Shown here piece after piece: positions 1-64,000 of a DNA stretch of 64,000 bases. Numbering within the stretch: the first letter of the stretch is position 1; each line of letters starts with the position of its first letter. The DNA comes from Pseudomonas sp. B21-028. Its GTDB lineage: Bacteria; Pseudomonadota; Gammaproteobacteria; Pseudomonadales; Pseudomonadaceae. The position numbers were made by a program, and so were the translations under genes. The stretch is taken from positions 1,488,001 through 1,552,000 of the forward strand of contig NZ_CP087184.1 of the NCBI RefSeq assembly GCF_024749045.1, read 5' to 3'. The notes beneath the pieces are model-generated. The model saw nothing but the letters and a program-made list of their open reading frames with translations, was not told where the DNA came from and searched no databases.

Positions 1-42
1 CCTTACCTGTATTCCGAGCTGAGGGCCAAGCGTCATGACTAG
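1..42 (+). CDS. gtsB: Glucose ABC transporter permease, C-terminal end (GtsB-like)
   Basis: Only the last 13 codons and the TAG stop are present. The tail ends in basic residues (LRAKRHD), as expected for the cytoplasmic end of a MalF-type permease. Its stop overlaps the start of the next permease gene by 8 bases, the usual arrangement in the gts operon. The identity rests on this position and the gtsC-gtsD-oprB order, not on the short peptide itself. Confidence 0.6.
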   Translation, partial: PYLYSELRAKRHD

Positions 43-880
43 TCTCGCCACCAAACCCGGCATCAGCCTGAGTCGCATCGCGATCTACGCAGTGCTGATC
101 CTCGCCGTACTGCTTTACCTGGTTCCGCTGGTGGTCATGCTGTTGACCAGCTTCAAGACCCCGGAGGACATCAGCACCGGCAACCTGTTGAGCTGGCCGA
201 CCGTGGTCAGCGGCATCGGCTGGGTCAAGGCCTGGGCCTCGGTCAACGGTTACTTCTGGAACTCGATCAAAATCACCGTGCCTGCGGTGCTGATATCCAC
301 CGCCGTCGGTGCACTGAACGGCTATGTCTTGTCGATGTGGCGCTTTCGCGGTTCGCAGCTGTTCTTCGGGTTGCTGTTGTTCGGTTGCTTCCTGCCGTTC
401 CAGACCGTACTGCTGCCGGCCTCGTTCACCCTCGGCAAGATGGGCCTGGCCAGCACCACCACCGGCCTGGTGTTCGTGCACGTGGTGTATGGCCTGGCGT
501 TCACCACGCTGTTCTTCCGCAACTACTACGTCAGCATTCCTGATGCGCTGGTGAAGGCGGCGCGCCTGGACGGTGCGGGTTTCTTCACCATCTTCCGCAT
601 GATCATCCTGCCGATGTCGACGCCGATCATCATGGTCTGCCTGATCTGGCAGTTCACGCAGATCTGGAACGACTTCCTGTTCGGCGTGGTGTTCTCCAGC
701 GGCGATTCGCAACCCATCACGGTGGCGTTGAACAACCTGGTCAACACCAGCACCGGGGCCAAGGAATATAACGTTGATATGGCGGCGGCGATGATCGCCG
801 GGCTGCCGACCCTGCTGGTCTATGTGGTCGCAGGCAAGTATTTCGTGCGCGGGCTGACGGCCGGCGCGGTCAAGGGGTAA
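35..880 (+). CDS. gtsC: Glucose/sugar ABC transporter permease (MalG family, GtsC)
   Basis: This is an inner-membrane permease of the carbohydrate-uptake ABC type, 281 residues long, with about six hydrophobic segments. The EAA loop that docks on the ATPase is visible at about residues 169-195 (PDALVKAARLDGAGFFTIFR). It follows and overlaps the gtsB end and is followed after 2 bases by the ATPase gene. With GtsA and GtsB, which lie outside the window, it should import glucose from the periplasm. The substrate is inferred from synteny with oprB, hexR and zwf, because the fold alone would fit several sugars. Confidence 0.9.
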   Translation: MTSLATKPGISLSRIAIYAVLILAVLLYLVPLVVMLLTSFKTPEDISTGNLLSWPTVVSGIGWVKAWASVNGYFWNSIKITVPAVLISTAVGALNGYVLSMWRFRGSQLFFGLLLFGCFLPFQTVLLPASFTLGKMGLASTTTGLVFVHVVYGLAFTTLFFRNYYVSIPDALVKAARLDGAGFFTIFRMIILPMSTPIIMVCLIWQFTQIWNDFLFGVVFSSGDSQPITVALNNLVNTSTGAKEYNVDMAAAMIAGLPTLLVYVVAGKYFVRGLTAGAVKG

Positions 881-882
881 TC

Positions 883-2043
883 ATGGCAACGCTCGAACTT
901 CGCAATGTAAACAAGACTTACGGCGTCGGCCTGCCCGACACCCTGAAGAACATCGAACTGTCGATCAAGGACGGTGAGTTCCTGATCCTCGTCGGGCCTT
1001 CGGGCTGCGGCAAGTCGACCCTCATGAACTGCATCGCCGGCCTGGAAACCATCACTGGCGGCGCGATCATGATCGGCGACCAGGACGTCAGCGGCATGAG
1101 CCCCAAGGATCGCGACATCGCCATGGTGTTCCAGTCCTATGCGCTGTACCCGACCATGAGCGTGCGCGAGAACATCGAGTTCGGCTTGAAGATCCGCAAG
1201 ATGCCGCAATCGGCCATCGACGAGGAAGTGGCCCGGGTTGCCAAGCTGTTGCAGATCGAACACCTGCTCAATCGCAAGCCCGGCCAGCTCTCCGGTGGCC
1301 AGCAGCAACGCGTGGCCATGGGCCGAGCCCTGGCGCGGCGGCCGAAGATCTATCTGTTCGACGAACCGCTGTCCAACCTCGACGCCAAGCTGCGGGTCGA
1401 GATGCGCACCGAAATGAAACTGATGCACCAGCGCCTGAAGACCACCACGGTTTATGTGACCCACGACCAGATCGAGGCCATGACCCTGGGCGACAAAGTG
1501 GCGGTGATGAAGGACGGGATCATCCAGCAGTTCGGCACGCCGGAAGAGATCTACACCAACCCGGCCAACCTGTTCGTGGCGAGTTTCATCGGTTCGCCGC
1601 CGATGAACTTCATTCCCCTGCGCCTGCAGCGCAAGGAAGGTCGCCTGGTGGCGCTGCTCGACAGCGGTCAGGCCCGTTGCGAGTTGCCATTGGGCCTGCA
1701 GGATGCCGGCCTGGAAGACCGCGAAGTGATTCTTGGCATGCGTCCGGAACAGATCTTACTGGCTGGCAGCGAGCCGAACGGTTTGCCGACCATTCGTGCC
1801 GAAGTCCAGGTCACCGAGCCCACCGGCCCGGACACCCTGGTATTTGTCAGTCTAAATGACACCAAAGTTTGCTGCCGCCTGGCGCCGGACGCGGCGCCAC
1901 GGGCCGGAGAAACGATGACGCTTCAGCTTGACCCGCAAAAAGTATTACTATTTGATGCTCAGACCGGCGAACGCTTAGGAGTCGCTGGTCAGGCACAAGC
2001 CCAGGAGCGAGCGCCGAACGTGGCGCAGTTCAAAGGCCGGTGA
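883..2043 (+). CDS. gtsD: Sugar ABC transporter ATP-binding protein (MalK/UgpC type, GtsD)
   Basis: This is the ATPase subunit that powers the glucose transporter. Walker [10 protein letters not shown] is at residues 38-46, the Q-loop at about 82-88, the LSGGQ signature at 136-140, Walker B IYLFDEP at 156-162 and the switch histidine at 194. The C-terminal third is a TOBE-type domain as in MalK and UgpC. The length of 386 residues is normal for the family. It is the last gene of the gts operon and is separated from oprB by a REP doublet, so oprB may have its own promoter. Confidence 0.93.
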
Positions 2044-2051
2044 AGAGCAAA

Positions 2052-2170
2052 TGTGGGGGCGAGCCTGTGGGAGCAAAGCTTGTTCGCGAAGAACGATAAC
2101 GCGGTCATCCAAAAGACCGAGGCGTCTTCATCGCGAGCAAGCTCAGCTCCCACCCAGGCTCGCTCCCACA
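2052..2170. repeat. REP doublet, GTGGGAGC family
   Basis: Two inverted copies of the Pseudomonas REP unit (TGTGGGAGC and its complement GCTCCCACA) flank a variable middle. The left end carries an extra tandem head (GTGGGGGCGAGCC then TGTGGGAGCAAAGC). It fills the gap between gtsD and oprB and may protect or end the gts transcript. Confidence 0.8.
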
Positions 2171-2244
2171 AAAAGAAGTATGCGGTGGGTGGGGGACTGC
2201 CCAGCGCAATCGTTGTAAACCGCGTTAGAAAAATAAAAACAGTT

Positions 2245-2255
2245 AATAACAATAA
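2245..2255 (+). promoter_or_regulatory. Candidate Crc/Hfq catabolite-repression (CA) motif in the oprB leader
   Basis: AATAACAATAA fits the AAnAAnAA pattern bound by Hfq with Crc in pseudomonads. It lies 17 bases before the oprB start codon, just upstream of the Shine-Dalgarno AGGAA. Function is inferred from sequence and position. Confidence 0.5.
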
Positions 2256-2272
2256 AGACGAGGAATGTAGGG

Positions 2273-3619
2273 ATGAAGACGAAAAACAATGCCCGGCTTA
2301 TCTGCCAGTTATCAGCCGTTGCGGCTATGATGCTGGCCGGTAGCGCACACGCTGCCGACGCGTTCAGCGCCGACTCGCAGTGGATGACGGGTGACTGGGG
2401 TGGTGAGCGGACCAAGCTGATCGAGCAGGGTATCGACATCAAGGCTGACTACGTCGGTGAAGTGGGTGGCAACCTGCACGGCGGCTACAACAACGACAAG
2501 ACCGCGCGTTACGCCGACCAGTTCGGTCTGGGCGTGGCACTGGACCTGCAAAAGCTGTGGGGCTGGGATAACACCCAGGCCAAGATCCAGCTGACCAACC
2601 GTAACGGCGAAAACATTTCCAACGACCGCGTCGGCGACCCGCGTGCCGGCACCTTGAGTTCCTCCCAGGAAGTCTACGGCCGTGGCCACATGGTCCGTCT
2701 GACCCAACTGTGGATCAAGCACCAGTTCCTCGATGGCAAGCTGGATGTCAAGGCTGGTTACTTCGGCGAAGGCGAAGACTTCAACACCTTCCCTTGCGAA
2801 TTCCAGAACCTGGCGTTCTGCGGCTCCCAAGTGGGTAACTGGGCCACCGGTATCTGGTACAACTGGCCAGTCATGCAGGCTGCTCTGCGCGTGAAGTACA
2901 ACATCACGCCTGAGTTCTATGCGCAGATCGGTGCCTACAACCAGAACCCTTCGCAGCTGGAACATGGCAACGGCTTCAAGCTCAGCGGCAGTGGTACCAA
3001 GGGCACCGTGATCCCGGTCGAACTGGTCTGGTCGCCGAAGGTCAACAGCCTGCCGGGTGAATACCGTGTCGGTTACTACAAGAGCACGGCCGATGCCAAT
3101 GACGTCCGTGAAGACGACAACGGCGACGATGCCGCGACCACCCAGAACGCCTATCGCAGCCACAACAGCAAGCATGGCTACTGGTTCGTGGCGCAGCAGC
3201 AACTCACCACCCACAACGGTGATGCGTCCCGCGGCCTGAATATCGCAGCCAACGCGACGTTCCACGACAAGGACACCAACATTGTCGATAACTACCAGTC
3301 GCTGATGTTCGTGTACAAGGGGCCGTTCGATGCTCGTCCTAAAGATGACATCGGCATCGGTTTCTCCCGTATCCATGTCAACGAGGACGTGAAGAAAAAC
3401 GCCGAGCTGACCAACGCTGCCAATGGTGTGACCGATTACAACGACCCACTGTTCGCGCCGCTGCGTAGCACCGAGTACAACTACGAGCTCAACTACGGTG
3501 TCCACGTGACCAACTGGCTGACCGTACGTCCCAACCTGCAATACATCACCCACCCGGGTGGCGTCGATGAGGTGGACAACGCGCTGGTGGCCGGCCTGAA
3601 AATTCAGTCGGTGTTCTAA
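2273..3619 (+). CDS. oprB: Carbohydrate-selective outer-membrane porin OprB
   Basis: This is an outer-membrane porin for glucose and related sugars, 448 residues. A Sec signal peptide ends near ...AGSAHA at about residue 27, and the mature protein opens with the OprB-type segment (WMTGDWGGERTKL) and ends in phenylalanine, as trimeric porins do. It lies directly downstream of the gts ABC genes and upstream of hexR-zwf, which supports a role in glucose entry. The start is set by the signal peptide and the AGGAATGTAGGG ribosome site. An A-rich leader suggests post-transcriptional catabolite control. A hairpin with eight T's follows the stop. Confidence 0.93.
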   Translation: MKTKNNARLICQLSAVAAMMLAGSAHAADAFSADSQWMTGDWGGERTKLIEQGIDIKADYVGEVGGNLHGGYNNDKTARYADQFGLGVALDLQKLWGWDNTQAKIQLTNRNGENISNDRVGDPRAGTLSSSQEVYGRGHMVRLTQLWIKHQFLDGKLDVKAGYFGEGEDFNTFPCEFQNLAFCGSQVGNWATGIWYNWPVMQAALRVKYNITPEFYAQIGAYNQNPSQLEHGNGFKLSGSGTKGTVIPVELVWSPKVNSLPGEYRVGYYKSTADANDVREDDNGDDAATTQNAYRSHNSKHGYWFVAQQQLTTHNGDASRGLNIAANATFHDKDTNIVDNYQSLMFVYKGPFDARPKDDIGIGFSRIHVNEDVKKNAELTNAANGVTDYNDPLFAPLRSTEYNYELNYGVHVTNWLTVRPNLQYITHPGGVDEVDNALVAGLKIQSVF

Positions 3620-3658
3620 CGCTGTTGCGATAAGCTCCTCTCTATGTGCGCATAATTT

Positions 3659-3688
3659 GCGGACGGCCAAGGCTGTCCGCTTTTTTTT
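3659..3688 (+). terminator. Rho-independent terminator of oprB
   Basis: GCGGACGGCC and GGCTGTCCGC form a hairpin followed by eight T's, 40 bases after the oprB stop. Confidence 0.85.
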
Positions 3689-3714
3689 GGGGAGTCCCGC
3701 GCAGGGAGGTCAGC

Positions 3715-3810
3715 TGTGGGAGCAAGGCTTGCCCGCGATGAAGCTGAATGCGGTTTGCGGTTTGCCCCAGAGCCGAGGCGCCTGTGTCGCGAGCAAGCTT
3801 TGCTCCCACA
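3715..3810. repeat. REP doublet, GTGGGAGC family
   Basis: TGTGGGAGCAAGGCTTGCCCGCGA and the inverted CGCGAGCAAGCTTTGCTCCCACA enclose about 45 bases. It lies between the oprB terminator and the mutarotase gene. Confidence 0.8.
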
Positions 3811-3870
3811 GCGAGCTACCTCGCCACAAATAGCCAGTTGAGAGTTCAATGATTTCCAGGACCGCGGCCC

Positions 3871-4728
3871 ATGTATGAGCATCCACTGCAACGCTTTTTC
3901 AGATCCTTGCGCGAGCGCCCGGTGTTTGCGTGGGAGCGCTATCGGCAGCGCGATGTGTTGGTGATCGATCATCCACTGTGCCAAGCGGTGTTCAGTCGCC
4001 AGGGTGCGCAGTTGCTGCATTTCCAGCCCCGCGGGCAGAAACCCTGGTTGTGGTGCGCGGCCAAATGGCCCCAGGTCGGGGCGATACGGGGTGGAGTGCC
4101 GGTGTGCTGGCCGTGGTATGGCCGTCATCCGAGCGAAAACGCCTGGCCGTCCCATGGCTGGGCGCGGCTGATCGACTGGAAGCTGCTGGACAGCCGCAGC
4201 GACGACGATGGCGTGCATCTGCATTGGCAATTGCAGTTGTGCGACTGGCAGGTGGACTTGCACGCAGATCTTGGCGAGCGCATGGAGCTGCGCCTGAGCA
4301 CCGAGCACCAGGACAGCTTGCCGTGCCAGTTGAGCCAGGCTTTGCATGCCTACTGGCGTATTGGCGACGTCGGCGAGGTAGCGCTGTCTGGGCTGGAAGG
4401 CGCGCAAGGTTACGACCATCTGAACCGCGCGGTCTGCCAGCAGGAAGGTGAGTTGCGGGTCGAAGGCGGCTGCCAGCGGGTGTTTCAGCACGAAGGGGAG
4501 TTGCAGCTCAAGGACCATGCCTGGCAGCGAGCATTGTGCATCGATACCGGCGACAGCGCCGACACGGTGGTGTGGCATCCCGGTACCCGGCCGTTGCTGG
4601 GGGTGAGCTGGGATGAAGTCAGCGAGTTCGTCTGCGTCGAAGCGGCCAGCGGCGGCACCGACAGCCTGTGCCTGGCACCGGGGGAGCGGGCGCACCTGAG
4701 TCTGCAGGCGCGGGTGGGGCTTGATTGA
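3871..4728 (+). CDS. D-hexose-6-phosphate mutarotase (aldose 1-epimerase family)
   Basis: The protein should interconvert alpha and beta anomers of glucose 6-phosphate, feeding the beta anomer to Zwf. It has 285 residues. Motifs typical of the YeaD-like subfamily are visible: GGVPVCWPWYGRH and HGWAR in the N-terminal half, ALHAYWRIGD with the catalytic histidine in the middle, and VWHPG followed by FVCVEA near the C-terminus. It sits between oprB and hexR-zwf, which agrees with a role in glucose catabolism. AGGA upstream supports the ATG chosen. Confidence 0.88.
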   Translation: MYEHPLQRFFRSLRERPVFAWERYRQRDVLVIDHPLCQAVFSRQGAQLLHFQPRGQKPWLWCAAKWPQVGAIRGGVPVCWPWYGRHPSENAWPSHGWARLIDWKLLDSRSDDDGVHLHWQLQLCDWQVDLHADLGERMELRLSTEHQDSLPCQLSQALHAYWRIGDVGEVALSGLEGAQGYDHLNRAVCQQEGELRVEGGCQRVFQHEGELQLKDHAWQRALCIDTGDSADTVVWHPGTRPLLGVSWDEVSEFVCVEAASGGTDSLCLAPGERAHLSLQARVGLD

Positions 4729-4751
4729 GGATTTGTAGTTGCTACCGACCT

Positions 4752-4818
4752 CTTCGCGAGCAAGCCCGCTCCCACATTTGAAATGCATTCCCTTGTGGGA
4801 GCGGGCTTGCTCGCGAAG
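4752..4818. repeat. Perfect 25-base inverted repeat of the REP family
   Basis: CTTCGCGAGCAAGCCCGCTC plus CCACA is repeated exactly in inverse order with an 18-base spacer. It lies between the convergent mutarotase and hexR genes, where a long transcribed hairpin could act as a transcript end for both. Confidence 0.8.
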
Positions 4819-4852
4819 ACGGACTAACAGACGCCAAAGCTCCTGAGCCGAA

Positions 4853-5722
4853 TCAGTTGAACTCATCCCCCACCGGATACCGGCTGGCGTTCAGGCTTTC
4901 CTTGATCTTGCGCAGGTGCGGCTGGAAATCCACGCCCCGGCGCAGGGTCATCCCGGTGGCGAGCACATCCAGCACCGTGAGCTGAATGATCCGCGAGGTC
5001 ATCGGCATGTAGATGTCGGTGTCTTCGGGGAGCGGAATGTTCAGGCTCAGGGTACTGGCCTTGGCCAGGGGGGAGTTTTCCGCGGTGAGGCCCAATACCG
5101 AAGCGCCGTTCTCCCGGGCGATGCGCGCCACTTCCACCAGTTCGCGGGTGCGGCCGGTGTAGGAAATGATCACGAACAGCTCACCAGTGTGGGCCACCGA
5201 CGCGATCATGCGCTGCATCAGCACGTCGGCATGGGCGGTCACTGCCAGGTTGAAGCGGAAAAACTTGTGCTGGGCGTCCAGTGCCACCGGGGCCGAGGCG
5301 CCGAGGCCGAAGAAGTGGATCTGGCGGGCCTGGATCAGCAGGTCCACGGCGCGGCTGATCAAATTTGGATCAAGTGCCTGGCAGGCACTGTCCAACGAAG
5401 CAATGGCACTGCCAAAGATTTTCTGGGTGTAGGCTTCGGGGTTGTCGTCGGCCTCTACTGCACGGCTGACATAAGCGGCGCCGCTGGCCAGGCTCTGGGC
5501 CAGTTGCAGCTTGAGCTCCGGGTAGCCGCTGACGCCGAACGAACGGCAGAAACGGTTGACCGTGGGCTCGCTGACCGACGCGGCCTGGGCTAGGGCGGCG
5601 ATGCTGAAACGGGTGGCCTGCTGTGGGTTGAGCAGGATCACCTCGGCCACCTTGCGTTCTGCCTTGTTCAGGTCTTCAAGGCGACTCTGGATCTGCTCCA
5701 GTAAATTTCGCACGCGGTCCAT
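4853..5722 (-). CDS. hexR: Transcriptional repressor HexR (RpiR/MurR family)
   Basis: This is the KDPG-responsive repressor of central glucose genes, 289 residues. An RpiR-type helix-turn-helix occupies about residues 1-77 ([21 protein letters not shown] is the recognition region) and a sugar-isomerase (SIS) domain about 120-250 binds the phosphosugar effector. It is transcribed away from zwf across a 187-base region that holds a palindrome resembling a HexR box, so self-control together with control of zwf-pgl-eda is likely. The family role is established in P. putida and P. aeruginosa; here it is inferred from sequence and synteny. Confidence 0.93.
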
Positions 5723-5825
5723 AGACGATTCCTAGAAAGACGGGTCTTTGATACGACCCTTTGCGGTGGCCTATCCTACTGATGGCTCCGACGGACCACC
5801 ACTCGGAATCGGTATTTTCGGAAAA

Positions 5826-5844
5826 TGTTGTGGTTATTACTACA
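5826..5844. promoter_or_regulatory. Candidate HexR operator between hexR and zwf
   Basis: TGTTGT-GGTTATT-ACTACA is an inverted repeat with five of six positions matching and a 7-base spacer. It resembles the TTGT-N7/8-ACAA type reported for Pseudomonas HexR and lies in the shared hexR/zwf promoter region. Confidence 0.65.
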
Positions 5845-5896
5845 TTTTCCCTTGAGTGATGCCTTAAAAAAAGGTATTTGTAGCCTAACTTGATAA

Positions 5897-5904
5897 AAGA
5901 ACAA
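5897..5904 (+). promoter_or_regulatory. Candidate Crc/Hfq motif at the zwf ribosome site
   Basis: AAGAACAA fits AAnAAnAA and overlaps the only Shine-Dalgarno-like stretch (AAAAGAA) in front of the zwf ATG. It is short, so a chance match is possible. Confidence 0.35.
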
Positions 5905-5909
5905 ACATC

Positions 5910-7379
5910 ATGCCTTCGATAACGGTTGAACCGTGCACCTTTGCCTTGTTCGGCGCGCTGGGCGATCTGGCCCTGCGCAAGCTGTTTCCTGCCCTTTACC
6001 AACTCGACGGCGCCGGCCTGCTGCATGAGGACACGCGAATCATCGCGTTGGCCCGTGAAGCCGGCAGCGAGCAGCAGCACCTGGCGTTCATCGCCACGGA
6101 ACTGCGCCGCTATGTGGGCGACAAGGAGCTGAACGAAACCGTGGTCGAGCGCTTCATGGCGCGGCTGACTTACCTGCATGTGGATTTCCTCAAGGCCGAC
6201 GACTATGTCGCGTTGGCCGAACAGGTCGGGGCGGCCCAGCAGGTCATTGCCTATTTCGCCACGCCAGCGGCGGTGTACGGGGCGATCTGCGAGAACCTGG
6301 CGAAGGTCGGCTTGAGCGAAAACACCCGTGTCGTGCTGGAGAAACCCATCGGCTCGGACCTGGAGTCCTCGCGCAAGGTCAACGACGCCGTGGCGCAGTT
6401 CTTCCCGGAGAACCGCACCTATCGTATCGACCACTACCTGGGCAAAGAGACGGTCCAGAACCTGATCGCGCTGCGGTTCGCCAACAGCCTGTTCGAAACC
6501 CAGTGGAACCAGCATTACATTTCCCACGTGGAAATCACCGTGGCCGAGAAGGTCGGCATCGAAGGCCGCTGGGGCTATTTCGACAAGGCCGGACAGCTGC
6601 GGGACATGATCCAGAACCACCTGTTGCAGCTGCTGTGCCTGATCGCCATGGACCCGCCGGCCGAACTGTCCGCCGACAGCATCCGGGACGAGAAGGTCAA
6701 GGTGCTCAAGGCACTGGCGCCGATCAGTCCCGAAGGCCTGACCACCCAAGTGGTGCGCGGCCAGTACATCGCCGGCCACAGCGAGGGCAAGGCGGTTCCG
6801 GGCTACCTGGAAGAGCCCAACTCCAACACCCAGAGCGACACCGAAACCTTCGTCGCCCTGCGCGCCGACATTCGCAACTGGCGTTGGGCCGGGGTTCCGT
6901 TCTACCTGCGTACTGGCAAGCGCATGCCGCAAAAGCTGTCGCAGATCGTCATTCACTTCAAGGAACCGTCCCATTACATCTTCGCTCCCGAGCAGCGCTT
7001 GCAGATCAGTAACAAACTGATCATTCGCCTGCAACCGGACGAAGGGATCTCCCTGCGGGTGATGACCAAGGACCAGGGCCTGGACAAGGGCATGCAGTTG
7101 CGCAGCGGTCCTTTGCAACTCAACTTTTCCGACACCTGGCGTAGCGCGCGGATTCCCGATGCCTACGAGCGGTTGTTGCTGGAAGTCATGAACGGCAATC
7201 AGAACCTGTTTGTCCGTAAAGATGAAATCGAAGCCGCGTGGACCTGGTGTGACCAGTTGATCGCCGGGTGGAAAAAGTCCGGTGATGCGCCCAAGCCGTA
7301 CGCGGCCGGGTCCTGGGGGCCGATGAGCTCCATTGCACTGATCACGCGGGATGGGAGGTCATGGTATGGCGATATCTGA
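5910..7379 (+). CDS. zwf: Glucose-6-phosphate 1-dehydrogenase
   Basis: The enzyme oxidises glucose 6-phosphate to 6-phosphogluconolactone with NAD(P)+, the entry to the Entner-Doudoroff route. It has 489 residues, the usual length. The nucleotide-binding motif [11 protein letters not shown] is at residues 15-25, EKPIG at about 144-148, and the active-site signature RIDHYLGKE at 172-180. Its 3' end overlaps pgl by 14 bases, so the two are translationally linked. HexR control is suggested by the operator-like palindrome 65 bases upstream. Confidence 0.97.
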
Positions 7380-8079
7380 AGTGAAACTGCCCCAGGGCGT
7401 CAGCGCCCTGGGGTTCAAGAGCCCGGTGCTGTTGGCCGAAGGCCTGGCATTGAAGGTGGCCGAGCAACTGCGCGAGGCAATCAGCGCACGTGGCGCGGCG
7501 GTCCTGGTGGTGTCGGGCGGCCGCAGTCCGGTGGCATTTTTTCAGAGCCTGGCCAAGCAGACGCTGGATTGGTCGAAAGTGGTGGTGAGCCTGGCGGACG
7601 AGCGCTGGGTGCCGGTTGAACATGCCGACAGCAATGCCGGTCTGCTCAAGCGTTACCTGTTGCAAGGCCCGGCGGCCAAGGCCCAGTTCCTGAGCCTCTA
7701 CAGCGCCAGTGCCAACCTGGAGGCTGCCGCCGAGCAGGCGGATCGCCTGCTGGCCGAGCTGCCGCCTATCGATGTGCTGGTATTGGGCATGGGCGATGAC
7801 GGGCACACCGCCTCGTTGTTCCCCGACAGCCCGAACCTGGCCGAAGCCTTGGACATCCAGGGGGCTCGTCGTTGCTGGCCAATGCTGGCGCCGACCGTGC
7901 CGCACCAGCGCCTGACCATGAGTCGCGCCTTGCTGGCCTCGGCGAAGCACAAAGTGCTGTCGATTTCCGGTCAATCGAAATTGACCACCCTGAACGCTGC
8001 GGTGGCCGGTGACAACGTCGCCGAAATGCCGATCCGCGCGTTTTTGCAACCTACGTTAGAGATTTACTGGTGCCCATGA
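7366..8079 (+). CDS. pgl: 6-phosphogluconolactonase
   Basis: The enzyme hydrolyses 6-phosphogluconolactone to 6-phosphogluconate. It has 237 residues and the family motifs [13 protein letters not shown] near residue 45, LADERWVP near 75, and [13 protein letters not shown] near 142. The ATG at 7366 is preferred over an in-frame ATG at 7351 because a strong GGGAGGT lies just before it and the protein then starts like its relatives. It overlaps the zwf end and precedes eda by 17 bases, forming one operon. Confidence 0.93.
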
Positions 8080-8096
8080 ACCAAGGATCAGCCGCT

Positions 8097-8762
8097 ATGA
8101 CAAACCTATCCCCGACCGTTTCCATGGCGGACAAAGTTACCCTGATCGACGACCTGTGCGCCAAGGCGCGGATCCTGCCGGTCATCACCATCGCCCGTGA
8201 ACAGGACATCCTGCCGCTGGCCGATGCCCTGGCGGCCGGTGGCCTGACGGCGCTGGAAGTGACCTTGCGTTCCCTGTTCGGCCTCAAGGCCATCCAGGTG
8301 CTGCGCGATCAGCGTCCGGAACTGGTGACCGGTGCCGGCACGGTGCTCGACCGCCAAATGCTGGCGGCTGCCGAAGCGGCCGGTTCGCAGTTCATCGTGA
8401 CCCCGGGCATCACCCGTGACCTGCTCGAAGCCAGTGTCGACAGCCCGATTCCGTTGCTGCCGGGCATCAGCAACGCCTCCGGCATCATGGAGGGCTACGG
8501 TCTGGGTTATCGCCGCTTCAAATTGTTCCCGGCGGAAGTCAGTGGCGGTGTCGCCGCCATCAAGGCCCTGGGCGGTCCGTTCGGTGAAGTGAAATTCTGC
8601 CCGACCGGTGGCGTCGGCCCGGCCAATATCAAGAGCTACATGGCGTTGAAAAACGTGATGTGCGTGGGCGGTAGCTGGATGCTCGATCCGGAATGGATCA
8701 AGAACGGCGACTGGGCCCGCATCCAGGAATGCACCGCCGAGGCACTGGCGCTGCTGGATTGA
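8097..8762 (+). CDS. eda: KDPG/KHG aldolase (bifunctional 2-dehydro-3-deoxy-phosphogluconate aldolase)
   Basis: The enzyme cleaves KDPG to pyruvate and glyceraldehyde 3-phosphate, the last step of the Entner-Doudoroff pathway. It has 221 residues. The catalytic glutamate in LEVTLR (residue 54) and the Schiff-base lysine in RRFKLFPAE (residue 142) are present, as is the phosphate-binding FCPTGGV. The ATG at 8097 has AAGGAT at a good distance; an ATG at 8076 overlaps the pgl stop but has no clear ribosome site. It is the last gene of zwf-pgl-eda and is followed by a terminator. Confidence 0.95.
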   Translation: MTNLSPTVSMADKVTLIDDLCAKARILPVITIAREQDILPLADALAAGGLTALEVTLRSLFGLKAIQVLRDQRPELVTGAGTVLDRQMLAAAEAAGSQFIVTPGITRDLLEASVDSPIPLLPGISNASGIMEGYGLGYRRFKLFPAEVSGGVAAIKALGGPFGEVKFCPTGGVGPANIKSYMALKNVMCVGGSWMLDPEWIKNGDWARIQECTAEALALLD

Positions 8763-8800
8763 TTGTTTTACCGAACTTCGTTGGGTGTTCTACGGCTTTA

Positions 8801-8832
8801 CGGTGCGCTTGGTCGGCGCGCCGTTTTTTTTT
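8801..8832 (+). terminator. Rho-independent terminator of zwf-pgl-eda
   Basis: CGGTGCGC pairs with GCGCGCCG (one G-T pair) and is followed by nine T's, 38 bases after the eda stop. Confidence 0.85.
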
Positions 8833-8878
8833 GCCTGGGTTTTGGCCGAACACTGATTGGTGTTGGGAGCACCTATTC

Positions 8879-9007
8879 TGTGGCGAGGGGATTTATCTGT
8901 GGCGAGGAGATTTATCCCCGCTGGGTCGCGCAGCGGCCCCATTTTTTGGGGGGCTGTTGCACAGCCCAGCGGGGCGGTGCGACGTTTCGCTAAATCCCCT
9001 CGCCACA
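8879..9007. repeat. REP doublet, GTGGCGAGGGGATT family
   Basis: TGTGGCGAGGGGATTTAT is followed at once by a second head (TGTGGCGAGGAGATTTATCC) and then by inverted copies ending in CCCCTCGCCACA. The duplicated head is unusual among the six doublets of this type in the window. Confidence 0.8.
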
Positions 9008-9022
9008 GGGGGGCTGTGCAGG

Positions 9023-10210
9023 CTATGTGCGGCTCAGCTCGATCAGGGCCCGGGTAAGCCGCTCGATATCACTCGCCAGTGTGATCAACCCCGGCGTGAT
9101 ACGGATACAAGGCCCGACACTGGTCTGGCGCACCACGGTGAAGATCCCATAGTCGTTGAGCAATCGATCGGCCATCGCCTGCTGATCCGCCTGAGCGGTA
9201 AAGCGCATCGAGGTGATGCCACAGTAGAGTCGCCGATCATCCGGGGTCATGACTTCGATGCCCGGCAGATCGCGCACCGCGTTGACCCAGAGGTCGCGCA
9301 AGTAGCAGAGTCGCGCACCTTTGGCCAGGGCGCCGCCCAGGGCGCGGTGTTCTTCGAACACCAGGGGCAGGGTCAGCAGGGCCGGAATATTCGGTGTGCT
9401 GTGGGGCGTGCGCGAGCGGATGTCGTTTGCCGGGTAATGACTGTCGTCCATGTCCGGGTCGATGTCGGCCAGGCGTTGCGGGTCTATGTACAGGAAGCCC
9501 AGGGCCAGGGGCCCGCCGATCCATTTCTGCAGATTGAATCCGGCGAACGGGATACCCATTTTTGCCAGGTCGAAATCGATCTGGCCCAAGGCATGGGCGC
9601 CGTCGAGGATGATGTCGACATCGAACTCCCGAGCGGCTTCGGCAATGGCCTGTACCGGCATCACCAGCCCGGTGAGGTGGTTGACGTAGGTCAGCGTCAT
9701 CAGTTTCAGGCGCGGGTAGCGAATGAACGCCTCCCGGTAAGTTCCCACCAGGCTCTCGAAACTGGCCGGATGCTGGTGGACCAGTTCGATCAGCTCCACG
9801 CCACGCTGGCGGGCCAGCCAGCGCATGGCGCTCTTGACCGACTGGTATTCCAGATCACAGATCAGCACCTGGTCGCCCGGCTTCAGGCCGTTGTAGTTGC
9901 GAATCAACAATTGCAGGGAGTCCACGGCGCTGCGGGTCAGCGCCACGGTTTGCGCAGGCGCCTTGATCAACTCCGCGACCTGGCGGCGAATCGCCTCGCC
10001 TTGTTCACGGTCGAAATGCTGGCGCACGTACACCGAGTTGCTGCGGTTGATGAAATCGATATTGCGCTGGTACTCCTCGACCACGGTCCGCGACATGCGT
10101 CCGAAGTAGCCGTTCTCCAGGTTCAGCGGTCCATCGGCGGCGACGTCGTAGCGGTCGACAAAGGTCTGCCAGAAAGCTTCATCGTGGGCGCGCAGGGTGT
10201 TCTCGGGCAT
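9023..10210 (-). CDS. Class V aminotransferase (isopenicillin-N-epimerase-like, PLP-dependent)
   Basis: This is a fold-type I PLP enzyme of 395 residues. The PLP-contacting aspartate is in ILDGAHALGQ (residue 203) and the Schiff-base lysine in FNLQKWIGGP (residue 229); an N-terminal glycine-rich NLENGYFGRMS segment is typical of the subgroup. Relatives are variously labelled isopenicillin N epimerase or cysteine desulfurase-like, and the true substrate cannot be told from sequence. The following DUF3820 gene is upstream on the same strand, 12 bases away, so the two may be co-transcribed. Confidence 0.85.
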   Translation of the reverse strand: MPENTLRAHDEAFWQTFVDRYDVAADGPLNLENGYFGRMSRTVVEEYQRNIDFINRSNSVYVRQHFDREQGEAIRRQVAELIKAPAQTVALTRSAVDSLQLLIRNYNGLKPGDQVLICDLEYQSVKSAMRWLARQRGVELIELVHQHPASFESLVGTYREAFIRYPRLKLMTLTYVNHLTGLVMPVQAIAEAAREFDVDIILDGAHALGQIDFDLAKMGIPFAGFNLQKWIGGPLALGFLYIDPQRLADIDPDMDDSHYPANDIRSRTPHSTPNIPALLTLPLVFEEHRALGGALAKGARLCYLRDLWVNAVRDLPGIEVMTPDDRRLYCGITSMRFTAQADQQAMADRLLNDYGIFTVVRQTSVGPCIRITPGLITLASDIERLTRALIELSRT

Positions 10211-10222
10211 GGGAGGGCCTAA

Positions 10223-10459
10223 TCAGGGACGGGGCTTGGGTTTGCCGTGCTTGACGCGCAACGGGTCGAGCAGGTCTGACAGACCGTTGTGGTCGATCTC
10301 CTGCATCAACGCCAGCAAACCGCCCAACTCACCGTGGGGAAAACCTTCGCGGGCGAACCAGTTCAGGTATTGACCGGGCAGGTCGGCAAGGATTCGGCCT
10401 TTGTATTTACCGAAGGGCATCTGGCGCGTGATCAGCAGTTCGAGGGTTTCCGGGTTCAT
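10223..10459 (-). CDS. DUF3820 family small protein
   Basis: This is a 78-residue basic protein with the family pattern MPFGKYKGRILADLP, an aromatic YLNWFAREGFP stretch and a lysine/proline-rich tail. Members are sometimes called quorum-sensing-regulated virulence factors, but no biochemical role is known to me. It directly precedes the aminotransferase gene and is divergent from the DUF2383-type gene at 10665. Confidence 0.8.
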   Translation of the reverse strand: MNPETLELLITRQMPFGKYKGRILADLPGQYLNWFAREGFPHGELGGLLALMQEIDHNGLSDLLDPLRVKHGKPKPRP

Positions 10460-10664
10460 GGCAAATGTCTTGGATCAAACAGGTTTGAAAATACAGGCAT
10501 TCTGCATGCAGGCCAAATGACAGATCATGCAAATAACGCGGATACAGATTTTGTCTGTTTAATTAACTTGTTGATTTTTAAGATTAATTCTCGTCGGTCG
10601 GAGCTGGCATGCCCGATGCAATATTCCTTGCAGGTTTTTTATTCACCAGCAAAGGAATTGAAAA

Positions 10665-11129
10665 ATGACCGATATGAACAAAGAAGCCATCGCCGTCCTG
10701 AATGACCTGATCCAGACCAGCAAGGATGGTCAGGAAGGCTTCAAGACCTGCGCCGAAGACATCAAGCATCCGCAACTCAAGGCCCTGTTCGTACAGCGTT
10801 CCGCCGATTGTGCCACCGCTGCATCCGAACTGCAGGCCGCCGTTCGCTCGTTGGGCGGTGACCCGGAAACTTCCACCAGTGTTTCCGGTGACCTGCACCG
10901 TCGTTGGGTGGATGTGAAGTCCATGTTCACCGGCAAGGACGAGGAAGCGGTGCTCAACGAGGCCGAGCGTGGCGAAGACCATGCGCTGAAGGCCTACAAG
11001 GAAGCCATGGAGAAGATCACCAAGCACAATCTGGTCGGCATCCGTGATCTGGTTGAACGCCAGTACCATGGCGTGCAACGCAACCATGATCAGGTCAAGG
11101 CGCTGCGTAACCAGGCACGCGCCAGCTGA
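10665..11129 (+). CDS. PA2169-family four-helix-bundle protein (DUF2383)
   Basis: The protein has 154 residues, is helical and ferritin-like in pattern, and carries charged heptads such as AVLNDLIQTSKDGQEGFKTC and a histidine/glutamate-rich C-terminal half. Family members are often induced by stress or low oxygen in pseudomonads, but the function is not settled. AAAGGAA precedes the ATG. It is a single-gene unit closed by a hairpin and T-tract. Confidence 0.85.
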   Translation: MTDMNKEAIAVLNDLIQTSKDGQEGFKTCAEDIKHPQLKALFVQRSADCATAASELQAAVRSLGGDPETSTSVSGDLHRRWVDVKSMFTGKDEEAVLNEAERGEDHALKAYKEAMEKITKHNLVGIRDLVERQYHGVQRNHDQVKALRNQARAS

Positions 11130-11150
11130 TACATGTGCTTGATCTAGAAA

Positions 11151-11175
11151 ACGCCAGCTTGTCTGGCGTTTTTTT
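11151..11175 (+). terminator. Rho-independent terminator after the DUF2383-type gene
   Basis: ACGCCAG-CTTGT-CTGGCGT is a perfect 7-base stem followed by T's. Confidence 0.9.
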
Positions 11176-11220
11176 ATGGCAATTTATCGGCAAGCACATT
11201 TTGGGGCAAGGAGGATTGTT

Positions 11221-11330
11221 TGTGGCGAGGGGATTTAGCGAAACGTCGCACCGCCCCGCTGGGCTGCGCAGCAGGCCCAAAACAGCGAGGGCCGCTCCGC
11301 GCCCCAGCGGGGATAAATCCCCTCGCCACA
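11221..11330. repeat. REP doublet, GTGGCGAGGGGATT family
   Basis: TGTGGCGAGGGGATTTAGCG opens and CCCCTCGCCACA closes the doublet. The left unit is the rarer TTTAGCGAAACGT variant and the right unit the common GGGATAAATCC form. The remaining bases up to 11497 are the AT-richer leader of the efflux operon, where I see no clear operator. Confidence 0.8.
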
Positions 11331-11497
11331 AGAATTCTCTACTAACTCGTGTGTTTCAGCGTTTTCAGAAAAAGTGTCTTGTCGAATCCAGGCCTAATCA
11401 GCTCTGGACTCAAATAGGTAGCTAGCTAATAATTGCGCTTGCCCCATCACCCTTCATTGCAACTATCGTTACTGCAACCCCAGAAAGAGTTTCCTGC

Positions 11498-13498
11498 GTG
11501 CCCATTACCCTCCAGGCCATGTTCGCCCCCGACCGCCTCGCTGTGCAATTCGCCATCAAGACCGTGCTCGGTGGTGGACTGGCGTTGTGGCTGGCATTGC
11601 GCTGGGGGCTGGAGCAGCCGTCGTGGGCGTTGATGACCGCGTTCATCGTGGCGCAGCCGCTGTCCGGGATGGTGGTGCAAAAGGGGCTGGCGCGGTTGCT
11701 CGGCACGCTGGTGGGTACCGTCATGTCGGTGGTCTTCATGGGGCTGTTCGCTCAGACACCGTGGTTGTTCCTGTTGGCGCTGGCCTTGTGGCTGGGGCTG
11801 TGCACGGCCTGTTCGACGCTGCTGCGAAGTGCCTGGTCCTATTCCTTCGTGTTGGCCGGGTACACGGTGGCGATCATCGCCTTGCCGGCCGTTTCCCACC
11901 CGCTGGGGGTGTTCGATCAGGCGGTGGCGCGCTGCACCGAGATCAGCCTGGGCATTTTCTGCGCCACGGCCGCCAGTGCCTTGCTCTGGCCGTTGCGGGT
12001 CGAGCGACAGTTGGCGGGCCAGGCCCATGCCGCCTGGCAGAGCGGCATGCTGGCGGCCCGCGCGACTCTGGCGGGCGACGCCCAGGCGCGCAAGGGCTTG
12101 CTGGAGATTCTTGGCCGGATCGTCGCGGTGGATGCCCAGCGCGAACATGCCTGGTTCGAGGGTAGCCTGGGTCGCCAGCGCGCCCGGGCCATCAGCGGCT
12201 TGAGCCAGAAATTGCTGATGCTGCTGCGCATTGCCCGTTCGGTGCGTCGGCAATGGAAACAACTCGAACCCACAGAAGCCGAGGCCCTGCAACCCTGGAT
12301 GAACGAGGTTCAGCAAGCCCTCGATGCCGACACAGCAACGCTGCAAGCCTTGCGACCGCGGGTACTGGACGCCTCTCACGATCCCTCGATCAGCTCGGCG
12401 CAAAGTTACTGCCTGGCGCGTTTCGCCTTGTTGCTCGACACCGCCCTGGCCGCCTGCGCGGCGCTGGCTGCGGTGCGGGAGGGCAGGGAGGCGTCGGATC
12501 CGCCGCGCACCTTGACGCCCCATCGCGACGTGTCCCTGGCCATGGTATTCGGCGCCCGCAGTGCCCTGGCCTTTCTGGCGGTCTCCTGCTTCTGGCTGGC
12601 AACGGCCTGGCCCGCCGCGTCGGGTGCGCTGGTGTTGACGTGTGTGGTGTGCAGCTTGTTTGCCAGTCGCGAAAACGGCGCGCAGATCGGCATGAGTTTC
12701 CTGCGGGGCATTCTGCTGGCCGTGCCGACCGCATTCGTGATCGGCGAGATCCTGCTGCCGCAGTGGAGCAGCTTCGCCATGCTCTGCATGGCCATGGGCG
12801 TTCCGCTGTTCTTCGGTGCGCTGGGCATGGCCAAGCCGCCGATCTTTGCCACGGCCACGTCGTTCTGTCTGCATTTTGTGGTGCTGATATCACCGCTCAA
12901 CGCCATGAAGTACGACGTGGCGGCGTTCTTCAATAACGCTCAGGCGATGATGATCGGTGTGGGGGCGGCGGTATTGGCATTCAATCTGCTGATTCTGCGC
13001 GACCCGGCCTGGCACGGCCGTCGCCTGCTGGCCGCGACCCTGGACGACCTGGTACGCCTGACCCGGCGCAACCTGAGCGGCGCCGAGAGCTGGTTCGGCG
13101 GGCGCATGGCCGACCGGCTGTTGCAACTGGCGCGGCATTACCCCGAGTTGCCGGTCCCGGCGCGCAGCCGTTGGGATGATGGCTTGCTCGGCCTGGATAT
13201 CGGCGACGAGCTGCTGCACCTGCGCCTGAGCCTGGCCGTCGCCCGGGTGTCCGACAGCCGGGCGCAGCGCCGTTATTTCGAAGCGCTGGAGCAGGTGCTC
13301 GAACAGGGTCCGTCCGGTGAGCAGGCTGATGCGTTGGCCCCGGCCAGTGCCGAGTTCCTGAAGGTGCTGTCGACACAGCCCCCCGGCGATGCGTTGAAGT
13401 TGGCCCAGGGCGCGGTGGTGCAATTGCAGAACAGCTGGCGCGCCTGGTGCCGCCAGCACGAACCGGAACGAGGGGAGCACAGCCATGGGCTTGCGTGA
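11498..13498 (+). CDS. FUSC/AaeB-type aromatic acid efflux permease
   Basis: This is an inner-membrane transporter of 666 residues with the duplicated architecture of the FUSC family: a first block of about six hydrophobic segments (residues about 15-165), a soluble region, a second membrane block (about 350-500) and a soluble C-terminal tail. It should export hydroxylated aromatic acids or similar compounds with the two downstream genes. The GTG at 11498 is chosen because the peptide MPITLQAMFAPDRLAVQFAIK resembles homologues; an ATG at 11519 is an alternative. It overlaps the next gene by 14 bases. Confidence 0.88.
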   Translation: MPITLQAMFAPDRLAVQFAIKTVLGGGLALWLALRWGLEQPSWALMTAFIVAQPLSGMVVQKGLARLLGTLVGTVMSVVFMGLFAQTPWLFLLALALWLGLCTACSTLLRSAWSYSFVLAGYTVAIIALPAVSHPLGVFDQAVARCTEISLGIFCATAASALLWPLRVERQLAGQAHAAWQSGMLAARATLAGDAQARKGLLEILGRIVAVDAQREHAWFEGSLGRQRARAISGLSQKLLMLLRIARSVRRQWKQLEPTEAEALQPWMNEVQQALDADTATLQALRPRVLDASHDPSISSAQSYCLARFALLLDTALAACAALAAVREGREASDPPRTLTPHRDVSLAMVFGARSALAFLAVSCFWLATAWPAASGALVLTCVVCSLFASRENGAQIGMSFLRGILLAVPTAFVIGEILLPQWSSFAMLCMAMGVPLFFGALGMAKPPIFATATSFCLHFVVLISPLNAMKYDVAAFFNNAQAMMIGVGAAVLAFNLLILRDPAWHGRRLLAATLDDLVRLTRRNLSGAESWFGGRMADRLLQLARHYPELPVPARSRWDDGLLGLDIGDELLHLRLSLAVARVSDSRAQRRYFEALEQVLEQGPSGEQADALAPASAEFLKVLSTQPPGDALKLAQGAVVQLQNSWRAWCRQHEPERGEHSHGLA

Positions 13499-13691
13499 AT
13501 GGTCGATTGGCGGGGTGTTGCTCAGCCCGTTCCTGATTTATGTGGTGCTGGCCTTGCTGGTGACCGGTGCACTGCGCCTGTTGCTCAGCCTGGTGCCGGC
13601 CGGCCGTTGGATCTGGCACGAAGCCTTGTTCGACTGTGCCCTGTATGTCTGTGTCCTGACAGTGATTACCCTGGTCCTCGGGCCGTTATAA
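13485..13691 (+). CDS. DUF1656 small membrane protein (AaeX-like)
   Basis: The protein has 68 residues with two hydrophobic segments (about 10-37 and 48-66) and the family element EWSIGGVLLSPFLIY. It sits between a FUSC permease and a HlyD-type adaptor, exactly as AaeX does in E. coli. It starts inside the end of the permease gene, which suggests translational coupling. Its function within the pump is unknown. Confidence 0.88.
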   Translation: MGLREWSIGGVLLSPFLIYVVLALLVTGALRLLLSLVPAGRWIWHEALFDCALYVCVLTVITLVLGPL

Positions 13692-13701
13692 GGAGTTGAA
13701 C

Positions 13702-14565
13702 ATGCGTACCTCCGTACGTGTCGCCATTACGCTCGGCGTAGTGGCATTGGCGATTTTCGCCGGGTTTCACCTGTGGCAGTACTACATGCTCACGCCCTGG
13801 ACCCGCGATGCGCGGATTCGAGCCGACGTAGTGGTGGTCGCTCCCGATGTGTCGGGTTGGGTGCGTGAGCTCAAGGCGGTGGATAACCAGCAGGTCAAGG
13901 CCGGCGATCTATTGCTGAGCATCGACCGCGAGCGCTTCGAAGCGGCCGTGGAGAAGGCCAGGGCGGTGGTCCAGACCCGTCAGCAGCAACTGAGTCTGCG
14001 CGAGCACGAAGCCAGTCGCCGTGCCGCCCTGGGGCCCCAGGCCATCAGCGCCGAGCTGCGGGAAAATGCCCAGATCAACGCCGGCATCGCCCGGGGCGAA
14101 CTGCGCGAAGCCCAAGCCGAGGCCAAGGTCGCCGAGCTCAACCTGGCTCGCAGCCAGGTGCTGGCGCCTCGTAGCGGTCACATCACCAACCTGCGGCTGG
14201 CCGAAGGCAACTACGTCAACGCCGGGCAGCCGGTCATGGCGCTGATCGACGATTCGACGTTCTATGTGCAGGCCTATTTCGAAGAGACCAAACTGCCGAG
14301 GATCCGCGTGGGCGATCCGGTCAAGGTCTGGCTGATGAGCGCCGGTCATGCGTTGGAAGGGCACGTCGAAAGCGTCAGCCGCGGCATTACCGACCGCAAC
14401 ACCAACCCGGACGCGCAGTTGCTGGCGGAAGTGGAACCGACCTTCAATTGGGTGCGCCTGGCCCAGCGGATTCCGGTGCGGATCAAGCTGGACAAGGTAC
14501 CCGAAGGGGTGAACCTGAGTGCGGGGATGACGGCGAGTGTGCAGGTGCAGGAGCAAGATCGATAA
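13702..14565 (+). CDS. HlyD-family efflux periplasmic adaptor (AaeA-like)
   Basis: This membrane-fusion protein, 287 residues, has one N-terminal transmembrane helix (about residues 8-28), a lipoyl-like segment (VVVVAPDVSGWVRELKAVDNQQVKAGDLL), an alpha-helical hairpin and a beta-barrel region. It should link the FUSC permease to an outer-membrane channel. The ATG at 13702 follows AAGGAG; an upstream TTG would place that ribosome site inside the gene. No outer-membrane factor gene lies next to it. Confidence 0.9.
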   Translation: MRTSVRVAITLGVVALAIFAGFHLWQYYMLTPWTRDARIRADVVVVAPDVSGWVRELKAVDNQQVKAGDLLLSIDRERFEAAVEKARAVVQTRQQQLSLREHEASRRAALGPQAISAELRENAQINAGIARGELREAQAEAKVAELNLARSQVLAPRSGHITNLRLAEGNYVNAGQPVMALIDDSTFYVQAYFEETKLPRIRVGDPVKVWLMSAGHALEGHVESVSRGITDRNTNPDAQLLAEVEPTFNWVRLAQRIPVRIKLDKVPEGVNLSAGMTASVQVQEQDR

Positions 14566-14583
14566 CGCTGACCCTGAGATCAT

Positions 14584-14715
14584 TGTGGCGAGGGGATTTA
14601 TCCCCGTTGGGCTGCGCAGCGGCCCCAAAACAGCCAACTCAATCCGTCTGGCACACCGAGGTGACAGGTTCTAGGGCTGCTGCGCAGCCCAGCGGGGATA
14701 AATCCCCTCGCCACA
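14584..14715. repeat. REP doublet, GTGGCGAGGGGATT family
   Basis: The inverted units TGTGGCGAGGGGATTTATCC and GGATAAATCCCCTCGCCACA are separated by about 90 bases. They lie between the convergent efflux operon and phaJ. Confidence 0.8.
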
Positions 14716-14744
14716 GGTAGATGCCACCCCAGAGATAGGGCCGG

Positions 14745-15215
14745 TCAGCCGATGCTGATCGCCGGCAACGTCGGCAAGGTCACCGTCTGCTGCTTGCGCG
14801 GCGCGAGGATCTCGGCCTCGCCGTCCACCACCAGTTCATCGCGCTGGTTGAACACGCGGGTGGCGATGCGCACGCGAAATTTTGGCAGTTTTTCCAGGAT
14901 CTCCAGGCGCACGGTCAAGGTGTCGCCGATCTTCACCGGTTTCTGGAAGCTCATCTGCTGGCCGATGTAGATGGTCCCAGGCCCAGGCAACTCGCACGCT
15001 ACCGCCGCGCTGATCAGCGCACCGCTGAACATGCCATGGGCGATGCGCTCCTTGAACATGCTCGCCGCGGCGAATTCGGCGTCCAGGTGCACCGGGTTGT
15101 GATCGCCCGACATGGCGGCGAACAGCTGGATATCACGCTCTTCGACGGATTTGCTATAGCTGGCGGTCTGGCCGACTTCGAGGGCTTCGTAAGGTGTGTT
15201 GGTAACCTGGGTCAT
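14745..15215 (-). CDS. phaJ: (R)-specific enoyl-CoA hydratase, MaoC family (PhaJ1-like)
   Basis: This hot-dog-fold hydratase of 156 residues should convert trans-2-enoyl-CoA from beta-oxidation to (R)-3-hydroxyacyl-CoA for PHA synthesis. The catalytic pattern FAAMSGDHNPVHLD is complete, with D and H of the MaoC dyad, followed by the HGMFSGAL stretch. It lies beside an alpha/beta hydrolase and divergent fadD genes, the same order as around P. aeruginosa PA3299-PA3302. The substrate range is inferred. Confidence 0.87.
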   Translation of the reverse strand: MTQVTNTPYEALEVGQTASYSKSVEERDIQLFAAMSGDHNPVHLDAEFAAASMFKERIAHGMFSGALISAAVACELPGPGTIYIGQQMSFQKPVKIGDTLTVRLEILEKLPKFRVRIATRVFNQRDELVVDGEAEILAPRKQQTVTLPTLPAISIG

Positions 15216-15259
15216 CTGTTTCCGATCCTATGGCGGGTAATGGAAAAAACGCTGGAAAG

Positions 15260-16204
15260 CTATTCGCTGCGTGGCGGGCGCTTGTGGTTCAGGGCCTGGG
15301 CGATCCAGGCCAGCACATCGGCCGTCACTTCATCGCGGTTGGTTTCGTTGAACAGTTCGTGCCGGGCCTGTGGATAAATCGTCAACTGCAGGTGCTGGCT
15401 GCCGGCGGCGCGCAGGGCGTCGGCCAGATCCTTGAGACGCTTGCCGTCGCTTACCGGATCACATTCACCGCCAATGACCAGCAACGGCAGGTCCGGATCG
15501 ATCTGGGCGAGATTGGACGCTTTGCTGATTTGCTGCAAGCCGCCGAGCAGGTCGACCCACAGCTGATTGCTACAGCGAAAGCCGCACAGTGGGTCGTGGA
15601 TGTACTTGTCCACCTCGGCCGGGTCGCGGCTGAGCCAGTCGAAGGGCGTGCGGGTCGGTTTGAGTTTCTGATTGAAACTGCCGAACGACAGCCACTCGAT
15701 CAAGGCGCTGCGCCCGGTAGCACCCTGGCGCCAGCGTTCGAAACGGGCGATCAGGCGTGCGACGCGATACAGCGCCACGGGCTGGAAATTGGACCCGCTG
15801 AGAATCGCCCCATGCAGGCTCGCGCTGTGATGCAGCAGGTACGCCTGGGCGATGTAGCTGCCCATGCTGTGGCCCAGCAGCACGATTGGCATGTCGGGAT
15901 GCTGCTGGCCGATGTGATGGTTGAGGCTGGCCAGGTCGCCGACCACCTTGGCCCAGCCATCTTCGTCAGCATAATGGCCCAGGATCGCCCCTTCGCCGGT
16001 CTTGCCATGGCCGCGCAAGTCCGGCGCGTAGACACCGTAGCCTTCGTCGCACAGGGCCTGAGCCAGGCGCTCATAGCGGCCGCTGTGTTCGGCCATGCCG
16101 TGAGCCAGCATGATCACTGCCCCGGGCGCGGTTTCGGGCAGCCACTGATTGACGAACAGGCGGCTGTGATCGGTTGCGGTCAGCCAGAACGTTTGATGAA
16201 TCAT
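15260..16204 (-). CDS. Alpha/beta hydrolase, monoacylglycerol-lipase-like
   Basis: The protein has 314 residues. The oxyanion region is LAHGMAEHSGRY (residues 34-44), the nucleophile elbow GHSMGS puts the serine at 113, and the acid and histidine appear in GGECDPVS and ARHELFNE toward the C-terminus. This pattern is that of the serine hydrolase Hydrolase_4/lysophospholipase group. No signal peptide is visible. It is divergent from fadD2 and upstream of phaJ on the same strand, which suggests release of fatty acids for activation by FadD. Confidence 0.85.
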   Translation of the reverse strand: MIHQTFWLTATDHSRLFVNQWLPETAPGAVIMLAHGMAEHSGRYERLAQALCDEGYGVYAPDLRGHGKTGEGAILGHYADEDGWAKVVGDLASLNHHIGQQHPDMPIVLLGHSMGSYIAQAYLLHHSASLHGAILSGSNFQPVALYRVARLIARFERWRQGATGRSALIEWLSFGSFNQKLKPTRTPFDWLSRDPAEVDKYIHDPLCGFRCSNQLWVDLLGGLQQISKASNLAQIDPDLPLLVIGGECDPVSDGKRLKDLADALRAAGSQHLQLTIYPQARHELFNETNRDEVTADVLAWIAQALNHKRPPRSE

Positions 16205-16422
16205 GACGATCCTTTACATGGGCGCATGCGCGATGTTGCTCCATTGTATAGCGCATCCGTTGCGTCTCGCCTGATCAGGCCACACGTAGGCGGCAAGATT
16301 CACACAATCTATGACACAAATTGCCGTATTTGCCTGATCGGCCAGAGCTGCTAGTGTCCCAAGAGCACCGCTTCCGCGAGCAGTACGGAAGCGGCCCCGG
16401 GATAGGTTCAGGTAAAGAGGAT

Positions 16423-16430
16423 AAAAACAA
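16423..16430 (+). promoter_or_regulatory. Candidate Crc/Hfq motif at the fadD2 start
   Basis: AAAAACAA fits AAnAAnAA and overlaps the first base of the fadD2 ATG, just after the AGAGGA ribosome site. The motif is short, so confidence is limited. Confidence 0.35.
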
Positions 16431-18118
16431 TGCAGCCTGATTTCTGGAATGACAAACGCCCGGCCGGCGTGCCCCTGGATGTCGACCTGGGGGCCTATAA
16501 GTCGGTCATCGAGGTGTTCGAGCGTTCCTGCAAGAAATTCGCCGACCGCCCGGCGTTCAGCAACATGGGCGTGACCCTCACGTATGCCGAGCTCGAGCGC
16601 TACAGCGCAGCCTTTGCCGGTTACCTGCAAACCCATACCGATCTGGTTCCCGGTGACCGTATCGCGGTGCAGATGCCCAATGTCCTGCAATATCCGATTG
16701 CCGTGTTCGGTGCCTTGCGCGCCGGGTTGATCGTGGTCAACACCAACCCGCTGTACACCCCGCGGGAAATGCGCCACCAGTTCAAGGATTCCGGTGCCCG
16801 GGCGCTGGTGTACATGAACCTGTTCGGCAGCAAGGTCCAGGAAGTGCTGCCCGACACGGACCTGCAGTATCTGATCGAAGCGAAAATGGGCGACCTGATG
16901 CCCACCGCCAAGGGCTGGCTGGTCAACACCGTGGTGAACAAGGTCAAGAAGATGGTCCCGGCGTATTCGCTGCCACAGGCCATTTCCTTCAAGAGCGCCT
17001 TGCGCCTGGGGCGTGGCCAGGCCATCAAGCCATTGAAGGTCAGCCTCGATGACATCGCGGTGCTGCAATACACCGGCGGCACCACCGGGTTGGCGAAGGG
17101 CGCGATGCTGACCCATGGCAATCTGGTGGCCAACATGCAGCAGGCCCGGGCTTGCCTGGGACAGCTCAGCGATGACGGCCAGCCGCTGCTGCGCGAAGGC
17201 CAGGAGGTCATGATCGCGCCGCTGCCGCTGTACCATATCTACGCCTTCACGGCGAACTGCATGTGCATGATGGTGACCGGCAACCACAACGTGCTGATCA
17301 CCAATCCGCGGGACATTGCCGGTTTCATCAAGGAGCTGAAGAACTGGCGTTTCTCGTTATTGCTGGGGCTCAACACGCTGTTCGTGGCGCTGATGGACCA
17401 TCCGGATTTCAAGACCCTGGATTTTTCCAACCTCAAGGTCACCAATTCCGGCGGCACCGCGTTGATCAAGGCCACCGCCGAGCGCTGGCAACAGATCACC
17501 GGTTGTGGCATTACCGAAGGGTATGGCCTGACCGAAACCTCGCCGGTGGCGAGTGCCAATCCCTATGGTGGTAAATCCCGGCTGGGTACGGTGGGGATGC
17601 CAGTGCCGGGCACGCTGATGAAAGTGATCAGCGACGACGGGACCGAACAGCCCCTGGGCGAGCGCGGCGAGCTGTGCATCAAGGGGCCGCAGATCATGAA
17701 AGGCTACTGGAACAAGCCCGAAGCCACCGCCGAGGTGCTGGACAGCGAAGGCTGGTTCAAGTCTGGTGACATCGCGGTGATCGACCCGGACGGTTTCGTG
17801 CGGATCGTCGACCGCAAGAAGGACATGATCATCGTCTCGGGTTTCAACGTGTACCCCAACGAAATCGAAGACGTGGTAATGGCCCACCCGAAGGTCGCCA
17901 ATTGCGCGGTGATCGGCGTGCCGGACGAGCGTTCGGGGGAGGCGGTGAAGCTGTTCGTGGTGGCGCGGGAGACGGGCGTCAGCCTCGAAGAACTCAAGGC
18001 CTACTGCAAGGAGAACTTCACCGGCTACAAGATTCCCAAGCACATCGTGTTGCGGGATTCGCTGCCGATGACGCCGGTGGGCAAGATCCTGCGCAGGGAG
18101 CTGCGCGATATCGCTTGA
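16430..18118 (+). CDS. fadD2: Long-chain fatty-acid-CoA ligase FadD2
   Basis: This is an AMP-forming acyl-CoA synthetase of 562 residues. The P-loop-like YTGGTTGLAKG is at residues 214-224, the adenine-binding GYGLTETSP at about 366-374 and the C-terminal hinge and FACS region (DGWFKSGDIA-like, then DRKKDMIIVSGFNVYP) at about 440-475. It activates long-chain fatty acids during uptake for beta-oxidation. A second fadD lies downstream in the same direction, as in P. aeruginosa (fadD2 then fadD1). A REP doublet and about 280 bases separate them, so they probably have separate promoters. Confidence 0.93.
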   Translation: MQPDFWNDKRPAGVPLDVDLGAYKSVIEVFERSCKKFADRPAFSNMGVTLTYAELERYSAAFAGYLQTHTDLVPGDRIAVQMPNVLQYPIAVFGALRAGLIVVNTNPLYTPREMRHQFKDSGARALVYMNLFGSKVQEVLPDTDLQYLIEAKMGDLMPTAKGWLVNTVVNKVKKMVPAYSLPQAISFKSALRLGRGQAIKPLKVSLDDIAVLQYTGGTTGLAKGAMLTHGNLVANMQQARACLGQLSDDGQPLLREGQEVMIAPLPLYHIYAFTANCMCMMVTGNHNVLITNPRDIAGFIKELKNWRFSLLLGLNTLFVALMDHPDFKTLDFSNLKVTNSGGTALIKATAERWQQITGCGITEGYGLTETSPVASANPYGGKSRLGTVGMPVPGTLMKVISDDGTEQPLGERGELCIKGPQIMKGYWNKPEATAEVLDSEGWFKSGDIAVIDPDGFVRIVDRKKDMIIVSGFNVYPNEIEDVVMAHPKVANCAVIGVPDERSGEAVKLFVVARETGVSLEELKAYCKENFTGYKIPKHIVLRDSLPMTPVGKILRRELRDIA

Positions 18119-18139
18119 TGTAGATCGAGTACAAACCTT

Positions 18140-18228
18140 TGTGGGAGCGAGCCTGCTCGCGATAGCGGTAGATCAGCCACAGGAATATTGGCTGACACAC
18201 CGCTATCGCGAGCAGGCTCGCTCCCACA
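18140..18228. repeat. REP doublet, GTGGGAGC family
   Basis: TGTGGGAGCGAGCCTGCTCG with CGCGATAGCGGT is mirrored by ACCGCTATCGCGAGCAGGCT with CGCTCCCACA around a short centre. It lies between fadD2 and fadD1. Confidence 0.85.
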
Positions 18229-18503
18229 TTGGTTTTGGGTTTAAACAGAAAAGAGGGCCGGCTTCAGAGCGTTCCTACAAGTTCGTAGAATTTTTACTCT
18301 AAAAGTGACCATTGCATATTCTTGAGTCTGATTAGTGACCATGCCGGCCACTTTTGGCTCTAGTCGACCTTTGGCAAAGCTGCTACTCTCGGCGCGCTTT
18401 TGTGACTTCTCGGCCTTCATCCAAGCCAGATTCACCAACAAACACACCAATAATAATCGCATCAAATGCGGTGAGAATTCGCGTTGCTGAGGAGTGGGCT
18501 TCC
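18229..18503 (+). other. fadD1 upstream region with a direct repeat
   Basis: This 275-base gap holds the probable fadD1 promoter. AGTGACCAT occurs twice, at 18304-18312 and 18334-18342, 30 bases apart (about three helical turns), which could be a tandem binding site. No PsrA-type GAAAC-N4-GTTTC palindrome was found. No gene is seen. Confidence 0.4.
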
Positions 18504-20195
18504 ATGTTCGAAGACTTTTGGAAGGATAAGTACCCAGCTGGGATTGCTGCCGACATCAATCCAGACGAGTATCCGAATATTCAGGCGGTGTTGAAGCAGT
18601 CCTGCCAACGCTTCGCCGACAAGCCGGCATTCAGCAACCTCGGCAAGACGATCACCTACGGTGAACTGTACGAATTGTCCGGGGCCTTTGCCGCGTATCT
18701 GCAACAGCATACCGATTTGCAGCCGGGCGATCGAATCGCCGTGCAATTGCCCAACGTTCTGCAATACCCGGTGGCAGTGTTCGGGGCGATCCGTGCCGGT
18801 TTCATCGTGGTCAATACCAACCCGCTGTACACCGCGCGGGAGATGGAGCACCAGTTCAACGACTCCGGCGCCAAGGCGCTGGTGTGCCTGGCGAACATGG
18901 CACACCTGGCCGAGACCGTGGTGCCGAAGACCGGCGTCAAGCACGTCATCGTCACCGAGGTGGCCGACCTGTTGCCGCCGCTCAAGCGACTGCTGATCAA
19001 CAGCGTGATCAAGTACGTCAAGAAGATGGTCCCGGCCTATCACCTGCCCAAGGCCGTCAAGTTCAACGACGTGCTGAGCAAGGGTCATGGCCGGCCCGTG
19101 ACCGAAGCCAACCCGGGCAGCGATGAGGTGGCTGTGTTGCAGTACACCGGTGGCACCACCGGCGTGGCCAAGGGCGCGATGCTGAGCCATCGCAACCTGG
19201 TGGCGAACATGCTGCAGTGCAAGGCGCTGATGGGCTCCAACCTCAATGAAGGTTGCGAAGTGCTGATCACGCCGCTGCCGCTTTACCACATCTACGCCTT
19301 CACCTTCCATTGCATGGCGATGATGCTGATCGGCAACCACAACATCCTGATCAGCAACCCGCGCGACCTTCCGGCGATGGTCAAGGAACTGTCGAAGTGG
19401 AAGTTCAGCGGTTTCGTCGGCCTCAATACCCTGTTCGTGGCGCTGTGCAACAACGAGGGTTTCCGCAAGCTGGATTTCTCCGCGCTGAAAGTCACCCTGT
19501 CCGGCGGCATGGCACTGCAACTGGCCGCGGCCGAGCGCTGGAAAGCGGTCACCGGCTGCCCGATCTGCGAAGGCTATGGCATGACTGAAACCAGCCCGGT
19601 GGCCACGGTCAACCCGATTCAGAACATCCAGGTCGGCACCATCGGCATTCCGGTGCCGTCGACGCTGTGCAAAGTCATCAATGATGCTGGCGTCGAACTG
19701 CCTCTGGGCGAAGTCGGCGAGTTGTGTGTGAAAGGTCCGCAGGTGATGAAGGGCTACTGGCAGCGCCAGGAGGCCACCGACGAAGTCCTCGACAGCGAGG
19801 GCTGGCTCAAGACCGGTGATATCGCGGTAATCCAGCCGGACGGCTACATGCGCATCGTCGATCGCAAGAAAGACATGATCCTGATCTCCGGCTTCAACGT
19901 GTACCCCAACGAACTGGAAGATGTGCTGGCAACCTTGCCGGGCGTGCTGCAATGCGCCGCTATCGGTGTGCCGGACGAGAAATCCGGCGAGGCGATCAAG
20001 ATCTTCATCGTCGTCCGGCCAGGCGCCACGCTGACCAAGGAACAGGTGATGGAGCATATGCGCGCCAACGTTACTGGCTACAAAGTGCCCAAGGCCGTCG
20101 AGTTCCGCGATGCGTTGCCGACCACCAACGTGGGCAAGATCCTGCGGCGTGAGTTGCGGGATGAAGAGCTGAGGAAGTTGGGCTTGAAGAAGTAG
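18504..20195 (+). CDS. fadD1: Long-chain fatty-acid-CoA ligase FadD1
   Basis: This is a second AMP-forming acyl-CoA synthetase, 563 residues and collinear with FadD2 (MFEDFWKDKYPAGIAADI versus MQPDFWNDKRPAGVPLDV at the N-terminus). The YTGGTTGVAKGAM, GYGMTETSP and DRKKDMILISGFNVYP motifs are all intact. The start follows GAGGAG; upstream in-frame codons would add an unrelated leader. The pair is probably an old tandem duplication with different chain-length preferences, as shown for P. aeruginosa. A strong terminator follows. Confidence 0.94.
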   Translation: MFEDFWKDKYPAGIAADINPDEYPNIQAVLKQSCQRFADKPAFSNLGKTITYGELYELSGAFAAYLQQHTDLQPGDRIAVQLPNVLQYPVAVFGAIRAGFIVVNTNPLYTAREMEHQFNDSGAKALVCLANMAHLAETVVPKTGVKHVIVTEVADLLPPLKRLLINSVIKYVKKMVPAYHLPKAVKFNDVLSKGHGRPVTEANPGSDEVAVLQYTGGTTGVAKGAMLSHRNLVANMLQCKALMGSNLNEGCEVLITPLPLYHIYAFTFHCMAMMLIGNHNILISNPRDLPAMVKELSKWKFSGFVGLNTLFVALCNNEGFRKLDFSALKVTLSGGMALQLAAAERWKAVTGCPICEGYGMTETSPVATVNPIQNIQVGTIGIPVPSTLCKVINDAGVELPLGEVGELCVKGPQVMKGYWQRQEATDEVLDSEGWLKTGDIAVIQPDGYMRIVDRKKDMILISGFNVYPNELEDVLATLPGVLQCAAIGVPDEKSGEAIKIFIVVRPGATLTKEQVMEHMRANVTGYKVPKAVEFRDALPTTNVGKILRRELRDEELRKLGLKK

Positions 20196-20210
20196 TATTG
20201 CGTGTAAACA

Positions 20211-20236
20211 AAAGCCCCGCCGAAGCGGGGCTTTTT
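20211..20236 (+). terminator. Rho-independent terminator of fadD1
   Basis: AAAGCCCCGC-CGAA-GCGGGGCTTT is a 10-base perfect stem running into T's. Confidence 0.92.
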
Positions 20237-20267
20237 GTTGGGTGGCAACCTGAAGCGACGCCGGCTT

Positions 20268-20365
20268 TGTGGCGAGGGGATTTATCCCCGCTGGGGCGCG
20301 AAGCGGCCCTCGCTTTTTTTTGGGTCTGCTTCGCAGCCCAGCGGGGATAAATCCCCTCGCCACAA
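20268..20365. repeat. REP doublet, GTGGCGAGGGGATT family
   Basis: TGTGGCGAGGGGATTTATCC and its inverse enclose a short T-rich centre. It lies between fadD1 and the convergent unknown gene. Confidence 0.82.
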
Positions 20366-20389
20366 AGGCTGTGGCGGTTGTGAGCAGGG

Positions 20390-20767
20390 TTACAACCTGA
20401 ACTGCGCAAAATCCAGGTTGGTGCCCCCCGGTCGCATGTCCTGCAGGTACGAATCCTTATCGGCGCTCAGTTCCAGGCTCAAGGCGGCCTTGCGCTTGCC
20501 CTGGTTACGCACTTCCAGGCCTTCCAGTTTTTCCCGCAGGAACACGGTCGGCACTTTCAGGTGCAGCAACTCGTCGGTGGCCGGGGTGTGCAGCAGCAGA
20601 TGAATCCATTCGTATTGGCCGACAGCCAGGCGGGTCACCGGGATGTTGAACCAGAAGATGTTGCGGTTGCGGTTCAATTCGCTGAAATGGCAGTTGTTGA
20701 CGCCCAGGACGGCGCCGCCCAGTTCCTGGTTTCTGCGGGCGATGGCCTGCTTCTTATCGAGTTTCAT
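20390..20767 (-). CDS. Conserved hypothetical protein
   Basis: I do not recognise a family for this 125-residue protein. It is soluble, without signal peptide or membrane segment, and has a basic N-terminus (MKLDKKQAIARRNQELGG) followed by an alternating hydrophobic pattern (IFWFNIPVTRL, EWIHLLLHTP, LLHLKVPTVFL) that suggests a beta-sheet fold. Codon use matches its neighbours. It stands alone, divergent from the BrkB-like gene. Confidence 0.75.
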   Translation of the reverse strand: MKLDKKQAIARRNQELGGAVLGVNNCHFSELNRNRNIFWFNIPVTRLAVGQYEWIHLLLHTPATDELLHLKVPTVFLREKLEGLEVRNQGKRKAALSLELSADKDSYLQDMRPGGTNLDFAQFRL

Positions 20768-21004
20768 AACGTTCCTACGGGATTAAAGCTTCGGGCCGCA
20801 GCCTGAATACGTGGGGCATTCTCGACGGTTGCCGGGCAAACATAAAGCCCCGCCGGTGCGAAGAATGAAACTTGCTCTGTGGGGCATGGGTCAATTCTGC
20901 GTCGGGATGAGATTGTCCCAAATTCGCCAAACAGGCTACTTTGAGGTAAAAAACGCCCCTTGAGTCGCCACGCGACCCCTTTTTTGCGGCGAAAGGAGAC
21001 GCTC

Positions 21005-21964
21005 ATGATATTTCCGGACATGAAAGGCTTGCCTTTGCATCGTGTGATGGTGCGTACGGTGACCGAATTTCTCGACGACGAGATGTCCACCTACGCCTCG
21101 GCACTGGCCTACCAGATGCTGTTTTCCCTGTTCCCCTTCATCCTCTTCCTGATCGCGCTGATCGGCTTCCTGCATCTGCCGGATTTCTTCTCGTGGCTGC
21201 GCCTGCAGTCCGAGCTGGTGTTGCCGCCCCAGGCACTGGAGCAGGTCAACCCGGTGATCGACCAGCTCCAGCAATCCAAGGGCGGGTTGCTGTCGGTGGG
21301 TATTGTGGTTGCGTTGTGGACGGCCTCGGCCGGGGTGCGGCTGATGATGAGCGCGATGAATGCCGCCTATGATGTGGTCGAGGGGCGTCCGGCCTGGAAG
21401 CGCTTTCCGCTGTCGATTTTCTACACGGTCGGCATCGCCGGCATGTTGCTCATCGCGGCGGCGCTGATGGTCCTCGGACCGCAGGTGATGGAGTGGATTG
21501 CGGCCCAGGTCGGGCTGGAGGAATTCATCGTCACGCTCTGGACGATCGTGCGCTGGCCGGTGATCGTGATCCTGTTGATGGTGGCGGTGGCGCTGATCTA
21601 CTACGTGATGCCCGACGTGAAGCAGGAGTTTCGCTTCATCACCCCGGGCTCGGTGCTGGCCGTGGTGGTCTGGATCATCGCCTCCCTGGGCTTCGCTTTT
21701 TACGTCAAGACTTTCGCCAACTACAACGCCATGTATGGCAGTATCGGCGCGATCATCGTGTTGCTGCTGTACTTCTATATCTCGGCGGCGGTGCTGTTGC
21801 TGGGCGCGGAGATGAACGCGGTGATCGAACATATGTCCGCCGAAGGCAAGGACCGTGGTGAGAAGGTGCCGGACGAGCACTGGAAACAGCATGTCTCGGG
21901 GCTGGCGCGCGACCACTCCATCAAGCCGGACAGCGATCCGAACGCAGGCGAAGCCCGACCATGA
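21005..21964 (+). CDS. YihY/BrkB-family inner-membrane protein
   Basis: The protein has 319 residues with about six hydrophobic segments and family landmarks: a cytoplasmic N-terminus ending in [36 protein letters not shown] near the middle, and [22 protein letters not shown] near the C-terminus. YihY proteins were once called tRNA-processing ribonuclease BN, which is a misassignment; the role is unknown. The ATG follows AAAGGAG. The gene overlaps def by four bases (ATGA), so the two form an operon. Confidence 0.9.
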
Positions 21965-22500
21965 TTCGAGAAATTCTCAAGATGGGCGATGCGCGCCTAC
22001 TGCGTATCGCCCCACCGGTTCCGTCGCAGATGTTCGACAGCCCGGAGCTGTGGCAATTGATCGACGACATGTTCCAGACCATGGAAAGCGTCGGTGGCGT
22101 CGGCCTGGCGGCGCCGCAGATCGGCGTGGACCTGCAACTGGTGATTTTCGGCTTCGATCACAGCGAGCGTTATCCCGATGCGGAGGCCGTGCCCCAGACC
22201 ATCCTGATCAACCCGCTGATCACGCCGCTGAGCCCGTTGATGGAAGAAGGCTTCGAAGGTTGCCTGTCGGTGCCCGGCCTGCGTGGCGCGGTGGATCGTT
22301 ACCAGCACATCCGTTACGAAGGTTTCGACCCCAAGGGTGAGCCGATCGTGCGGACAGCCTCGGGCTTCCATGCGCGGGTGGTGCAGCATGAATGCGATCA
22401 CCTGATCGGGCGCTTGTACCCGTCTCGGATCACCGACTTCAGCAAGTTCGGGTTTACCGAAGTGATGTTTCCGGATCTGGACCCGACGGCCGACGACTGA
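21961..22500 (+). CDS. def: Peptide deformylase
   Basis: The enzyme removes the formyl group from the N-terminal methionine of new proteins. It has 179 residues. All three family motifs are present: GVGLAAPQ at 46-53, EGCLSVP with the metal-binding cysteine at 101, and HECDH with metal-binding histidines at 143 and 147 and catalytic glutamate at 144. It does not lie beside fmt, so it is probably the second def gene common in pseudomonads. It is translationally coupled to the BrkB-like gene. Confidence 0.94.
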
Positions 22501-22517
22501 TATTCACCTTCGCCACC

Positions 22518-22607
22518 TGTGGGAGCGAGCCTGCTCGCGATAGCGGTGGGTCAGCTTGCATCGTTGTTGAATATCCTGCCGCCTTCGCGAGCAGGCTCGC
22601 TCCCACA
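22518..22607. repeat. REP doublet, GTGGGAGC family
   Basis: TGTGGGAGCGAGCCTGCTCG and the inverse ending GCTCCCACA lie between def and the convergent GNAT gene. Confidence 0.85.
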
Positions 22608-22623
22608 GGGCCGATGATAGGCA

Positions 22624-23046
22624 TCAGGACCGCGTTGCCGGCGCCAATCCCATCGCAATCATCGGCTTGCTCCGGGCATACCGGCTCAGCCGTTCGGCCA
22701 TCGCGTAGGGCAGGGCGGGATCGAAAGTGAAGCCGTGTCGCTCGTAGAACCCGCGCAGTTCCGGGTGGCAGAACAGCCACACCGGTGCCTCCACGGCTTT
22801 CACCGCTTCGGCGATCAACCCCGCCGCGACACCTTTGCCACGGTGTGCCGGATCGACAAACAACCCCGTCAACCAGTGTCCACCCGACACCGATCGCAGG
22901 CAGAGGGCGGCGACGATGTCATCCTGTCTCGCCACCCACAGCTGCGCGTCACGCACGGCTTTCATCGAGGACTGATGGGCGCGGTAGAACTTGTTCATCA
23001 GCGGCCACAGCGGTTCATCGAGCAGCGCATAGCGGATTTCGGACAT
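22624..23046 (-). CDS. GNAT-family N-acetyltransferase
   Basis: The protein has 140 residues. The acetyl-CoA-binding segment is LFVDPAHRGKGVAAGLIAEAV (residues about 76-96), and WLFCHPELRGFYERHGF is the usual C-terminal part. The start at 23046 (MSEIRYALL) is chosen because the upstream in-frame extension runs through a REP element. The substrate is unknown. Confidence 0.85.
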   Translation of the reverse strand: MSEIRYALLDEPLWPLMNKFYRAHQSSMKAVRDAQLWVARQDDIVAALCLRSVSGGHWLTGLFVDPAHRGKGVAAGLIAEAVKAVEAPVWLFCHPELRGFYERHGFTFDPALPYAMAERLSRYARSKPMIAMGLAPATRS

Positions 23047-23105
23047 GGCAACGTCGTGGCGGCGGTGAGGGGGGCAGATTATAAAGGAACACGTTTCGAT
23101 AAACC

Positions 23106-23197
23106 TGTGGGAGCAAAGCTTGCTCGCGATAGCGACAGACCCGTCAGCATTGTTGGTGATTGATTTACCGCAATCGCGAGCAAGCTTTGCTCCCACA
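23106..23197. repeat. REP doublet, GTGGGAGC family
   Basis: TGTGGGAGCAAAGCTTGCTC and GAGCAAGCTTTGCTCCCACA form a near-perfect inverted pair upstream of the GNAT gene. Confidence 0.85.
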
Positions 23198-23272
23198 GGT
23201 TTGCGTCGATTGATCCTTAACTGACTGGTATTAGGCTAACCCCGGCGCCTCATCTGCTGGTCGCCGGCAGGC

Positions 23273-23824
23273 TCAGAGCGACGCGAGGAGTGTCGCGGCC
23301 GGATCCTTATCGCCGGTGTTTCGCTGCTCCTGGGCCTTTTCCAACTGCGACATCGCGGCCTTGTCCTGCATGCGCTGGGCAATTTCCTGACCGACCGCCA
23401 GTTGTTTCTCGGGTGGCATCGCCTCGTATTCTTCTTCGCTGATGCCCATCTCCGCGAGAATGGCGTCACGCAGACGCTCTTCGGGCGTCTTGCTCATGTA
23501 GTCCTTGAAATCCTTCAGTGCCGCGCTCTCGGTCTGGCGTGCCGGGGCATCCTGGGAGGCGACGGTCTGCAACTGCACGCGGGTCTTGGCGAACGCCTCG
23601 TCGACCTTGTCGCTGATGGCGGTGGCGGCATTGACCTGCCGCGTGGCCTGTCGGGTGATGGACTCCTGGACCTGGGCATTGCCCTGGCTGGCCTGGGCCT
23701 GGACGTTATCGCGCAACGCCTGTAGCGCGGCGCTTTGCAGGCCACTGGCGGCGTCGGCGGTCGGATCCTCGCCCGGGCGCTTGAGCGGCAGAATCATCGC
23801 TTGCTGTTTGGCACTGACCAACAT
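23273..23824 (-). CDS. Conserved hypothetical helical protein
   Basis: The protein has 183 residues, is rich in Ala, Gln and Glu, and is probably mostly helical. An acidic segment (EERLRDAILAEMGISEEEYE, about residues 115-134) is followed by KQLAVGQEIAQRM. There is no signal peptide, membrane segment or catalytic motif. The ATG at 23824 is favoured because the upstream extension is not protein-like. I do not recognise a function. It is unlinked to gntR, 165 bases upstream. Confidence 0.75.
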   Translation of the reverse strand: MLVSAKQQAMILPLKRPGEDPTADAASGLQSAALQALRDNVQAQASQGNAQVQESITRQATRQVNAATAISDKVDEAFAKTRVQLQTVASQDAPARQTESAALKDFKDYMSKTPEERLRDAILAEMGISEEEYEAMPPEKQLAVGQEIAQRMQDKAAMSQLEKAQEQRNTGDKDPAATLLASL

Positions 23825-23989
23825 GATGGATACCTGTAGGTAATGACTGAGCGATGGGCAGGAGCAATTCCCATGCCGACCGCTCGGAGCCTCAGGTTTC
23901 AAGGGATGTAGGGGTACCAGGCGAAGCGAAGCGGCCAACCCTTGCCGTTGGCCGGCAGGGATCGACCGCCTCTGCGTCACGAGACGGGG

Positions 23990-25021
23990 TCAGGTACTTT
24001 CGCGAATCTTGAGTTCGAAGCCCAGGTCCACCACGGGTTGGGCAATGCGGTTGCCGGCCATCAACGTCAGCATCTGCTCGGCGGCACGGCGGCCGATGGC
24101 TTCCCGCGGCGTGTTGATGCTGCTCAGGCGCGGTACCATGTGGGCCGAGGCGGGCAGGTCGTTGAAACCGAGGACCGAGATCTGTTCGGGAATCCTGATG
24201 CCACAGCGCAAGGCTTCGAACAGGGCGCCATGGGCGAGGTCGTCGTTGCCGAAGAAGATCGCGTCGACATCCGGGTGGCTGGCCAGCAGTTGCAGGAACA
24301 ATTCGCCGCCCAGGCCCACCGATGACGGGCGCGGCGTCAGCAGCTCCAGGTCCGGGTCGTACAGCCCGGCCTGCTGCAGGGCCCGGCGGAAGCCTTCGCC
24401 ACGCAACAAGGTGCGCTGGTCCAGTTGCGCGCCGATGTAGGCCAGGCGCTTGCGACCGCGGGAGATCAGGTGCCCGGCCGCCGTCTCGCCGGCCTTGATC
24501 TGGGAAAAGCCGACGCAGTTGAGGCCTGCCCCGGGGTCCAGTTCCATCATGTAGACACAGGGAATGTTGCTGGCCTCGATCATGCGGCGGGCGCTCTCGG
24601 TGCGGTCGAAGCCGGTCAGCAGCAGGCCACGAGGCTGATAGGCCATGTAGTTGCGCAGCAGGTCTTCTTCTTCGTCCCGGGAGTAGTGATAGTTGCCGAT
24701 CACCACTTCGAAGCCCTTGGGCCTCAAGACACGATGAATGGCTTCCAGGGTATCGATGAACAACAGGTTGGACAGCGACGGCACCAACACCACCACCGAA
24801 TGGCTCTGGGCCGAAGCCAGGGCGCGGGCGGCGGGATTGACGACATAGTTGAGTGTCTGTGCCGCCTGTCGGACTTTTTCCACCAGGTCAGTGGCCACGG
24901 TGCTGACGCCGCGCAAGGCCCGGGAAGCGGTGATGGGACTGACACCGGCCAGGCGTGCGACTTCGTTGAGCGTAGGGCGACCGGTGGTGCGGGTATTCTT
25001 ATCGTTCTTGGGGACGGTCAT
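23990..25021 (-). CDS. gntR: Gluconate repressor GntR (LacI family)
   Basis: This is a LacI-type repressor of 343 residues. A helix-turn-helix is at residues 17-36 (TLNEVARLAGVSPITASRAL) and a periplasmic-binding-like effector domain follows (residues about 70-340). It is divergent from gntK, with two copies of a palindromic box (AGGTAGCGCTGTC) in the gap and a third before gntP. This arrangement matches the gluconate regulon of P. aeruginosa, where gluconate relieves repression of gntP and of gntR itself. Confidence 0.92.
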   Translation of the reverse strand: MTVPKNDKNTRTTGRPTLNEVARLAGVSPITASRALRGVSTVATDLVEKVRQAAQTLNYVVNPAARALASAQSHSVVVLVPSLSNLLFIDTLEAIHRVLRPKGFEVVIGNYHYSRDEEEDLLRNYMAYQPRGLLLTGFDRTESARRMIEASNIPCVYMMELDPGAGLNCVGFSQIKAGETAAGHLISRGRKRLAYIGAQLDQRTLLRGEGFRRALQQAGLYDPDLELLTPRPSSVGLGGELFLQLLASHPDVDAIFFGNDDLAHGALFEALRCGIRIPEQISVLGFNDLPASAHMVPRLSSINTPREAIGRRAAEQMLTLMAGNRIAQPVVDLGFELKIREST

Positions 25022-25053
25022 CAGGTGGCTTGCCAAACAAAAATCAAGGCACT

Positions 25054-25067
25054 AAGGTAGCGCTGTC
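25054..25067. promoter_or_regulatory. GntR operator-like box 1
   Basis: AAGGTAGCGCTGTC contains the palindromic core AGCGCT flanked by GGT and GTC. It lies 33 bases upstream of the gntR start. Confidence 0.75.
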
Positions 25068-25204
25068 TCGACGCGGCTGCAAATGCGCGAGTGGGGTTTG
25101 CCTGAATCCCATCCGTTGGGGTCGTGGACGAAAAATGCTGCAACCACAAAAATGACAAGAAGGCGTCGGCAACTTCTGCTTTTGCTGCGGTGTCATAACT
25201 GGCA

Positions 25205-25218
25205 AAGGTAGCGCTGTC
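25205..25218. promoter_or_regulatory. GntR operator-like box 2
   Basis: The 14 bases are identical to box 1. The site lies 19-32 bases before the gntK start codon, where it could block transcription of gntK. Confidence 0.75.
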
Positions 25219-25236
25219 TGCGCGCTGAGGTGTTAC

Positions 25237-25770
25237 ATGAACAATCCCATCACCGCCCTGGTCATCATGGGCGTTGCCGGTTGCGGCAAAACGTGCGTCA
25301 GCCAGGCCCTGTGCCAATTGAGCGGCGCCACCGCCATCGAAGGCGACACCTTCCACCCCGCGGCCAACATCCAGAAGATGAGCGCCGGTATTCCTCTGAA
25401 CGACGACGACCGTGCCGGCTGGCTCGACAGCCTGTGCGACGAGTTGCGCCGTGTCGACGCCACGGGCGAGCGCCCGGTGCTGACCTGCTCGGCCCTCAAG
25501 CACAGTTATCGCGACCGTCTGCGCAGTGCCTTGCCTGGCCTGGGCTTCGTATTTCTGGAACTGACGCCCGAGGTGGCCGCCGACCGTGTTTCCCACCGGC
25601 CCGGCCATTTCATGCCGTCGACCCTGATCGACAGCCAGTTCGCCACCCTTGAATCCCCTGTCGGTGAGCCCCTGACCCTGGCTCTGGACGCGTCCAGCCA
25701 CAGCGTTGACGAACTGGCCCACCAGGCTTACGTCTGGTGGTTGGCCCACGGTTTGAAGCTTGCCAGCTGA
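25237..25770 (+). CDS. gntK: Gluconokinase
   Basis: The enzyme phosphorylates gluconate to 6-phosphogluconate with ATP. It has 177 residues, normal for the thermoresistant family. Walker A GVAGCGKT is at residues 12-19, the substrate segment EGDTFHP at about 35-41, and LTCSALKHSYRDRLR at about 84-98. It lies between divergent gntR and gntP with a GntR-like box on each side, so gluconate induction is likely. The product enters the Entner-Doudoroff route served by eda at 8097. Confidence 0.94.
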   Translation: MNNPITALVIMGVAGCGKTCVSQALCQLSGATAIEGDTFHPAANIQKMSAGIPLNDDDRAGWLDSLCDELRRVDATGERPVLTCSALKHSYRDRLRSALPGLGFVFLELTPEVAADRVSHRPGHFMPSTLIDSQFATLESPVGEPLTLALDASSHSVDELAHQAYVWWLAHGLKLAS

Positions 25771-25792
25771 GTTGCAAAAATTTTGCGTCAGA

Positions 25793-25806
25793 AAGATAGC
25801 GCTGTC
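25793..25806. promoter_or_regulatory. GntR operator-like box 3, before gntP
   Basis: AAGATAGCGCTGTC differs from the other two boxes at one base and is a better palindrome (GATAGCGCTGTC, 10 of 12 symmetric). It lies 57 bases upstream of gntP, suggesting a separate gntP promoter. Confidence 0.75.
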
Positions 25807-25831
25807 CCGACGGCCCATAAATAACTGCTTC

Positions 25832-25845
25832 AATAACAACAACAA
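25832..25845 (+). promoter_or_regulatory. Candidate Crc/Hfq motif before the gntP ribosome site
   Basis: AATAACAACAACAA is an extended AAnAAnAAnAAnAA run ending a few bases before the CAGGAGA Shine-Dalgarno of gntP. It is the strongest such motif I found in the window and suggests that gluconate uptake is under catabolite repression. Confidence 0.6.
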
Positions 25846-25862
25846 ATCAGGAGACACCTCCC

Positions 25863-27215
25863 ATGTTCGGCATGTCCCACGAGACGTTCCTACTGCTTGA
25901 TGCAGTGGTCACGGTGATCGGACTCATCCTCCTCATCACCCAGTTCAAATTCCACCCGTTCATTGCACTGACCATCGCCGCCGCGTTCCTCGGTCTGACG
26001 TCGGGTATGCCGACCGGCACCATCATCAAGGCGTTCCAGGACGGCTTCGGTGGCGTGCTGGGCTTTGTCGGCATCATCCTGGCGCTGGGCACGATGCTCG
26101 GCAAGATGATGGCCGAGTCGGGCGGGGCCGATCAGATCGCCCAGACCCTGATCCGTGCCTTCGGCAAGGACAAGGTGCAGTGGGCGATGATGTTCGCCGC
26201 ATTCCTGGTGGGCATCCCGCTGTTCTTCGAAATCGGTTTCGTGTTGCTGATCCCGCTGGTGTTCATCGTTGCGCGCCGCACCGGCGTGTCGATCATCAAG
26301 ATCGGTATCCCGCTGCTGGCTGGCCTTTCCGCTGTCCACGGCCTGGTGCCGCCGCACCCGGGGCCGCTGCTGGCGATTGGCGTGTTCGGTGCTGACATCG
26401 GCAAGACCATTCTCTACGGCCTGATCGTCGCGCTGCCGACCGCCATCATTGCCGGCCCGATCTTCGGTACGTTCATTGCCAAGCGCATCCCCGGCCATCC
26501 GAACCAGGAACTGGTGGACCAACTGGCCCGCGAAACAAACGCCGCCGAACTGCCAAGCTTCAGCATCACCCTGATTACCGTACTGTCGCCGGTGTTCCTG
26601 ATGCTGCTCAAGACTTTCGCTGACGTGGCGCTGCCGGACGGCAATCTCTTTCGCGCCTGGATGGACATGATCGGCCACCCGATCTCGGCCTTGCTGCTGG
26701 CGTTGCTGCTGTCGTTGTACACCTTTGGCTACAAGCAGGGCATTGGTTCCAGCCAGATGCTCAAATGGCTGGACGCCAGCCTCGCACCCACCGCCGCGAT
26801 CATCCTGATCATTGGTGCGGGCGGTGGCTTCAAGCAAATGCTGGTCACCAGCGGCGTGGGCGACGTGATCGGTCACATGGCGGTGAGTGCGCAGATTTCG
26901 CCGATCCTGTTGGCGTGGCTGGTGGCGGCGGTGATTCGTATCGCCACTGGCTCGGCGACCGTGGCAACCATTACCGGTGCCGGCATCGTGGTGCCCGTGG
27001 TCGGGATGATCCCGGGCGTGAACCGTGAGCTGCTGGTGCTGGCGACCGGTGCCGGTTCGTTGATTCTGTCTCACGTCAACGATGCCGGCTTCTGGCTGGT
27101 CAAGCAGTACTTCAACATGACCGTGGCCGAAACCTTCAAGACCTGGACGGCGATGGAAACCATCCTGTCGGTGGTGGGGTTGGGCTTTATCCTGTTGCTG
27201 TCGCTGGTGGTCTAA
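25863..27215 (+). CDS. gntP: Gluconate permease (GntP family)
   Basis: This is an inner-membrane proton symporter of 450 residues with 12 or more hydrophobic segments. Family features include LVPPHPGPLLAIGVFGADIGKT in the first half, IILIIGAGGGFKQML, and RIATGSATVATITGAGIV followed by SHVNDAGFWLVKQYF in the second half. It completes the gntR-gntK-gntP regulon. A GntR-like box and an A-rich Crc/Hfq-type motif precede it. Confidence 0.93.
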   Translation: MFGMSHETFLLLDAVVTVIGLILLITQFKFHPFIALTIAAAFLGLTSGMPTGTIIKAFQDGFGGVLGFVGIILALGTMLGKMMAESGGADQIAQTLIRAFGKDKVQWAMMFAAFLVGIPLFFEIGFVLLIPLVFIVARRTGVSIIKIGIPLLAGLSAVHGLVPPHPGPLLAIGVFGADIGKTILYGLIVALPTAIIAGPIFGTFIAKRIPGHPNQELVDQLARETNAAELPSFSITLITVLSPVFLMLLKTFADVALPDGNLFRAWMDMIGHPISALLLALLLSLYTFGYKQGIGSSQMLKWLDASLAPTAAIILIIGAGGGFKQMLVTSGVGDVIGHMAVSAQISPILLAWLVAAVIRIATGSATVATITGAGIVVPVVGMIPGVNRELLVLATGAGSLILSHVNDAGFWLVKQYFNMTVAETFKTWTAMETILSVVGLGFILLLSLVV

Positions 27216-27233
27216 AGGCCCAGCACAAACAAC

Positions 27234-27321
27234 TGTGGAAGCGAGCCTGCTCGCGATGGCGGTATGTCAGCAGCATTCATGCAACTGACCCACCGCTATC
27301 GCGAGCAGGCTCGCTCCCACA
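27234..27321. repeat. REP doublet, GTGGGAGC family
   Basis: TGTGGAAGCGAGCCTGCTCG (one base off the usual head) and the inverse ending GCTCCCACA fill the gap between convergent gntP and alaC. Confidence 0.83.
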
Positions 27322-27333
27322 TTGGGTTGTGTA

Positions 27334-28551
27334 TCAGGCGCTGGTCTTGCCGACCAACCCATCCGCCCGGAACATCGCCCGGATCCCACGCACAGCCTGG
27401 CGGATCCGGTCCTGGTTCTCGATCAGCGCAAAGCGCACATGATCATCCCCATACTCGCCGAAGCCCACCCCCGGCGACACGCAGACCTTGGCTTCGGCCA
27501 ACAGCTTCTTGGCAAACTCCAGTGAGCCCAGGTGCGCATAGGCTTCGGGAATCTTGGCCCAGACGTACATCGACGCCTTGGGATTCTCCACCATCCAACC
27601 CAGTTCATGCAGGCCCTTGACCAGCACATTGCGGCGCTGGCGGTACTGCTCGGCGATGTCGCGCACGCACTGCTGATCACCTTCCAATGCGGCGATGGCG
27701 GCCACCTGCAGCGGGGTGAAAGTGCCGTAGTCGTGGTAGCTCTTGATCCGCGCCAGGGCACTGACCAGTTCCGGGTTACCGACCATGAAGCCGATGCGCC
27801 AGCCGGCCATGTTGTAGCTCTTGGACAGGGTGAAGAACTCCACCGCAATGTCTTTTGCGCCGGGCACCTGCATGATCGATGGTGCTTTCCAGCCGTCGTA
27901 GACGATGTCGGCGTAGGCCAGGTCGTGGATCACCAGCACATCGTACTGCTTGGCCAGGGCGATGACCCGCTCGAAGAAATCCAGCTCCACGCACTGGGCG
28001 GTGGGGTTGGACGGGAAGCCCAGGATCATCATCTTCGGCTTGGGAATCGAACCGCGAATGGCCCGTTCCAGTTCGTCGAAGAAATCCACGCCTGGCACCA
28101 GTGGCACCGAGCGCACCTGGGCGCCGGCGATCACCGCGCCGTAGATGTGGATCGGATAGCTGGGGTTGGGCACCAGCACCGTGTCGCCCTGGTCCAGGGT
28201 CGCCAGCATCAGGTGTGCCAGGCCTTCCTTGGAGCCAATGGTGACGATGGCTTCGCTTTCAGGGTCGATGTCCACCTCGTAGCGGTCCTTGTACCAGCGC
28301 GAAATGGCGCGGCGCAGGCGCGGGATGCCTTTGGAGGTGGAGTAGCCGTGGGTGTCTTCACGCTGGGCGACGGTGACCAGTTTTTCCACGATATGGGGAG
28401 GCGTGGCGCCGTCGGGATTACCCATGCTCAAGTCGATGATGTCTTCGCCGCGCCGACGCGCAGCCATCTTCAGCTCGGCAGTGATATTGAAAACGTAAGG
28501 GGGGAGTCGATCGATGCGCGCAAAGCGGCGCGGCGAACCTTGTTCGGCCAT
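27334..28551 (-). CDS. alaC: Alanine transaminase AlaC (class I/II aminotransferase)
   Basis: This is a PLP enzyme of 405 residues that should transfer amino groups between alanine or glutamate and their keto acids. It begins with the AlaC-type [31 protein letters not shown] is at 42-52, the PLP-binding [11 protein letters not shown] at about 129-139, and the Schiff-base lysine in [11 protein letters not shown] at 244. The ATG at 28551 matches homologues; the upstream extension is not conserved-looking. It is divergent from a LysE-type exporter gene. Confidence 0.9.
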
Positions 28552-28748
28552 TGTTGCCTCGAGATACGTGAGCGCCCGGAACCGTCCGAGCGACGTTGGC
28601 CACTGCGGTGGCCTGCGGCGCAAGATAATGGCCGCAATGGCCGCTTGTCCAGTGGCGGCGCACAACTATTTTCGACGACACTGTCGACCCGTGCGTGGGA
28701 TACGTGCGGACTGTTCAATTCGCCATACCCCAACCGAACGGAATGATG

Positions 28749-29411
28749 ATGGAATTTTCCAGCGGCTTTTTGCTGAGTCTCTCCCTGTGTCTGGACATCG
28801 GCATCGCCAATATCGCGATGATCACCCTCGCCATGCAGCGTGGCTATTTCCAGGGCTTCGCCCTGGGCCTGGGCACCTGCGTGGGCGATCTGGTCTACGC
28901 GGTACTGGCCCTGGCCGGCATGACGGTGTTGCTGCAATACGAAGCGGTGCGCTGGGTGCTGTGGATCGGCGGTTCGGTGCTGTTGCTGTACTTCGCGGCA
29001 AAAATGGTCCATTCGGCGATTTATCACGGTGCAGTGCTGGAGCAGACGGGCGAGGTGCAGGGCAATTCCTCTGGCCAGGAATTTCTGCGCGGGATTTTCC
29101 TGGCCATGTCATCCCCCAGCGCCATCCTCTGGTTCGCGGCCGTGGGCGGCACGCTCATCGCCCGTTCAGGGGGTGGCAGCGTGCTCAGTTCGGTACTTTT
29201 CCTCGGCGGTTTCCTCTGCGCCGGGTTGTTGTGGAGTGCCGGCTTATGCCTGGCGGCGACCCAGGGTGGAAAATTGTTGGGGGATAAATTGCTGCGTTAT
29301 TCCTATTGGGCATCCGCTGCGATCTTCTGTTATTTCGCCGTTTACGTGATCGTTTCTGGCTACAACGAGTTTGTAGGGGCTTCTGTAGCGACGGTCATTC
29401 CAGCGACCTGA
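28749..29411 (+). CDS. LysE/RhtB-family amino-acid exporter
   Basis: This is an inner-membrane protein of 220 residues with about six hydrophobic segments. The family N-terminus (LLSLSLCLDIGIANIAMITLAMQ and then GYFQGFALGLGTCVGD) is present, as is SSPSAILWFAAVG in the middle. The third of three consecutive ATG codons is chosen because GGAA then has proper spacing. The substrate is unknown. Confidence 0.85.
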   Translation: MEFSSGFLLSLSLCLDIGIANIAMITLAMQRGYFQGFALGLGTCVGDLVYAVLALAGMTVLLQYEAVRWVLWIGGSVLLLYFAAKMVHSAIYHGAVLEQTGEVQGNSSGQEFLRGIFLAMSSPSAILWFAAVGGTLIARSGGGSVLSSVLFLGGFLCAGLLWSAGLCLAATQGGKLLGDKLLRYSYWASAAIFCYFAVYVIVSGYNEFVGASVATVIPAT

Positions 29412-29490
29412 CAAGCGAAACGGCCCTGGCAATCACGGTTTGGCTTCTATACTGCCAAGCCCGACCTCATGTTTTGCGGAGTGTTGACGC

Positions 29491-29979
29491 ATGGAAAAGC
29501 CCCAAAGCGATTGCACAGCCGGACCACGCTTCGAACACGGAAATTTTCATCTTATTGCCGGTTTTGGCGGCCGTTTTACCCAGGAAACCGCCCAGGATAT
29601 CCCCCTGCTCTGGGAAAAGTTCCTGCCCTGGCTCGGCAACGTGCCAGGGCAGAAAAGCGAAGTCACCTACGGTGTGTGCTGCAACCCGGACGGGAAGGGC
29701 GGGTTCGAATACATCGCCGGCGTGGAGATCAGTCGGCTCGATGATCTGCCGGAACAGTACCGCTGGATCGAAATCCAGCCCGCTCACTATGCGGTGTTCG
29801 AACACCGTGGGCCATTGAAGACCCTGCCGGACACCTTTCACTACATCTGGAATGTCTGGTTGCCCCAATCGGGTCACGAAGCGGCGGACGCGCCGGAGTT
29901 CGAGCGCTACAGCGAAGACTTCAACCCCAGGACCAGCGAAGGCACGCTGGAGATCTGGATACCGCTCAAAAGTCGGTAG
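29491..29979 (+). CDS. GyrI-like/AraC effector-binding-domain protein
   Basis: This single-domain protein of 162 residues has a GyrI-like small-molecule-binding pattern: an N-terminal FHLIAGFGGRFTQ strand, YGVCCNPDG, and the repeat half ending in YAVFEHRGPLKTLPDTFHYIWNVWLP. There is no DNA-binding domain. Members act as small-ligand binders or gyrase-inhibitor-like proteins, but the role here is unknown. Its 3' end overlaps the convergent GNAT gene by 14 bases. Confidence 0.85.
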   Translation: MEKPQSDCTAGPRFEHGNFHLIAGFGGRFTQETAQDIPLLWEKFLPWLGNVPGQKSEVTYGVCCNPDGKGGFEYIAGVEISRLDDLPEQYRWIEIQPAHYAVFEHRGPLKTLPDTFHYIWNVWLPQSGHEAADAPEFERYSEDFNPRTSEGTLEIWIPLKSR

Positions 29980-30469
29980 AGCCTTGGAGCATCAAGCCCA
30001 TCCGCCGCTCATAACCAATGCGGCCCTTATAGGCCTCGCCACAGTCGATCCAGCCCATTTGGGTATACAGGCCAATGGCCGATTCGTTACCGGCATCCAC
30101 CGAGAGCTCCAACCCCCTGATTTCCGGCCAGGCCGCACGCGCCACGGCGGGCAGTGCCTGCAGGCAGGCCCTGCCGTGGCCCTTGCCCTGGGCCCGGTGA
30201 TCGACCTGCAGGGCGTGCAGGGTCGCGCTGTGCTCATCGGCCCAGGCGGGCAGCACGGGGGGACGCTTGAGCAGCAGGAACGCCACCGGCACGCCGTCGA
30301 CCAGCCACGCGAAACCCTTGACCCCCGGGCAGGGCCGGGACAGCAGCATGTGCAGTGCGCCGTGGATATCGCCGGCGAACCGGACCTGTTCGGGAAGGAG
30401 CTCGATGGCTTCCACCTGTTGGCGCTGGACAGTGTTCAGATGTTCATAGGCGACAAGTTGAGCAGTCAC
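29966..30469 (-). CDS. GNAT-family N-acetyltransferase
   Basis: The protein has 167 residues. The acetyl-CoA segment is VDHRAQGKGHGRACLQALP (about residues 93-111), followed by SAIGLYTQMGWIDCGEAYKG at the C-terminus. An N-terminal half rich in Leu and Glu fits the family. The substrate is unknown. It is convergent with, and overlaps, the GyrI-like gene. Confidence 0.85.
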   Translation of the reverse strand: MTAQLVAYEHLNTVQRQQVEAIELLPEQVRFAGDIHGALHMLLSRPCPGVKGFAWLVDGVPVAFLLLKRPPVLPAWADEHSATLHALQVDHRAQGKGHGRACLQALPAVARAAWPEIRGLELSVDAGNESAIGLYTQMGWIDCGEAYKGRIGYERRMGLMLQGSTDF

Positions 30470-30546
30470 AGTAACGTCCGTTGTCCGCTGGCAGGATGAG
30501 GCTGGATTCTAGCGAGTTTTCTTTCTTGAATTATTTTTATCCGGGA

Positions 30547-30573
30547 TGTCGATTCGCCGTTTCCCCAGACGAC
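30547..30573 (+). promoter_or_regulatory. Candidate ECF42-type promoter for the NTF2-like gene
   Basis: TGTCGA is followed after 17 bases by CGAC. This equals the TGTCGA (-35) and CGA/TC (-10) motif that I recall for ECF42 sigma factors. It lies 38 bases before the NTF2-like start, and the cluster encodes an ECF42-like sigma factor. Confidence 0.55.
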
Positions 30574-30610
30574 AAAGGGTGTCTTCAACAAAAACCTGTG
30601 GAGAATCACC

Positions 30611-31045
30611 ATGAATACCCAAGCCACCGAAACCGAAATCCAGGCCCTGATCGACACTTATCGTCAGGCTGTCATGGCCAAGGACGTTGAAAAAGTCATG
30701 GCGCTCTATGCCGACGATATCGTCTCGTTCGACGCCATCCAGGCCCTGCAATTCAAGGGCAAGGTCGCCTATCGCGCCCATTGGCAGGCCTGCATGGAAA
30801 TGTGCCCCGGCCCGCACAAGTTCGACTTCCATCAGGTCAAGATCAACGCGGCGGACAGCATCGCTTTCGCCCATTGGCTGGCCTATTGCGGCGGCACCAA
30901 CGACAAGGGCGAAGAACAGGCGTGCTGGATGCGCGTGACGGCCTGCTACCAGCGCATGGCGGGACAGTGGAAGATCGTCCATGAACATTGGTCGGCGCCG
31001 TTCGATCCGATGGCGGGCACGGCGATATTCGATCTTCAGCCCTGA
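30611..31045 (+). CDS. SnoaL/NTF2-like protein (YybH type)
   Basis: This is a small alpha+beta barrel protein of 144 residues. The pattern IQALIDTYRQAVMAKDVEKVMALYADDIVSFDA near the N-terminus, and GQWKIVHEHWSAPFDP at the C-terminus, are typical of the SgcJ/YybH-type SnoaL group. No catalytic residues can be assigned. It heads a run of four same-strand genes ending in an ECF sigma factor, and a candidate ECF42 promoter lies just upstream, so it is probably part of that regulon. Confidence 0.85.
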   Translation: MNTQATETEIQALIDTYRQAVMAKDVEKVMALYADDIVSFDAIQALQFKGKVAYRAHWQACMEMCPGPHKFDFHQVKINAADSIAFAHWLAYCGGTNDKGEEQACWMRVTACYQRMAGQWKIVHEHWSAPFDPMAGTAIFDLQP

Positions 31046-31112
31046 TCGTCGGTTTTTTCGCCACCGCGTCCTTCTACCGTCATAGTTGATCAGTTCGATC
31101 CCGGAGTTTTCC

Positions 31113-31457
31113 ATGAAGTACTTATGCCTGGTGTATAGCAACGAACAAACGCTGCACAACTCGCCCGACAGCCCGGAGGACGCCGAGTGCATGGCCTACG
31201 CCGAGTCGATCCAGGGCAGTGGGCGGATGATCGCCGCCGAGGCCCTGGAGTCGGTGCAGACCGCGACCACCGTGCGCATGCGCGGCGGCAAGCTGTCGAT
31301 CACCGACGGGCCGTTCGCCGAAACCAAGGAACAACTGGCGGGTTTCTACCTGATCGATGCCAAGGACTTGAACGAGGCCATCCAGGTCGCCGGCAACATT
31401 CCGGCGGCCCGGGTCGGTTGTGTCGAAGTCCGACCGGTGCGCCAATTGAACCCCTGA
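31113..31457 (+). CDS. YCII/DGPF-domain protein
   Basis: This is a 114-residue protein of the YciI-related fold with the defining motif ITDGPFAETKEQLAGFYLI (DGPF at about residues 68-71). Proteins of this type are found next to ECF41/ECF42 sigma factors and are proposed to be part of their stress response, though the activity is unknown. CCCGGAG precedes the ATG. It is followed after 27 bases by an AHSA1-type gene. Confidence 0.88.
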   Translation: MKYLCLVYSNEQTLHNSPDSPEDAECMAYAESIQGSGRMIAAEALESVQTATTVRMRGGKLSITDGPFAETKEQLAGFYLIDAKDLNEAIQVAGNIPAARVGCVEVRPVRQLNP

Positions 31458-31484
31458 ACAACCATCACAAACAGGATTCGATTC

Positions 31485-31961
31485 ATGAACCTCACACCTG
31501 CTGCTTTCGAGTTGTCCATCAGCCGGCTGATCGACGCTCCGCGCCAGAAGATTTTCCGTGCCTGGACCGAGCCGGCCCTGCTGGTCCAGTGGTGGGGTCC
31601 CCACGGCATGACCACGCCGGAGTGCGAAATGGACCTGTGGGTCGGCGGTCAGTTTCGTACCCTGATGCGTGCGCCCGACGGCAGCGAGTACCCGACCATG
31701 GGGGTATTCCTGGAAATCGTCGCCCCGCGGCGGCTGGTGTTCACCGATGCGTTCGTGCCCGGCTGGGTGCCTTCCGGCAAGGCCTTCATGACCGCGGAGG
31801 TGGTGCTTGAAGAGGAGGGCGGCAAAACCCGCTACACCGCCCGTGCCCTGCACTGGAGCGAAGAGGACCGGCAGGCCCACGAGGCCATGGGGTTCCATGA
31901 CGGCTGGGGCCAGAGCCTGGACCGGCTCGAAGCGTTGGTCACCCAAGGCATGCCCGACTGA
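31485..31961 (+). CDS. SRPBCC/AHSA1-family protein
   Basis: This protein of 158 residues has the START-like fold. The N-terminal SISRLIDAPRQKIFRAWTEPALLVQWWGP and the C-terminal HEAMGFHDGWGQSLDRLEALV are classic for activator-of-Hsp90-homologue-like bacterial proteins that bind hydrophobic ligands. Its stop overlaps the sigma-factor start by one base (TGATG), so the two are translationally coupled. Confidence 0.88.
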   Translation: MNLTPAAFELSISRLIDAPRQKIFRAWTEPALLVQWWGPHGMTTPECEMDLWVGGQFRTLMRAPDGSEYPTMGVFLEIVAPRRLVFTDAFVPGWVPSGKAFMTAEVVLEEEGGKTRYTARALHWSEEDRQAHEAMGFHDGWGQSLDRLEALVTQGMPD

Positions 31962-33196
31962 TGTCGGCCGATGTGGTCAAGACGCGGGTCGAGCAGGTCT
32001 ATCGGCAGGACTCGCGGCGGATCCTGGCGACGCTGATTCGCTTGCTGGGGGATTTTGACCTGGCGGAGGAAGCCCTGCACGAAGCCTTCTTCATTGCGGT
32101 CGAGCGTTGGCAGCGTGATGGCGTGCCGGACAACCCGAGGGCCTGGCTGGTGTCCGCCGGGCGCTTCAAGGCCATCGACAGTTTGCGCAGACGGGCGCGT
32201 TTCGCGGCGTCCCAGCCAATGCTGATCGCCCAGCTCGAGGCGCTTGAGCAGTCTGACTGGAGCGACGAAGACGTGGAAGACGATCGTCTGCGGTTGATTT
32301 TCACCTGCTGTCACCCGGCCCTGGCGGCGGATGCCCAGGTGCCGCTGACGCTGCGGGAAGTCTGCGACCTGACCACCGAGGAAATCGCCCGTGCCTTCCT
32401 CGCTGCCCCCGCGGCCATCGCCCAACGTATCGTGCGGGCCAAGGCGAAGATTCGCGACGCGAAAATTCCCTACCAGGTCCCGTCCCGTGCGGAACTGCCC
32501 GAACGCTTGGACAGTGTGCTGAGGGTGATCTACCTGGTGTTCAATGAAGGTTACTCGGCTTCGATGGGCGCCGAGTTGACCCGAGAAGACCTGACCCGCG
32601 AAGCCATCCGCCTTGCCCGGCTGTTGATGGAGCTGTTGCCTGAAGCCGAGGTTATGGGGTTGTTGGCGCTGATGCTGCTGCACGAGTCCCGGCGGACGGC
32701 GCGCACGTCGGATACCGGCGAGCTGGTGCTGCTGGATGAACAGGACCGCTCCTTGTGGAATGCGCAACTGATTGCCGAAGGCTGTGCGCTGGTGGAAGCC
32801 GCGTTGAATACCCGCCGGTTCGGGCCTTATTGCCTGCAAGCGGCGATTGCCGCCGTCCACGCCGAAGCGCCCACCGCGCAGGACACCGACTGGCCGCAGA
32901 TCGTCGGGCTGTATGACGTGCTGCTGCGGGTCATGCCGTCACCGGTGATCGAACTCAATCGCGCCGTCGCCCTGGCAAAACGCGATGGGCCGGAGACCGG
33001 GTTGCGCCAGATCGAGGCGATCCTGGGGCGGGGCGATTTGCTTGACTATCACCTGGCCCACTCGGCACGGGCAGAGTTCTGCCGGCAATTGGGGCGAGTG
33101 GAAGAGGCGAGGGCATCTTATCGGCGTGCGCTTGAATTGACACAGCAACTGCCGGAGCGACGGTTTCTTGAAGGGCGGTTGGCGGAGCTGGCGTGA
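31961..33196 (+). CDS. ECF-type RNA polymerase sigma factor, ECF42-like with C-terminal extension
   Basis: The protein has 411 residues, much longer than an ordinary ECF sigma factor. Region 2 is at about residues 10-75 (RILATLIRLLGDFDLAEEALHEAF) and region 4 at about 115-165 (LTLREVCDLTTEEIARAFLAAPAAIAQR). A long helical extension of about 230 residues with TPR-like pairs follows (YDVLLRVMPSPVIELNRAVALA, FCRQLGRVEEARASYRRALEL). This architecture and the DGPF neighbour define the ECF42 group. There is no anti-sigma gene nearby, consistent with control through the C-terminal domain. Confidence 0.88.
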   Translation: MSADVVKTRVEQVYRQDSRRILATLIRLLGDFDLAEEALHEAFFIAVERWQRDGVPDNPRAWLVSAGRFKAIDSLRRRARFAASQPMLIAQLEALEQSDWSDEDVEDDRLRLIFTCCHPALAADAQVPLTLREVCDLTTEEIARAFLAAPAAIAQRIVRAKAKIRDAKIPYQVPSRAELPERLDSVLRVIYLVFNEGYSASMGAELTREDLTREAIRLARLLMELLPEAEVMGLLALMLLHESRRTARTSDTGELVLLDEQDRSLWNAQLIAEGCALVEAALNTRRFGPYCLQAAIAAVHAEAPTAQDTDWPQIVGLYDVLLRVMPSPVIELNRAVALAKRDGPETGLRQIEAILGRGDLLDYHLAHSARAEFCRQLGRVEEARASYRRALELTQQLPERRFLEGRLAELA

Positions 33197-33250
33197 TGTG
33201 ATCTCAAAGACCCGCGGTGAGGGGGCTATTTGGGGCGAAGGGGATTTATT

Positions 33251-33366
33251 TGTGGCGAGGGGATTTATCCCCGTCGGCTTGCGAAGCAATCCCACGCTTT
33301 GTGCAGCAGGCGCAGTCTGTTGACGAGCGCTTCGCACTCGAACGGGGATAAATCCCCTCGCCACAA
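33251..33366. repeat. REP doublet, GTGGCGAGGGGATT family
   Basis: TGTGGCGAGGGGATTTATCC and its inverse are preceded by a broken head (AAGGGGATTTATT at 33239-33251). It lies after the sigma-factor gene. Confidence 0.8.
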
Positions 33367-33387
33367 GACAGTGTTCGGCTTTTCGGT

Positions 33388-33433
33388 GGCTGAATGAAAA
33401 AGGCGACCCGAAGGTCGCCTTTTTCATTCAGCC
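33388..33433. terminator. Bidirectional terminator, 21-base perfect stem
   Basis: A perfect inverted repeat of 21 bases with a CGAA loop; the inner part is AAAAAGGCGACC/GGTCGCCTTTTT, giving A- and T-runs on both sides. It serves the convergent sigma-factor and imelysin genes. Confidence 0.92.
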
Positions 33434-33441
33434 AGCGTTGA

Positions 33442-34785
33442 TCAGAACTCGTGATCAGCGTTGTCCGGGTTCAGGTCGCTGATGCCCAGTTTGCCGGCAG
33501 CCTGTTCGATCGAACCGGTCTGCTTGACCAGGGCGGCGATGGCGTCGCGGACGATCTGGTTGCCGGCGGTGTTGCCGGCCGCGATCAACTGGTCGTAGTG
33601 CTCACCCTTGTTGGCGTGATCGACCATGACCTGGATCTTGGCTTCGGTATCGGCCAGCTCGGCCTTGAGCGCGGTATCCGCGGCCGGATCGGCCTTGGCC
33701 ACCAGGGACGACAGGCTGGCGCCGGTCATCTTGGTGCCGTCGACGCGGGTGTATTCGCCCAGGTACACATTACGCACGCCCTTGGCGTCGTAGAAGTGCG
33801 AGTTGTGGGTGTTGTCGCTGAAGCAGTCCTGCTCGTCTTCTGGCGAGTTGGCTTCCAGGGACACCTTCATGCGCTCGCCCGCCAGTTCACCGAGGGACAG
33901 GCTGCCCATGCCGAACAACATCTTGCGCAGGCCGCTTTCGGCAGGTTCCGCTTCCAGGGTGGCGCGGTAGTTGTCGGCCACGTTCGGCTTCCAGTTGCCG
34001 ACCATTTCTTCCAGGTCGCTGACCAGCAATTGGGTCACGGACTTGAGGTAGGCACGACGACGGTCGTTGTGGCCGCCAGTGGCGCCGGCGCCTTCCAGGT
34101 AATCGGAAGCCGGGCGGTTGCCGGCACCAGGGCCGGTGCCGTTGAGGTCCTGGCCCCACAGCAGGAATTCGATGGCGTGGTAGCCGGTGGCGACGTTGGC
34201 CTCGGAACCACCCAGCTCGTTCAGGCTGGCGAGTTTTTCCGGGGTGATGTCTTTCACGTCGACCTTGTCTTCACCCACCTGGACTTCGGTGTTGGCAATG
34301 ATGTTGGCGGTGGCGCCCGGGTTACCCAGCGCGTGCTCGTAGGATTTGTCGACGTAGTCGATCAGGCCTTCGTCCAGGGGCCAGGCGTTCACCTGGCCTT
34401 CCCAGTCGTCGATGATGGTGTTGCCGAAGCGGAACACTTCGCTCTGTAGGTAAGGCGCGCGAGCGGCGACCCAGGCAGCGCGGGCGGCTTTCAAGGTGTC
34501 GGCGTTCGGCTTGGCCAGGAAGGCATCGATGGCGGTTTGCAGGGTTTTTGCAGTGGATTCGGCATCGCTGTAGACGGCATAGACCATCTCGGCGTAGTGC
34601 GCGACGACGGCCTTGGCGGCGGCTTCATCGAGTTTACCGGCAACCGCAGGGGCGGCTGGTGCAGCGGTGCTGGCGGCAGGCGTTGGCGCTTGCGGCGCGG
34701 CGGCCTTGTCCTTGCCTTCGCCGCAGCCGGCGAGGGAAATAGCGATGGCCAGCAGACTGGCGGTAGCCAGGGGCATACGAATCAT
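33442..34785 (-). CDS. Imelysin-family (M75) lipoprotein
   Basis: This is a predicted lipoprotein of 447 residues. A signal peptide with lipobox LAGC puts the lipidated cysteine at 21, followed by an Ala/Pro-rich linker to about residue 50. The conserved GYHAIEFLLWG (GxHxxE motif) is at about 201-211. Related proteins are linked to iron uptake (ICMP, EfeO-like). The ATG at 34785 has AGGA at proper spacing, whereas an in-frame ATG at 34794 abuts it. A striking palindrome lies 60-84 bases upstream of the start. No thiol oxidoreductase or second imelysin gene follows. Confidence 0.88.
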   Translation of the reverse strand: MIRMPLATASLLAIAISLAGCGEGKDKAAAPQAPTPAASTAAPAAPAVAGKLDEAAAKAVVAHYAEMVYAVYSDAESTAKTLQTAIDAFLAKPNADTLKAARAAWVAARAPYLQSEVFRFGNTIIDDWEGQVNAWPLDEGLIDYVDKSYEHALGNPGATANIIANTEVQVGEDKVDVKDITPEKLASLNELGGSEANVATGYHAIEFLLWGQDLNGTGPGAGNRPASDYLEGAGATGGHNDRRRAYLKSVTQLLVSDLEEMVGNWKPNVADNYRATLEAEPAESGLRKMLFGMGSLSLGELAGERMKVSLEANSPEDEQDCFSDNTHNSHFYDAKGVRNVYLGEYTRVDGTKMTGASLSSLVAKADPAADTALKAELADTEAKIQVMVDHANKGEHYDQLIAAGNTAGNQIVRDAIAALVKQTGSIEQAAGKLGISDLNPDNADHEF

Positions 34786-34844
34786 GGCAAACATCCTGCT
34801 TCGAAAATGGATGGGACTGGCGCGGGGGTGCGCAAAAGCTGCGA

Positions 34845-34869
34845 CATAATGCGAAAGATTTGCATTATG
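34845..34869. promoter_or_regulatory. Perfect palindrome upstream of the imelysin gene
   Basis: CATAATGC-N9-GCATTATG is a perfect 8-base inverted repeat. The half-sites resemble those of Fur-type repressors, but the spacing differs from the standard Fur box, so the regulator is unknown. Confidence 0.6.
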
Positions 34870-35050
34870 TGTAAAGGGTTGCGCCTGTAAATATTTCTTA
34901 TTTAGTAAACGCGGACGGGTAGACGCTGCCGAGCGAAGCGAGACTGCGACCTTTTTCCAGGCACTTGAGTCCCAAGGGAAATCAAAAGATCGTCCGAACG
35001 CGGCCAGAGCTTTTGCCAGCTCCGGCGGGCAAGCCCGCGATCCTGGAGGG

Positions 35051-37102
35051 TCAGAGAATGGAGGCCTTGCTGCGCTGCGCCTGTTTCAGATAAGCGCCCA
35101 GCTCCCGTGCCGGCAGGGGTTTGCTGTAGTAGTAGCCCTGACCTTCATGGCAACCCTCGGCAATGATGTAGGCTTCCTGCTCGAGTGTCTCGACGCCTTC
35201 GGCGATCACCTGCATCCCGAGGCTTTTACCCAGCTGAATGATGGCGCGGACGATGGTCGCGTCGTCTTCGTCATCGAGCAGGTCCTGGACGAAGCTCTTG
35301 TCGATCTTGATCTTGTCCAGCGGCAAGCTCTTGAGGTAACTCAGGGACGAATAGCCGGTCCCGAAGTCATCGATGGCAATCAACGCGCCGGAGCGGCGCA
35401 GGCTCAGCAAGTGCTGGGCGGCGGTGGTGATGTCTTCCATCAGGCCGGTCTCGGTGACTTCGAGCTCCAGGCTGCGCGGCGGCAACCGGTACATCTGCAG
35501 GAGGTTGTTCACCACCCGGGGCAGTTCGGCGTGGTGCAGTTGCACCGTGGACAGGTTGACCGCCATGCGCATGTCGACGAAACCCTGGTCGTGCCATTCG
35601 CGCAACTGCTTGCAGGCCTGGTCCAGTACCCATTCGCCGATGGCAATGATGGTGCCGTTCTGCTCGGCCAGCGGAATGAACAGATCCGGCGGTACGAAGC
35701 CATGTTCGGGATGGTGCCAGCGAATCAGGGCTTCGGTGCCCACCACCCGCAAGTCGCGGTAGCTGATCTGCGGCTGGTAGACCAGGGTGAACTGTTCGCG
35801 CACCAGCGCCTCGCGTAAATCCTTCTCCAGCTCGCGACGGCGGCGCATTTCGCTGTCGACGCTGGCAATGTAGAACTGGTAGCGGTTGCGCGAGCGGCTC
35901 TTGGCCAGGGTCATGGTCTGCTCGGCTTTCTGCAACAGCTTCTCGGTGCTGTCGCCGTCTTCGGGAAACAGTGTGATGCCGATGGTGGCGCGCAGGCGGA
36001 TTTCCTGGTCGTCCAGGGCGAAGGGTGCCTCCAGGTCGTCGAGGATGCTTTGCGACAGCTCGGCGGCTTCGTAAGGCTGCTCGATGTCGGCCTGGACCAG
36101 GGCGAACTGGTCACCTCCCAGTCGTGCCAGCGCACCCAGGCGTCCGCTGTGGGCCCGCAGCCGATCGGCCAGGGCCAGCAGCAGTTGGTCGCCGGTCTGA
36201 TAGCTGAACTGTTCGTTGATGCTCTTGAAGTCATCCAGCCCCACGCACAGCACCGCCACCCGGCGTTGCAGGCGCCCGGCATCCACCAGGATCTTGTCCA
36301 GTTGCTGCTGGAGCTGCTGGCGGTTGGGCAGGCCGGTAAGGAAGTCGTACTGGGCCATCCGCAGCAGGCTGTTTTCCGCTTCGTGGCGCAGGTGTGTATT
36401 GCGTTCGATGGAGGCGAGCAATTGGTTGGCCGTGTTGATCCACAGGCCCAGCTCATTGTGTTCGTGGCCGCGAAGCTGCGGGATCTTGTGGGCGCTGGGG
36501 CGATCGGGGTTGATTTCCGTCAGGTGTTCGATGATCCGCGACAGCGGCTTGGTCAGCAGCCAGTGATAGACCAGGTACAACACCAGGCCCATTGCCAGGG
36601 CCCGCAACATGCCGGAAATGAAAATGATCACGGAGTTGATGATGAAACTCTGGCCGTAGGTGGCGGTGTCCAGGGTGATGCTCAGGTCGCCGTAATATTC
36701 GCTGTAGGGACCGCGGCCGACCAATTGCGTGGTGAAGGTACGCTCCTTGCCCAGGATCAGGTCGGTCAGCCAGCGGCTTTCGGAGCGCTGCAAGGGACGG
36801 GTCTTTTCCGCGAGCATGGTTTCGTGCGGGTGACCGATGGAGGCCATGCGGACAGCCTCGTCCTGGAACAGCCCTTCGATCACTTGCATGCCCATTTCCC
36901 GGTCGAGGCTGTAGACGGCCTGGGTCGAGGGGTCGCGAAACATATCGAGAATGCGCTGGGCATCGCTGGCGACGGCCCGGTTGGTTTTATAGGCATCGAA
37001 CACGATCTGGGCACAGCTCAATATCAGGCCAACGATCAATGCCGAGAGGAGCACGACCCGGAGCAACTTCACAGACAAGCTGTTCTTGAGTTCCAGCTTC
37101 AA
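35051..37102 (-). CDS. bifA: Cyclic-di-GMP phosphodiesterase BifA (degenerate GGDEF plus EAL)
   Basis: This inner-membrane protein of 683 residues has transmembrane helices at about 12-34 and 153-178 around a periplasmic sensor, a HAMP-like linker, a GGDEF domain (about 245-410) and an EAL domain (about 425-675). The GGDEF signature reads GGDQF (329-333), so cyclase activity is unlikely. The EAL site is intact (EAL at 457-459, AVNLS, EVTETGLM, DDFGTGYSS, AEGVE). The degenerate motif, length and neighbouring sodB match P. aeruginosa BifA (PA4367), which lowers c-di-GMP to favour swarming over biofilm. Confidence 0.9.
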   Translation of the reverse strand: MKLELKNSLSVKLLRVVLLSALIVGLILSCAQIVFDAYKTNRAVASDAQRILDMFRDPSTQAVYSLDREMGMQVIEGLFQDEAVRMASIGHPHETMLAEKTRPLQRSESRWLTDLILGKERTFTTQLVGRGPYSEYYGDLSITLDTATYGQSFIINSVIIFISGMLRALAMGLVLYLVYHWLLTKPLSRIIEHLTEINPDRPSAHKIPQLRGHEHNELGLWINTANQLLASIERNTHLRHEAENSLLRMAQYDFLTGLPNRQQLQQQLDKILVDAGRLQRRVAVLCVGLDDFKSINEQFSYQTGDQLLLALADRLRAHSGRLGALARLGGDQFALVQADIEQPYEAAELSQSILDDLEAPFALDDQEIRLRATIGITLFPEDGDSTEKLLQKAEQTMTLAKSRSRNRYQFYIASVDSEMRRRRELEKDLREALVREQFTLVYQPQISYRDLRVVGTEALIRWHHPEHGFVPPDLFIPLAEQNGTIIAIGEWVLDQACKQLREWHDQGFVDMRMAVNLSTVQLHHAELPRVVNNLLQMYRLPPRSLELEVTETGLMEDITTAAQHLLSLRRSGALIAIDDFGTGYSSLSYLKSLPLDKIKIDKSFVQDLLDDEDDATIVRAIIQLGKSLGMQVIAEGVETLEQEAYIIAEGCHEGQGYYYSKPLPARELGAYLKQAQRSKASIL

Positions 37103-37357
37103 AGAGGGATTCCTTGTACCGTGCGGGTAGCGTCAAGTTGCCATGAGTATTGGCAATCCTGTGATGTCAGTCAAAGGGACAATCAAACACAAGGGGTTTT
37201 GCCTGGAACATGGCCGATATGCGGTTTTTCCAGAGTGATTGCTCTACGGTCATTGTGTCGGTTGCAGAGGCTCGCAACTTGAGGCCTCGGAGGAATTTTT
37301 GTTGGGATTCGGACGTGAGGTCATCCGCTAGAAACCGGAGCGGGATGTGCGCAGGGC
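37103..37357. other. Upstream region of bifA
   Basis: This 255-base region holds the bifA promoter. A small hairpin is seen (GTTGC-AGAGGCTC-GCAAC near 37260), but no recognisable operator and no gene. Confidence 0.4.
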
Positions 37358-37384
37358 AAAAAAAACCCGGCAAGGTGCCGGGTT
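37358..37384 (-). terminator. Rho-independent terminator of sodB
   Basis: On the minus strand AACCCGGC-ACCTT-GCCGGGTT is followed by a run of T's. Confidence 0.9.
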
Positions 37385-37408
37385 CTTTGTCTGGCATCGG
37401 ATCGAAGC

Positions 37409-38005
37409 TTAGGCGGTGAAAGCCTTGCCTTCGAACTGCTCGGCCACGAATTTCCAGTTGACCAGGTTCCAGAACGCTTCGACGTACTTCGGACGAAGGT
37501 TGCGGTAGTCGATGTAGTAGGCGTGTTCCCAGACGTCGCAGGTCAGCAGCGGGGTGTCGCCGCTGGTCAGCGGGTTGCCGGCGCCGATGGTGCTGGCCAG
37601 GGCCAGGGAGCCGTCAGCCTTTTTCACCAGCCAGCCCCAGCCGGAGCCGAAGGTGCCGATGGAGGTCTTGCTGAACTCTTCCTTGAACTTGTCGAACGAA
37701 CCGAAGGCCTTGTTGATGGCTTCGGCCAGTGCGCCGGTAGGTTGACCGCCGGCGTTGGGCGCCAGGCAGTTCCAGTAGAAGGTGTGGTTCCAGACCTGAG
37801 CGGCGTTGTTGAAGATGCCACCCGAGGAAGTCTTGACGATTTCTTCCAGGGTCTTGCCTTCGAACTCGGTGCCAGGCACCAGGTTGTTCAGGTTCACGAC
37901 GTAGGTGTTGTGGTGCTTGTCGTGGTGGAATTCCAGAGTCTCTTTGGAGATGTGCGGCTGCAGTGCATCGTGTGCGTAGGGCAGCGGCGGCAATTCGAAA
38001 GCCAT
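37409..38005 (-). CDS. sodB: Iron superoxide dismutase
   Basis: The enzyme converts superoxide to peroxide and oxygen in the cytoplasm. It has 198 residues. Metal ligands are His27, His74, Asp157 and His161 (in [11 protein letters not shown]), and the Fe-type signature [11 protein letters not shown] is present. The ATG at 38005 ([11 protein letters not shown]) is the conserved start, preceded by AGGAGA. It lies between bifA and argO, as in other pseudomonads. Confidence 0.97.
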
Positions 38006-38179
38006 GGTGATTCTCCTAATCAGGTCAGTTGCGGTGAGCGCAAGGCCGATCACGGGCGGCCGGACTAGCGCCGGGGAGTTTGTACTCTTTGCGGCGCAGG
38101 GTCGGATCATAGCACCGGGGGTGCGGCATAACCACGCAACAACTGTGTGGGATAGAGGTTCCAGAGCGGTTTTGAATAA

Positions 38180-38782
38180 TCAGCCCATGACGATCAACTG
38201 CACCGCCACGGTGAACATCATCACCGCCACCAGCAGGTCGAGGATCCGCCAGGTGCTCGGGCGAGCCAGCCAGGGAGCCAGCCATGCGGCGCCGAAGGCC
38301 AGGGTGAAAAACCACAACAGCGAAGCACTGGCGGCGCCCACGACATAGGCCCCGGGCACGCTCTGCTGGGCACCGAGGGAACCGATCAGCAGCACGGTAT
38401 CGAGGTAGACGTGAGGGTTGAGCAGTGTCACGGCCAGCGCGCTGAGCAATACCGTCCGCAGCGAGCGCACGGCCTGGTGTTCACCTTGTTGCAGGCTCTG
38501 CTTCGAACAGGCCCGGCGCAAGGCGAGGCTGCCGTACCAGAGCAGGAACGCCGCGCCACCCCAGCGGGCAATCGAGAGCAACAACGGGCTCTGGGCCAGC
38601 AGCGTCGCCAGCCCGAATACGCCGGCCATGACCAGCAGCGCATCGCAGGTGACGCACAGCGCAGCCACGGGTAAATGATGTTCGCGACGCAGGCTCTGGG
38701 CCAGCACAAACGCGTTTTGGGCGCCGATGGCCATGATCAGCCCGAGGGCCACCAGCAGCCCGTTCAGATAACTCTGCCACAT
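38180..38782 (-). CDS. argO: Arginine/lysine exporter ArgO (LysE family)
   Basis: This is an inner-membrane exporter of 200 residues with about six hydrophobic segments. GLIMAIGAQNAFVLAQSLRR at the N-terminus and VTLLNPHVYLDT in the middle are diagnostic of the LysE/ArgO branch. It is in the same block as the divergent argP regulator, whose E. coli homologue activates argO in response to arginine. The start at 38782 (MWQSYLNGLL) fits the family. Confidence 0.9.
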   Translation of the reverse strand: MWQSYLNGLLVALGLIMAIGAQNAFVLAQSLRREHHLPVAALCVTCDALLVMAGVFGLATLLAQSPLLLSIARWGGAAFLLWYGSLALRRACSKQSLQQGEHQAVRSLRTVLLSALAVTLLNPHVYLDTVLLIGSLGAQQSVPGAYVVGAASASLLWFFTLAFGAAWLAPWLARPSTWRILDLLVAVMMFTVAVQLIVMG

Positions 38783-38786
38783 GATT

Positions 38787-39188
38787 TCACTCCCCGTTCG
38801 CGGCCAGTTGCTGGAGCACGGCCATGGCCTGTCCGGCGTCGTCGTGACCGACGAACAGATGGTCGTGGTAAAAACCGGCAATCACGTTGCAACTGATACC
38901 GGCATTGCTCAATGCCGTGGCGAACGCGGCGGTCAGGCCCACGGCCTGCAAGGCCGAGTGCACCTCGAGGGTGATCCAGGCGGCGACATAATCGAAGCCC
39001 AGTCCGGCCTTTTGCGCCTGGGATTTTTCCAGGATCACCGTCAGTCCCTCTCGCTCGAGAAAACTGCCGACGATCGCGATGTCGGCCGGGATCCGGCCAT
39101 CGGGCAAGCTACAGAACACGTATTCGCCCGCGTTGAGCCGCGGACTCATGCTGCGCAGCAGGGTGTTCAATGATATTTCGCCAGACAT
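38787..39188 (-). CDS. ACT-domain-containing protein
   Basis: The protein has 133 residues, with an N-terminal segment (LNAGEYVFCSLP) and a C-terminal ACT-like half (AAFATALSNAGISCNVIAGFYHDHLFVGHDDAGQAMAVLQQL). ACT domains bind amino acids, and related proteins are encoded beside amino-acid regulators. It ends 4 bases before argO and shares its operon, divergent from argP, so a link to basic amino-acid sensing is plausible but unproven. Confidence 0.85.
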   Translation of the reverse strand: MSGEISLNTLLRSMSPRLNAGEYVFCSLPDGRIPADIAIVGSFLEREGLTVILEKSQAQKAGLGFDYVAAWITLEVHSALQAVGLTAAFATALSNAGISCNVIAGFYHDHLFVGHDDAGQAMAVLQQLAANGE

Positions 39189-39278
39189 GGCTCGCTCCTT
39201 CCAGGTGATGCTGGCCATTTTCCGGTCGAAGGCTGTATAAGAAAAACAAATCTTGCTGATTGCTCATTAGGAATACTG

Positions 39279-40178
39279 ATGTTCGATTACAAACTGCTGG
39301 CGGCCCTGGCTGCCGTGGTGGAACAGGCCGGCTTCGAGCGTGCCGCCCAGGTGTTGGGTTTGTCCCAATCGGCCATTTCCCAACGGATCAAACTGTTGGA
39401 GGCGCGTGTCGGCCAACCCGTGCTGGTACGTGCTACGCCGCCGGCGCCCACCGAGATCGGTCGCCGTTTGCTCAACCATGTGCAGCAGGTGCGCTTGCTG
39501 GAGCGCGATCTGCAAAGCCTGGTGCCGGCACTCGATGAAGAAGGTCTGCCCGAACGCCTGCGCATCGCCCTGAATGCCGACAGCCTGGCGACCTGGTGGG
39601 CGGCGGCCGTGGGCGATTTCTGCGCCGAACATCACTTGTTGATGGACCTGGTGGTCGAGGACCAGACCGTCGGCCTCAAACGCATGCGTGCCGGCGAAGT
39701 GGCGGCGTGTGTCTGCGCCAGCGAGCGCCCGGTGGCCGGGGCTCGCAGCGTCTTGCTGGGTGCGATGCGCTACCGGGCGCTGGCGAGCCCGGCCTTCATC
39801 GCCCGGTACTTTCCCGATGGCGTACGTGCCGAGCAATTGGCTCGCACGCCGGCCCTGGTGTTCGGCCCGGATGATTTCCTGCAACACCGCTATCTCGCTT
39901 CCCTCGGCGTCGAAGGCGGTTTCGAGCACCATCTGTGTCCGTCTTCCGAAGGTTTCCTGCGCCTGGCCGAAGCGGGGCTTGGCTGGGGGCTGGTGCCGGA
40001 ACTACAGATGCGCGAGCAACTGGCGCGGGGTGTGTTGGTGGAGTTGCTGGCAGATAAACCGATCGATGTGCCTTTGTACTGGCATCATTGGCGCAACGGT
40101 GGGCAGTTGCTCGGGTTGTTGACCGATCAGTTGATTCACTTCTCAAAGCGCTGGCTGGTGCCTTGGGGGCCGCAATGA
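39279..40178 (+). CDS. argP: LysR-type regulator ArgP (IciA)
   Basis: The protein has 299 residues. An N-terminal winged helix-turn-helix (residues about 3-60, ERAAQVLGLSQSAISQRIKLLE) is followed by the substrate-binding domain. Sequence pattern and position opposite argO identify it as the lysine/arginine-responsive activator of the exporter. The 90-base gap to the ACT-domain gene should hold the shared control region. AGGA precedes the ATG. Confidence 0.92.
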   Translation: MFDYKLLAALAAVVEQAGFERAAQVLGLSQSAISQRIKLLEARVGQPVLVRATPPAPTEIGRRLLNHVQQVRLLERDLQSLVPALDEEGLPERLRIALNADSLATWWAAAVGDFCAEHHLLMDLVVEDQTVGLKRMRAGEVAACVCASERPVAGARSVLLGAMRYRALASPAFIARYFPDGVRAEQLARTPALVFGPDDFLQHRYLASLGVEGGFEHHLCPSSEGFLRLAEAGLGWGLVPELQMREQLARGVLVELLADKPIDVPLYWHHWRNGGQLLGLLTDQLIHFSKRWLVPWGPQ

Positions 40179-40254
40179 GCGTCAAGCCGCAAGCGGCGCA
40201 GATTAATTTGCCGTGGCGGCTCGACGCTTGCCACTGCACGGGTTGGGAGCATTC

Positions 40255-41238
40255 ATGAAAATTCTGGTTACCGGCGCAAGCGGCTTCATCGGTGGGCGCT
40301 TTGCGCGTTTCGCCCTGGAGCAGGGCCTGGATGTACGGGTCAACGGACGTCGGGCCGAGAGCGTGGAACACCTGGTGCGTCGCGGTGCGCAATTCGTCCC
40401 GGGGGACCTGGGCGATCCGCTGCTGGCCCGTGATCTGTGCCTGGATGTCGAGGCCGTGGTGCATTGCGCCGGTTCCGTGGGGTTGTGGGGGCGCTATCAG
40501 GATTTTCACCAGGGCAACGTCCAGCTCACGGAAAATGTTGTTGAGGCCTGCCTCAAGCAAAAGGTCCGGCGCCTGGTTCACCTGTCGTCACCGTCGATCT
40601 ATTTCGATGGCCGTGACCACCTTGGGTTAACCGAAGAGCAAGTGCCCAAGCGCTTCAGCCATCCCTACGCCGCCACCAAATACCTGGCCGAGCAGAACGT
40701 CTTCGGTGCCCAGGAGTTCGGCCTCGAAGTGCTGGCCCTGCGGCCGCGCTTCGTGACCGGGGCTGGCGACATGAGCATCTTCCCGCGCCTGTTGAACATG
40801 CAGCGCAAGGGGCGGTTGGCGATTGTCGGCAACGGCTTGAACAAGGTGGATTTCACCAGTGTGCACAACCTCAACGAGGCGTTGCTCAGCAGCTTGCTGG
40901 CCACCGGTTCGGCGTTGGGCAAGGCCTACAACATCAGCAATGGAACGCCGATTCCGTTGTGGGACGTGGTCAACTATGTGATGCGGCAGATGGACGTCCC
41001 ACAAGTCAGGCGTTACCGTTCCTACGGGCTCGCCTACAGCATTGCCGCGTTGAACGAAGGGGCCTGCAAGTTGTGGCCGGGCCGTCCCGAACCGACACTG
41101 TCGCGCCTGGGCATGCAGGTCATGAACAAAAATTTCACCCTCGACATCAGCCGTGCCCGGCATTATCTCGATTACGATCCGCAAGTCAGCCTGTGGACCG
41201 CTCTCGATGAATTCTGCACCTGGTGGAAAGCCCGCTGA
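40255..41238 (+). CDS. NAD-dependent epimerase/dehydratase (3-beta-HSD-like)
   Basis: This extended short-chain dehydrogenase has 327 residues. The Rossmann motif GASGFIGG is at 7-14, the catalytic Tyr-Lys pair in YAATK at 138-142, and Ser in LSSPSIY near 112. It resembles the 3-beta-hydroxysteroid dehydrogenase/isomerase branch, but the substrate is not known. It follows argP by 76 bases and precedes the coiled-coil membrane protein, as in the PA4360-PA4363 block of P. aeruginosa. Confidence 0.86.
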   Translation: MKILVTGASGFIGGRFARFALEQGLDVRVNGRRAESVEHLVRRGAQFVPGDLGDPLLARDLCLDVEAVVHCAGSVGLWGRYQDFHQGNVQLTENVVEACLKQKVRRLVHLSSPSIYFDGRDHLGLTEEQVPKRFSHPYAATKYLAEQNVFGAQEFGLEVLALRPRFVTGAGDMSIFPRLLNMQRKGRLAIVGNGLNKVDFTSVHNLNEALLSSLLATGSALGKAYNISNGTPIPLWDVVNYVMRQMDVPQVRRYRSYGLAYSIAALNEGACKLWPGRPEPTLSRLGMQVMNKNFTLDISRARHYLDYDPQVSLWTALDEFCTWWKAR

Positions 41239-41345
41239 TCGGTCCGTCATGAACCGAGTGCCGGGTTCGGGGTCAATGGGTGCGGCGGGCGAGGGGGTTA
41301 TACTCGCCGCATCGAGCCATTACTGGTTTTTCAAAGGTTGAATCC

Positions 41346-42227
41346 ATGCCCACGCGTAATGATGAACACGACGACTTCGACGATGTACCGAGCCTGCGGA
41401 TGCGCGCCGACGTCCCCGATGACGATGACTTCCTGCCCAACCGTCAGGCGCATGTGCAAGCGCGTCCGACACCCGTGGCGGCAGCCAAGGTCAAGGGGCC
41501 CAGCACCGGACCGCTGTGGGCTCTGGTCGGCGCGTTGCTGTGTGCGCTCGGCTTCCTGGCCTGGTGGAGCTTCCAGCAGATTTCCCTGATGGAGCAACAG
41601 TTGGTGGCGACCCAGGAGAGTTTCGCGCGGATCAGTGAAGACGCGGCGGGACGCTTGAAGGACATTTCCGGCAAGGTGGTGGCCGGCCAGTCCAATGTCA
41701 TGAGCGACAGTGAAGCCTTGAAGCTGCAGGTCAGGCAGTTGGACAACAAGCTGCAAGAGCAGGCCCGGCTATTCGAAAGCAAGCTGCAAGAGCAGTACAA
41801 GCAACAGCAAGCCACCTTCGGTCCGTCCGCCGACCTGGACAAGGAACTGGCCCAGCTCATTGCCCAGGCCACTGAACAGCAGAACGCCAGCACTCAGCTG
41901 CAAGCGGCCAACAAGGAGCTTCAGGCCCAGGTCAAGGCACTGGCGGCTGAAGTGACCACCCTGAAGAACCAAGGTGAAGACGGCGTGCTCGATGCCCAGC
42001 TCAAGAGCATCGGTGCCGATATCACTGCCCTGAAAAGGAATAACCAGAACCCTGCCATCGAGCGCCTGGAGCAGGAGATGATGGTACTCAAGAGTCAGCA
42101 GGATAACCGCTCGGGCGGCGGAACGGCCGAATTCGATGCCTTCCGCGGCCAGGTCACCCGCAACATCAATACACTGCAAGCACAGATCCAGAACCTGCAA
42201 CAGCAGCTCAGCGCTCGGGGGCAGTGA
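41346..42227 (+). CDS. Coiled-coil single-pass membrane protein
   Basis: The protein has 293 residues: an acidic N-terminal cytoplasmic part (DDFDDVPSLRMRADVPDDDDF), one transmembrane helix at about 56-76, and a long Gln/Glu/Lys/Leu-rich periplasmic coiled coil from about 80 to the end. Homologues are annotated only as hypothetical or ATPase-like by low complexity, and no ATPase motif is present. The IS element begins about 25 bases after its stop. Confidence 0.83.
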   Translation: MPTRNDEHDDFDDVPSLRMRADVPDDDDFLPNRQAHVQARPTPVAAAKVKGPSTGPLWALVGALLCALGFLAWWSFQQISLMEQQLVATQESFARISEDAAGRLKDISGKVVAGQSNVMSDSEALKLQVRQLDNKLQEQARLFESKLQEQYKQQQATFGPSADLDKELAQLIAQATEQQNASTQLQAANKELQAQVKALAAEVTTLKNQGEDGVLDAQLKSIGADITALKRNNQNPAIERLEQEMMVLKSQQDNRSGGGTAEFDAFRGQVTRNINTLQAQIQNLQQQLSARGQ

Positions 42228-42273
42228 CAGGTTTTTAACACCACCACACCTAATGAGATGGCTACCCCCGCTG

Positions 42274-42308
42274 CCCCCTGTGAACGCCCACTAAGCTTTC
42301 ACAGGGGG
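42274..42308 (+). promoter_or_regulatory. Hairpin in the transposase leader
   Basis: CCCCCTGTGAA and TTCACAGGGGG form a perfect 11-base stem with a 13-base loop, ending a few bases before the ACCGGAG ribosome site. It could limit transposase translation from read-through transcripts. Confidence 0.65.
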
Positions 42309-42328
42309 ATCTACCGGAGACCGCCGTC

Positions 42329-43357
42329 ATGAACAAAGTAGCCGTTGTCGCCATCGACCTTGGAAAGCTCACCTTTCACGTACATGAGCAAGATGATCAG
42401 GGGCATCCACTTCTGCGCAAAAAGTTTAAGCGAGTGGAGCTCCTCCAGCATCTAGCAAATCTCGAACCGTGCATCGTCGTGATGGAAGCCTGTGGTGGGG
42501 CCCATTTCATGGCGCAAGAAGTCGCCAAGTTTGGGCATTCTCCCAAACTGATAGCGCCTCATCTCGTACGTCCTTATGTGAAAAGCAACAAAAACGATTT
42601 CGCCGATGCCGAGGCAATCTGCGAGGCCGCCAGTCGTCCCACGATGCGCTTTGTACCGGTTAAAAACCAAGCTCAGCAGGCTTTGGCGATGCTCAACTCG
42701 GTGCGCGACTCGTTCATTAAGGATCGCACGGCGACCGTCAATCGGATCCATGCAGCGTTTCTGGAAGTCGGCGTCAGCCTGACTCCAGGCTACAAATCGC
42801 TCAAGGACATACCAGCCCTGTTGGAGGCAAGTTCATTTCATGGGCTCATCCGCAAACTCCTGGCGGACTTGTACGAGCATTACCTCTACCTCAATCTGCG
42901 TATCAAGGCGTTAGACAAGGAGGTCGACTGCCAGGCCGCTGGAGATGATCTGGCCTCCCGCCTGATGACAATGCCGTGCGTGGGTCCGATCACCTCCAGC
43001 GTCCTGGCTGCCGAAGTGGGCGACGGTAAGCAGTTCAAATGTGGTCGAGACTTCTCAGCGTCAATTGGACTGGTCCCCAAACAACACTCAACGGGCGGAC
43101 GGACGGTACTTTTGGGCATCAGCAAGCGTGGCGATCGAAATCAAAGGCGCCTGTTCGTCCAGTGTGCCCAGACGTATGTGAACAGGCTGGATCGACAGGA
43201 AGGGAAGCTGGCCGATTGGGTTCGCAAGCTCCTGGCCAGCCACCGTCACCGCAACCTTGTGGTCTGCGCACTGGCCAACAAGTTAGCCAGGATCGCTTGG
43301 TCAATTGCGGCAAACCATACGGTATTCGATGCAGGGCCAAGCGCGATGAACGCCTGA
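42329..43357 (+). CDS. IS110-family transposase
   Basis: The protein has 342 residues. The N-terminal DEDD/RuvC-like domain has Asp10 (AIDLGK), Glu53 (VMEACGG), Asp90 and Asp93 (NDFADAEA). The C-terminal Tnp_20 domain shows MTMPCVGPITSSVLAAEVGD, FSASIGLVPKQHSTGGRTVLLGISKRG and the catalytic-serine region. It appears full length and undamaged. It is the only complete transposase gene in the window. Confidence 0.94.
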   Translation: MNKVAVVAIDLGKLTFHVHEQDDQGHPLLRKKFKRVELLQHLANLEPCIVVMEACGGAHFMAQEVAKFGHSPKLIAPHLVRPYVKSNKNDFADAEAICEAASRPTMRFVPVKNQAQQALAMLNSVRDSFIKDRTATVNRIHAAFLEVGVSLTPGYKSLKDIPALLEASSFHGLIRKLLADLYEHYLYLNLRIKALDKEVDCQAAGDDLASRLMTMPCVGPITSSVLAAEVGDGKQFKCGRDFSASIGLVPKQHSTGGRTVLLGISKRGDRNQRRLFVQCAQTYVNRLDRQEGKLADWVRKLLASHRHRNLVVCALANKLARIAWSIAANHTVFDAGPSAMNA

Positions 43358-43608
43358 CCCCGCTATTACCCGAGCACCACCTACCTGGTTTTGCGATGCT
43401 GGATAACAGATGACATGAACGGCTAACCGGCCTGACGAAAACCCTGGGCTCCCACACGGCTGCAAGGCCGTTCAACTAATCAGGATCGTCGGGCATCGAA
43501 TTCTCATCAAGGCGCGGGGGACGCAATTCCCCACCCAGACGCCGGATAGATGAAAGCAAGCCAAACACGCATCAAAGACAGTATTGCAGAAAAGGGGGTA
43601 ACCATAGA

Positions 43609-43635
43609 TGTGGGAGCGACCTGCTCGCTCCCACA
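43609..43635. repeat. Single compact REP unit beside the IS right end
   Basis: TGTGGGAGCGACCTGCTCGC with TCCCACA forms a short hairpin. It touches the estimated right end of the IS element. Confidence 0.7.
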
Positions 43636-43643
43636 GTGTTTCG

Positions 43644-43838
43644 TAATGCTGTTCACTTAAGAAAAGCGATGAACTTGTGGCGAGGGGATTTATCCCCGCT
43701 GGGCTGCGAAGCAGTCCCAAAACCCTGCTACTCGGTGTATCAGGCGGATTGAGTCGCCTGTGTTGGCTGCTGCGCAGCCCAGCGGGGATAAATCCCCTCG
43801 CCACAATGAACCGGGCAAGTCTTAAGTGAACAGCATTA
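43644..43838. mobile_element. 195-base IS4-like MITE carrying a REP doublet
   Basis: Perfect 18-base terminal inverted repeats (TAATGCTGTTCACTTAAG at 43644-43661 and its exact complement at 43821-43838) are flanked by 13-base direct repeats CCACAGTGTTTCG at 43631-43643 and 43839-43851. The terminal sequence resembles the ends of E. coli IS4 as I recall them (TAATGCCGATCAGTTAAG, 15 of 18), and IS4 elements duplicate 11-13 bases. It contains no gene, only a REP doublet. Confidence 0.82.
43675..43806. repeat. REP doublet inside the MITE, GTGGCGAGGGGATT family
   Basis: TGTGGCGAGGGGATTTATCC and its inverse are set almost symmetrically, 13-14 bases inside the MITE terminal repeats. Confidence 0.82.
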
Positions 43839-43865
43839 CCACAGTGTTTCGGGGGTGTTGTGAGT

Positions 43866-43905
43866 ACAAAAAAAGGCCCGCATCGCTGCGGGCCTTTTTT
43901 TTGTA
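43866..43905. terminator. Terminator of rapA (bidirectional shape)
   Basis: A-run, GGCCCGC-ATCGCT-GCGGGCC, then eight T's. On the minus strand it lies just after the rapA stop. Confidence 0.92.
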
Positions 43906-43918
43906 TTACCAGGGCTGA

Positions 43919-46765
43919 TCAGCCCGCCACCAGTACCCGGATTGCTTCCAGGCGCAGGGCAGCCTTTTCCAGCATCGCCAGGCCCTGTTCGCGCTGTTTG
44001 CGCAGGGCTACCAGCTCGCTGTCGCGCACGGTCGGGTTGACGGCTTGCAGGGCGGTCAGACGGGCCAGCTCTTCGTCAGTATCGGCCGCCAGGCGGCGTT
44101 GGGCTTCGGCCACGCGCTCGGCATGCCGTGGGGCGATCTTCTCTTCACCGGCATTGATGCGCGGGGTGAGTTGATCACGCTGGGCCTGGATGAACTTGTT
44201 GGCGCTGGCGCGAGGCACGCTTTCGAGCTGATCGTTCAAGGTCTCGAACGAAACCCGGGCCGCCAGGTCGTTGCCGTTGCTGTCCAGCAAGCAGCGCAGG
44301 GCGGCCGGTGGCAGGTAACGGCCCATTTGCAGCGAGCGCGGGGCGACCACTTCACTGACGTAAAGCAGTTCCAGCAGCACGGTGCCGGGCTTGAGGGCCT
44401 TGTTCTTGATCAGCGCCACGGCCGTATTGCCCATGGAGCCGGACAACACCAGGTCCATACCGCCTTGCACCATCGGGTGCTCCCAGGTGATGAACTGCAT
44501 GTCCTCGCGCGACAGCGCCTGGTTGCGGTCGTAGGTGATGGTCACGCCTTCGTCGTCGCCCAGCGGGAAGCTGGCATCGAGCATCTTTTCGCTCGGCTTG
44601 AGAATCAGCGCGTTGTCCGAATGGTCCTCGCTGTCGATACCGAACGCATCGAACAGGGTTTCCATGTAGATCGGCAGGGCGAACTGGTCGTCTTGCTCGA
44701 GGATGGCTTCCACCAGTGCATCGCCTTCACCGGCGCCGCCGGAGTTGAGCTCCAGCAAACGGTCGCGACCGGTGTGCAGCTCGCTCTCCAGGCGCTCGCG
44801 TTCGGCACGGGCCTCATCGATCAGCGCTTGCCATTGGCCATCGTCGGCCTCCTCCAGCAAGGGCAGCAGGCGCGGGCCGAACTGATGCTGCAAGGCGTTG
44901 CCGGTCGGGCAGGTATTGAGGAAGGCGTTCAGCGCTTCGTGGTACCACTGGTACAGCCGCTCTTGCGGGCTGGTTTCCAGGTACGGCACATGCAACTCGA
45001 TGGTGTGCTTCTGGCCGATCCGGTCCAGACGGCCGATCCGCTGTTCCAGCAGGTCCGGGTGAGCAGGCAGGTCGAACAGCACCAGATGATGCGCGAACTG
45101 GAAGTTGCGCCCTTCGCTGCCGATTTCCGAGCAGATCAGCACCTGCGCGCCAAACTCTTCGTCGGCGAAGTACGCGGCGGCACGGTCGCGCTCAAGGATG
45201 TTCATGCCTTCGTGGAACACCGTGGCCGGGATGCCGGAGCGCACGCGCAAGGCATCTTCCAGGTCCATGGCGGTTTCGGCATGGGCACAGATCACCAGTA
45301 CCTTGGTGCGCTTGAGCATCTTCAGCTGGTCGATCAGCCACTCGACGCGTGGGTCGAATTTCCACCAGCGTTCTTCTTCGCTGGCATCCGGCTGGGCCTG
45401 GAAGCTGACTTCCGGGTACAGCTCGGCGTGATCGCCCAGGGGCAGCTCGAGGTATTCGTCCGGGCACGGCAGCGGATAGGCGTGCAGTTTGCGCTCAGGG
45501 AAGCCCTGTACGGCGGCGCGGGTATTACGAAACAGCACGCGGCCGGTGCCATGGCGGTCCAGCAACTCGCGGACCAGGCGGGCGCTGGCTTCGACGTCGC
45601 CGTCATTGACGGCGGTCAGCAGCGCTTCGCCTTCGTTACCCAAGAAGCCGTGGATGGTCTTGTGGGCTTCGGGCGAGAGGCGGCCCTTGTCCAGCAGCTC
45701 CTGCACGGCCTCGGCCACCGGACGGTAGTTTTCGCTCTCGGCGCGGAAGGCCTTGAGGTCGTGGAAGCGGTTCGGGTCCAGCAGGCGCAGGCGGGCGAAG
45801 TGGCTGTCCTGGCCCAATTGTTCCGGCGTCGCGGTGAGCAGCAGTACGCCGGGGATCGTCTCGGCAAGCTGCTCGACCAGCGCGTATTGCGGGCTGACCT
45901 GATCCTCGTGCCACACCAGGTGGTGGGCTTCATCGACCACCATCAGGTCCCAACCGGCGGCGAACAGCGCGTCCTGGGCCTTCTCGTCGTCCACCAGCCA
46001 CTCCAGCGCCACCAGCGCCAGTTGCGTGTCTTCGAACGGGTTGCTCGCATCGCTTTCGATGAAGCGTTCTTCATCGAACAAGGCGACTTGCAGGTTGAAG
46101 CGCCGACGCATCTCCACCAGCCACTGGTGCTGAAGGTTTTCCGGAACCAGGATCAATACGCGGCTGGCGCGTCCGGACAGCAGCTGGCGGTGGATGACCA
46201 GGCCGGCCTCGATGGTCTTGCCCAACCCCACTTCGTCCGCCAGCAATACCCGCGGTGCAATGCGATCGGCCACTTCCCGGGCAATGTGCAACTGGTGGGC
46301 AATGGGCTGGGCCCGGACGCCACCCAGGCCCCAGAGCGAGGACTGCAACTGGCGGCTGGTGTGTTCCAGGGTGTGGTAGCGCAGGGAGAACCAGGCCAGC
46401 GGGTCGATCTGGCCGGCGAACAGGCGGTCGCTGGCCAGGCGGAACTGGATGAAGTTCGACAGCTGGGTTTCCGGCAGGGTGACGACTTCGTTCTGCCCGT
46501 TGAGGCCGTGATAGACCAGCAGCCCGTCGACATCATCGACTTCGCGCACGGTCATTTTCCAGCCTTCGAAGTGCGTGATCACGTCGCCCGGCGAAAACCG
46601 TACACGTGTCAGCGGCGCATTCCGTAGCGCGTACTGGCGGGTATCGCCAGTGGCCGGGTAGAGCACGGTCAACAAGCGGCCGTCCTGTGCCAGAACGGTG
46701 CCTAAACCCAGCTCGGCTTCGCTGTCACTGATCCAGCGTTGCCCCGGTTGATACTGCTGCGCCAT
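43919..46765 (-). CDS. rapA: RNA polymerase-associated ATPase RapA (HepA)
   Basis: This SWI2/SNF2-type ATPase of 948 residues binds RNA polymerase and helps recycle it after termination. N-terminal Tudor-like segments occupy about 1-110, the helicase core starts with Walker A DEVGLGKT at 177-184, DEAH is at 279-282, the C-terminal helicase part ([41 protein letters not shown]) is at about 545-600, and a RapA-specific C-terminal domain follows. The length is normal for the family. It is a single-gene unit with its own terminator. Confidence 0.96.
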
Positions 46766-47012
46766 GCTGCCTGACTCCCGCCTTGAAAAAGCCGATTATC
46801 TTAACGGAATGATCTCCCAGACCAAAGAAATTACGCATGCAGCAGGCTGTTATGACGGCCGATCCTCCGACCGGTCCGAGGGAACTTCGGCGGGTTTCGC
46901 GATCAAACAGGCTTGTGCCTGCCTTGCGTTAATGCCAACCGGGTCACAAGTTTCGGACCAGCGGTTCAAGCCGTCTGCGCTGCAGCCGATAGCCTGATGA
47001 CAGGAGATTTTT

Positions 47013-47354
47013 ATGTTGCTACCCACGCTCCCTTTGAGCACCGTACCCATCACGGCACAACAGGATCCGGTCCGCCAGCGACCGGACATCCCGCCCGTGG
47101 TCCCGGTACAGCAAACCTCCAGCGAAAGCACCATCGACCTGCAAAAGCGTGATCCGGAAGAGGCTGCGCTGTTGCTGCGCGAGGAGCAGCGTCGCCAGCA
47201 GGAGCGTGACAGGCGCCGTCGCGAGGCCGATGAAGATCCCGAGGAGCACCTGGCCATACCGGGAAACGAACTCAACGCCGATAACACCGTGCCGGTGAAG
47301 CCCCTGATAGACGATGAGGCGCGGCAGGGCCTGTGGGTCGATATCCAGATCTGA
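47013..47354 (+). CDS. Conserved hypothetical protein, charged and proline-rich
   Basis: The protein has 113 residues. A proline/glutamine-rich N-terminal part is followed by a highly charged helix (EEAALLLREEQRRQQERDRR) and an acidic C-terminus. It has no cysteine, signal peptide or membrane helix, so it is probably partly disordered. ACAGGAG precedes the ATG at good spacing. I do not recognise a function. Confidence 0.7.
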   Translation: MLLPTLPLSTVPITAQQDPVRQRPDIPPVVPVQQTSSESTIDLQKRDPEEAALLLREEQRRQQERDRRRREADEDPEEHLAIPGNELNADNTVPVKPLIDDEARQGLWVDIQI

Positions 47355-47449
47355 TTTCCTGTATTTGTCCACGTACGCAGGCTGGTCAACGCAGCCGACA
47401 GCCCCCATCATGGACACATTCGCACTTCACTGCATGATGCCGACACGCC

Positions 47450-47611
47450 ATGAGCCAAGACGACAAACTGGTTGACCTCAACGCTGAGCGCGCCAAGCGT
47501 GTTCACGACCTCAACGAAAAGCGCCTCAATGAAGTTCGCCAGGCTTTCGAGCAGGCCATGCCCCTGGGCAAAGCCAGGAAAAAGCCCAAGAACAAACCGA
47601 AGAAACGTTGA
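47450..47611 (+). CDS. Small basic protein, 53 residues
   Basis: The protein MSQDDKLVDLNAERAKRVHD... is a charged helix followed by a lysine/proline tail (KARKKPKNKPKKR). The frame is open with host-like codon use, and the ending in KKPKNKPKKR suggests nucleic-acid or ribosome contact, which is only a guess. The ribosome site is weak. It lies 95 bases after the preceding unknown gene. Confidence 0.55.
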   Translation: MSQDDKLVDLNAERAKRVHDLNEKRLNEVRQAFEQAMPLGKARKKPKNKPKKR

Positions 47612-47721
47612 CGCCCCCTCGATCCATTGAGGCAGCGGCCTGTACGGTTAGTTTGGGCGCACGAATCAGCCACACAGGCCACTGCTTATTTCCCTTCCTT
47701 TGCGCTCAGTCGCGAGCGTTA

Positions 47722-47735
47722 TTGACCCCGGTCAA
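47722..47735. promoter_or_regulatory. Anr/FNR box upstream of the CcoM-like gene
   Basis: TTGAC-CCCG-GTCAA is a perfect palindrome of the TTGAT-N4-ATCAA type. Its centre is 73 bases before the start codon. An Anr site at -41.5 would place the transcript start near 47770, about 30 bases before the gene. Confidence 0.75.
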
Positions 47736-47801
47736 TGTTCATCCCGGTTCGATTGGTTAACGTTGCTCCAACACAACAGGGGCGGGACCAGGAGGCCAAT
47801 C

Positions 47802-47918
47802 ATGTTTTTCGACAATGTGGTGTTTGCCGGAATGTTGACGGTCGGCTTCATGTTCGTATTTTTCGCCGTTTTTGGATTATTCATCTGGAAAGACGCACAC
47901 AAGCGCAAAAAACCGTAG
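47802..47918 (+). CDS. ccoM: CcoM-like small subunit of cbb3 cytochrome oxidase
   Basis: This is a 38-residue single-pass membrane protein. A short N-terminus (MFFDNVVFAG) is followed by one helix (about residues 8-28) and a basic tail (WKDAHKRKKP). This matches the P. stutzeri cbb3 subunit CcoM as I recall it (FDNVV..AG..TVG..., WKD...K). A strong CAGGAGG ribosome site and an Anr box upstream support a low-oxygen respiratory role. It stands far from ccoNOQP, as in P. stutzeri. Identity is from pattern memory, not a search. Confidence 0.75.
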   Translation: MFFDNVVFAGMLTVGFMFVFFAVFGLFIWKDAHKRKKP

Positions 47919-47953
47919 GTCTTTCCGGCTGCAACGAGCACGCAAGGCATTTT

Positions 47954-47979
47954 GGGCGACTTCGGTCGCCCTTTTTTTT
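47954..47979 (+). terminator. Rho-independent terminator of the CcoM-like gene
   Basis: GGGCGAC-TTCG-GTCGCCC with a UUCG loop is followed by eight T's. Confidence 0.93.
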
Positions 47980-48010
47980 GTGCCAGATTCTTGCCCACAC
48001 ACCAAGCCCC

Positions 48011-48124
48011 TGTGGGAGCGAGCCTGTGGGAGCAAAGCTTGCTCGCGACGAAGGCACCTCGATTTACAGACCGTGTTTCCGTTCATCGCGAGCAAGCTCT
48101 GCTCCCACAGGCTCGCTCCCCACA
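48011..48124. repeat. REP doublet with duplicated heads, GTGGGAGC family
   Basis: TGTGGGAGCGAGCC then TGTGGGAGCAAAGC on the left are mirrored by GCTCTGCTCCCACA and GGCTCGCTCCCCACA on the right, a nested double head like that at 2052-2170. Confidence 0.8.
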
Positions 48125-48140
48125 GGGATAAAGCCACTGG

Positions 48141-48181
48141 CATAAAAAAAGGTGCGACCCGCAAGGGCCGCACCTTTTTTG
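48141..48181 (-). terminator. Rho-independent terminator of pitA
   Basis: On the minus strand GGTGCGGCCC-TTGC-GGGTCGCACC (one G-T pair) is followed by seven T's. Confidence 0.9.
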
Positions 48182-48194
48182 TAAGCCGCTGGAA

Positions 48195-49670
48195 TCAGCT
48201 ACCCAGGGCCTTGGAAGCCAGCCAGAACAGCCCGGCCGACAGCGCCACCGTTGCCGGCAGGGTCAGGACCCAGGCCAGCAGGATGTTGCGTACCGTGCCG
48301 CCTTGCAGGCCGCTTTTGTTGGCGATCATGGTGCCGGCCACGCCGGAAGACAGCACGTGGGTGGTGGACACGGGCAGGCTGAACACGTTTGCCAGGCCGA
48401 TCATGCACGCGGTGGTGATCTGCGCCGACATGCCCTGGGCGTAGGTCATGCCCTGTTTGCCGATTTTCTCGCCGATGGTCAGCACCACGCGCTTCCAGCC
48501 CACCATGGTGCCCAGGCCCAGTGCCAGGGCGACCGCCAGGATCACCCAGAACGGAGCGTATTCGGTGGTGGCGGTCAGGTCCTTGCGTAGTTTGTTCAGA
48601 TCGTCTTTTTCCCGGGCTGCCAGGTTTGGCAGCTTGCCGACCTTCTTGGCTGTGTCATCCAGGCAGAGCAGGTAGCGACGAATCTCGATGCGGCTTTCCG
48701 ACGGCAGCGAGTGGTAGTCGGCCACGCCTTTCAGGGTGTCGAGCAGCGCATTGATGGTGGGTTCGGTCTGCTGCGGGTTGCAGCGGAACTTCTCCGGCAG
48801 ATCCCCCGGCACGCTTTTGCCCAGCGCCAGGTATTCGCCCAGGGGTTCGCTGTTGCGCTGGTAGAACTGGCTCAGGTGCAGGGTTGCGTCACGGGTGCGC
48901 TCGATCTGGTAGGTGGTGCTGCTCAGGTCGAGGACGAATTGCGCTGGCACGATGCCGATCAGCACCAGCATGATGAGACCAATACCTTTCTGACCATCGT
49001 TGGAGCCGTGGACGAAGCTGACGGCCATGGCCGAAATCACCAGCACCAGGCGATTCCAGAACGGAGGATGCTTCTTGTCGTCGACCTTGCGACGCTGTTC
49101 CGGCGTTTTGTGCATCTTCGACAGCGGACGCCACCACTTCAGGCCAATCAGCACCAGGGCCGCAACCAGGAAACCGGCCATCGGCGAGAACACCAGGGAG
49201 GCACCGATATCGATTGCCTTCTGCCAGTTCACTCCGTCGCCCAACGGGATGTCGTTGATCAGCGCGTTGGCCAGACCCACGCCGAGGATCGAACCGATCA
49301 ACGTATGGGAACTGGACGCCGGGATACCGAAGTACCAGGTACCCAGGTTCCAGGTGATGGCCGCTGCGAGCAGCGAAAACACCATCGCCAGCCCGTGTCC
49401 GGTGTTCACGTTGATCAGCAGCTCCACGGGCAACAGGTGGACGATGGCATACGCCACCCCCACGCCGCCCAGCAGCACGCCGAGGAAGTTGAACACCCCG
49501 GAAAAGAACACCGCCAGGTGCGGCGGCATCGCTTTGGTGTAGATAACAGTGGCAACCGCGTTAGCGGTGTCATGAAAGCCGTTGATGAACTCGAAGGCGA
49601 GGACAAAAGCCAGGGCGAGCAAGAGGCTCACAAGCACCCAAGCATCCAGTCCGCTGAATAAATCGATCAT
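48195..49670 (-). CDS. pitA: Low-affinity inorganic phosphate transporter (Pit family)
   Basis: This inner-membrane metal-phosphate/proton symporter has 491 residues and about ten hydrophobic segments. The duplicated Pit signatures are seen: GFHDTANAVATVIYTKA near residue 32 and ACMIGLANVFSLPVSTTHVLSSGVAGT near residue 425, with SSHTLIGSILGVGLANAL at about 120-137 and SFVHGSNDGQKGIG at about 215-230. A soluble loop of about 130 residues lies in the middle. No Pho box was found upstream, consistent with constitutive low-affinity uptake. Confidence 0.93.
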   Translation of the reverse strand: MIDLFSGLDAWVLVSLLLALAFVLAFEFINGFHDTANAVATVIYTKAMPPHLAVFFSGVFNFLGVLLGGVGVAYAIVHLLPVELLINVNTGHGLAMVFSLLAAAITWNLGTWYFGIPASSSHTLIGSILGVGLANALINDIPLGDGVNWQKAIDIGASLVFSPMAGFLVAALVLIGLKWWRPLSKMHKTPEQRRKVDDKKHPPFWNRLVLVISAMAVSFVHGSNDGQKGIGLIMLVLIGIVPAQFVLDLSSTTYQIERTRDATLHLSQFYQRNSEPLGEYLALGKSVPGDLPEKFRCNPQQTEPTINALLDTLKGVADYHSLPSESRIEIRRYLLCLDDTAKKVGKLPNLAAREKDDLNKLRKDLTATTEYAPFWVILAVALALGLGTMVGWKRVVLTIGEKIGKQGMTYAQGMSAQITTACMIGLANVFSLPVSTTHVLSSGVAGTMIANKSGLQGGTVRNILLAWVLTLPATVALSAGLFWLASKALGS

Positions 49671-50022
49671 GAAGGTTTTCTGACCCGGTCATAAGGGGGC
49701 GCGATTATGCCAGAAAACCACGTTGATCGATGCACTGCCTGCTCATCGGTAACATTCTTCAATGAAATAGTTTGTAGGAAACCTTCCGGGACCAGGTTTT
49801 CCAAGGCCCGTGCAACCCATTGATTCCGGGGTTAAAAGCCAGGCGAGCAAGGGTCGTTGAGGCTGAGCTGGGCCCTAGGTAGTTGTATGAAATATCTGAA
49901 AAGAAAGTCAGTCACGGTTTCCTCCACCTGTGGCGGAAGGAGAGGGCGGCCCGCTCATGACGGGCCTCCAGCGCGGTATCCGGTCGGGGTGTCGACCGGA
50001 TACTGTTTCCAAAGAAAGCGTG
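49671..50022. other. Intergenic region between pitA and a small unknown gene
   Basis: This 352-base gap holds the pitA promoter and two hairpins: GGCCCG-CTCATGA-CGGGCC near 49950, and GTATCCGGTC-N8-GACCGGATAC at 49976-50003, a perfect 10-base stem. The second lies just beyond the stop of the gene at 50023 and may end its transcript, though no T-run follows. No gene was seen. Confidence 0.5.
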
Positions 50023-50223
50023 TTATCGCTCTTCGGGCCTGAGTTCCTTTTCCATTTTCTGAAGTTCCTGGGAAAAGGCCTGGTCCTGAACAGTGGCGCG
50101 TTTACGCCAGGGTTTGCGTTCCGGTTCAGGTTGTGCGGCGTAGGTGGTGACTTCCCCGCCGTAAACTTCCTTGTAACGTTGTTCCTGGCGCTCAAGTTCC
50201 GCGCGCAGTTCGTCTTTCGTCAC
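50023..50223 (-). CDS. Small charged hypothetical protein
   Basis: The protein has 66 residues, strongly charged and helical ([20 protein letters not shown] at the start, [16 protein letters not shown] at the end), with a Tyr/Pro-rich middle. The GTG at 50223 is chosen because AGGT sits 7-10 bases before it; longer in-frame starts add a segment without protein character. The function is unknown. Confidence 0.65.
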
Positions 50224-50673
50224 AGTATTACCTAGCAAAGTGAAATTGAATCTGGTGATACGCACTGCATGTATCCACGCAGACGGCCACGGCACCAGAG
50301 CTGACAGCTGACGTAGCATCAGGGCTTCGTGTTGTTGCCGATACAGGGGAAGCGGCCATGGGGCTTCAGGCACCTGGGGACGGAACAGACCGATGGGCCT
50401 TACCGTCACTGGGTTGCATTATAGCGGTCCACCCGAAGAACACTATCGGGAAATATTTAAAGGGCGGATTGTTGTGTGTACCCATGTTTGCATGTGCAAC
50501 TTGTGGCACTTACGTTTCAAGCAATACCACCCGTGCCGATACCCTCGCGCCGTTCAAGGCGACAAGTTCAATATTGCAATCTGGTTGTTCAAAGTCAAAT
50601 GTGCCTGACGCGGCTCTTCAAACTTGTTGGTGGATGCGTCGGGTGGTCGGGCGATGTCTGGAGCAGTTTCGTC
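50224..50673. other. Long non-coding stretch upstream of pcaR
   Basis: This stretch of about 450 bases has no convincing gene. Open frames exist on both strands but lack ribosome sites and coding pattern. The last part probably contains the upstream edge of the pcaR promoter. Confidence 0.5.
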
Positions 50674-50709
50674 GATTGCGATTATCGGTCGAGGGTTCGA
50701 TAATCGCAC
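50674..50709. promoter_or_regulatory. PcaR boxes upstream of pcaR
   Basis: GTTCGATAATCGCAC at 50695-50709 is the sequence I recall as the P. putida PcaR site. A second copy in the opposite direction (GCGATTATCGG, reading CCGATAATCGC on the minus strand) lies at 50678-50688. Autoregulation of pcaR is likely. Confidence 0.7.
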
Positions 50710-50785
50710 GGTCCTGAGGGGCCAGCCCTTGTCGTTCCTCAGGCCGCCGTTTGTAATGACCGTCACCGTCGGGGAAGTACCAGAC

Positions 50786-51628
50786 ATGAACGACCAATTG
50801 CGCAACGCCTTCTCTTCAGTCGCGCCACCGATTGTCGCCTCACCGGCCAAGCGGATCCAGGCCTTGACCGGCGACCCGGACTTCATGACGTCCCTGGCCC
50901 GCGGACTGGCCGTGGTCCAGGCCTTCCAGGAGCGCAAGCGGCACCTGACCATTGCGCAGATCAGCCATCGCACCGAGATCCCTCGTGCTGCCGTCAGGCG
51001 CTGCCTGCACACGTTGATCAAGCTCGGCTACGCCACCACCGACGGGCGCACCTATTCGCTGCTGCCCAAAGTGTTGACCCTCGGCCACGCCTATCTGTCG
51101 TCAACGCCGCTGGCGGTTTCTGCCCAGCCGTACCTGGATCGCATGAGCGAGCAGTTGCACGAGGCCTGCAACATGGCCACGCTCGAAGGCGATGACATTC
51201 TCTATATCGCCCGATCGGCCACCACCCAGCGGTTGATTTCCGTGGACCTGTCCGTCGGTGGACGCCTGCCGGCCTATTGCACCTCCATGGGCAGAATTCT
51301 CCTGGCGGCCCTGGATGACGCTTCGCTGCGTGACTACCTCGATCATGCCGAGCTGCAGGCCAAGACCAGCCGGACGCTGCACACCCCCGAGGCGCTGCTC
51401 GAGTGCCTGCAGCAGGTGCGATTGCAAGGCTGGTGCATCGTTGACCAGGAGCTGGAGCAGGGCCTGCGGGCGATTGCCGTTCCCGTCTACGATGCTTCCG
51501 GCCAGGTCGTAGCGGCGCTGAATGTCAGTACCCATGCCGGGCGTGTCAGCCGCAATGAGCTGGAGCAGCGGTTCCTGCCCAGCCTGTTGGGAGCCAGCCG
51601 GGACCTGAGCGCGCAGTTGTTCGCTTAA
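50786..51628 (+). CDS. pcaR: IclR-type regulator PcaR
   Basis: This is a beta-ketoadipate-responsive regulator of 280 residues. The winged helix-turn-helix is at about 35-85 (LTIAQISHRTEIPRAAVRRCL) and the IclR effector domain at about 100-275 (MATLEGDDILYIAR, LPAYCTSMGRILLAAL, ALNVSTHAGR). PIVASPAKRIQALTGDPDFM before the HTH is typical of PcaR. The ATG at 50786 follows GGGGAAG. It heads the pca block and has PcaR-like boxes in its own promoter. Confidence 0.93.
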   Translation: MNDQLRNAFSSVAPPIVASPAKRIQALTGDPDFMTSLARGLAVVQAFQERKRHLTIAQISHRTEIPRAAVRRCLHTLIKLGYATTDGRTYSLLPKVLTLGHAYLSSTPLAVSAQPYLDRMSEQLHEACNMATLEGDDILYIARSATTQRLISVDLSVGGRLPAYCTSMGRILLAALDDASLRDYLDHAELQAKTSRTLHTPEALLECLQQVRLQGWCIVDQELEQGLRAIAVPVYDASGQVVAALNVSTHAGRVSRNELEQRFLPSLLGASRDLSAQLFA

Positions 51629-51631
51629 GCT

Positions 51632-51646
51632 GTTCGATAAACGCAC
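51632..51646. promoter_or_regulatory. PcaR-like box upstream of pcaK
   Basis: GTTCGATAAACGCAC differs from the box upstream of pcaR at one of 15 bases. It lies right after the pcaR stop and about 100 bases before pcaK. Confidence 0.68.
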
Positions 51647-51743
51647 GGAGACGTCTCGGGTCAATTGACGGTATTTATCCGGCCTCATTAATGTCGCGGC
51701 AGCGTCATCCGGCGCGATCGGCACAATAATAATGAGAGAGACG

Positions 51744-53090
51744 ATGAACCAGCCCCAGACCTCCGTAGGCCATTGCCTCGACGTGCAGTCCTTCATCAAC
51801 GGACAACCCATTTCGCGTTATCAGTGGCGGGTAGTGATCCTCTGTTTCCTGATCGTCTTCCTCGATGGCCTCGACACGGCGGCTATGGGCTTCATCGCCC
51901 CGGCCTTGTCCCAGGATTGGGGCATCGATCGCGCCAGCCTCGGCCCGGTCATGAGCGCCGCGCTGATCGGCATGGTTTTCGGCGCGCTGGGCTCCGGGCC
52001 ACTGGCTGACCGCTTCGGGCGAAAAGTCGTCCTGGTAGGCGCGGTCATGCTGTTCGGTGCGTTCAGCCTGGCGTCGGCCTATAGCGCCAATGTCGAACAA
52101 TTGCTGGTGCTGCGCTTCCTGACGGGCCTGGGATTGGGCGCGGGGATGCCGAACGCCACCACCTTGCTGTCGGAATACACCCCGGAGCGCAAGAAATCCC
52201 TGTTGGTGACCAGCATGTTCTGCGGGTTCAACCTGGGGATGGCCGGCGGCGGCTTCATCTCGGCCAAATTGATACCGGCGTTCGGCTGGCACAGCTTGCT
52301 GCTGATCGGCGGGATCCTGCCATTGATCCTGGCGGTGGTGCTGCTGTTCTGGCTGCCGGAATCGGCGCGCTACCTGCTGGTGCGCAATCGTGGCACCGAC
52401 AAGGTGCGCAAGGCCCTGGCGCCGATCGACCCGGCCACTATTGCCCAGGCGGCCAGCTTCAGTGTGCCCGAGCAGAAAACCGTGAAGGCCCGGAACGTGC
52501 TCGCGGTGATTTTCTCCGGCACCTACAGCGCCGGTACGTTGCTGCTATGGCTGACCTATTTCATGGGCCTGGTGATCGTTTACCTGTTGACCAGTTGGCT
52601 GCCGACGCTGATGCGCGACAGTGGCGCGAGCATGGAGCAGGCCGCCTTCATCGGCGCACTGTTCCAGCTGGGGGGCGTGTTGAGCGCGGTGGGCGTGGGC
52701 TGGGCAATGGATCGGTTCAATCCCCACAAAGTCATCGGCTTTTTCTATCTGATGGCCGGGTTATTTGCCTACGCCGTAGGGCAGAGCCTGGGCCACATCA
52801 CGGTACTCGCGACGTTGGTGCTGGTGGCCGGGATGTGCGTCAACGGCGCGCAATCGGCGATGCCCTCCCTGGCGGCACGCTTCTACCCGACCCAAGGCCG
52901 CGCCACGGGGGTGTCGTGGATGCTGGGCATCGGCCGGTTCGGCGCCATTCTCGGGGCCTGGATGGGCGCGACGCTGTTGGGCCTGGGCTGGAACTTCGAG
53001 CAGGTATTGACCGCGCTGGTCGTTCCCGCGGCGCTGGCAACCGTGGCGGTGGTGATCAAGGGCATGGTCAGCCATGCGGATGCGACCTGA
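51744..53090 (+). CDS. pcaK: 4-hydroxybenzoate/protocatechuate transporter PcaK (MFS, AAHS family)
   Basis: This is a proton symporter of 448 residues with 12 hydrophobic segments. The family signature DGLDTAAMGFIAPAL is in the first helix and GPLADRFGRK in the loop between helices 2 and 3; LPESARYLLVRN ends the sixth helix. The start at 51744 (MNQPQTSVGH) gives the same length as P. putida PcaK and follows GAGAGAG; an ATG 12 bases earlier lacks a ribosome site. It imports aromatic acids for the enzymes encoded downstream. Confidence 0.93.
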   Translation: MNQPQTSVGHCLDVQSFINGQPISRYQWRVVILCFLIVFLDGLDTAAMGFIAPALSQDWGIDRASLGPVMSAALIGMVFGALGSGPLADRFGRKVVLVGAVMLFGAFSLASAYSANVEQLLVLRFLTGLGLGAGMPNATTLLSEYTPERKKSLLVTSMFCGFNLGMAGGGFISAKLIPAFGWHSLLLIGGILPLILAVVLLFWLPESARYLLVRNRGTDKVRKALAPIDPATIAQAASFSVPEQKTVKARNVLAVIFSGTYSAGTLLLWLTYFMGLVIVYLLTSWLPTLMRDSGASMEQAAFIGALFQLGGVLSAVGVGWAMDRFNPHKVIGFFYLMAGLFAYAVGQSLGHITVLATLVLVAGMCVNGAQSAMPSLAARFYPTQGRATGVSWMLGIGRFGAILGAWMGATLLGLGWNFEQVLTALVVPAALATVAVVIKGMVSHADAT

Positions 53091-53114
53091 CTCGCTGACC
53101 TGAGCGCCTCACCC

Positions 53115-53202
53115 TGTGGGAGCGAGCCTGCTCGCGATAGCGGTCTATCAGGAGCGAACTTATTGCCTGATACACCGCCATCGCGAGCAGGCTCGCTCCC
53201 AC
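53115..53202. repeat. REP doublet, GTGGGAGC family
   Basis: TGTGGGAGCGAGCCTGCTCG and its inverse ending CTCGCTCCCAC lie between pcaK and the CoA-transferase genes. Confidence 0.84.
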
Positions 53203-53246
53203 CCGGAATTCTTTTGCCAAGTAAATCGATAGCTAAACAACAATCT

Positions 53247-53278
53247 GTTCGATAAACGAACACTCAGTCGATTATCGG
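53247..53278. promoter_or_regulatory. PcaR-like boxes upstream of the CoA-transferase operon
   Basis: GTTCGATAAACGAAC (53247-53261) is followed by an opposing copy, GTCGATTATCGG (53267-53278, CCGATAATCGAC on the minus strand). They lie about 100-130 bases before the first enzyme gene. Confidence 0.68.
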
Positions 53279-53379
53279 ATTGTTTGGCGTTTTCCCGCAG
53301 CTTAATCTTCAGTCACTCCGGCGCTGAACCTCGCGCCTTTTTCTTCATGTCGGTCAACTGGAAAAACGGGAGCCTGCCC

Positions 53380-54240
53380 ATGGCTGAAATCCTTTCGCTG
53401 CACGACGCGGTGAAGCAATTCGTCAACGACGGCGATACCGTCGCCCTCGAAGGCTTCACCCACTTGATCCCGACGGCGGCGGGTCATGAAATCATTCGCC
53501 AGGGCAAGAAAGACCTGACCCTGGTGCGGATGACCCCGGACCTGATCTACGACCAGTTGATCGGCGCAGGCTGTGCCCGCAAATTGATCTTCTCCTGGGG
53601 CGGCAACCCGGGCGTGGGCTCGCTGCACCGTCTGCGCGATGCCGTGGAGAAGCAATGGCCGCAGCCTCTGGAGATCGAGGAGCACAGCCACGCCGACCTG
53701 GCCAACGCCTACGTCGCCGGCGCCTCCGGCCTGCCGTTCGCCGTGCTGCGGGCCTATGCCGGTTCCGACCTGCCAAAGGTCAACCCGCTGATCAAAAGCG
53801 TGACCTGCCCCTTTACCGGTGAAGTCCTGGCCGCAGTGCCTTCGGTGCGTCCCGACATCACCGTGATCCACGCCCAGAAAGCCGACCGCAAGGGCAACGT
53901 GCTGCTGTGGGGCATCCTCGGTGTGCAGAAGGAAGCCGCCCTGGCCGCCAAGCGCTGCATTGTCACCGTGGAAGAGGTCGTCGACGACCTGAACGCACCG
54001 ATGAATGCCTGTGTCCTGCCGACCTGGGCCTTGAGCGCGGTCTGCCACGTGCCCGGGGGGGCTCATCCGTCCTACGCCCACGGCTACACCGAGCGTGACA
54101 ATCGTTTCTACCAGGCGTGGGATGCCATCGCCCGGGACCGTGAGACCTTTACCGCCTGGATCAACGAATACATCCATGGCACCCGGGATTTCAGTGAATT
54201 GCAGGCCAAACTGGCAGCCGCTTTGGAGGCGAAACAATGA
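53380..54240 (+). CDS. pcaI: 3-oxoadipate CoA-transferase subunit A (CatI/glutaconate type)
   Basis: With its partner this enzyme transfers CoA from succinyl-CoA to 3-oxoadipate. It has 286 residues and the CoA-transferase family I alpha pattern (GDTVALEGFTHLIPTAAGHEIIRQGK at the N-terminus, VIHAQKADRKGNVLLWGI near 165, VEEVVDD near 205). It is longer than P. putida PcaI (about 231 residues) and instead resembles CatI. The ATG at 53380 follows GGGAG. It overlaps the beta-subunit gene by four bases. Confidence 0.88.
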   Translation: MAEILSLHDAVKQFVNDGDTVALEGFTHLIPTAAGHEIIRQGKKDLTLVRMTPDLIYDQLIGAGCARKLIFSWGGNPGVGSLHRLRDAVEKQWPQPLEIEEHSHADLANAYVAGASGLPFAVLRAYAGSDLPKVNPLIKSVTCPFTGEVLAAVPSVRPDITVIHAQKADRKGNVLLWGILGVQKEAALAAKRCIVTVEEVVDDLNAPMNACVLPTWALSAVCHVPGGAHPSYAHGYTERDNRFYQAWDAIARDRETFTAWINEYIHGTRDFSELQAKLAAALEAKQ

Positions 54241-55016
54241 CGTACTCCACCAACGAAATGATGACCGTTGCCGCGGCCCGTCGGTTGAAGAACAACGCCG
54301 TGTGCTTCGTCGGCATCGGCCTGCCATCGAAAGCGGCCAACCTGGCGCGATTGACCTCGTCGCCGGATGTCGTGCTGATCTATGAGTCCGGCCCGATCGG
54401 CGCCAAGCCCAGCGTGTTGCCGCTGTCCATTGGCGACGGCGAGCTGGCGGAAACGGCGGACACCGTCGTCCCGACCGGCGAGATTTTCCGCTACTGGCTG
54501 CAGGGCGGGCGTATCGACGTCGGCTTCCTCGGCGCGGCCCAGGTCGACCGTTTCGGCAATATCAACACCACGGTGGTGGGCAATTATCATCAGCCAAAAG
54601 TCCGTCTGCCGGGCGCCGGCGGTGCCCCGGAAATCGCCGGTTCCGCCAAAAGCGTGTTGATCATCCTCAAGCAGTCGGCGCGCTCGTTCGTCGATAAGCT
54701 GGACTTCATCACCTCGGTCGGTCACGGCGAGGGCGGCGATTCCCGCAAGCGCCTGGGCCTGCCGGGTGCGGGGCCGGTGGGTATCATCACCGACCTGTGC
54801 ATCATGGAGCCGGAAGCCGGTACCCATGAATTCGTGGTCACTGCGCTGCACCCCGGCGTGACTCGCGAGCAAGTCATTGCCGCCACCGGCTGGGCGATTC
54901 GTTTCGCCGACCAGGTACACACTACCGCCGAACCGACCGAGGTAGAGCTGCGCGCATTGCGCGACCTGGAAGCTCGCACGGCTGCGGCCCACGGCCAGGC
55001 ACCGGGAGAAGCTTGA
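54237..55016 (+). CDS. pcaJ: 3-oxoadipate CoA-transferase subunit B (CatJ type)
   Basis: This is the beta subunit, 259 residues. The N-terminal [23 protein letters not shown] and the catalytic-glutamate region [12 protein letters not shown] (Glu near residue 47) are present, followed by [17 protein letters not shown]. It overlaps the genes on both sides (ATGA with the alpha subunit, TGATG with pcaF), so the three are tightly coupled. The CatJ rather than the P. putida PcaJ type is inferred from length and pattern. Confidence 0.88.
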
Positions 55017-56218
55017 TGCGCGACGTCTATATCTGTGATGCGATTCGTACCCCCATCGGCCGCTTCGGCGGTGGTTTGGCCGCGGTGCGCGCCGATGACC
55101 TGGCGGCCGTGCCGATCAAGGCGCTGATGGAGCGCAACCCGTCGGTGGACTGGAGCGCGGTGGATGAGGTGTTCCTCGGTTGCGCCAACCAGGCCGGCGA
55201 AGACAACCGCAACGTGGCGCGCATGGCGCTGCTGCTGGCGGGCCTGCCGGAGAGCATTCCCGGCGTGACCCTCAACCGTCTCTGCGCTTCGGGCATGGAC
55301 GCCATCGGCACGGCGTTTCGCGCCATCGCCAGTGGCGAAATGGAGCTGGCCATCGCCGGCGGCGTGGAGTCGATGTCTCGCGCGCCTTTCGTGATGGGCA
55401 AGGCCGACGCGGCGTTTTCCCGCAACATGAAACTGGAAGACACCACCATTGGCTGGCGCTTCATCAACCCGTTGATGAAAGCCCAGTACGGCGTGGACGC
55501 GATGCCCCAGACCGCCGATAACGTAGCGGACGATTACGCGGTGTCCCGCGCCGACCAGGATGCGTTTGCCCTGCGCAGCCAGCAACGCACCGCGGCGGCC
55601 CAGGCCGCAGGATTTTTCGCCGAAGAAATCGTACCGGTGCGCATTGCCCACAAGAAAGGCGAAACCGTGGTCGAGAAGGACGAGCATCCCCGTGCCAACA
55701 CCACGCTGGAAGCCCTGAACAAACTCAAACCAGTCAACGGCCCGGACAAGACTGTCACCGCCGGCAACGCCTCGGGTGTGAACGATGGCGCGGCGGCGCT
55801 GATCCTGGCCTCGGCTGAAGCGGTGAAGAAACACGGCCTGACCCCTCGCGGCAAAGTGCTGGGCATGGCCAGTGCCGGCGTGGCGCCACGGGTGATGGGC
55901 ATCGGCCCGGTGCCGGCGGTGCGTAAGTTGACGGAACGCCTGGGCCTGGCAGTCGCCGATTTTGATGTGATCGAACTCAATGAAGCGTTTGCCAGCCAGG
56001 GCCTGGCGGTGCTGCGCGAATTGGGGCTGGCGGACGATGCGCCGCAGGTCAATCCGAACGGCGGCGCCATCGCCCTCGGCCATCCACTGGGCATGAGCGG
56101 GGCGCGACTGGTCCTGACGGCGTTGCATCATCTGGAAAAGACCGGTGGCAAGAAAGGCCTGGCGACCATGTGTGTCGGCGTCGGCCAGGGCCTGGCATTG
56201 GCTATCGAGCGCGTCTGA
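55016..56218 (+). CDS. pcaF: 3-oxoadipyl-CoA thiolase
   Basis: The enzyme splits 3-oxoadipyl-CoA into succinyl-CoA and acetyl-CoA, the last step of the beta-ketoadipate pathway. It has 400 residues. Catalytic residues are Cys90 ([11 protein letters not shown]), His356 ([11 protein letters not shown]) and Cys386 (CVGVGQG). The ATG at 55016 shares its A with the pcaJ stop; an in-frame TTG one codon upstream is less likely. It is followed by pcaHG after 37 bases. Confidence 0.95.
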
Positions 56219-56255
56219 CGCGCCGTACTACTCATAAGAAACCGAGGAATGCTTC

Positions 56256-56960
56256 ATGACTGACAAGCCTGGTTACCGCCGCCCCCAAGTGGGCACCCAG
56301 CCGGAGTACCTGCACCCGCCGTATCAGTCCACCAACCTGCGCTCGCCGTCCAAGCCGTTGGTGCATCTGCCTCACTCCCTGTCGGAAATCACCGGCCCGA
56401 CCATCGGTGCCGACCGTGTCCAGGAGAAGGACAACGACCTGACCGCCCAACATGCTGGCGAGCCCCAGGGGGAGCGGATCATCATTCACGGGCGTGTGCT
56501 GGATGAGAACGGCCATCCTGTGCCGGGCATTCTGGTAGAGATCTGGCAGGCCAACGCCGCCGGTCGCTACAACCATGAGCGCGACAAACACGATGCGCCG
56601 CTGGACCCGAATTTCACCGGCACCGGTCGCGCCATCACCGATGCCGACGGCTGGTACCAGTTCCAGACCATCAAGCCCGGCGCCTATCCCTGGGGCAACC
56701 ACCATAATGCCTGGCGCCCGGCGCACATCCATTTCTCGCTGTTCGGGCCAAGCATCCTGACGCGCCTGGTGACGCAGATGTATTTCCCCGGCGACCCGCT
56801 GCTGGCCTACGATCCGATCTACAACTGCGTGCCGGACACCAGCGCCAAGGAGCGCCTGATCGCCAGCTTCGACCTGGAAAAAACCATCCCTCACTACGCC
56901 CTCGGTTATCGCTGGGACATCGTCTTGCGCGGCCGCGACGCCACGCCGATGGAGAAATAA
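56256..56960 (+). CDS. pcaH: Protocatechuate 3,4-dioxygenase beta subunit
   Basis: This is the iron-binding subunit, 234 residues. The Fe(III) ligands are Tyr105 (AAGRYNH), Tyr144 (PGAYPWGN), His157 and His159 (RPAHIHFS), offset by three from P. putida numbering. It cleaves protocatechuate between its hydroxyls to 3-carboxy-cis,cis-muconate. It lies one base before pcaG and downstream of pcaF, so it may share the PcaR-controlled transcript. Confidence 0.96.
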   Translation: MTDKPGYRRPQVGTQPEYLHPPYQSTNLRSPSKPLVHLPHSLSEITGPTIGADRVQEKDNDLTAQHAGEPQGERIIIHGRVLDENGHPVPGILVEIWQANAAGRYNHERDKHDAPLDPNFTGTGRAITDADGWYQFQTIKPGAYPWGNHHNAWRPAHIHFSLFGPSILTRLVTQMYFPGDPLLAYDPIYNCVPDTSAKERLIASFDLEKTIPHYALGYRWDIVLRGRDATPMEK

Positions 56961-56961
56961 G

Positions 56962-57528
56962 ATGACGCTTACCGCCACCACATCCCACACCGTTGGCCCT
57001 TACTACCACATCGGCCTGACCTGGCTGAACCGCGAAGACCTGACCGTCGCCGAAACCCTCGGCCAGCGCGTGGCGATCACCGGGCAGGTGATCGACGGTA
57101 ACGGCGAGTTCGTCAACGACGCGATGCTGGAAGTCTGGCAGGCCAACGCTGCCGGCAAATATGCCCACCCCGAAGACGATCAGGACAAACCCCTGGACCC
57201 GAATTTCGAAGGTTTCGGCCGGGTGCCGGTGGACGCCGAGGGGCGTTTTCGGTTCACCACCATCAAGCCGGGCACTGTGCCGGGCCTGGGAGGCACGACC
57301 CAAGCACCGCACCTGGTGGTGCTGGTCTTCGCCCGTGGGTTGGTCAAACACCTGCTGACGCGTATCTACTTCGATGGCGAACAGGCCAACGAAGCCGACC
57401 CGTTGCTGGCCTGCGTACCTGAAGAACGACGTGCCACTATCGTGAGCAAACCCGATGCGTCGGGCGTGTACCAGTGGAATGTGATCCTGCAGGGGACGGA
57501 TGCCGAGACGGTGTTTTTCGATTACTGA
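56962..57528 (+). CDS. pcaG: Protocatechuate 3,4-dioxygenase alpha subunit
   Basis: This is the non-metal subunit, 188 residues, with the same dioxygenase fold (HTVGPYYHIGLTWLNRED at the N-terminus, MLEVWQANAAGKYAHPEDDQDKPLDPNFEGFGR in the middle). The histidine ligands of the beta subunit are replaced (APHLVVLVFARG), as expected for alpha. It is translated directly after pcaH and forms the (alpha-beta-Fe) protomer with it. Confidence 0.95.
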   Translation: MTLTATTSHTVGPYYHIGLTWLNREDLTVAETLGQRVAITGQVIDGNGEFVNDAMLEVWQANAAGKYAHPEDDQDKPLDPNFEGFGRVPVDAEGRFRFTTIKPGTVPGLGGTTQAPHLVVLVFARGLVKHLLTRIYFDGEQANEADPLLACVPEERRATIVSKPDASGVYQWNVILQGTDAETVFFDY

Positions 57529-57546
57529 GTGAGTGCTCAAGATTGC

Positions 57547-57628
57547 ATCGCGAGCAAGCTTTGCTCCCACAGTGTTGCCTCCCTGCCGGGCGAGCACACT
57601 TCTGTGGGAGCAAGGCTTGCCCGCGATG
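57547..57628. repeat. REP doublet, outward orientation, GTGGGAGC family
   Basis: ATCGCGAGCAAGCTTTGCTC with CCACA comes first and TGTGGGAGCAAGGCTTGCCC with GCGAT second, so the heads face inward, the opposite of most doublets here. It separates pcaG from pcaT. Confidence 0.8.
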
Positions 57629-57714
57629 GCGCCAGCACAGGTACCGCGAACTGTGGAACGGGACTGTTACGAAGTGTGTCTAGACTTTGTCGATTCCCCA
57701 AGAGTGAATAACCC

Positions 57715-59010
57715 ATGACCACCCTAACCAGCCACTACACCGGCGAAGAACGCAGCAAGCGCATCTTCGCCATCGTCGGTGCCTCCTCCGGCAACCTGGT
57801 CGAATGGTTCGATTTCTACGTCTATGCGTTCTGCGCGATCTATTTCGCGCCGGCCTTCTTCCCGTCCGACAACCCCACGGTGCAACTGGTCAACACGGCC
57901 GGTGTCTTCGCCGCCGGGTTCCTGATGCGGCCGATCGGCGGCTGGATTTTCGGCCGGGTGGCGGACCGTCACGGGCGCAAGAACTCGATGATGATTTCGG
58001 TGCTGATGATGTGCTTCGGCTCGTTGCTCATCGCCTGCCTGCCCACCTACAAGGACATCGGCGTCTGGGCGCCGCTGTTGCTGTTGCTGGCCCGTTTGCT
58101 ACAAGGTTTGTCGGTGGGCGGTGAGTACGGCACCACTGCCACCTACATGAGCGAAGTCGCCCTCAAGGGCCAGCGCGGTTTTTTCGCTTCGTTCCAGTAC
58201 GTGACGTTGATCGGCGGGCAACTGCTCGCCGTGTCGCTGGTGGTGATCCTGCAACAGTTCCTTAACGAAGACGAGCTGCGTACCTATGGCTGGCGGATCC
58301 CCTTCGTGGTCGGCGCCGTGGCCGCATTGATTTCCCTGTTCCTGCGCCGCTCCCTGAAGGAAACCAGCAGCAAGGAAATGCGCGAGAACAAAGATGCCGG
58401 CAGCATCGCCGCGCTGTTTCGCGACCACAAAGCCGCGTTCATCACTGTGCTGGGCTACACCGCCGGCGGCTCGCTGATTTTCTACACCTTCACCACCTAC
58501 ATGCAGAAATACCTGGTGAACACCGCGGGCCTGCACGCCAAGACCGCCAGTTACATCATGACCGGCGCCCTGTTTCTCTACATGTGCATGCAGCCGTTGT
58601 TCGGCATGCTGGCGGACAAGATTGGCCGTCGTAATTCCATGCTCTGGTTCGGCGCGTTGGGGGCCTTGTGCACGGTGCCGATCCTGCTGACCCTCAAAAG
58701 CATCAGCAGCCCATTCCTGGCGTTCGTCCTGATCACCCTGGCCCTGGCAATCGTCAGCTTCTACACCTCCATCAGCGGCCTGGTAAAAGCAGAAATGTTT
58801 CCACCCGAAGTGCGGGCGCTGGGGGTAGGGTTGGCCTACGCGGTGGCGAACGCGATTTTTGGCGGTTCGGCGGAGTACGTTGCCTTGAGCCTGAAAGCCC
58901 AAGGCATGGAAAACACCTTTTACTGGTACGTCACGGTCATGATGGTGGTGGCGTTCCTGTTCAGCCTGCGCCTGCCGAAGCAACCGACGTACTTGCACCA
59001 CGATCTATGA
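57715..59010 (+). CDS. pcaT: MFS transporter PcaT (metabolite:H+ symporter family)
   Basis: This inner-membrane symporter has 431 residues and 12 hydrophobic segments. The MHS-family elements [15 protein letters not shown] (first helix), [14 protein letters not shown] (loop 2-3) and [21 protein letters not shown] (helix 4 region) are present. In P. putida PcaT takes up beta-ketoadipate, and the position before pcaB-pcaD-pcaC supports this. No PcaR-like box was found between pcaG and pcaT, so a separate promoter or read-through is possible. Confidence 0.92.
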
Positions 59011-59068
59011 GCCACTCCTTTGATCCCACCGCGACCGGCCGAGAGGCCGGCGCACCCAAGGACTGTTT

Positions 59069-60433
59069 ATGAGCGAACGACCGGGCAATCAGCTGTTCGA
59101 TGCCTACTTCACCGCCCGCGACATGCGCGAGGTGTTCTGCGATGCGGGCCGGGTGCAGGCCATGCTCGACGTCGAGGCGGCACTGGCCCGGGCCGAGGCG
59201 CGGGTAGGGCTGATCCCCCAGGACGCGGTGGCTCCCATCGAGGCTGCCTGTCGCGCCCAGTTGTACGATTTTTCGGCATTGAGCGAGGCCATTGCCAATG
59301 CCGGTAATTCGGCGATTCCGCTGGTCAAGGCATTGGGCAAGCGCATTGCCAGCGAGAGCGTCGAGGCCGAGCGGTACGTGCACCTGGGCGCCACCAGCCA
59401 GGACGTGATGGACAGCGGCCTGGTCCTGCAACTGCGCCAGGCGCTGGCACTGATCGAGGATGAGCTGGCGCAACTGGCCGTTATCCTGGTCCGCCAAGCC
59501 GAGCGCTACACCGCCACGCCATTGGCCGGACGCACTTGGCTACAGCATGCGACACCGGTCACCCTGGGCATGAAAATCGCCGGGTGGCTGGGAGCGATCA
59601 CCCGCAGCCGACAGCGTCTGTTGGAACTCAAGCCGCGCTTGTTGGTGCTGCAATTCGGAGGCGCTTCCGGAACGCTTGCCGCATTGGGCGAACAGGCGCT
59701 GCCTGTCGCTGAAGCCCTGGCCGCCGAGCTGCAACTGAGCTTGCCGGAACAACCCTGGCACACCCAGCGCGATCGGCTGGTGGAGTTCGGCTCGGTGCTG
59801 GGCCTGATTGCCGGCAGCCTGGGCAAACTCGGCCGCGACATCAGCCTGTTGATGCAGACCGAGGCCGGCGAAGCGTTCGAGCCGTCGGCACCGGGCAAGG
59901 GCGGTTCGTCGACCATGCCCCACAAGCGCAACCCGGTGGGCGCGGCGGTGCTGATCGGTGCGGCAACGCGAGTGCCCGGGTTGTTGTCGACGCTGTTCAG
60001 CGCGATGCCCCAGGAACATGAGCGCAGCCTGGGTCTCTGGCATGCCGAATGGGAAACCCTGCCGGAGATCTGCTGCCTGGTGTCCGGTGCCCTGCAACAG
60101 GCGCGGCTGTTGGCGGAGGGGCTGGAGGTGGACGCGGTGCGCATGGCCCGCAACCTCGACCTGACCCAGGGCCTGGTGCTGGCCGAAGCGGTGAGCATCG
60201 TCCTGGCCCAGCGTGTCGGTCGGGACACCGCGCACCACCTGCTGGAGCAGTGCTGCAAGCGTGCCGTGGCCGAACAGCGTCACCTGCGCGACGTATTGGG
60301 GGACGATTCCCAGGTTTGCGCACACTTGTCCGCGGCCGAACTCGATCATTTGCTCAACCCCGCCCATTACCTCGGCCAGGCCCAGACCTGGGTCGCCCGG
60401 GCAGTGGCCGAACACCTTGCCTTGAAGGCCTGA
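59069..60433 (+). CDS. pcaB: 3-carboxy-cis,cis-muconate cycloisomerase
   Basis: This enzyme of the fumarase/aspartase superfamily, 454 residues, lactonises 3-carboxymuconate. The superfamily signature GGSSTMPHKRNP is at 278-289, with HLGATSQDVMDSG at 105-117 and WLQHATPVTLG at 157-167. AGGACTG precedes the ATG. It is followed after 12 bases by pcaD. Confidence 0.95.
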   Translation: MSERPGNQLFDAYFTARDMREVFCDAGRVQAMLDVEAALARAEARVGLIPQDAVAPIEAACRAQLYDFSALSEAIANAGNSAIPLVKALGKRIASESVEAERYVHLGATSQDVMDSGLVLQLRQALALIEDELAQLAVILVRQAERYTATPLAGRTWLQHATPVTLGMKIAGWLGAITRSRQRLLELKPRLLVLQFGGASGTLAALGEQALPVAEALAAELQLSLPEQPWHTQRDRLVEFGSVLGLIAGSLGKLGRDISLLMQTEAGEAFEPSAPGKGGSSTMPHKRNPVGAAVLIGAATRVPGLLSTLFSAMPQEHERSLGLWHAEWETLPEICCLVSGALQQARLLAEGLEVDAVRMARNLDLTQGLVLAEAVSIVLAQRVGRDTAHHLLEQCCKRAVAEQRHLRDVLGDDSQVCAHLSAAELDHLLNPAHYLGQAQTWVARAVAEHLALKA

Positions 60434-60445
60434 AAGGAGATTGTT

Positions 60446-61246
60446 GTGGGATTCGTCAAACTCGCCGACGGCGAACTGAACTATCGATTCGACGGGCCGC
60501 AAGACGCCCCGGTGTTGGTGCTCTCTAATTCGTTGGGGACCGACCTGCACATGTGGAACGAGCAGGTTGCAGCGTTCAGCGAGCATTTTCGCGTGCTGCG
60601 TTTCGACACCCGTGGTCACGGCCAGTCGCTGGTCACCGAAGGGCCTTACAGCATTGAGCAACTGGGCCGCGATGTGCTGTCGATGCTCGATGCGCTGGGT
60701 ATCGACAAGGTGCACTTCTGCGGGCTGTCCATGGGCGGTCTGATCGGCCAGTGGCTGGGCATCAACGCCGGCGAGCGGCTGCACAAGCTGGTGGTGTGCA
60801 ACACCGCTGCCAAGATCGGTGATCCGTCGATGTGGAACCCGCGCATCGAAACCGTACTGCGTGACGGCAAGGCGGCCATGGTGGCGCTGCGGGATGCGTC
60901 GATTGCCCGTTGGTTCACCCCGGACTTCGCCCAGGCCAACCCGGACACGGCGAGGAAAATCACCGACATGCTCGCCGCCACCTCGCCCCAGGGCTACGCA
61001 GCCAACTGCGCCGCCGTGCGCGATGCCGACTTTCGCGATCAACTGTCCTCGATCCGTGTGCCGCTGCTGGTGGTGGCCGGTACCGAAGATGCCGTGACGC
61101 CGCCGTCGGGCGGGCATTTCATCCAAGAGCGGGTCAGTGGGGCGCAGTACGCCGAGTTCCACGCCGCGCACTTGTCCAACGTCCAGGCCGGCGCTGCGTT
61201 CAGCGAACGGGTGTTGGATTTCCTGCTTGATTCCAGCCGCGCCTGA
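60446..61246 (+). CDS. pcaD: 3-oxoadipate enol-lactonase
   Basis: This alpha/beta hydrolase of 266 residues opens 3-oxoadipate enol-lactone. The nucleophile is Ser95 in FCGLSMGGL, the oxyanion region is SNSLGTDLHMWNEQ, and the catalytic His lies in the C-terminal AAHLSNVQ. The start is GTG, preceded by a perfect AAAGGAG. It sits between pcaB and pcaC in one operon. Confidence 0.94.
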   Translation: MGFVKLADGELNYRFDGPQDAPVLVLSNSLGTDLHMWNEQVAAFSEHFRVLRFDTRGHGQSLVTEGPYSIEQLGRDVLSMLDALGIDKVHFCGLSMGGLIGQWLGINAGERLHKLVVCNTAAKIGDPSMWNPRIETVLRDGKAAMVALRDASIARWFTPDFAQANPDTARKITDMLAATSPQGYAANCAAVRDADFRDQLSSIRVPLLVVAGTEDAVTPPSGGHFIQERVSGAQYAEFHAAHLSNVQAGAAFSERVLDFLLDSSRA

Positions 61247-61256
61247 GGAGCTTTTT

Positions 61257-61649
61257 GTGGACGAGAAACAGCGTTACGACGAAGGCATGCAGGTCCGCCG
61301 CGCGGTACTGGGCGATGCCCATGTGGATCGCAGCCTCAATGCTCTGACCGAGTTCAACAGTGAATTCCAGGAGATGATCACCCGTCACGCCTGGGGCGAC
61401 ATCTGGACCCGCCCGGGCCTGCCGCGCCACACCCGCAGCCTGATCACCATCGCCATGCTGATCGGCATGAACCGCAACGAAGAACTCAAGCTGCACCTGC
61501 GCGCCGCGGCCAACAATGGTGTGAGCCGTGGCGAGATCAAAGAAGTGATCATGCAGAGCGCCATCTACTGCGGCATTCCTGCTGCCAACGCCACGTTCCA
61601 CCTGGCCGAGTCGGTGTGGGACGAGTTGGGCGTCGAGTCCCGAGAGTAG
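61257..61649 (+). CDS. pcaC: 4-carboxymuconolactone decarboxylase
   Basis: This small enzyme of 130 residues decarboxylates 4-carboxymuconolactone to the enol-lactone used by PcaD. The family core RSLITIAMLIGMNRNEELKLHLRAAANNGVSR and the following VIMQSAIYCGIPAANATFHLAESV are intact. The GTG at 61257, after GAGGAG, gives the standard length; a longer in-frame start would overlap pcaD extensively. It is the last gene of the pcaTBDC run. Confidence 0.95.
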   Translation: MDEKQRYDEGMQVRRAVLGDAHVDRSLNALTEFNSEFQEMITRHAWGDIWTRPGLPRHTRSLITIAMLIGMNRNEELKLHLRAAANNGVSRGEIKEVIMQSAIYCGIPAANATFHLAESVWDELGVESRE

Positions 61650-61662
61650 GCTCACTGAATTC

Positions 61663-61752
61663 TGTGGGAGCGGGCTTGCTCGCGAATGCGGTGGGTCAAC
61701 TTGAGTCTATGTTGGATCTGACGGCCCCTTCGCGAGCAAGCCCGCTCCCACA
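61663..61752. repeat. REP doublet, GTGGGAGC family
   Basis: TGTGGGAGCGGGCTTGCTCG and its inverse CGAGCAAGCCCGCTCCCACA lie between convergent pcaC and the porin gene. Confidence 0.85.
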
Positions 61753-61780
61753 ATGGTCCGGTGATGCCTGCCACCATCCC

Positions 61781-61844
61781 TGTGGGAGCGAGCCTGCTCG
61801 CGATGGCGGTGGGTCAGTCGCCACCTGAACGACAGACCCACCGC
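61781..61844. repeat. Single REP unit with a hairpin tail
   Basis: TGTGGGAGCGAGCCTGCTCG is followed by GCGGTGGGTC and GACCCACCGC, a 10-base stem with an 18-base loop. It ends 8 bases before the porin stop and may act as its transcript end. Confidence 0.7.
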
Positions 61845-61851
61845 AGCCGCC

Positions 61852-63105
61852 TTACAACAAGCTCATCGGATAGCTGACAATCAACCGGTTCTCATCGAAC
61901 TCATTGGTGCTGAAGTCCCGCCGCAACGTCGAGTTGCGCCACTTCACATTGAGATTCTTCAGCGCACCGCTCTGCACGGTGTACGCCAGTTCGCTTTCAC
62001 GGCCCCATTCCTTGCCGTCGTCCACCGTGGCGGTGTGCACGTTGTCACCGCTGATGTAGCGGTTCATCAAGGTCAGGCCCGGCACGCCGACGGCGGCGAA
62101 GTTGAAGTCGTGGCGCACTTGCCAGGATTTTTCCTTGGCGTTGTCGTAGCTGGAGTTGTAGCTGTCGTTGGCCAGGGTGCCGCCGCTGGTGCCGTTGACG
62201 CGCATCCAGGCATCGTCGCCGCCGAGTTTCTGCAGGCCGACATAGAAGGTGTTGCCGCCGTACTTGGCCGAGAGCATGGCGAAGGCGGTCTTGTTGTCCA
62301 GGTCGCCGGCCAGGGCGCTGCCGTTTTCCTTGCCGATGAAGTAACCGAGGTTGGCGCCCAGGGTCCAGTCGCCGATGGGCTGGCTGTGGGTCAGGTTGAA
62401 ATACTGCTGCTGGTAGATGTCGCTCAGTTCCGAATACCAGACGCCGACCTGGGTGCGTTTGTCGTTGAAGGCATATTCGCCGCCGCCGAAGTTGAAACGG
62501 TCGGAGGTGAAGGCCGGGCGGCCGTTCATGAACATGTCTTCCATGCTCGCATCGTTGCGCGGGCTGTTGCCGCGGAATTGGCCGCCGTAGAGGCTCAGGC
62601 CGCTGATCTCGGTGGAAGTGACCTGGCCACCGCGGAAGGTTTGCGGCAGGGAACGGCCATCGTCGGAACGCAGGATCGGCAACACCGGCATCCATTCGCC
62701 GACCTTCAATTCAGTCTTCGATACCTTGGCCTTGAGGGCCACCCCCAGGCGACCGAAGTCATCGGCCGGGCGACCATCATCGTGCACCGGGAGCAACTGG
62801 GTGCCGGCGGTGCCTTTGCCGCCATCGAGCTTGATCGAGTACAGGCCCAGCACGTCCATGCCGAAACCCACCGTGCCTTGGGTGAAACCGGACTTGGCAT
62901 CGAGGATGAAGCTCTGGGTCCATTCCTCGGCCTTGCCCTGGGCCGCGCTCGGGTTGGTGAAGTTGCGGTTGAAGTAGAAGTTGCGCAGGTTGAGATTGAC
63001 CTTCGCATCTTCGACAAACCCCGACTCTGCGGCCCGGACCGGCAGGGCGGAACCGGCCAGGGCAACGGCGATGAGGCTGGGGAACAAATGCTGAGTGGAC
63101 TTCAT
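61852..63105 (-). CDS. OprD-family outer-membrane porin
   Basis: The protein has 417 residues. A Sec signal peptide ends at about residue 24 (ALPVRA), and the mature part opens with the OprD-type GFVEDAKVNLNLRNFYFNR. Beta-strand-rich repeats such as TEISGLSLYGGQFRGNSPRND, RFNFGGGEYAFNDKRTQVGVWYSEL and a final aromatic-poor strand follow. OprD porins take up small acids; several (OpdK, BenF-like) handle aromatic acids. Its position and the two PcaR-like boxes upstream suggest protocatechuate or 4-hydroxybenzoate entry. Confidence 0.88.
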   Translation of the reverse strand: MKSTQHLFPSLIAVALAGSALPVRAAESGFVEDAKVNLNLRNFYFNRNFTNPSAAQGKAEEWTQSFILDAKSGFTQGTVGFGMDVLGLYSIKLDGGKGTAGTQLLPVHDDGRPADDFGRLGVALKAKVSKTELKVGEWMPVLPILRSDDGRSLPQTFRGGQVTSTEISGLSLYGGQFRGNSPRNDASMEDMFMNGRPAFTSDRFNFGGGEYAFNDKRTQVGVWYSELSDIYQQQYFNLTHSQPIGDWTLGANLGYFIGKENGSALAGDLDNKTAFAMLSAKYGGNTFYVGLQKLGGDDAWMRVNGTSGGTLANDSYNSSYDNAKEKSWQVRHDFNFAAVGVPGLTLMNRYISGDNVHTATVDDGKEWGRESELAYTVQSGALKNLNVKWRNSTLRRDFSTNEFDENRLIVSYPMSLL

Positions 63106-63296
63106 GGGCGTGTCTCTATTTTTATGGACGAGAAGAACCGCTGCCGCAAACCTGGGTTGCAGACGAAACGGTAGAACCAACGGGTAAATGGCTGAGGATC
63201 AGCCGGGCGAGGCGGGGCGCGTGGTCATGGCGAGGAACCTGTCGTTCTTGTTGTGTGCGAGGGATGGTGAAGGGCAGGCCGGGATCGCTTCAATTG

Positions 63297-63326
63297 GCGA
63301 TTATCGGTTTTGGGCGATTATCGAAC
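63297..63326 (-). promoter_or_regulatory. Two PcaR-like boxes upstream of the OprD porin
   Basis: On the minus strand GTTCGATAATCGCCC (63312-63326) matches the box upstream of pcaR at 14 of 15 bases, and a second CGATAATCGC copy lies at 63297-63306, 17 bases further on in the same direction. The porin start is about 190 bases downstream. Confidence 0.65.
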
Positions 63327-63360
63327 GGCAAAAACACACCTCAGCCCCACACAAAGAACC

Positions 63361-63449
63361 TGTGGGAGCGAGCCTGCTCGCGATAGCGGCGTGTCAGACG
63401 ACACAGCTGTGCCTGGTCCTCCGCTATCGCGAGCAGGCTCGCTCCCACA
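63361..63449. repeat. REP doublet, GTGGGAGC family
   Basis: TGTGGGAGCGAGCCTGCTCG with CGATAGCGG and its inverse lie in the gap between the divergent porin and DUF6124 genes. The rest of the gap (63450-63579) contains a hairpin, GTCGCTG-CCCATT-CAGCGAC at 63538-63557, and no gene. Confidence 0.85.
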
Positions 63450-63579
63450 GGGTTCGTGGACGGTCTGACAGACGCGTCGATTTTTCCGACAAGCTTTTAA
63501 GGTTGCCGCTCGGAAGCCGTGCCTCTAGCCTTTTTATGTCGCTGCCCATTCAGCGACCGGGACTGCAAGCCCGCTGAAT

Positions 63580-63609
63580 TTGTTAGGTGCCTAGCCGCGC
63601 CCCTATAAT
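63580..63609 (+). promoter_or_regulatory. Sigma-70 promoter of the DUF6124 gene
   Basis: TTGTTA and a perfect TATAAT are 18 bases apart. Transcription would start near 63616, leaving a leader of about 155 bases. Confidence 0.7.
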
Positions 63610-63639
63610 CCATGGCGTTTTCTGATGCCATCGTTTTAT

Positions 63640-63720
63640 GGTGGCTGTGTGCGGGAGACCTTCGGGTCTGCCGAGGTTGCCTAACGACTCGGTCTTGCAG
63701 ACCCGTACACAGCTGCCACC
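63640..63720 (+). ncRNA. Structured leader RNA with a loop complementary to the downstream ribosome site
   Basis: GGTGGC and GCCACC close an outer stem that continues through TGTGT/ACACA. Inside are AGACC-TTCG-GGTCT (a UUCG tetraloop hairpin, 63656-63669) and CCGAG-N12-CTCGG (63671-63692). The 12-base loop contains CCTAACG, the exact complement of CGTTAGG at 63755-63761, which overlaps the AGGAG ribosome site. Confidence 0.7.
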
Positions 63721-63770
63721 TATCATCTGCAAGTGATGCTGGCGGCTCTCATTTCGTTAGGAGCACTATC

Positions 63771-64000
63771 ATGATCAAAGAAACACCCAATCCCCCTGCG
63801 CCCGGTTCCACCTTCCCCTACAACGACCCCGATCCAGACAAGCTCCAAGAGGCCGCAGACCGAGCACTCGATTTCCATCTCGGCACCCACCCTGATCCCA
63901 AGCCCAAAACCTCAACTCAAGTTTTCACCGTCATCGATACCCTCGACACCGAGTCTCTGCTGGCGAATCTCAGCGAAACCCTGGCTTCGGCCAATGCCAT
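63771..64000 (+). CDS. DUF6124 (DUF3077-like) protein, 5' part
   Basis: The first 76 codons are open to the window end. The start MIKETPNPP, the spacer YNDPDPDKLQEAADRALDFHL and the later SLLANLSETLASANA are typical of the short Pseudomonas DUF6124 family, whose function is unknown and which often occurs in several copies per genome. TAGGAGC precedes the ATG, and the whole gene sits behind a strong promoter and a structured leader. The protein should continue for some tens of residues beyond the window. Confidence 0.82.
   Translation, partial: MIKETPNPPAPGSTFPYNDPDPDKLQEAADRALDFHLGTHPDPKPKTSTQVFTVIDTLDTESLLANLSETLASANA

Follow-up and report, generated by a model that had tools for sequence, protein, structure and literature searches.

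C4 is a gene-silencing antisense RNA, known mainly from phage immunity and best known in phage P1. In phages P1 and P7, RNase P is described as excising the C4 RNA, which then acts on target mRNAs, and C4 RNAs have earlier been predicted in Pseudomonadales (PMC5320573). The same source describes 21 chromosomal Group 1 C4-like sRNAs with a variable a' region in Acinetobacter baumannii AB5075, for which strong expression and apparent cleavage at a GG motif were reported. Both the c4 antisense RNA and the c4-a1b1 element are listed in PMC2864571. As for the IsrK RNA and the CI RNA of P4, the former is described as capable of acting on its own mRNA, and pairing of the latter with nascent RNA as promoting termination before the gene (PMC4825925). 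The literature considered also included PMC12197685, PMC4666395, PMC9630843 and PMC11143913.

The locus studied here lies at the end of the window, i.e. the whole stretch of 64,000 nucleotides of Pseudomonas sp. B21-028 DNA that was analysed, and all of its features are on the + strand.

The leader of the DUF6124 gene

The gene encodes a DUF6124 protein of 117 aa (63771..64000, with the ATG at 63771); it runs past the window end and is complete in L030. Its leader matches the Rfam covariance model of the C4 antisense RNA (RF01695) at 63634..63723 over the full model length (1-87), with 69.1 bits against a cut-off of 45, which identifies it as a genuine C4 module and places it in an established RNA family. 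The first-pass annotation had known of no described regulator for such leaders, which was not borne out. Scanning the region against Rfam returned only C4, c4-a1b1 and sub-threshold matches. A weak isrK match (RF01394) was observed at 63538-63623, and with a score of 25.4 bits, below the gathering score of 50, an identification as the IsrK sRNA was rejected. Likewise, the P1/P7 immunity system proper was discarded, as the target here is DUF6124 and not a phage antirepressor operon in a phage. Further upstream, the window contains an inverted GC-rich repeat (63357-63453), presumably a Pseudomonas REP-type element, for which the only Rfam matches were sub-threshold and microRNA-like.

The names a', b', a1, b1, a2 and b2 follow PMC5320573 and Rfam, and their exact placement is that of the present analysis. 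Within C4, the b' loop CCTAACGA (63680..63687) and the a' strand CTTGCAGA (63694..63701) each have an 8-nt complement downstream, namely b2 TCGTTAGG at 63754..63761 and a2 TCTGCAAG at 63726..63733. The b2 segment overlaps the Shine-Dalgarno (SD) sequence AGGAG (63759..63763), and three SD bases consequently lie under b2. The complementarity of CCTAACG (63680-63686) to CGTTAGG (63755-63761) over the SD, on which the first-pass annotation centred, was recovered and extends to 8 bp. The 8-bp a'-a2 pairing and the upstream copies a1 and b1 had been missed. Of the latter, a1 (CTGCAAG, 63563..63569) is a 7-nt complement of a' and b1 (GTTAGG, 63582..63587) a 6-nt complement of b', and a match to the c4-a1b1 target element (RF03163) was found at 63525..63577 with 46.4 bits against a gathering score of 46.7. 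The predicted minimum fold of C4 plus leader (-60.2 kcal/mol, z -3.89, 1 of 200 shuffles equally good) contains the elements annotated before, an outer stem and two hairpins (UUCG and CCGAG).

A conserved upstream element of the module class to which the window belongs was located by genome pattern match at 63495..63518; this class has four genomic copies with at most 3 mismatches, and all four lie upstream of C4-DUF6124 modules. The shared element suggests that the usual transcript would start further upstream, at about 63538, where the first hairpin (GTCGCTG-CAGCGAC, 63538..63557) begins. The corresponding candidate promoter (63503..63531, with TTGCCG at 63503-63508, TAGCCT at 63526-63531 and a spacing of 17) is weak; it was placed by eye, by analogy with TTGTGC-17-TATCGT of other modules, and was not reported in a promoter scan of the window leader. 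A second promoter-like site, TTGTTA-18-TATAAT at 63580..63609, is the promoter proposed in the first-pass annotation. It agrees with the promoter consensus at 10 of 12 positions (one such site, where shuffling predicts 0.2), and its TATAAT is kept in the four close orthologues with C4 (L044, L045, L046 and L102) and was not seen in those without C4. The usual start, however, is suggested to lie upstream of this site and, since a1 and b1 sit 5', the feature begins before 63580. A terminator-like hairpin of 8 pairs, three of them G-C, lies on the 5' side of C4 (63612..63631).

C4 modules in the source genome and across Pseudomonas

On the 6.49-Mb chromosome, 35 C4 copies score above the cut-off; a further fragment (6298358, 45 nt) scores below it and was left out of all address counts. 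There are 29 DUF6124 genes in the genome, 27 of them within 700 bases of a same-strand C4. At the other two, inspection by eye showed what is likely left of a C4 3' half at gene 587291 and no C4 remnant at gene 2185959. The other eight full C4 copies precede DUF3077 genes (337507 and 347746), a QslA-like gene (870041), three related unnamed genes (836842, 1629101 and 2969726) and one further small gene (6015421), with no clear gene following the copy at 6328023. A GG stands at the C4 5' end, the first G in all 35 own-genome copies and the second in at least 90% of them. In addition, a 32-base element, CCTACAACTACGCCAGAATCCGCCGGCTTGTG, has 18 genomic matches with at most 3 mismatches (e.g. 1146037-1146068 and 741225-741256), every one of them upstream of a C4-DUF6124 module, and the reversed pattern gave 0 matches in the genome. 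This element may be a shared promoter with an operator. Two of the 27 C4-DUF6124 modules are decayed and lie beside intact relatives, at 741736-741820, without a gene start, and at 3097680-3097766, without a leader.

Across the genus, C4 was found in 53 of 59 Pseudomonas genomes (source genome included), with at least 987 copies in total, a median of at least 16 and a maximum of at least 52, at no more than 61 candidates scored per genome. DUF6124 is present in 46 of the 59 (642 copies) and DUF3077 in 45, and the numbers of C4 and DUF6124 copies rise together (Spearman 0.86 over the 59 genomes, kinship ignored). Class-wide, at least 7 of 171 genomes carry C4, comprising the source genome and six others with 1 to 3 copies, at no more than 24 candidates scored per genome; DUF6124 was found in 1 of 185 class-level genomes, which is the source genome. 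A single phage record of 50,697 contains DUF6124, at the record edge (bases 55-405), and plasmid records contain none. Within these samples, DUF6124 was found only in Pseudomonas. The nearest proteins, with 97-98% identity, are those of Pseudomonas sp. ICMP22404, PSB18, P. mediterranea and P. tehranensis (best 80 of 248 matches).

The association with C4 is also seen for the other downstream genes. C4 lies upstream on the same strand in 28 of 30 DUF3077 loci (the best locus from each of 30 genomes), and upstream in 7 of the 12 QslA-like loci found in the 59 Pseudomonas genomes (870041-870748, corresponding to L014 and L133, together with L123, L128, L129, L131, L132 and L134). At the DUF6124 loci of named Pseudomonas genomes, drawn from the best 80 of 248 matches, C4 is present in 63 of 79 cases. 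None of the 16 loci without it (L047-L052, L056, L060, L066, L070, L072, L089, L094, L097, L099 and L111) has lost the promoter side, the first hairpin or the a1 hairpin, as judged by eye, and the 16 apparently represent several separate losses of C4. Thus, persistence of the gene does not need C4. They include the closest homologues of the window gene in P. agronomica, P. kilonensis, P. thivervalensis, P. brassicacearum, P. fluorescens ISL-33 and P. frederiksbergensis (all at 81-92% identity among the best 80 of 248 matches). In these the promoter side is retained and a1 is that of the window gene, and b2 is absent, as would be expected if b2 is kept for C4.

C4 modules were likewise observed in phage records, i.e. 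vB_Pae_U10 (L165 2273-2360), phiAH14b (L166 2200-2286) and Phipami28 (L167 2203-2288), the first two near integrase/excisionase or AlpA genes. At L163 (1468-3180, - strand) an AlpA-like gene, C4 and DUF3077 stand in a row, in what looks like a prophage or satellite remnant. Viral contigs follow the address rule of the chromosomal modules given below: in 148 viral modules without the DUF6124 motif, matches of at least 6 nt were found for a1 in 133, a2 in 124, b1 in 105 and b2 in 118.

With respect to the proteins encoded downstream, DUF6124 is predicted to be helical, albeit in a poor model (pLDDT 62.9, pTM 0.30) for which Foldseek gave no match at E 0.001 or better, and no PDB relative was found by sequence. 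Comparison of DUF6124 with DUF3077 by hhalign (probability 15, E 0.0017) indicates that the two may be distant relatives, a relationship that is unproven. The same method gave no match of DUF3077 or DUF6124 to the unnamed MKRYMP-type family, and none between DUF3077 and QslA. One shared cargo fold was consequently rejected, and a DUF3077 match to 4hb1 was set aside, as no stretch passes on its own. The DUF3077 protein of L150 has the MxKxTPNPP start typical of DUF6124, likely because segments were exchanged between these two cargo families. The QslA-like profile matches PDB entry 4ng2 (E 8.6e-20), and QslA is described as an anti-activator of quorum-sensing regulators (LasR anti-activator family); the QslA-like protein of L123 had no match in phage records. 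Phage antirepressors and QslA-like proteins, taken together, hint at a pattern in which anti-regulators may often be under C4 control. A small frame lies between C4 and the QslA-like gene in L123 and L132, with a replication-like gene upstream in L123, and the Rfam radC RNA (RF01754) occurs near C4-QslA-like loci in L128 (935-1079) and L133 (2132-2276).

Address matching, proposed mechanism and alternatives

In the 35 own-genome modules, the fits of a'-a1, a'-a2, b'-b1 and b'-b2 were all better with the own than with shuffled partners (0 of 10,000 permutations each), using an anchor independent of the a'-a2 match and with the loops of 17699 and 836842 set by hand. Judged by RNAduplex energy, the own partner was the best of 35 in 19 modules for b2, 9 for b1, 3 for a2 and 19 for a1. 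When the longest exact a2 and b2 matches were summed, the own partner was best or tied in 28 of 35 modules and alone best in 23. Own matches of at least 7 nt in a2 together with at least 6 nt in b2 were present in 28 of the 35, against 16 of the 1,190 ordered pairs of different modules (a tandem duplicate accounts for two of the 16), and 19 different a cores are found among the modules. Because of these rankings, the foreign-pair matches and the a-core count, the addresses are largely, but not fully, private. In the case of the window module, none of the 34 other a' strands matches its a2 by 7 nt. Conversely, four of the 34 other b' loops of the genome match its b2, and with it the SD region, by at least 7 nt, so that a 7-nt loop-SD match is not rare when taken alone.

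The analysis was extended to 96 distinct modules, comprising the own-genome set and the C4-bearing DUF6124 loci of named Pseudomonas genomes (best 80 of 248 matches); five of 102 modules failed the anchor (G000_3097680, L121, L119, L105 and L079_2041), and one of the other 97 was a duplicate. Complementarity of at least 6 nt was found for a'-a1 and a'-a2 in 96 of 96 modules each, for b'-b2 in 87 and for b'-b1 in 62, with 7 nt reached in 92 of 96 for both a' pairings, the a2 counts being favoured since the cross-species anchor used the a'-a2 match. Among these modules there are 56 distinct combined addresses, made up of 21 a and 53 b addresses, and none of 10,000 permutations over the 56 was as good for any of the four pairings. 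Where loci share their flanks, b' and b2 were found to have changed together (691690 versus L101/L116, 5544179 versus L074 and L112, 17699 versus L120, and 96061 versus L117), where the synteny groups were formed by single linkage and some mix neighbouring modules. Co-variation of the loop and the SD across homologues, which the first-pass annotation had named as the check on its reading, is thus observed. As the b'-b2 pairing is kept across paralogues and orthologues with differing letters, it goes beyond chance. Similarly, modules 1146187 and 5705039 have closely similar leaders that differ by one and the same two-base change at each of a1, a' and a2, and near-identical frames with different addresses are found in the pairs 2759390/2761755, 1146187/1150848 and 337507/347746.

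We consider it probable that the locus operates as a C4-type antisense switch, in which C4 pairs with a2 and b2 of its own mRNA and the ribosome site is hidden. We infer processing, action in trans and repression of DUF6124 by C4. A transcript from near 63538 would pass through a1/b1, C4 and a2/b2 before reaching the DUF6124 start, and C4 is predicted from the family match and the fold to form a long stem with two inner hairpins presenting a' and b'. The C4 part would then be cut from the transcript, RNase P cutting being described for P1/P7. Freed C4 would pair by its a' strand to a2 and by its b' loop to b2, whereby the SD is covered and DUF6124 translation stopped, as the conserved complementarity and the known family suggest. 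The a1/b1 pair would serve as a second copy of the target, which either holds a' and b' in the precursor or competes for C4, and could in this way set the amount of free C4. With precursors folded from the a1 side, a1-a' pairing was predicted in 30 of 56 modules (window included) and the C4 outer stem in 21; for the long precursor of the window, a1-a' pairing was predicted rather than C4 formation. Hence, a1/b1 may hold C4 back. The mean gain on folding was -6.1 kcal/mol with swapped upstream halves versus -8.4 kcal/mol with own halves, a modest difference. Because each module has its own address, each C4 would mainly silence its own gene, and groups of modules sharing an upstream element would combine a common input with a mostly private RNA brake. 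The weaker sides of the antisense switch are the RF03163 match, which falls 0.3 bits under the cut-off, and b1, which reaches 6 nt in only the 62 modules given above. When C4 was combined with the leaders in RNAcofold, a method in which loop-loop pairs are impossible, the own target was best in 0 of 35 cases and 9,174 of 10,000 permutations were as good.

The first-pass annotation had proposed a translational switch; the structured leader and the loop complementary to the ribosome site stand, but the loop-SD pseudoknot as the sole pairing is not supported, although b' may still pair with b2 inside a single mRNA. A switch in cis, where the C4-like fold remains part of the mRNA and an unknown signal opens the b' loop-SD pseudoknot, would be compatible with the 8 bp of b'-b2, with a linker from the C4 stem to b2 that is long enough and with the presence of C4 and target within one transcript. 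Still, we regard it as unlikely, for it leaves a1/b1 and the more constant a'-a2 match unexplained. Judged from the fold, pairing of a' with a2 in cis would be strained because a2 lies 7 nt past the end of the 17-bp outer stem and a' at its far end, and P1/P7 C4 is described as an antisense RNA released by processing (PMC5320573).

The retention of a1 in 96 of 96 readable modules would also be in line with transcription attenuation as the first event, in which C4 promotes termination together with nascent a1/b1 and hiding of the ribosome site is secondary. Terminator-like sites between a1 and C4 were found in 13 of 56 modules, the window included, against 2.4 expected; the P4 CI RNA provides a precedent (PMC4825925), and the terminators are a partial likeness to IsrK. 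However, such a terminator was absent from the scan in 43 of 56 modules, and b2 overlaps the SD, making attenuation quite unlikely as the primary mode. It is highly improbable that the chromosomal C4 RNAs form an immunity library against phages or satellites with matching addresses, with DUF6124 as a passenger. Pseudomonas phages and satellites do carry C4 modules, in two cases next to AlpA or integrase genes, and IMG/VR pieces contain 159 distinct ones, but the address sharing is not convincing, with 8 of the 148 viral modules without the DUF6124 motif having both an a 8-mer and 8 nt or more of b in common with a chromosomal module (a raw count without a chance level, in which some may be host flanks), and the genes persist without C4.

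Comparison with known systems

The C4 family is known, also in Pseudomonadales, and is here encountered in a large, chromosomal, gene-linked form. The literature searched, with subscription papers, preprints and supplements outside its scope, contained no account of a C4 expansion tied to DUF6124 and DUF3077 with largely private addresses; DUF6124 was not mentioned there and DUF3077 was, in one paper. C4 is the usual leader of the unstudied DUF6124 family, its addresses change jointly at three positions, and an evident target is assigned to a multi-copy C4 family. As a tentative wider interpretation, in which our confidence is below even, an immunity RNA of phage type could have been turned into an array of small-protein switches that spans the genus and counts dozens in each genome, with shared inputs and largely orthogonal three-fold addresses. 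If this is true, the array would be among the larger natural orthogonal RNA regulator sets in a single cell, and it would steer small proteins that may be anti-regulators (DUF6124, DUF3077 and QslA-like). The C4-DUF6124 modules offer a natural collection for the evolution of antisense specificity and of privacy among paralogues, and the linkage to C4 provides an entry point for learning what DUF6124, DUF3077 and the C4-linked QslA-like proteins do.

The window module resembles P1/P7 C4 in its fold, in the positions of a' and b', in the arrangement of a candidate upstream sense copy and a downstream target within one transcript, and in a b' partner overlapping the ribosome site. In contrast to P1/P7 C4, the Pseudomonas modules are chromosomal, number about 35 copies per genome in the strain studied and have copy-specific addresses, and their target is the DUF6124 gene instead of a phage antirepressor. 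IsrK/STnc1160 of the Salmonella prophage Gifsy-1 and SeqA-CI-SeqC of P4 share with them the order of a sense copy upstream, an antisense RNA in the middle and a target downstream (PMC4825925), whereas a terminator is found in a minority of the Pseudomonas modules and the downstream genes differ. The Group 1 C4-like sRNAs of A. baumannii are, like Pseudomonas C4, multi-copy and chromosomal. While no target is named for them in the available text of PMC5320573, the adjacent gene is the evident partner of C4 in Pseudomonas and, unlike in Group 1 as described, a1/b1 and a2/b2 are readable for each copy.
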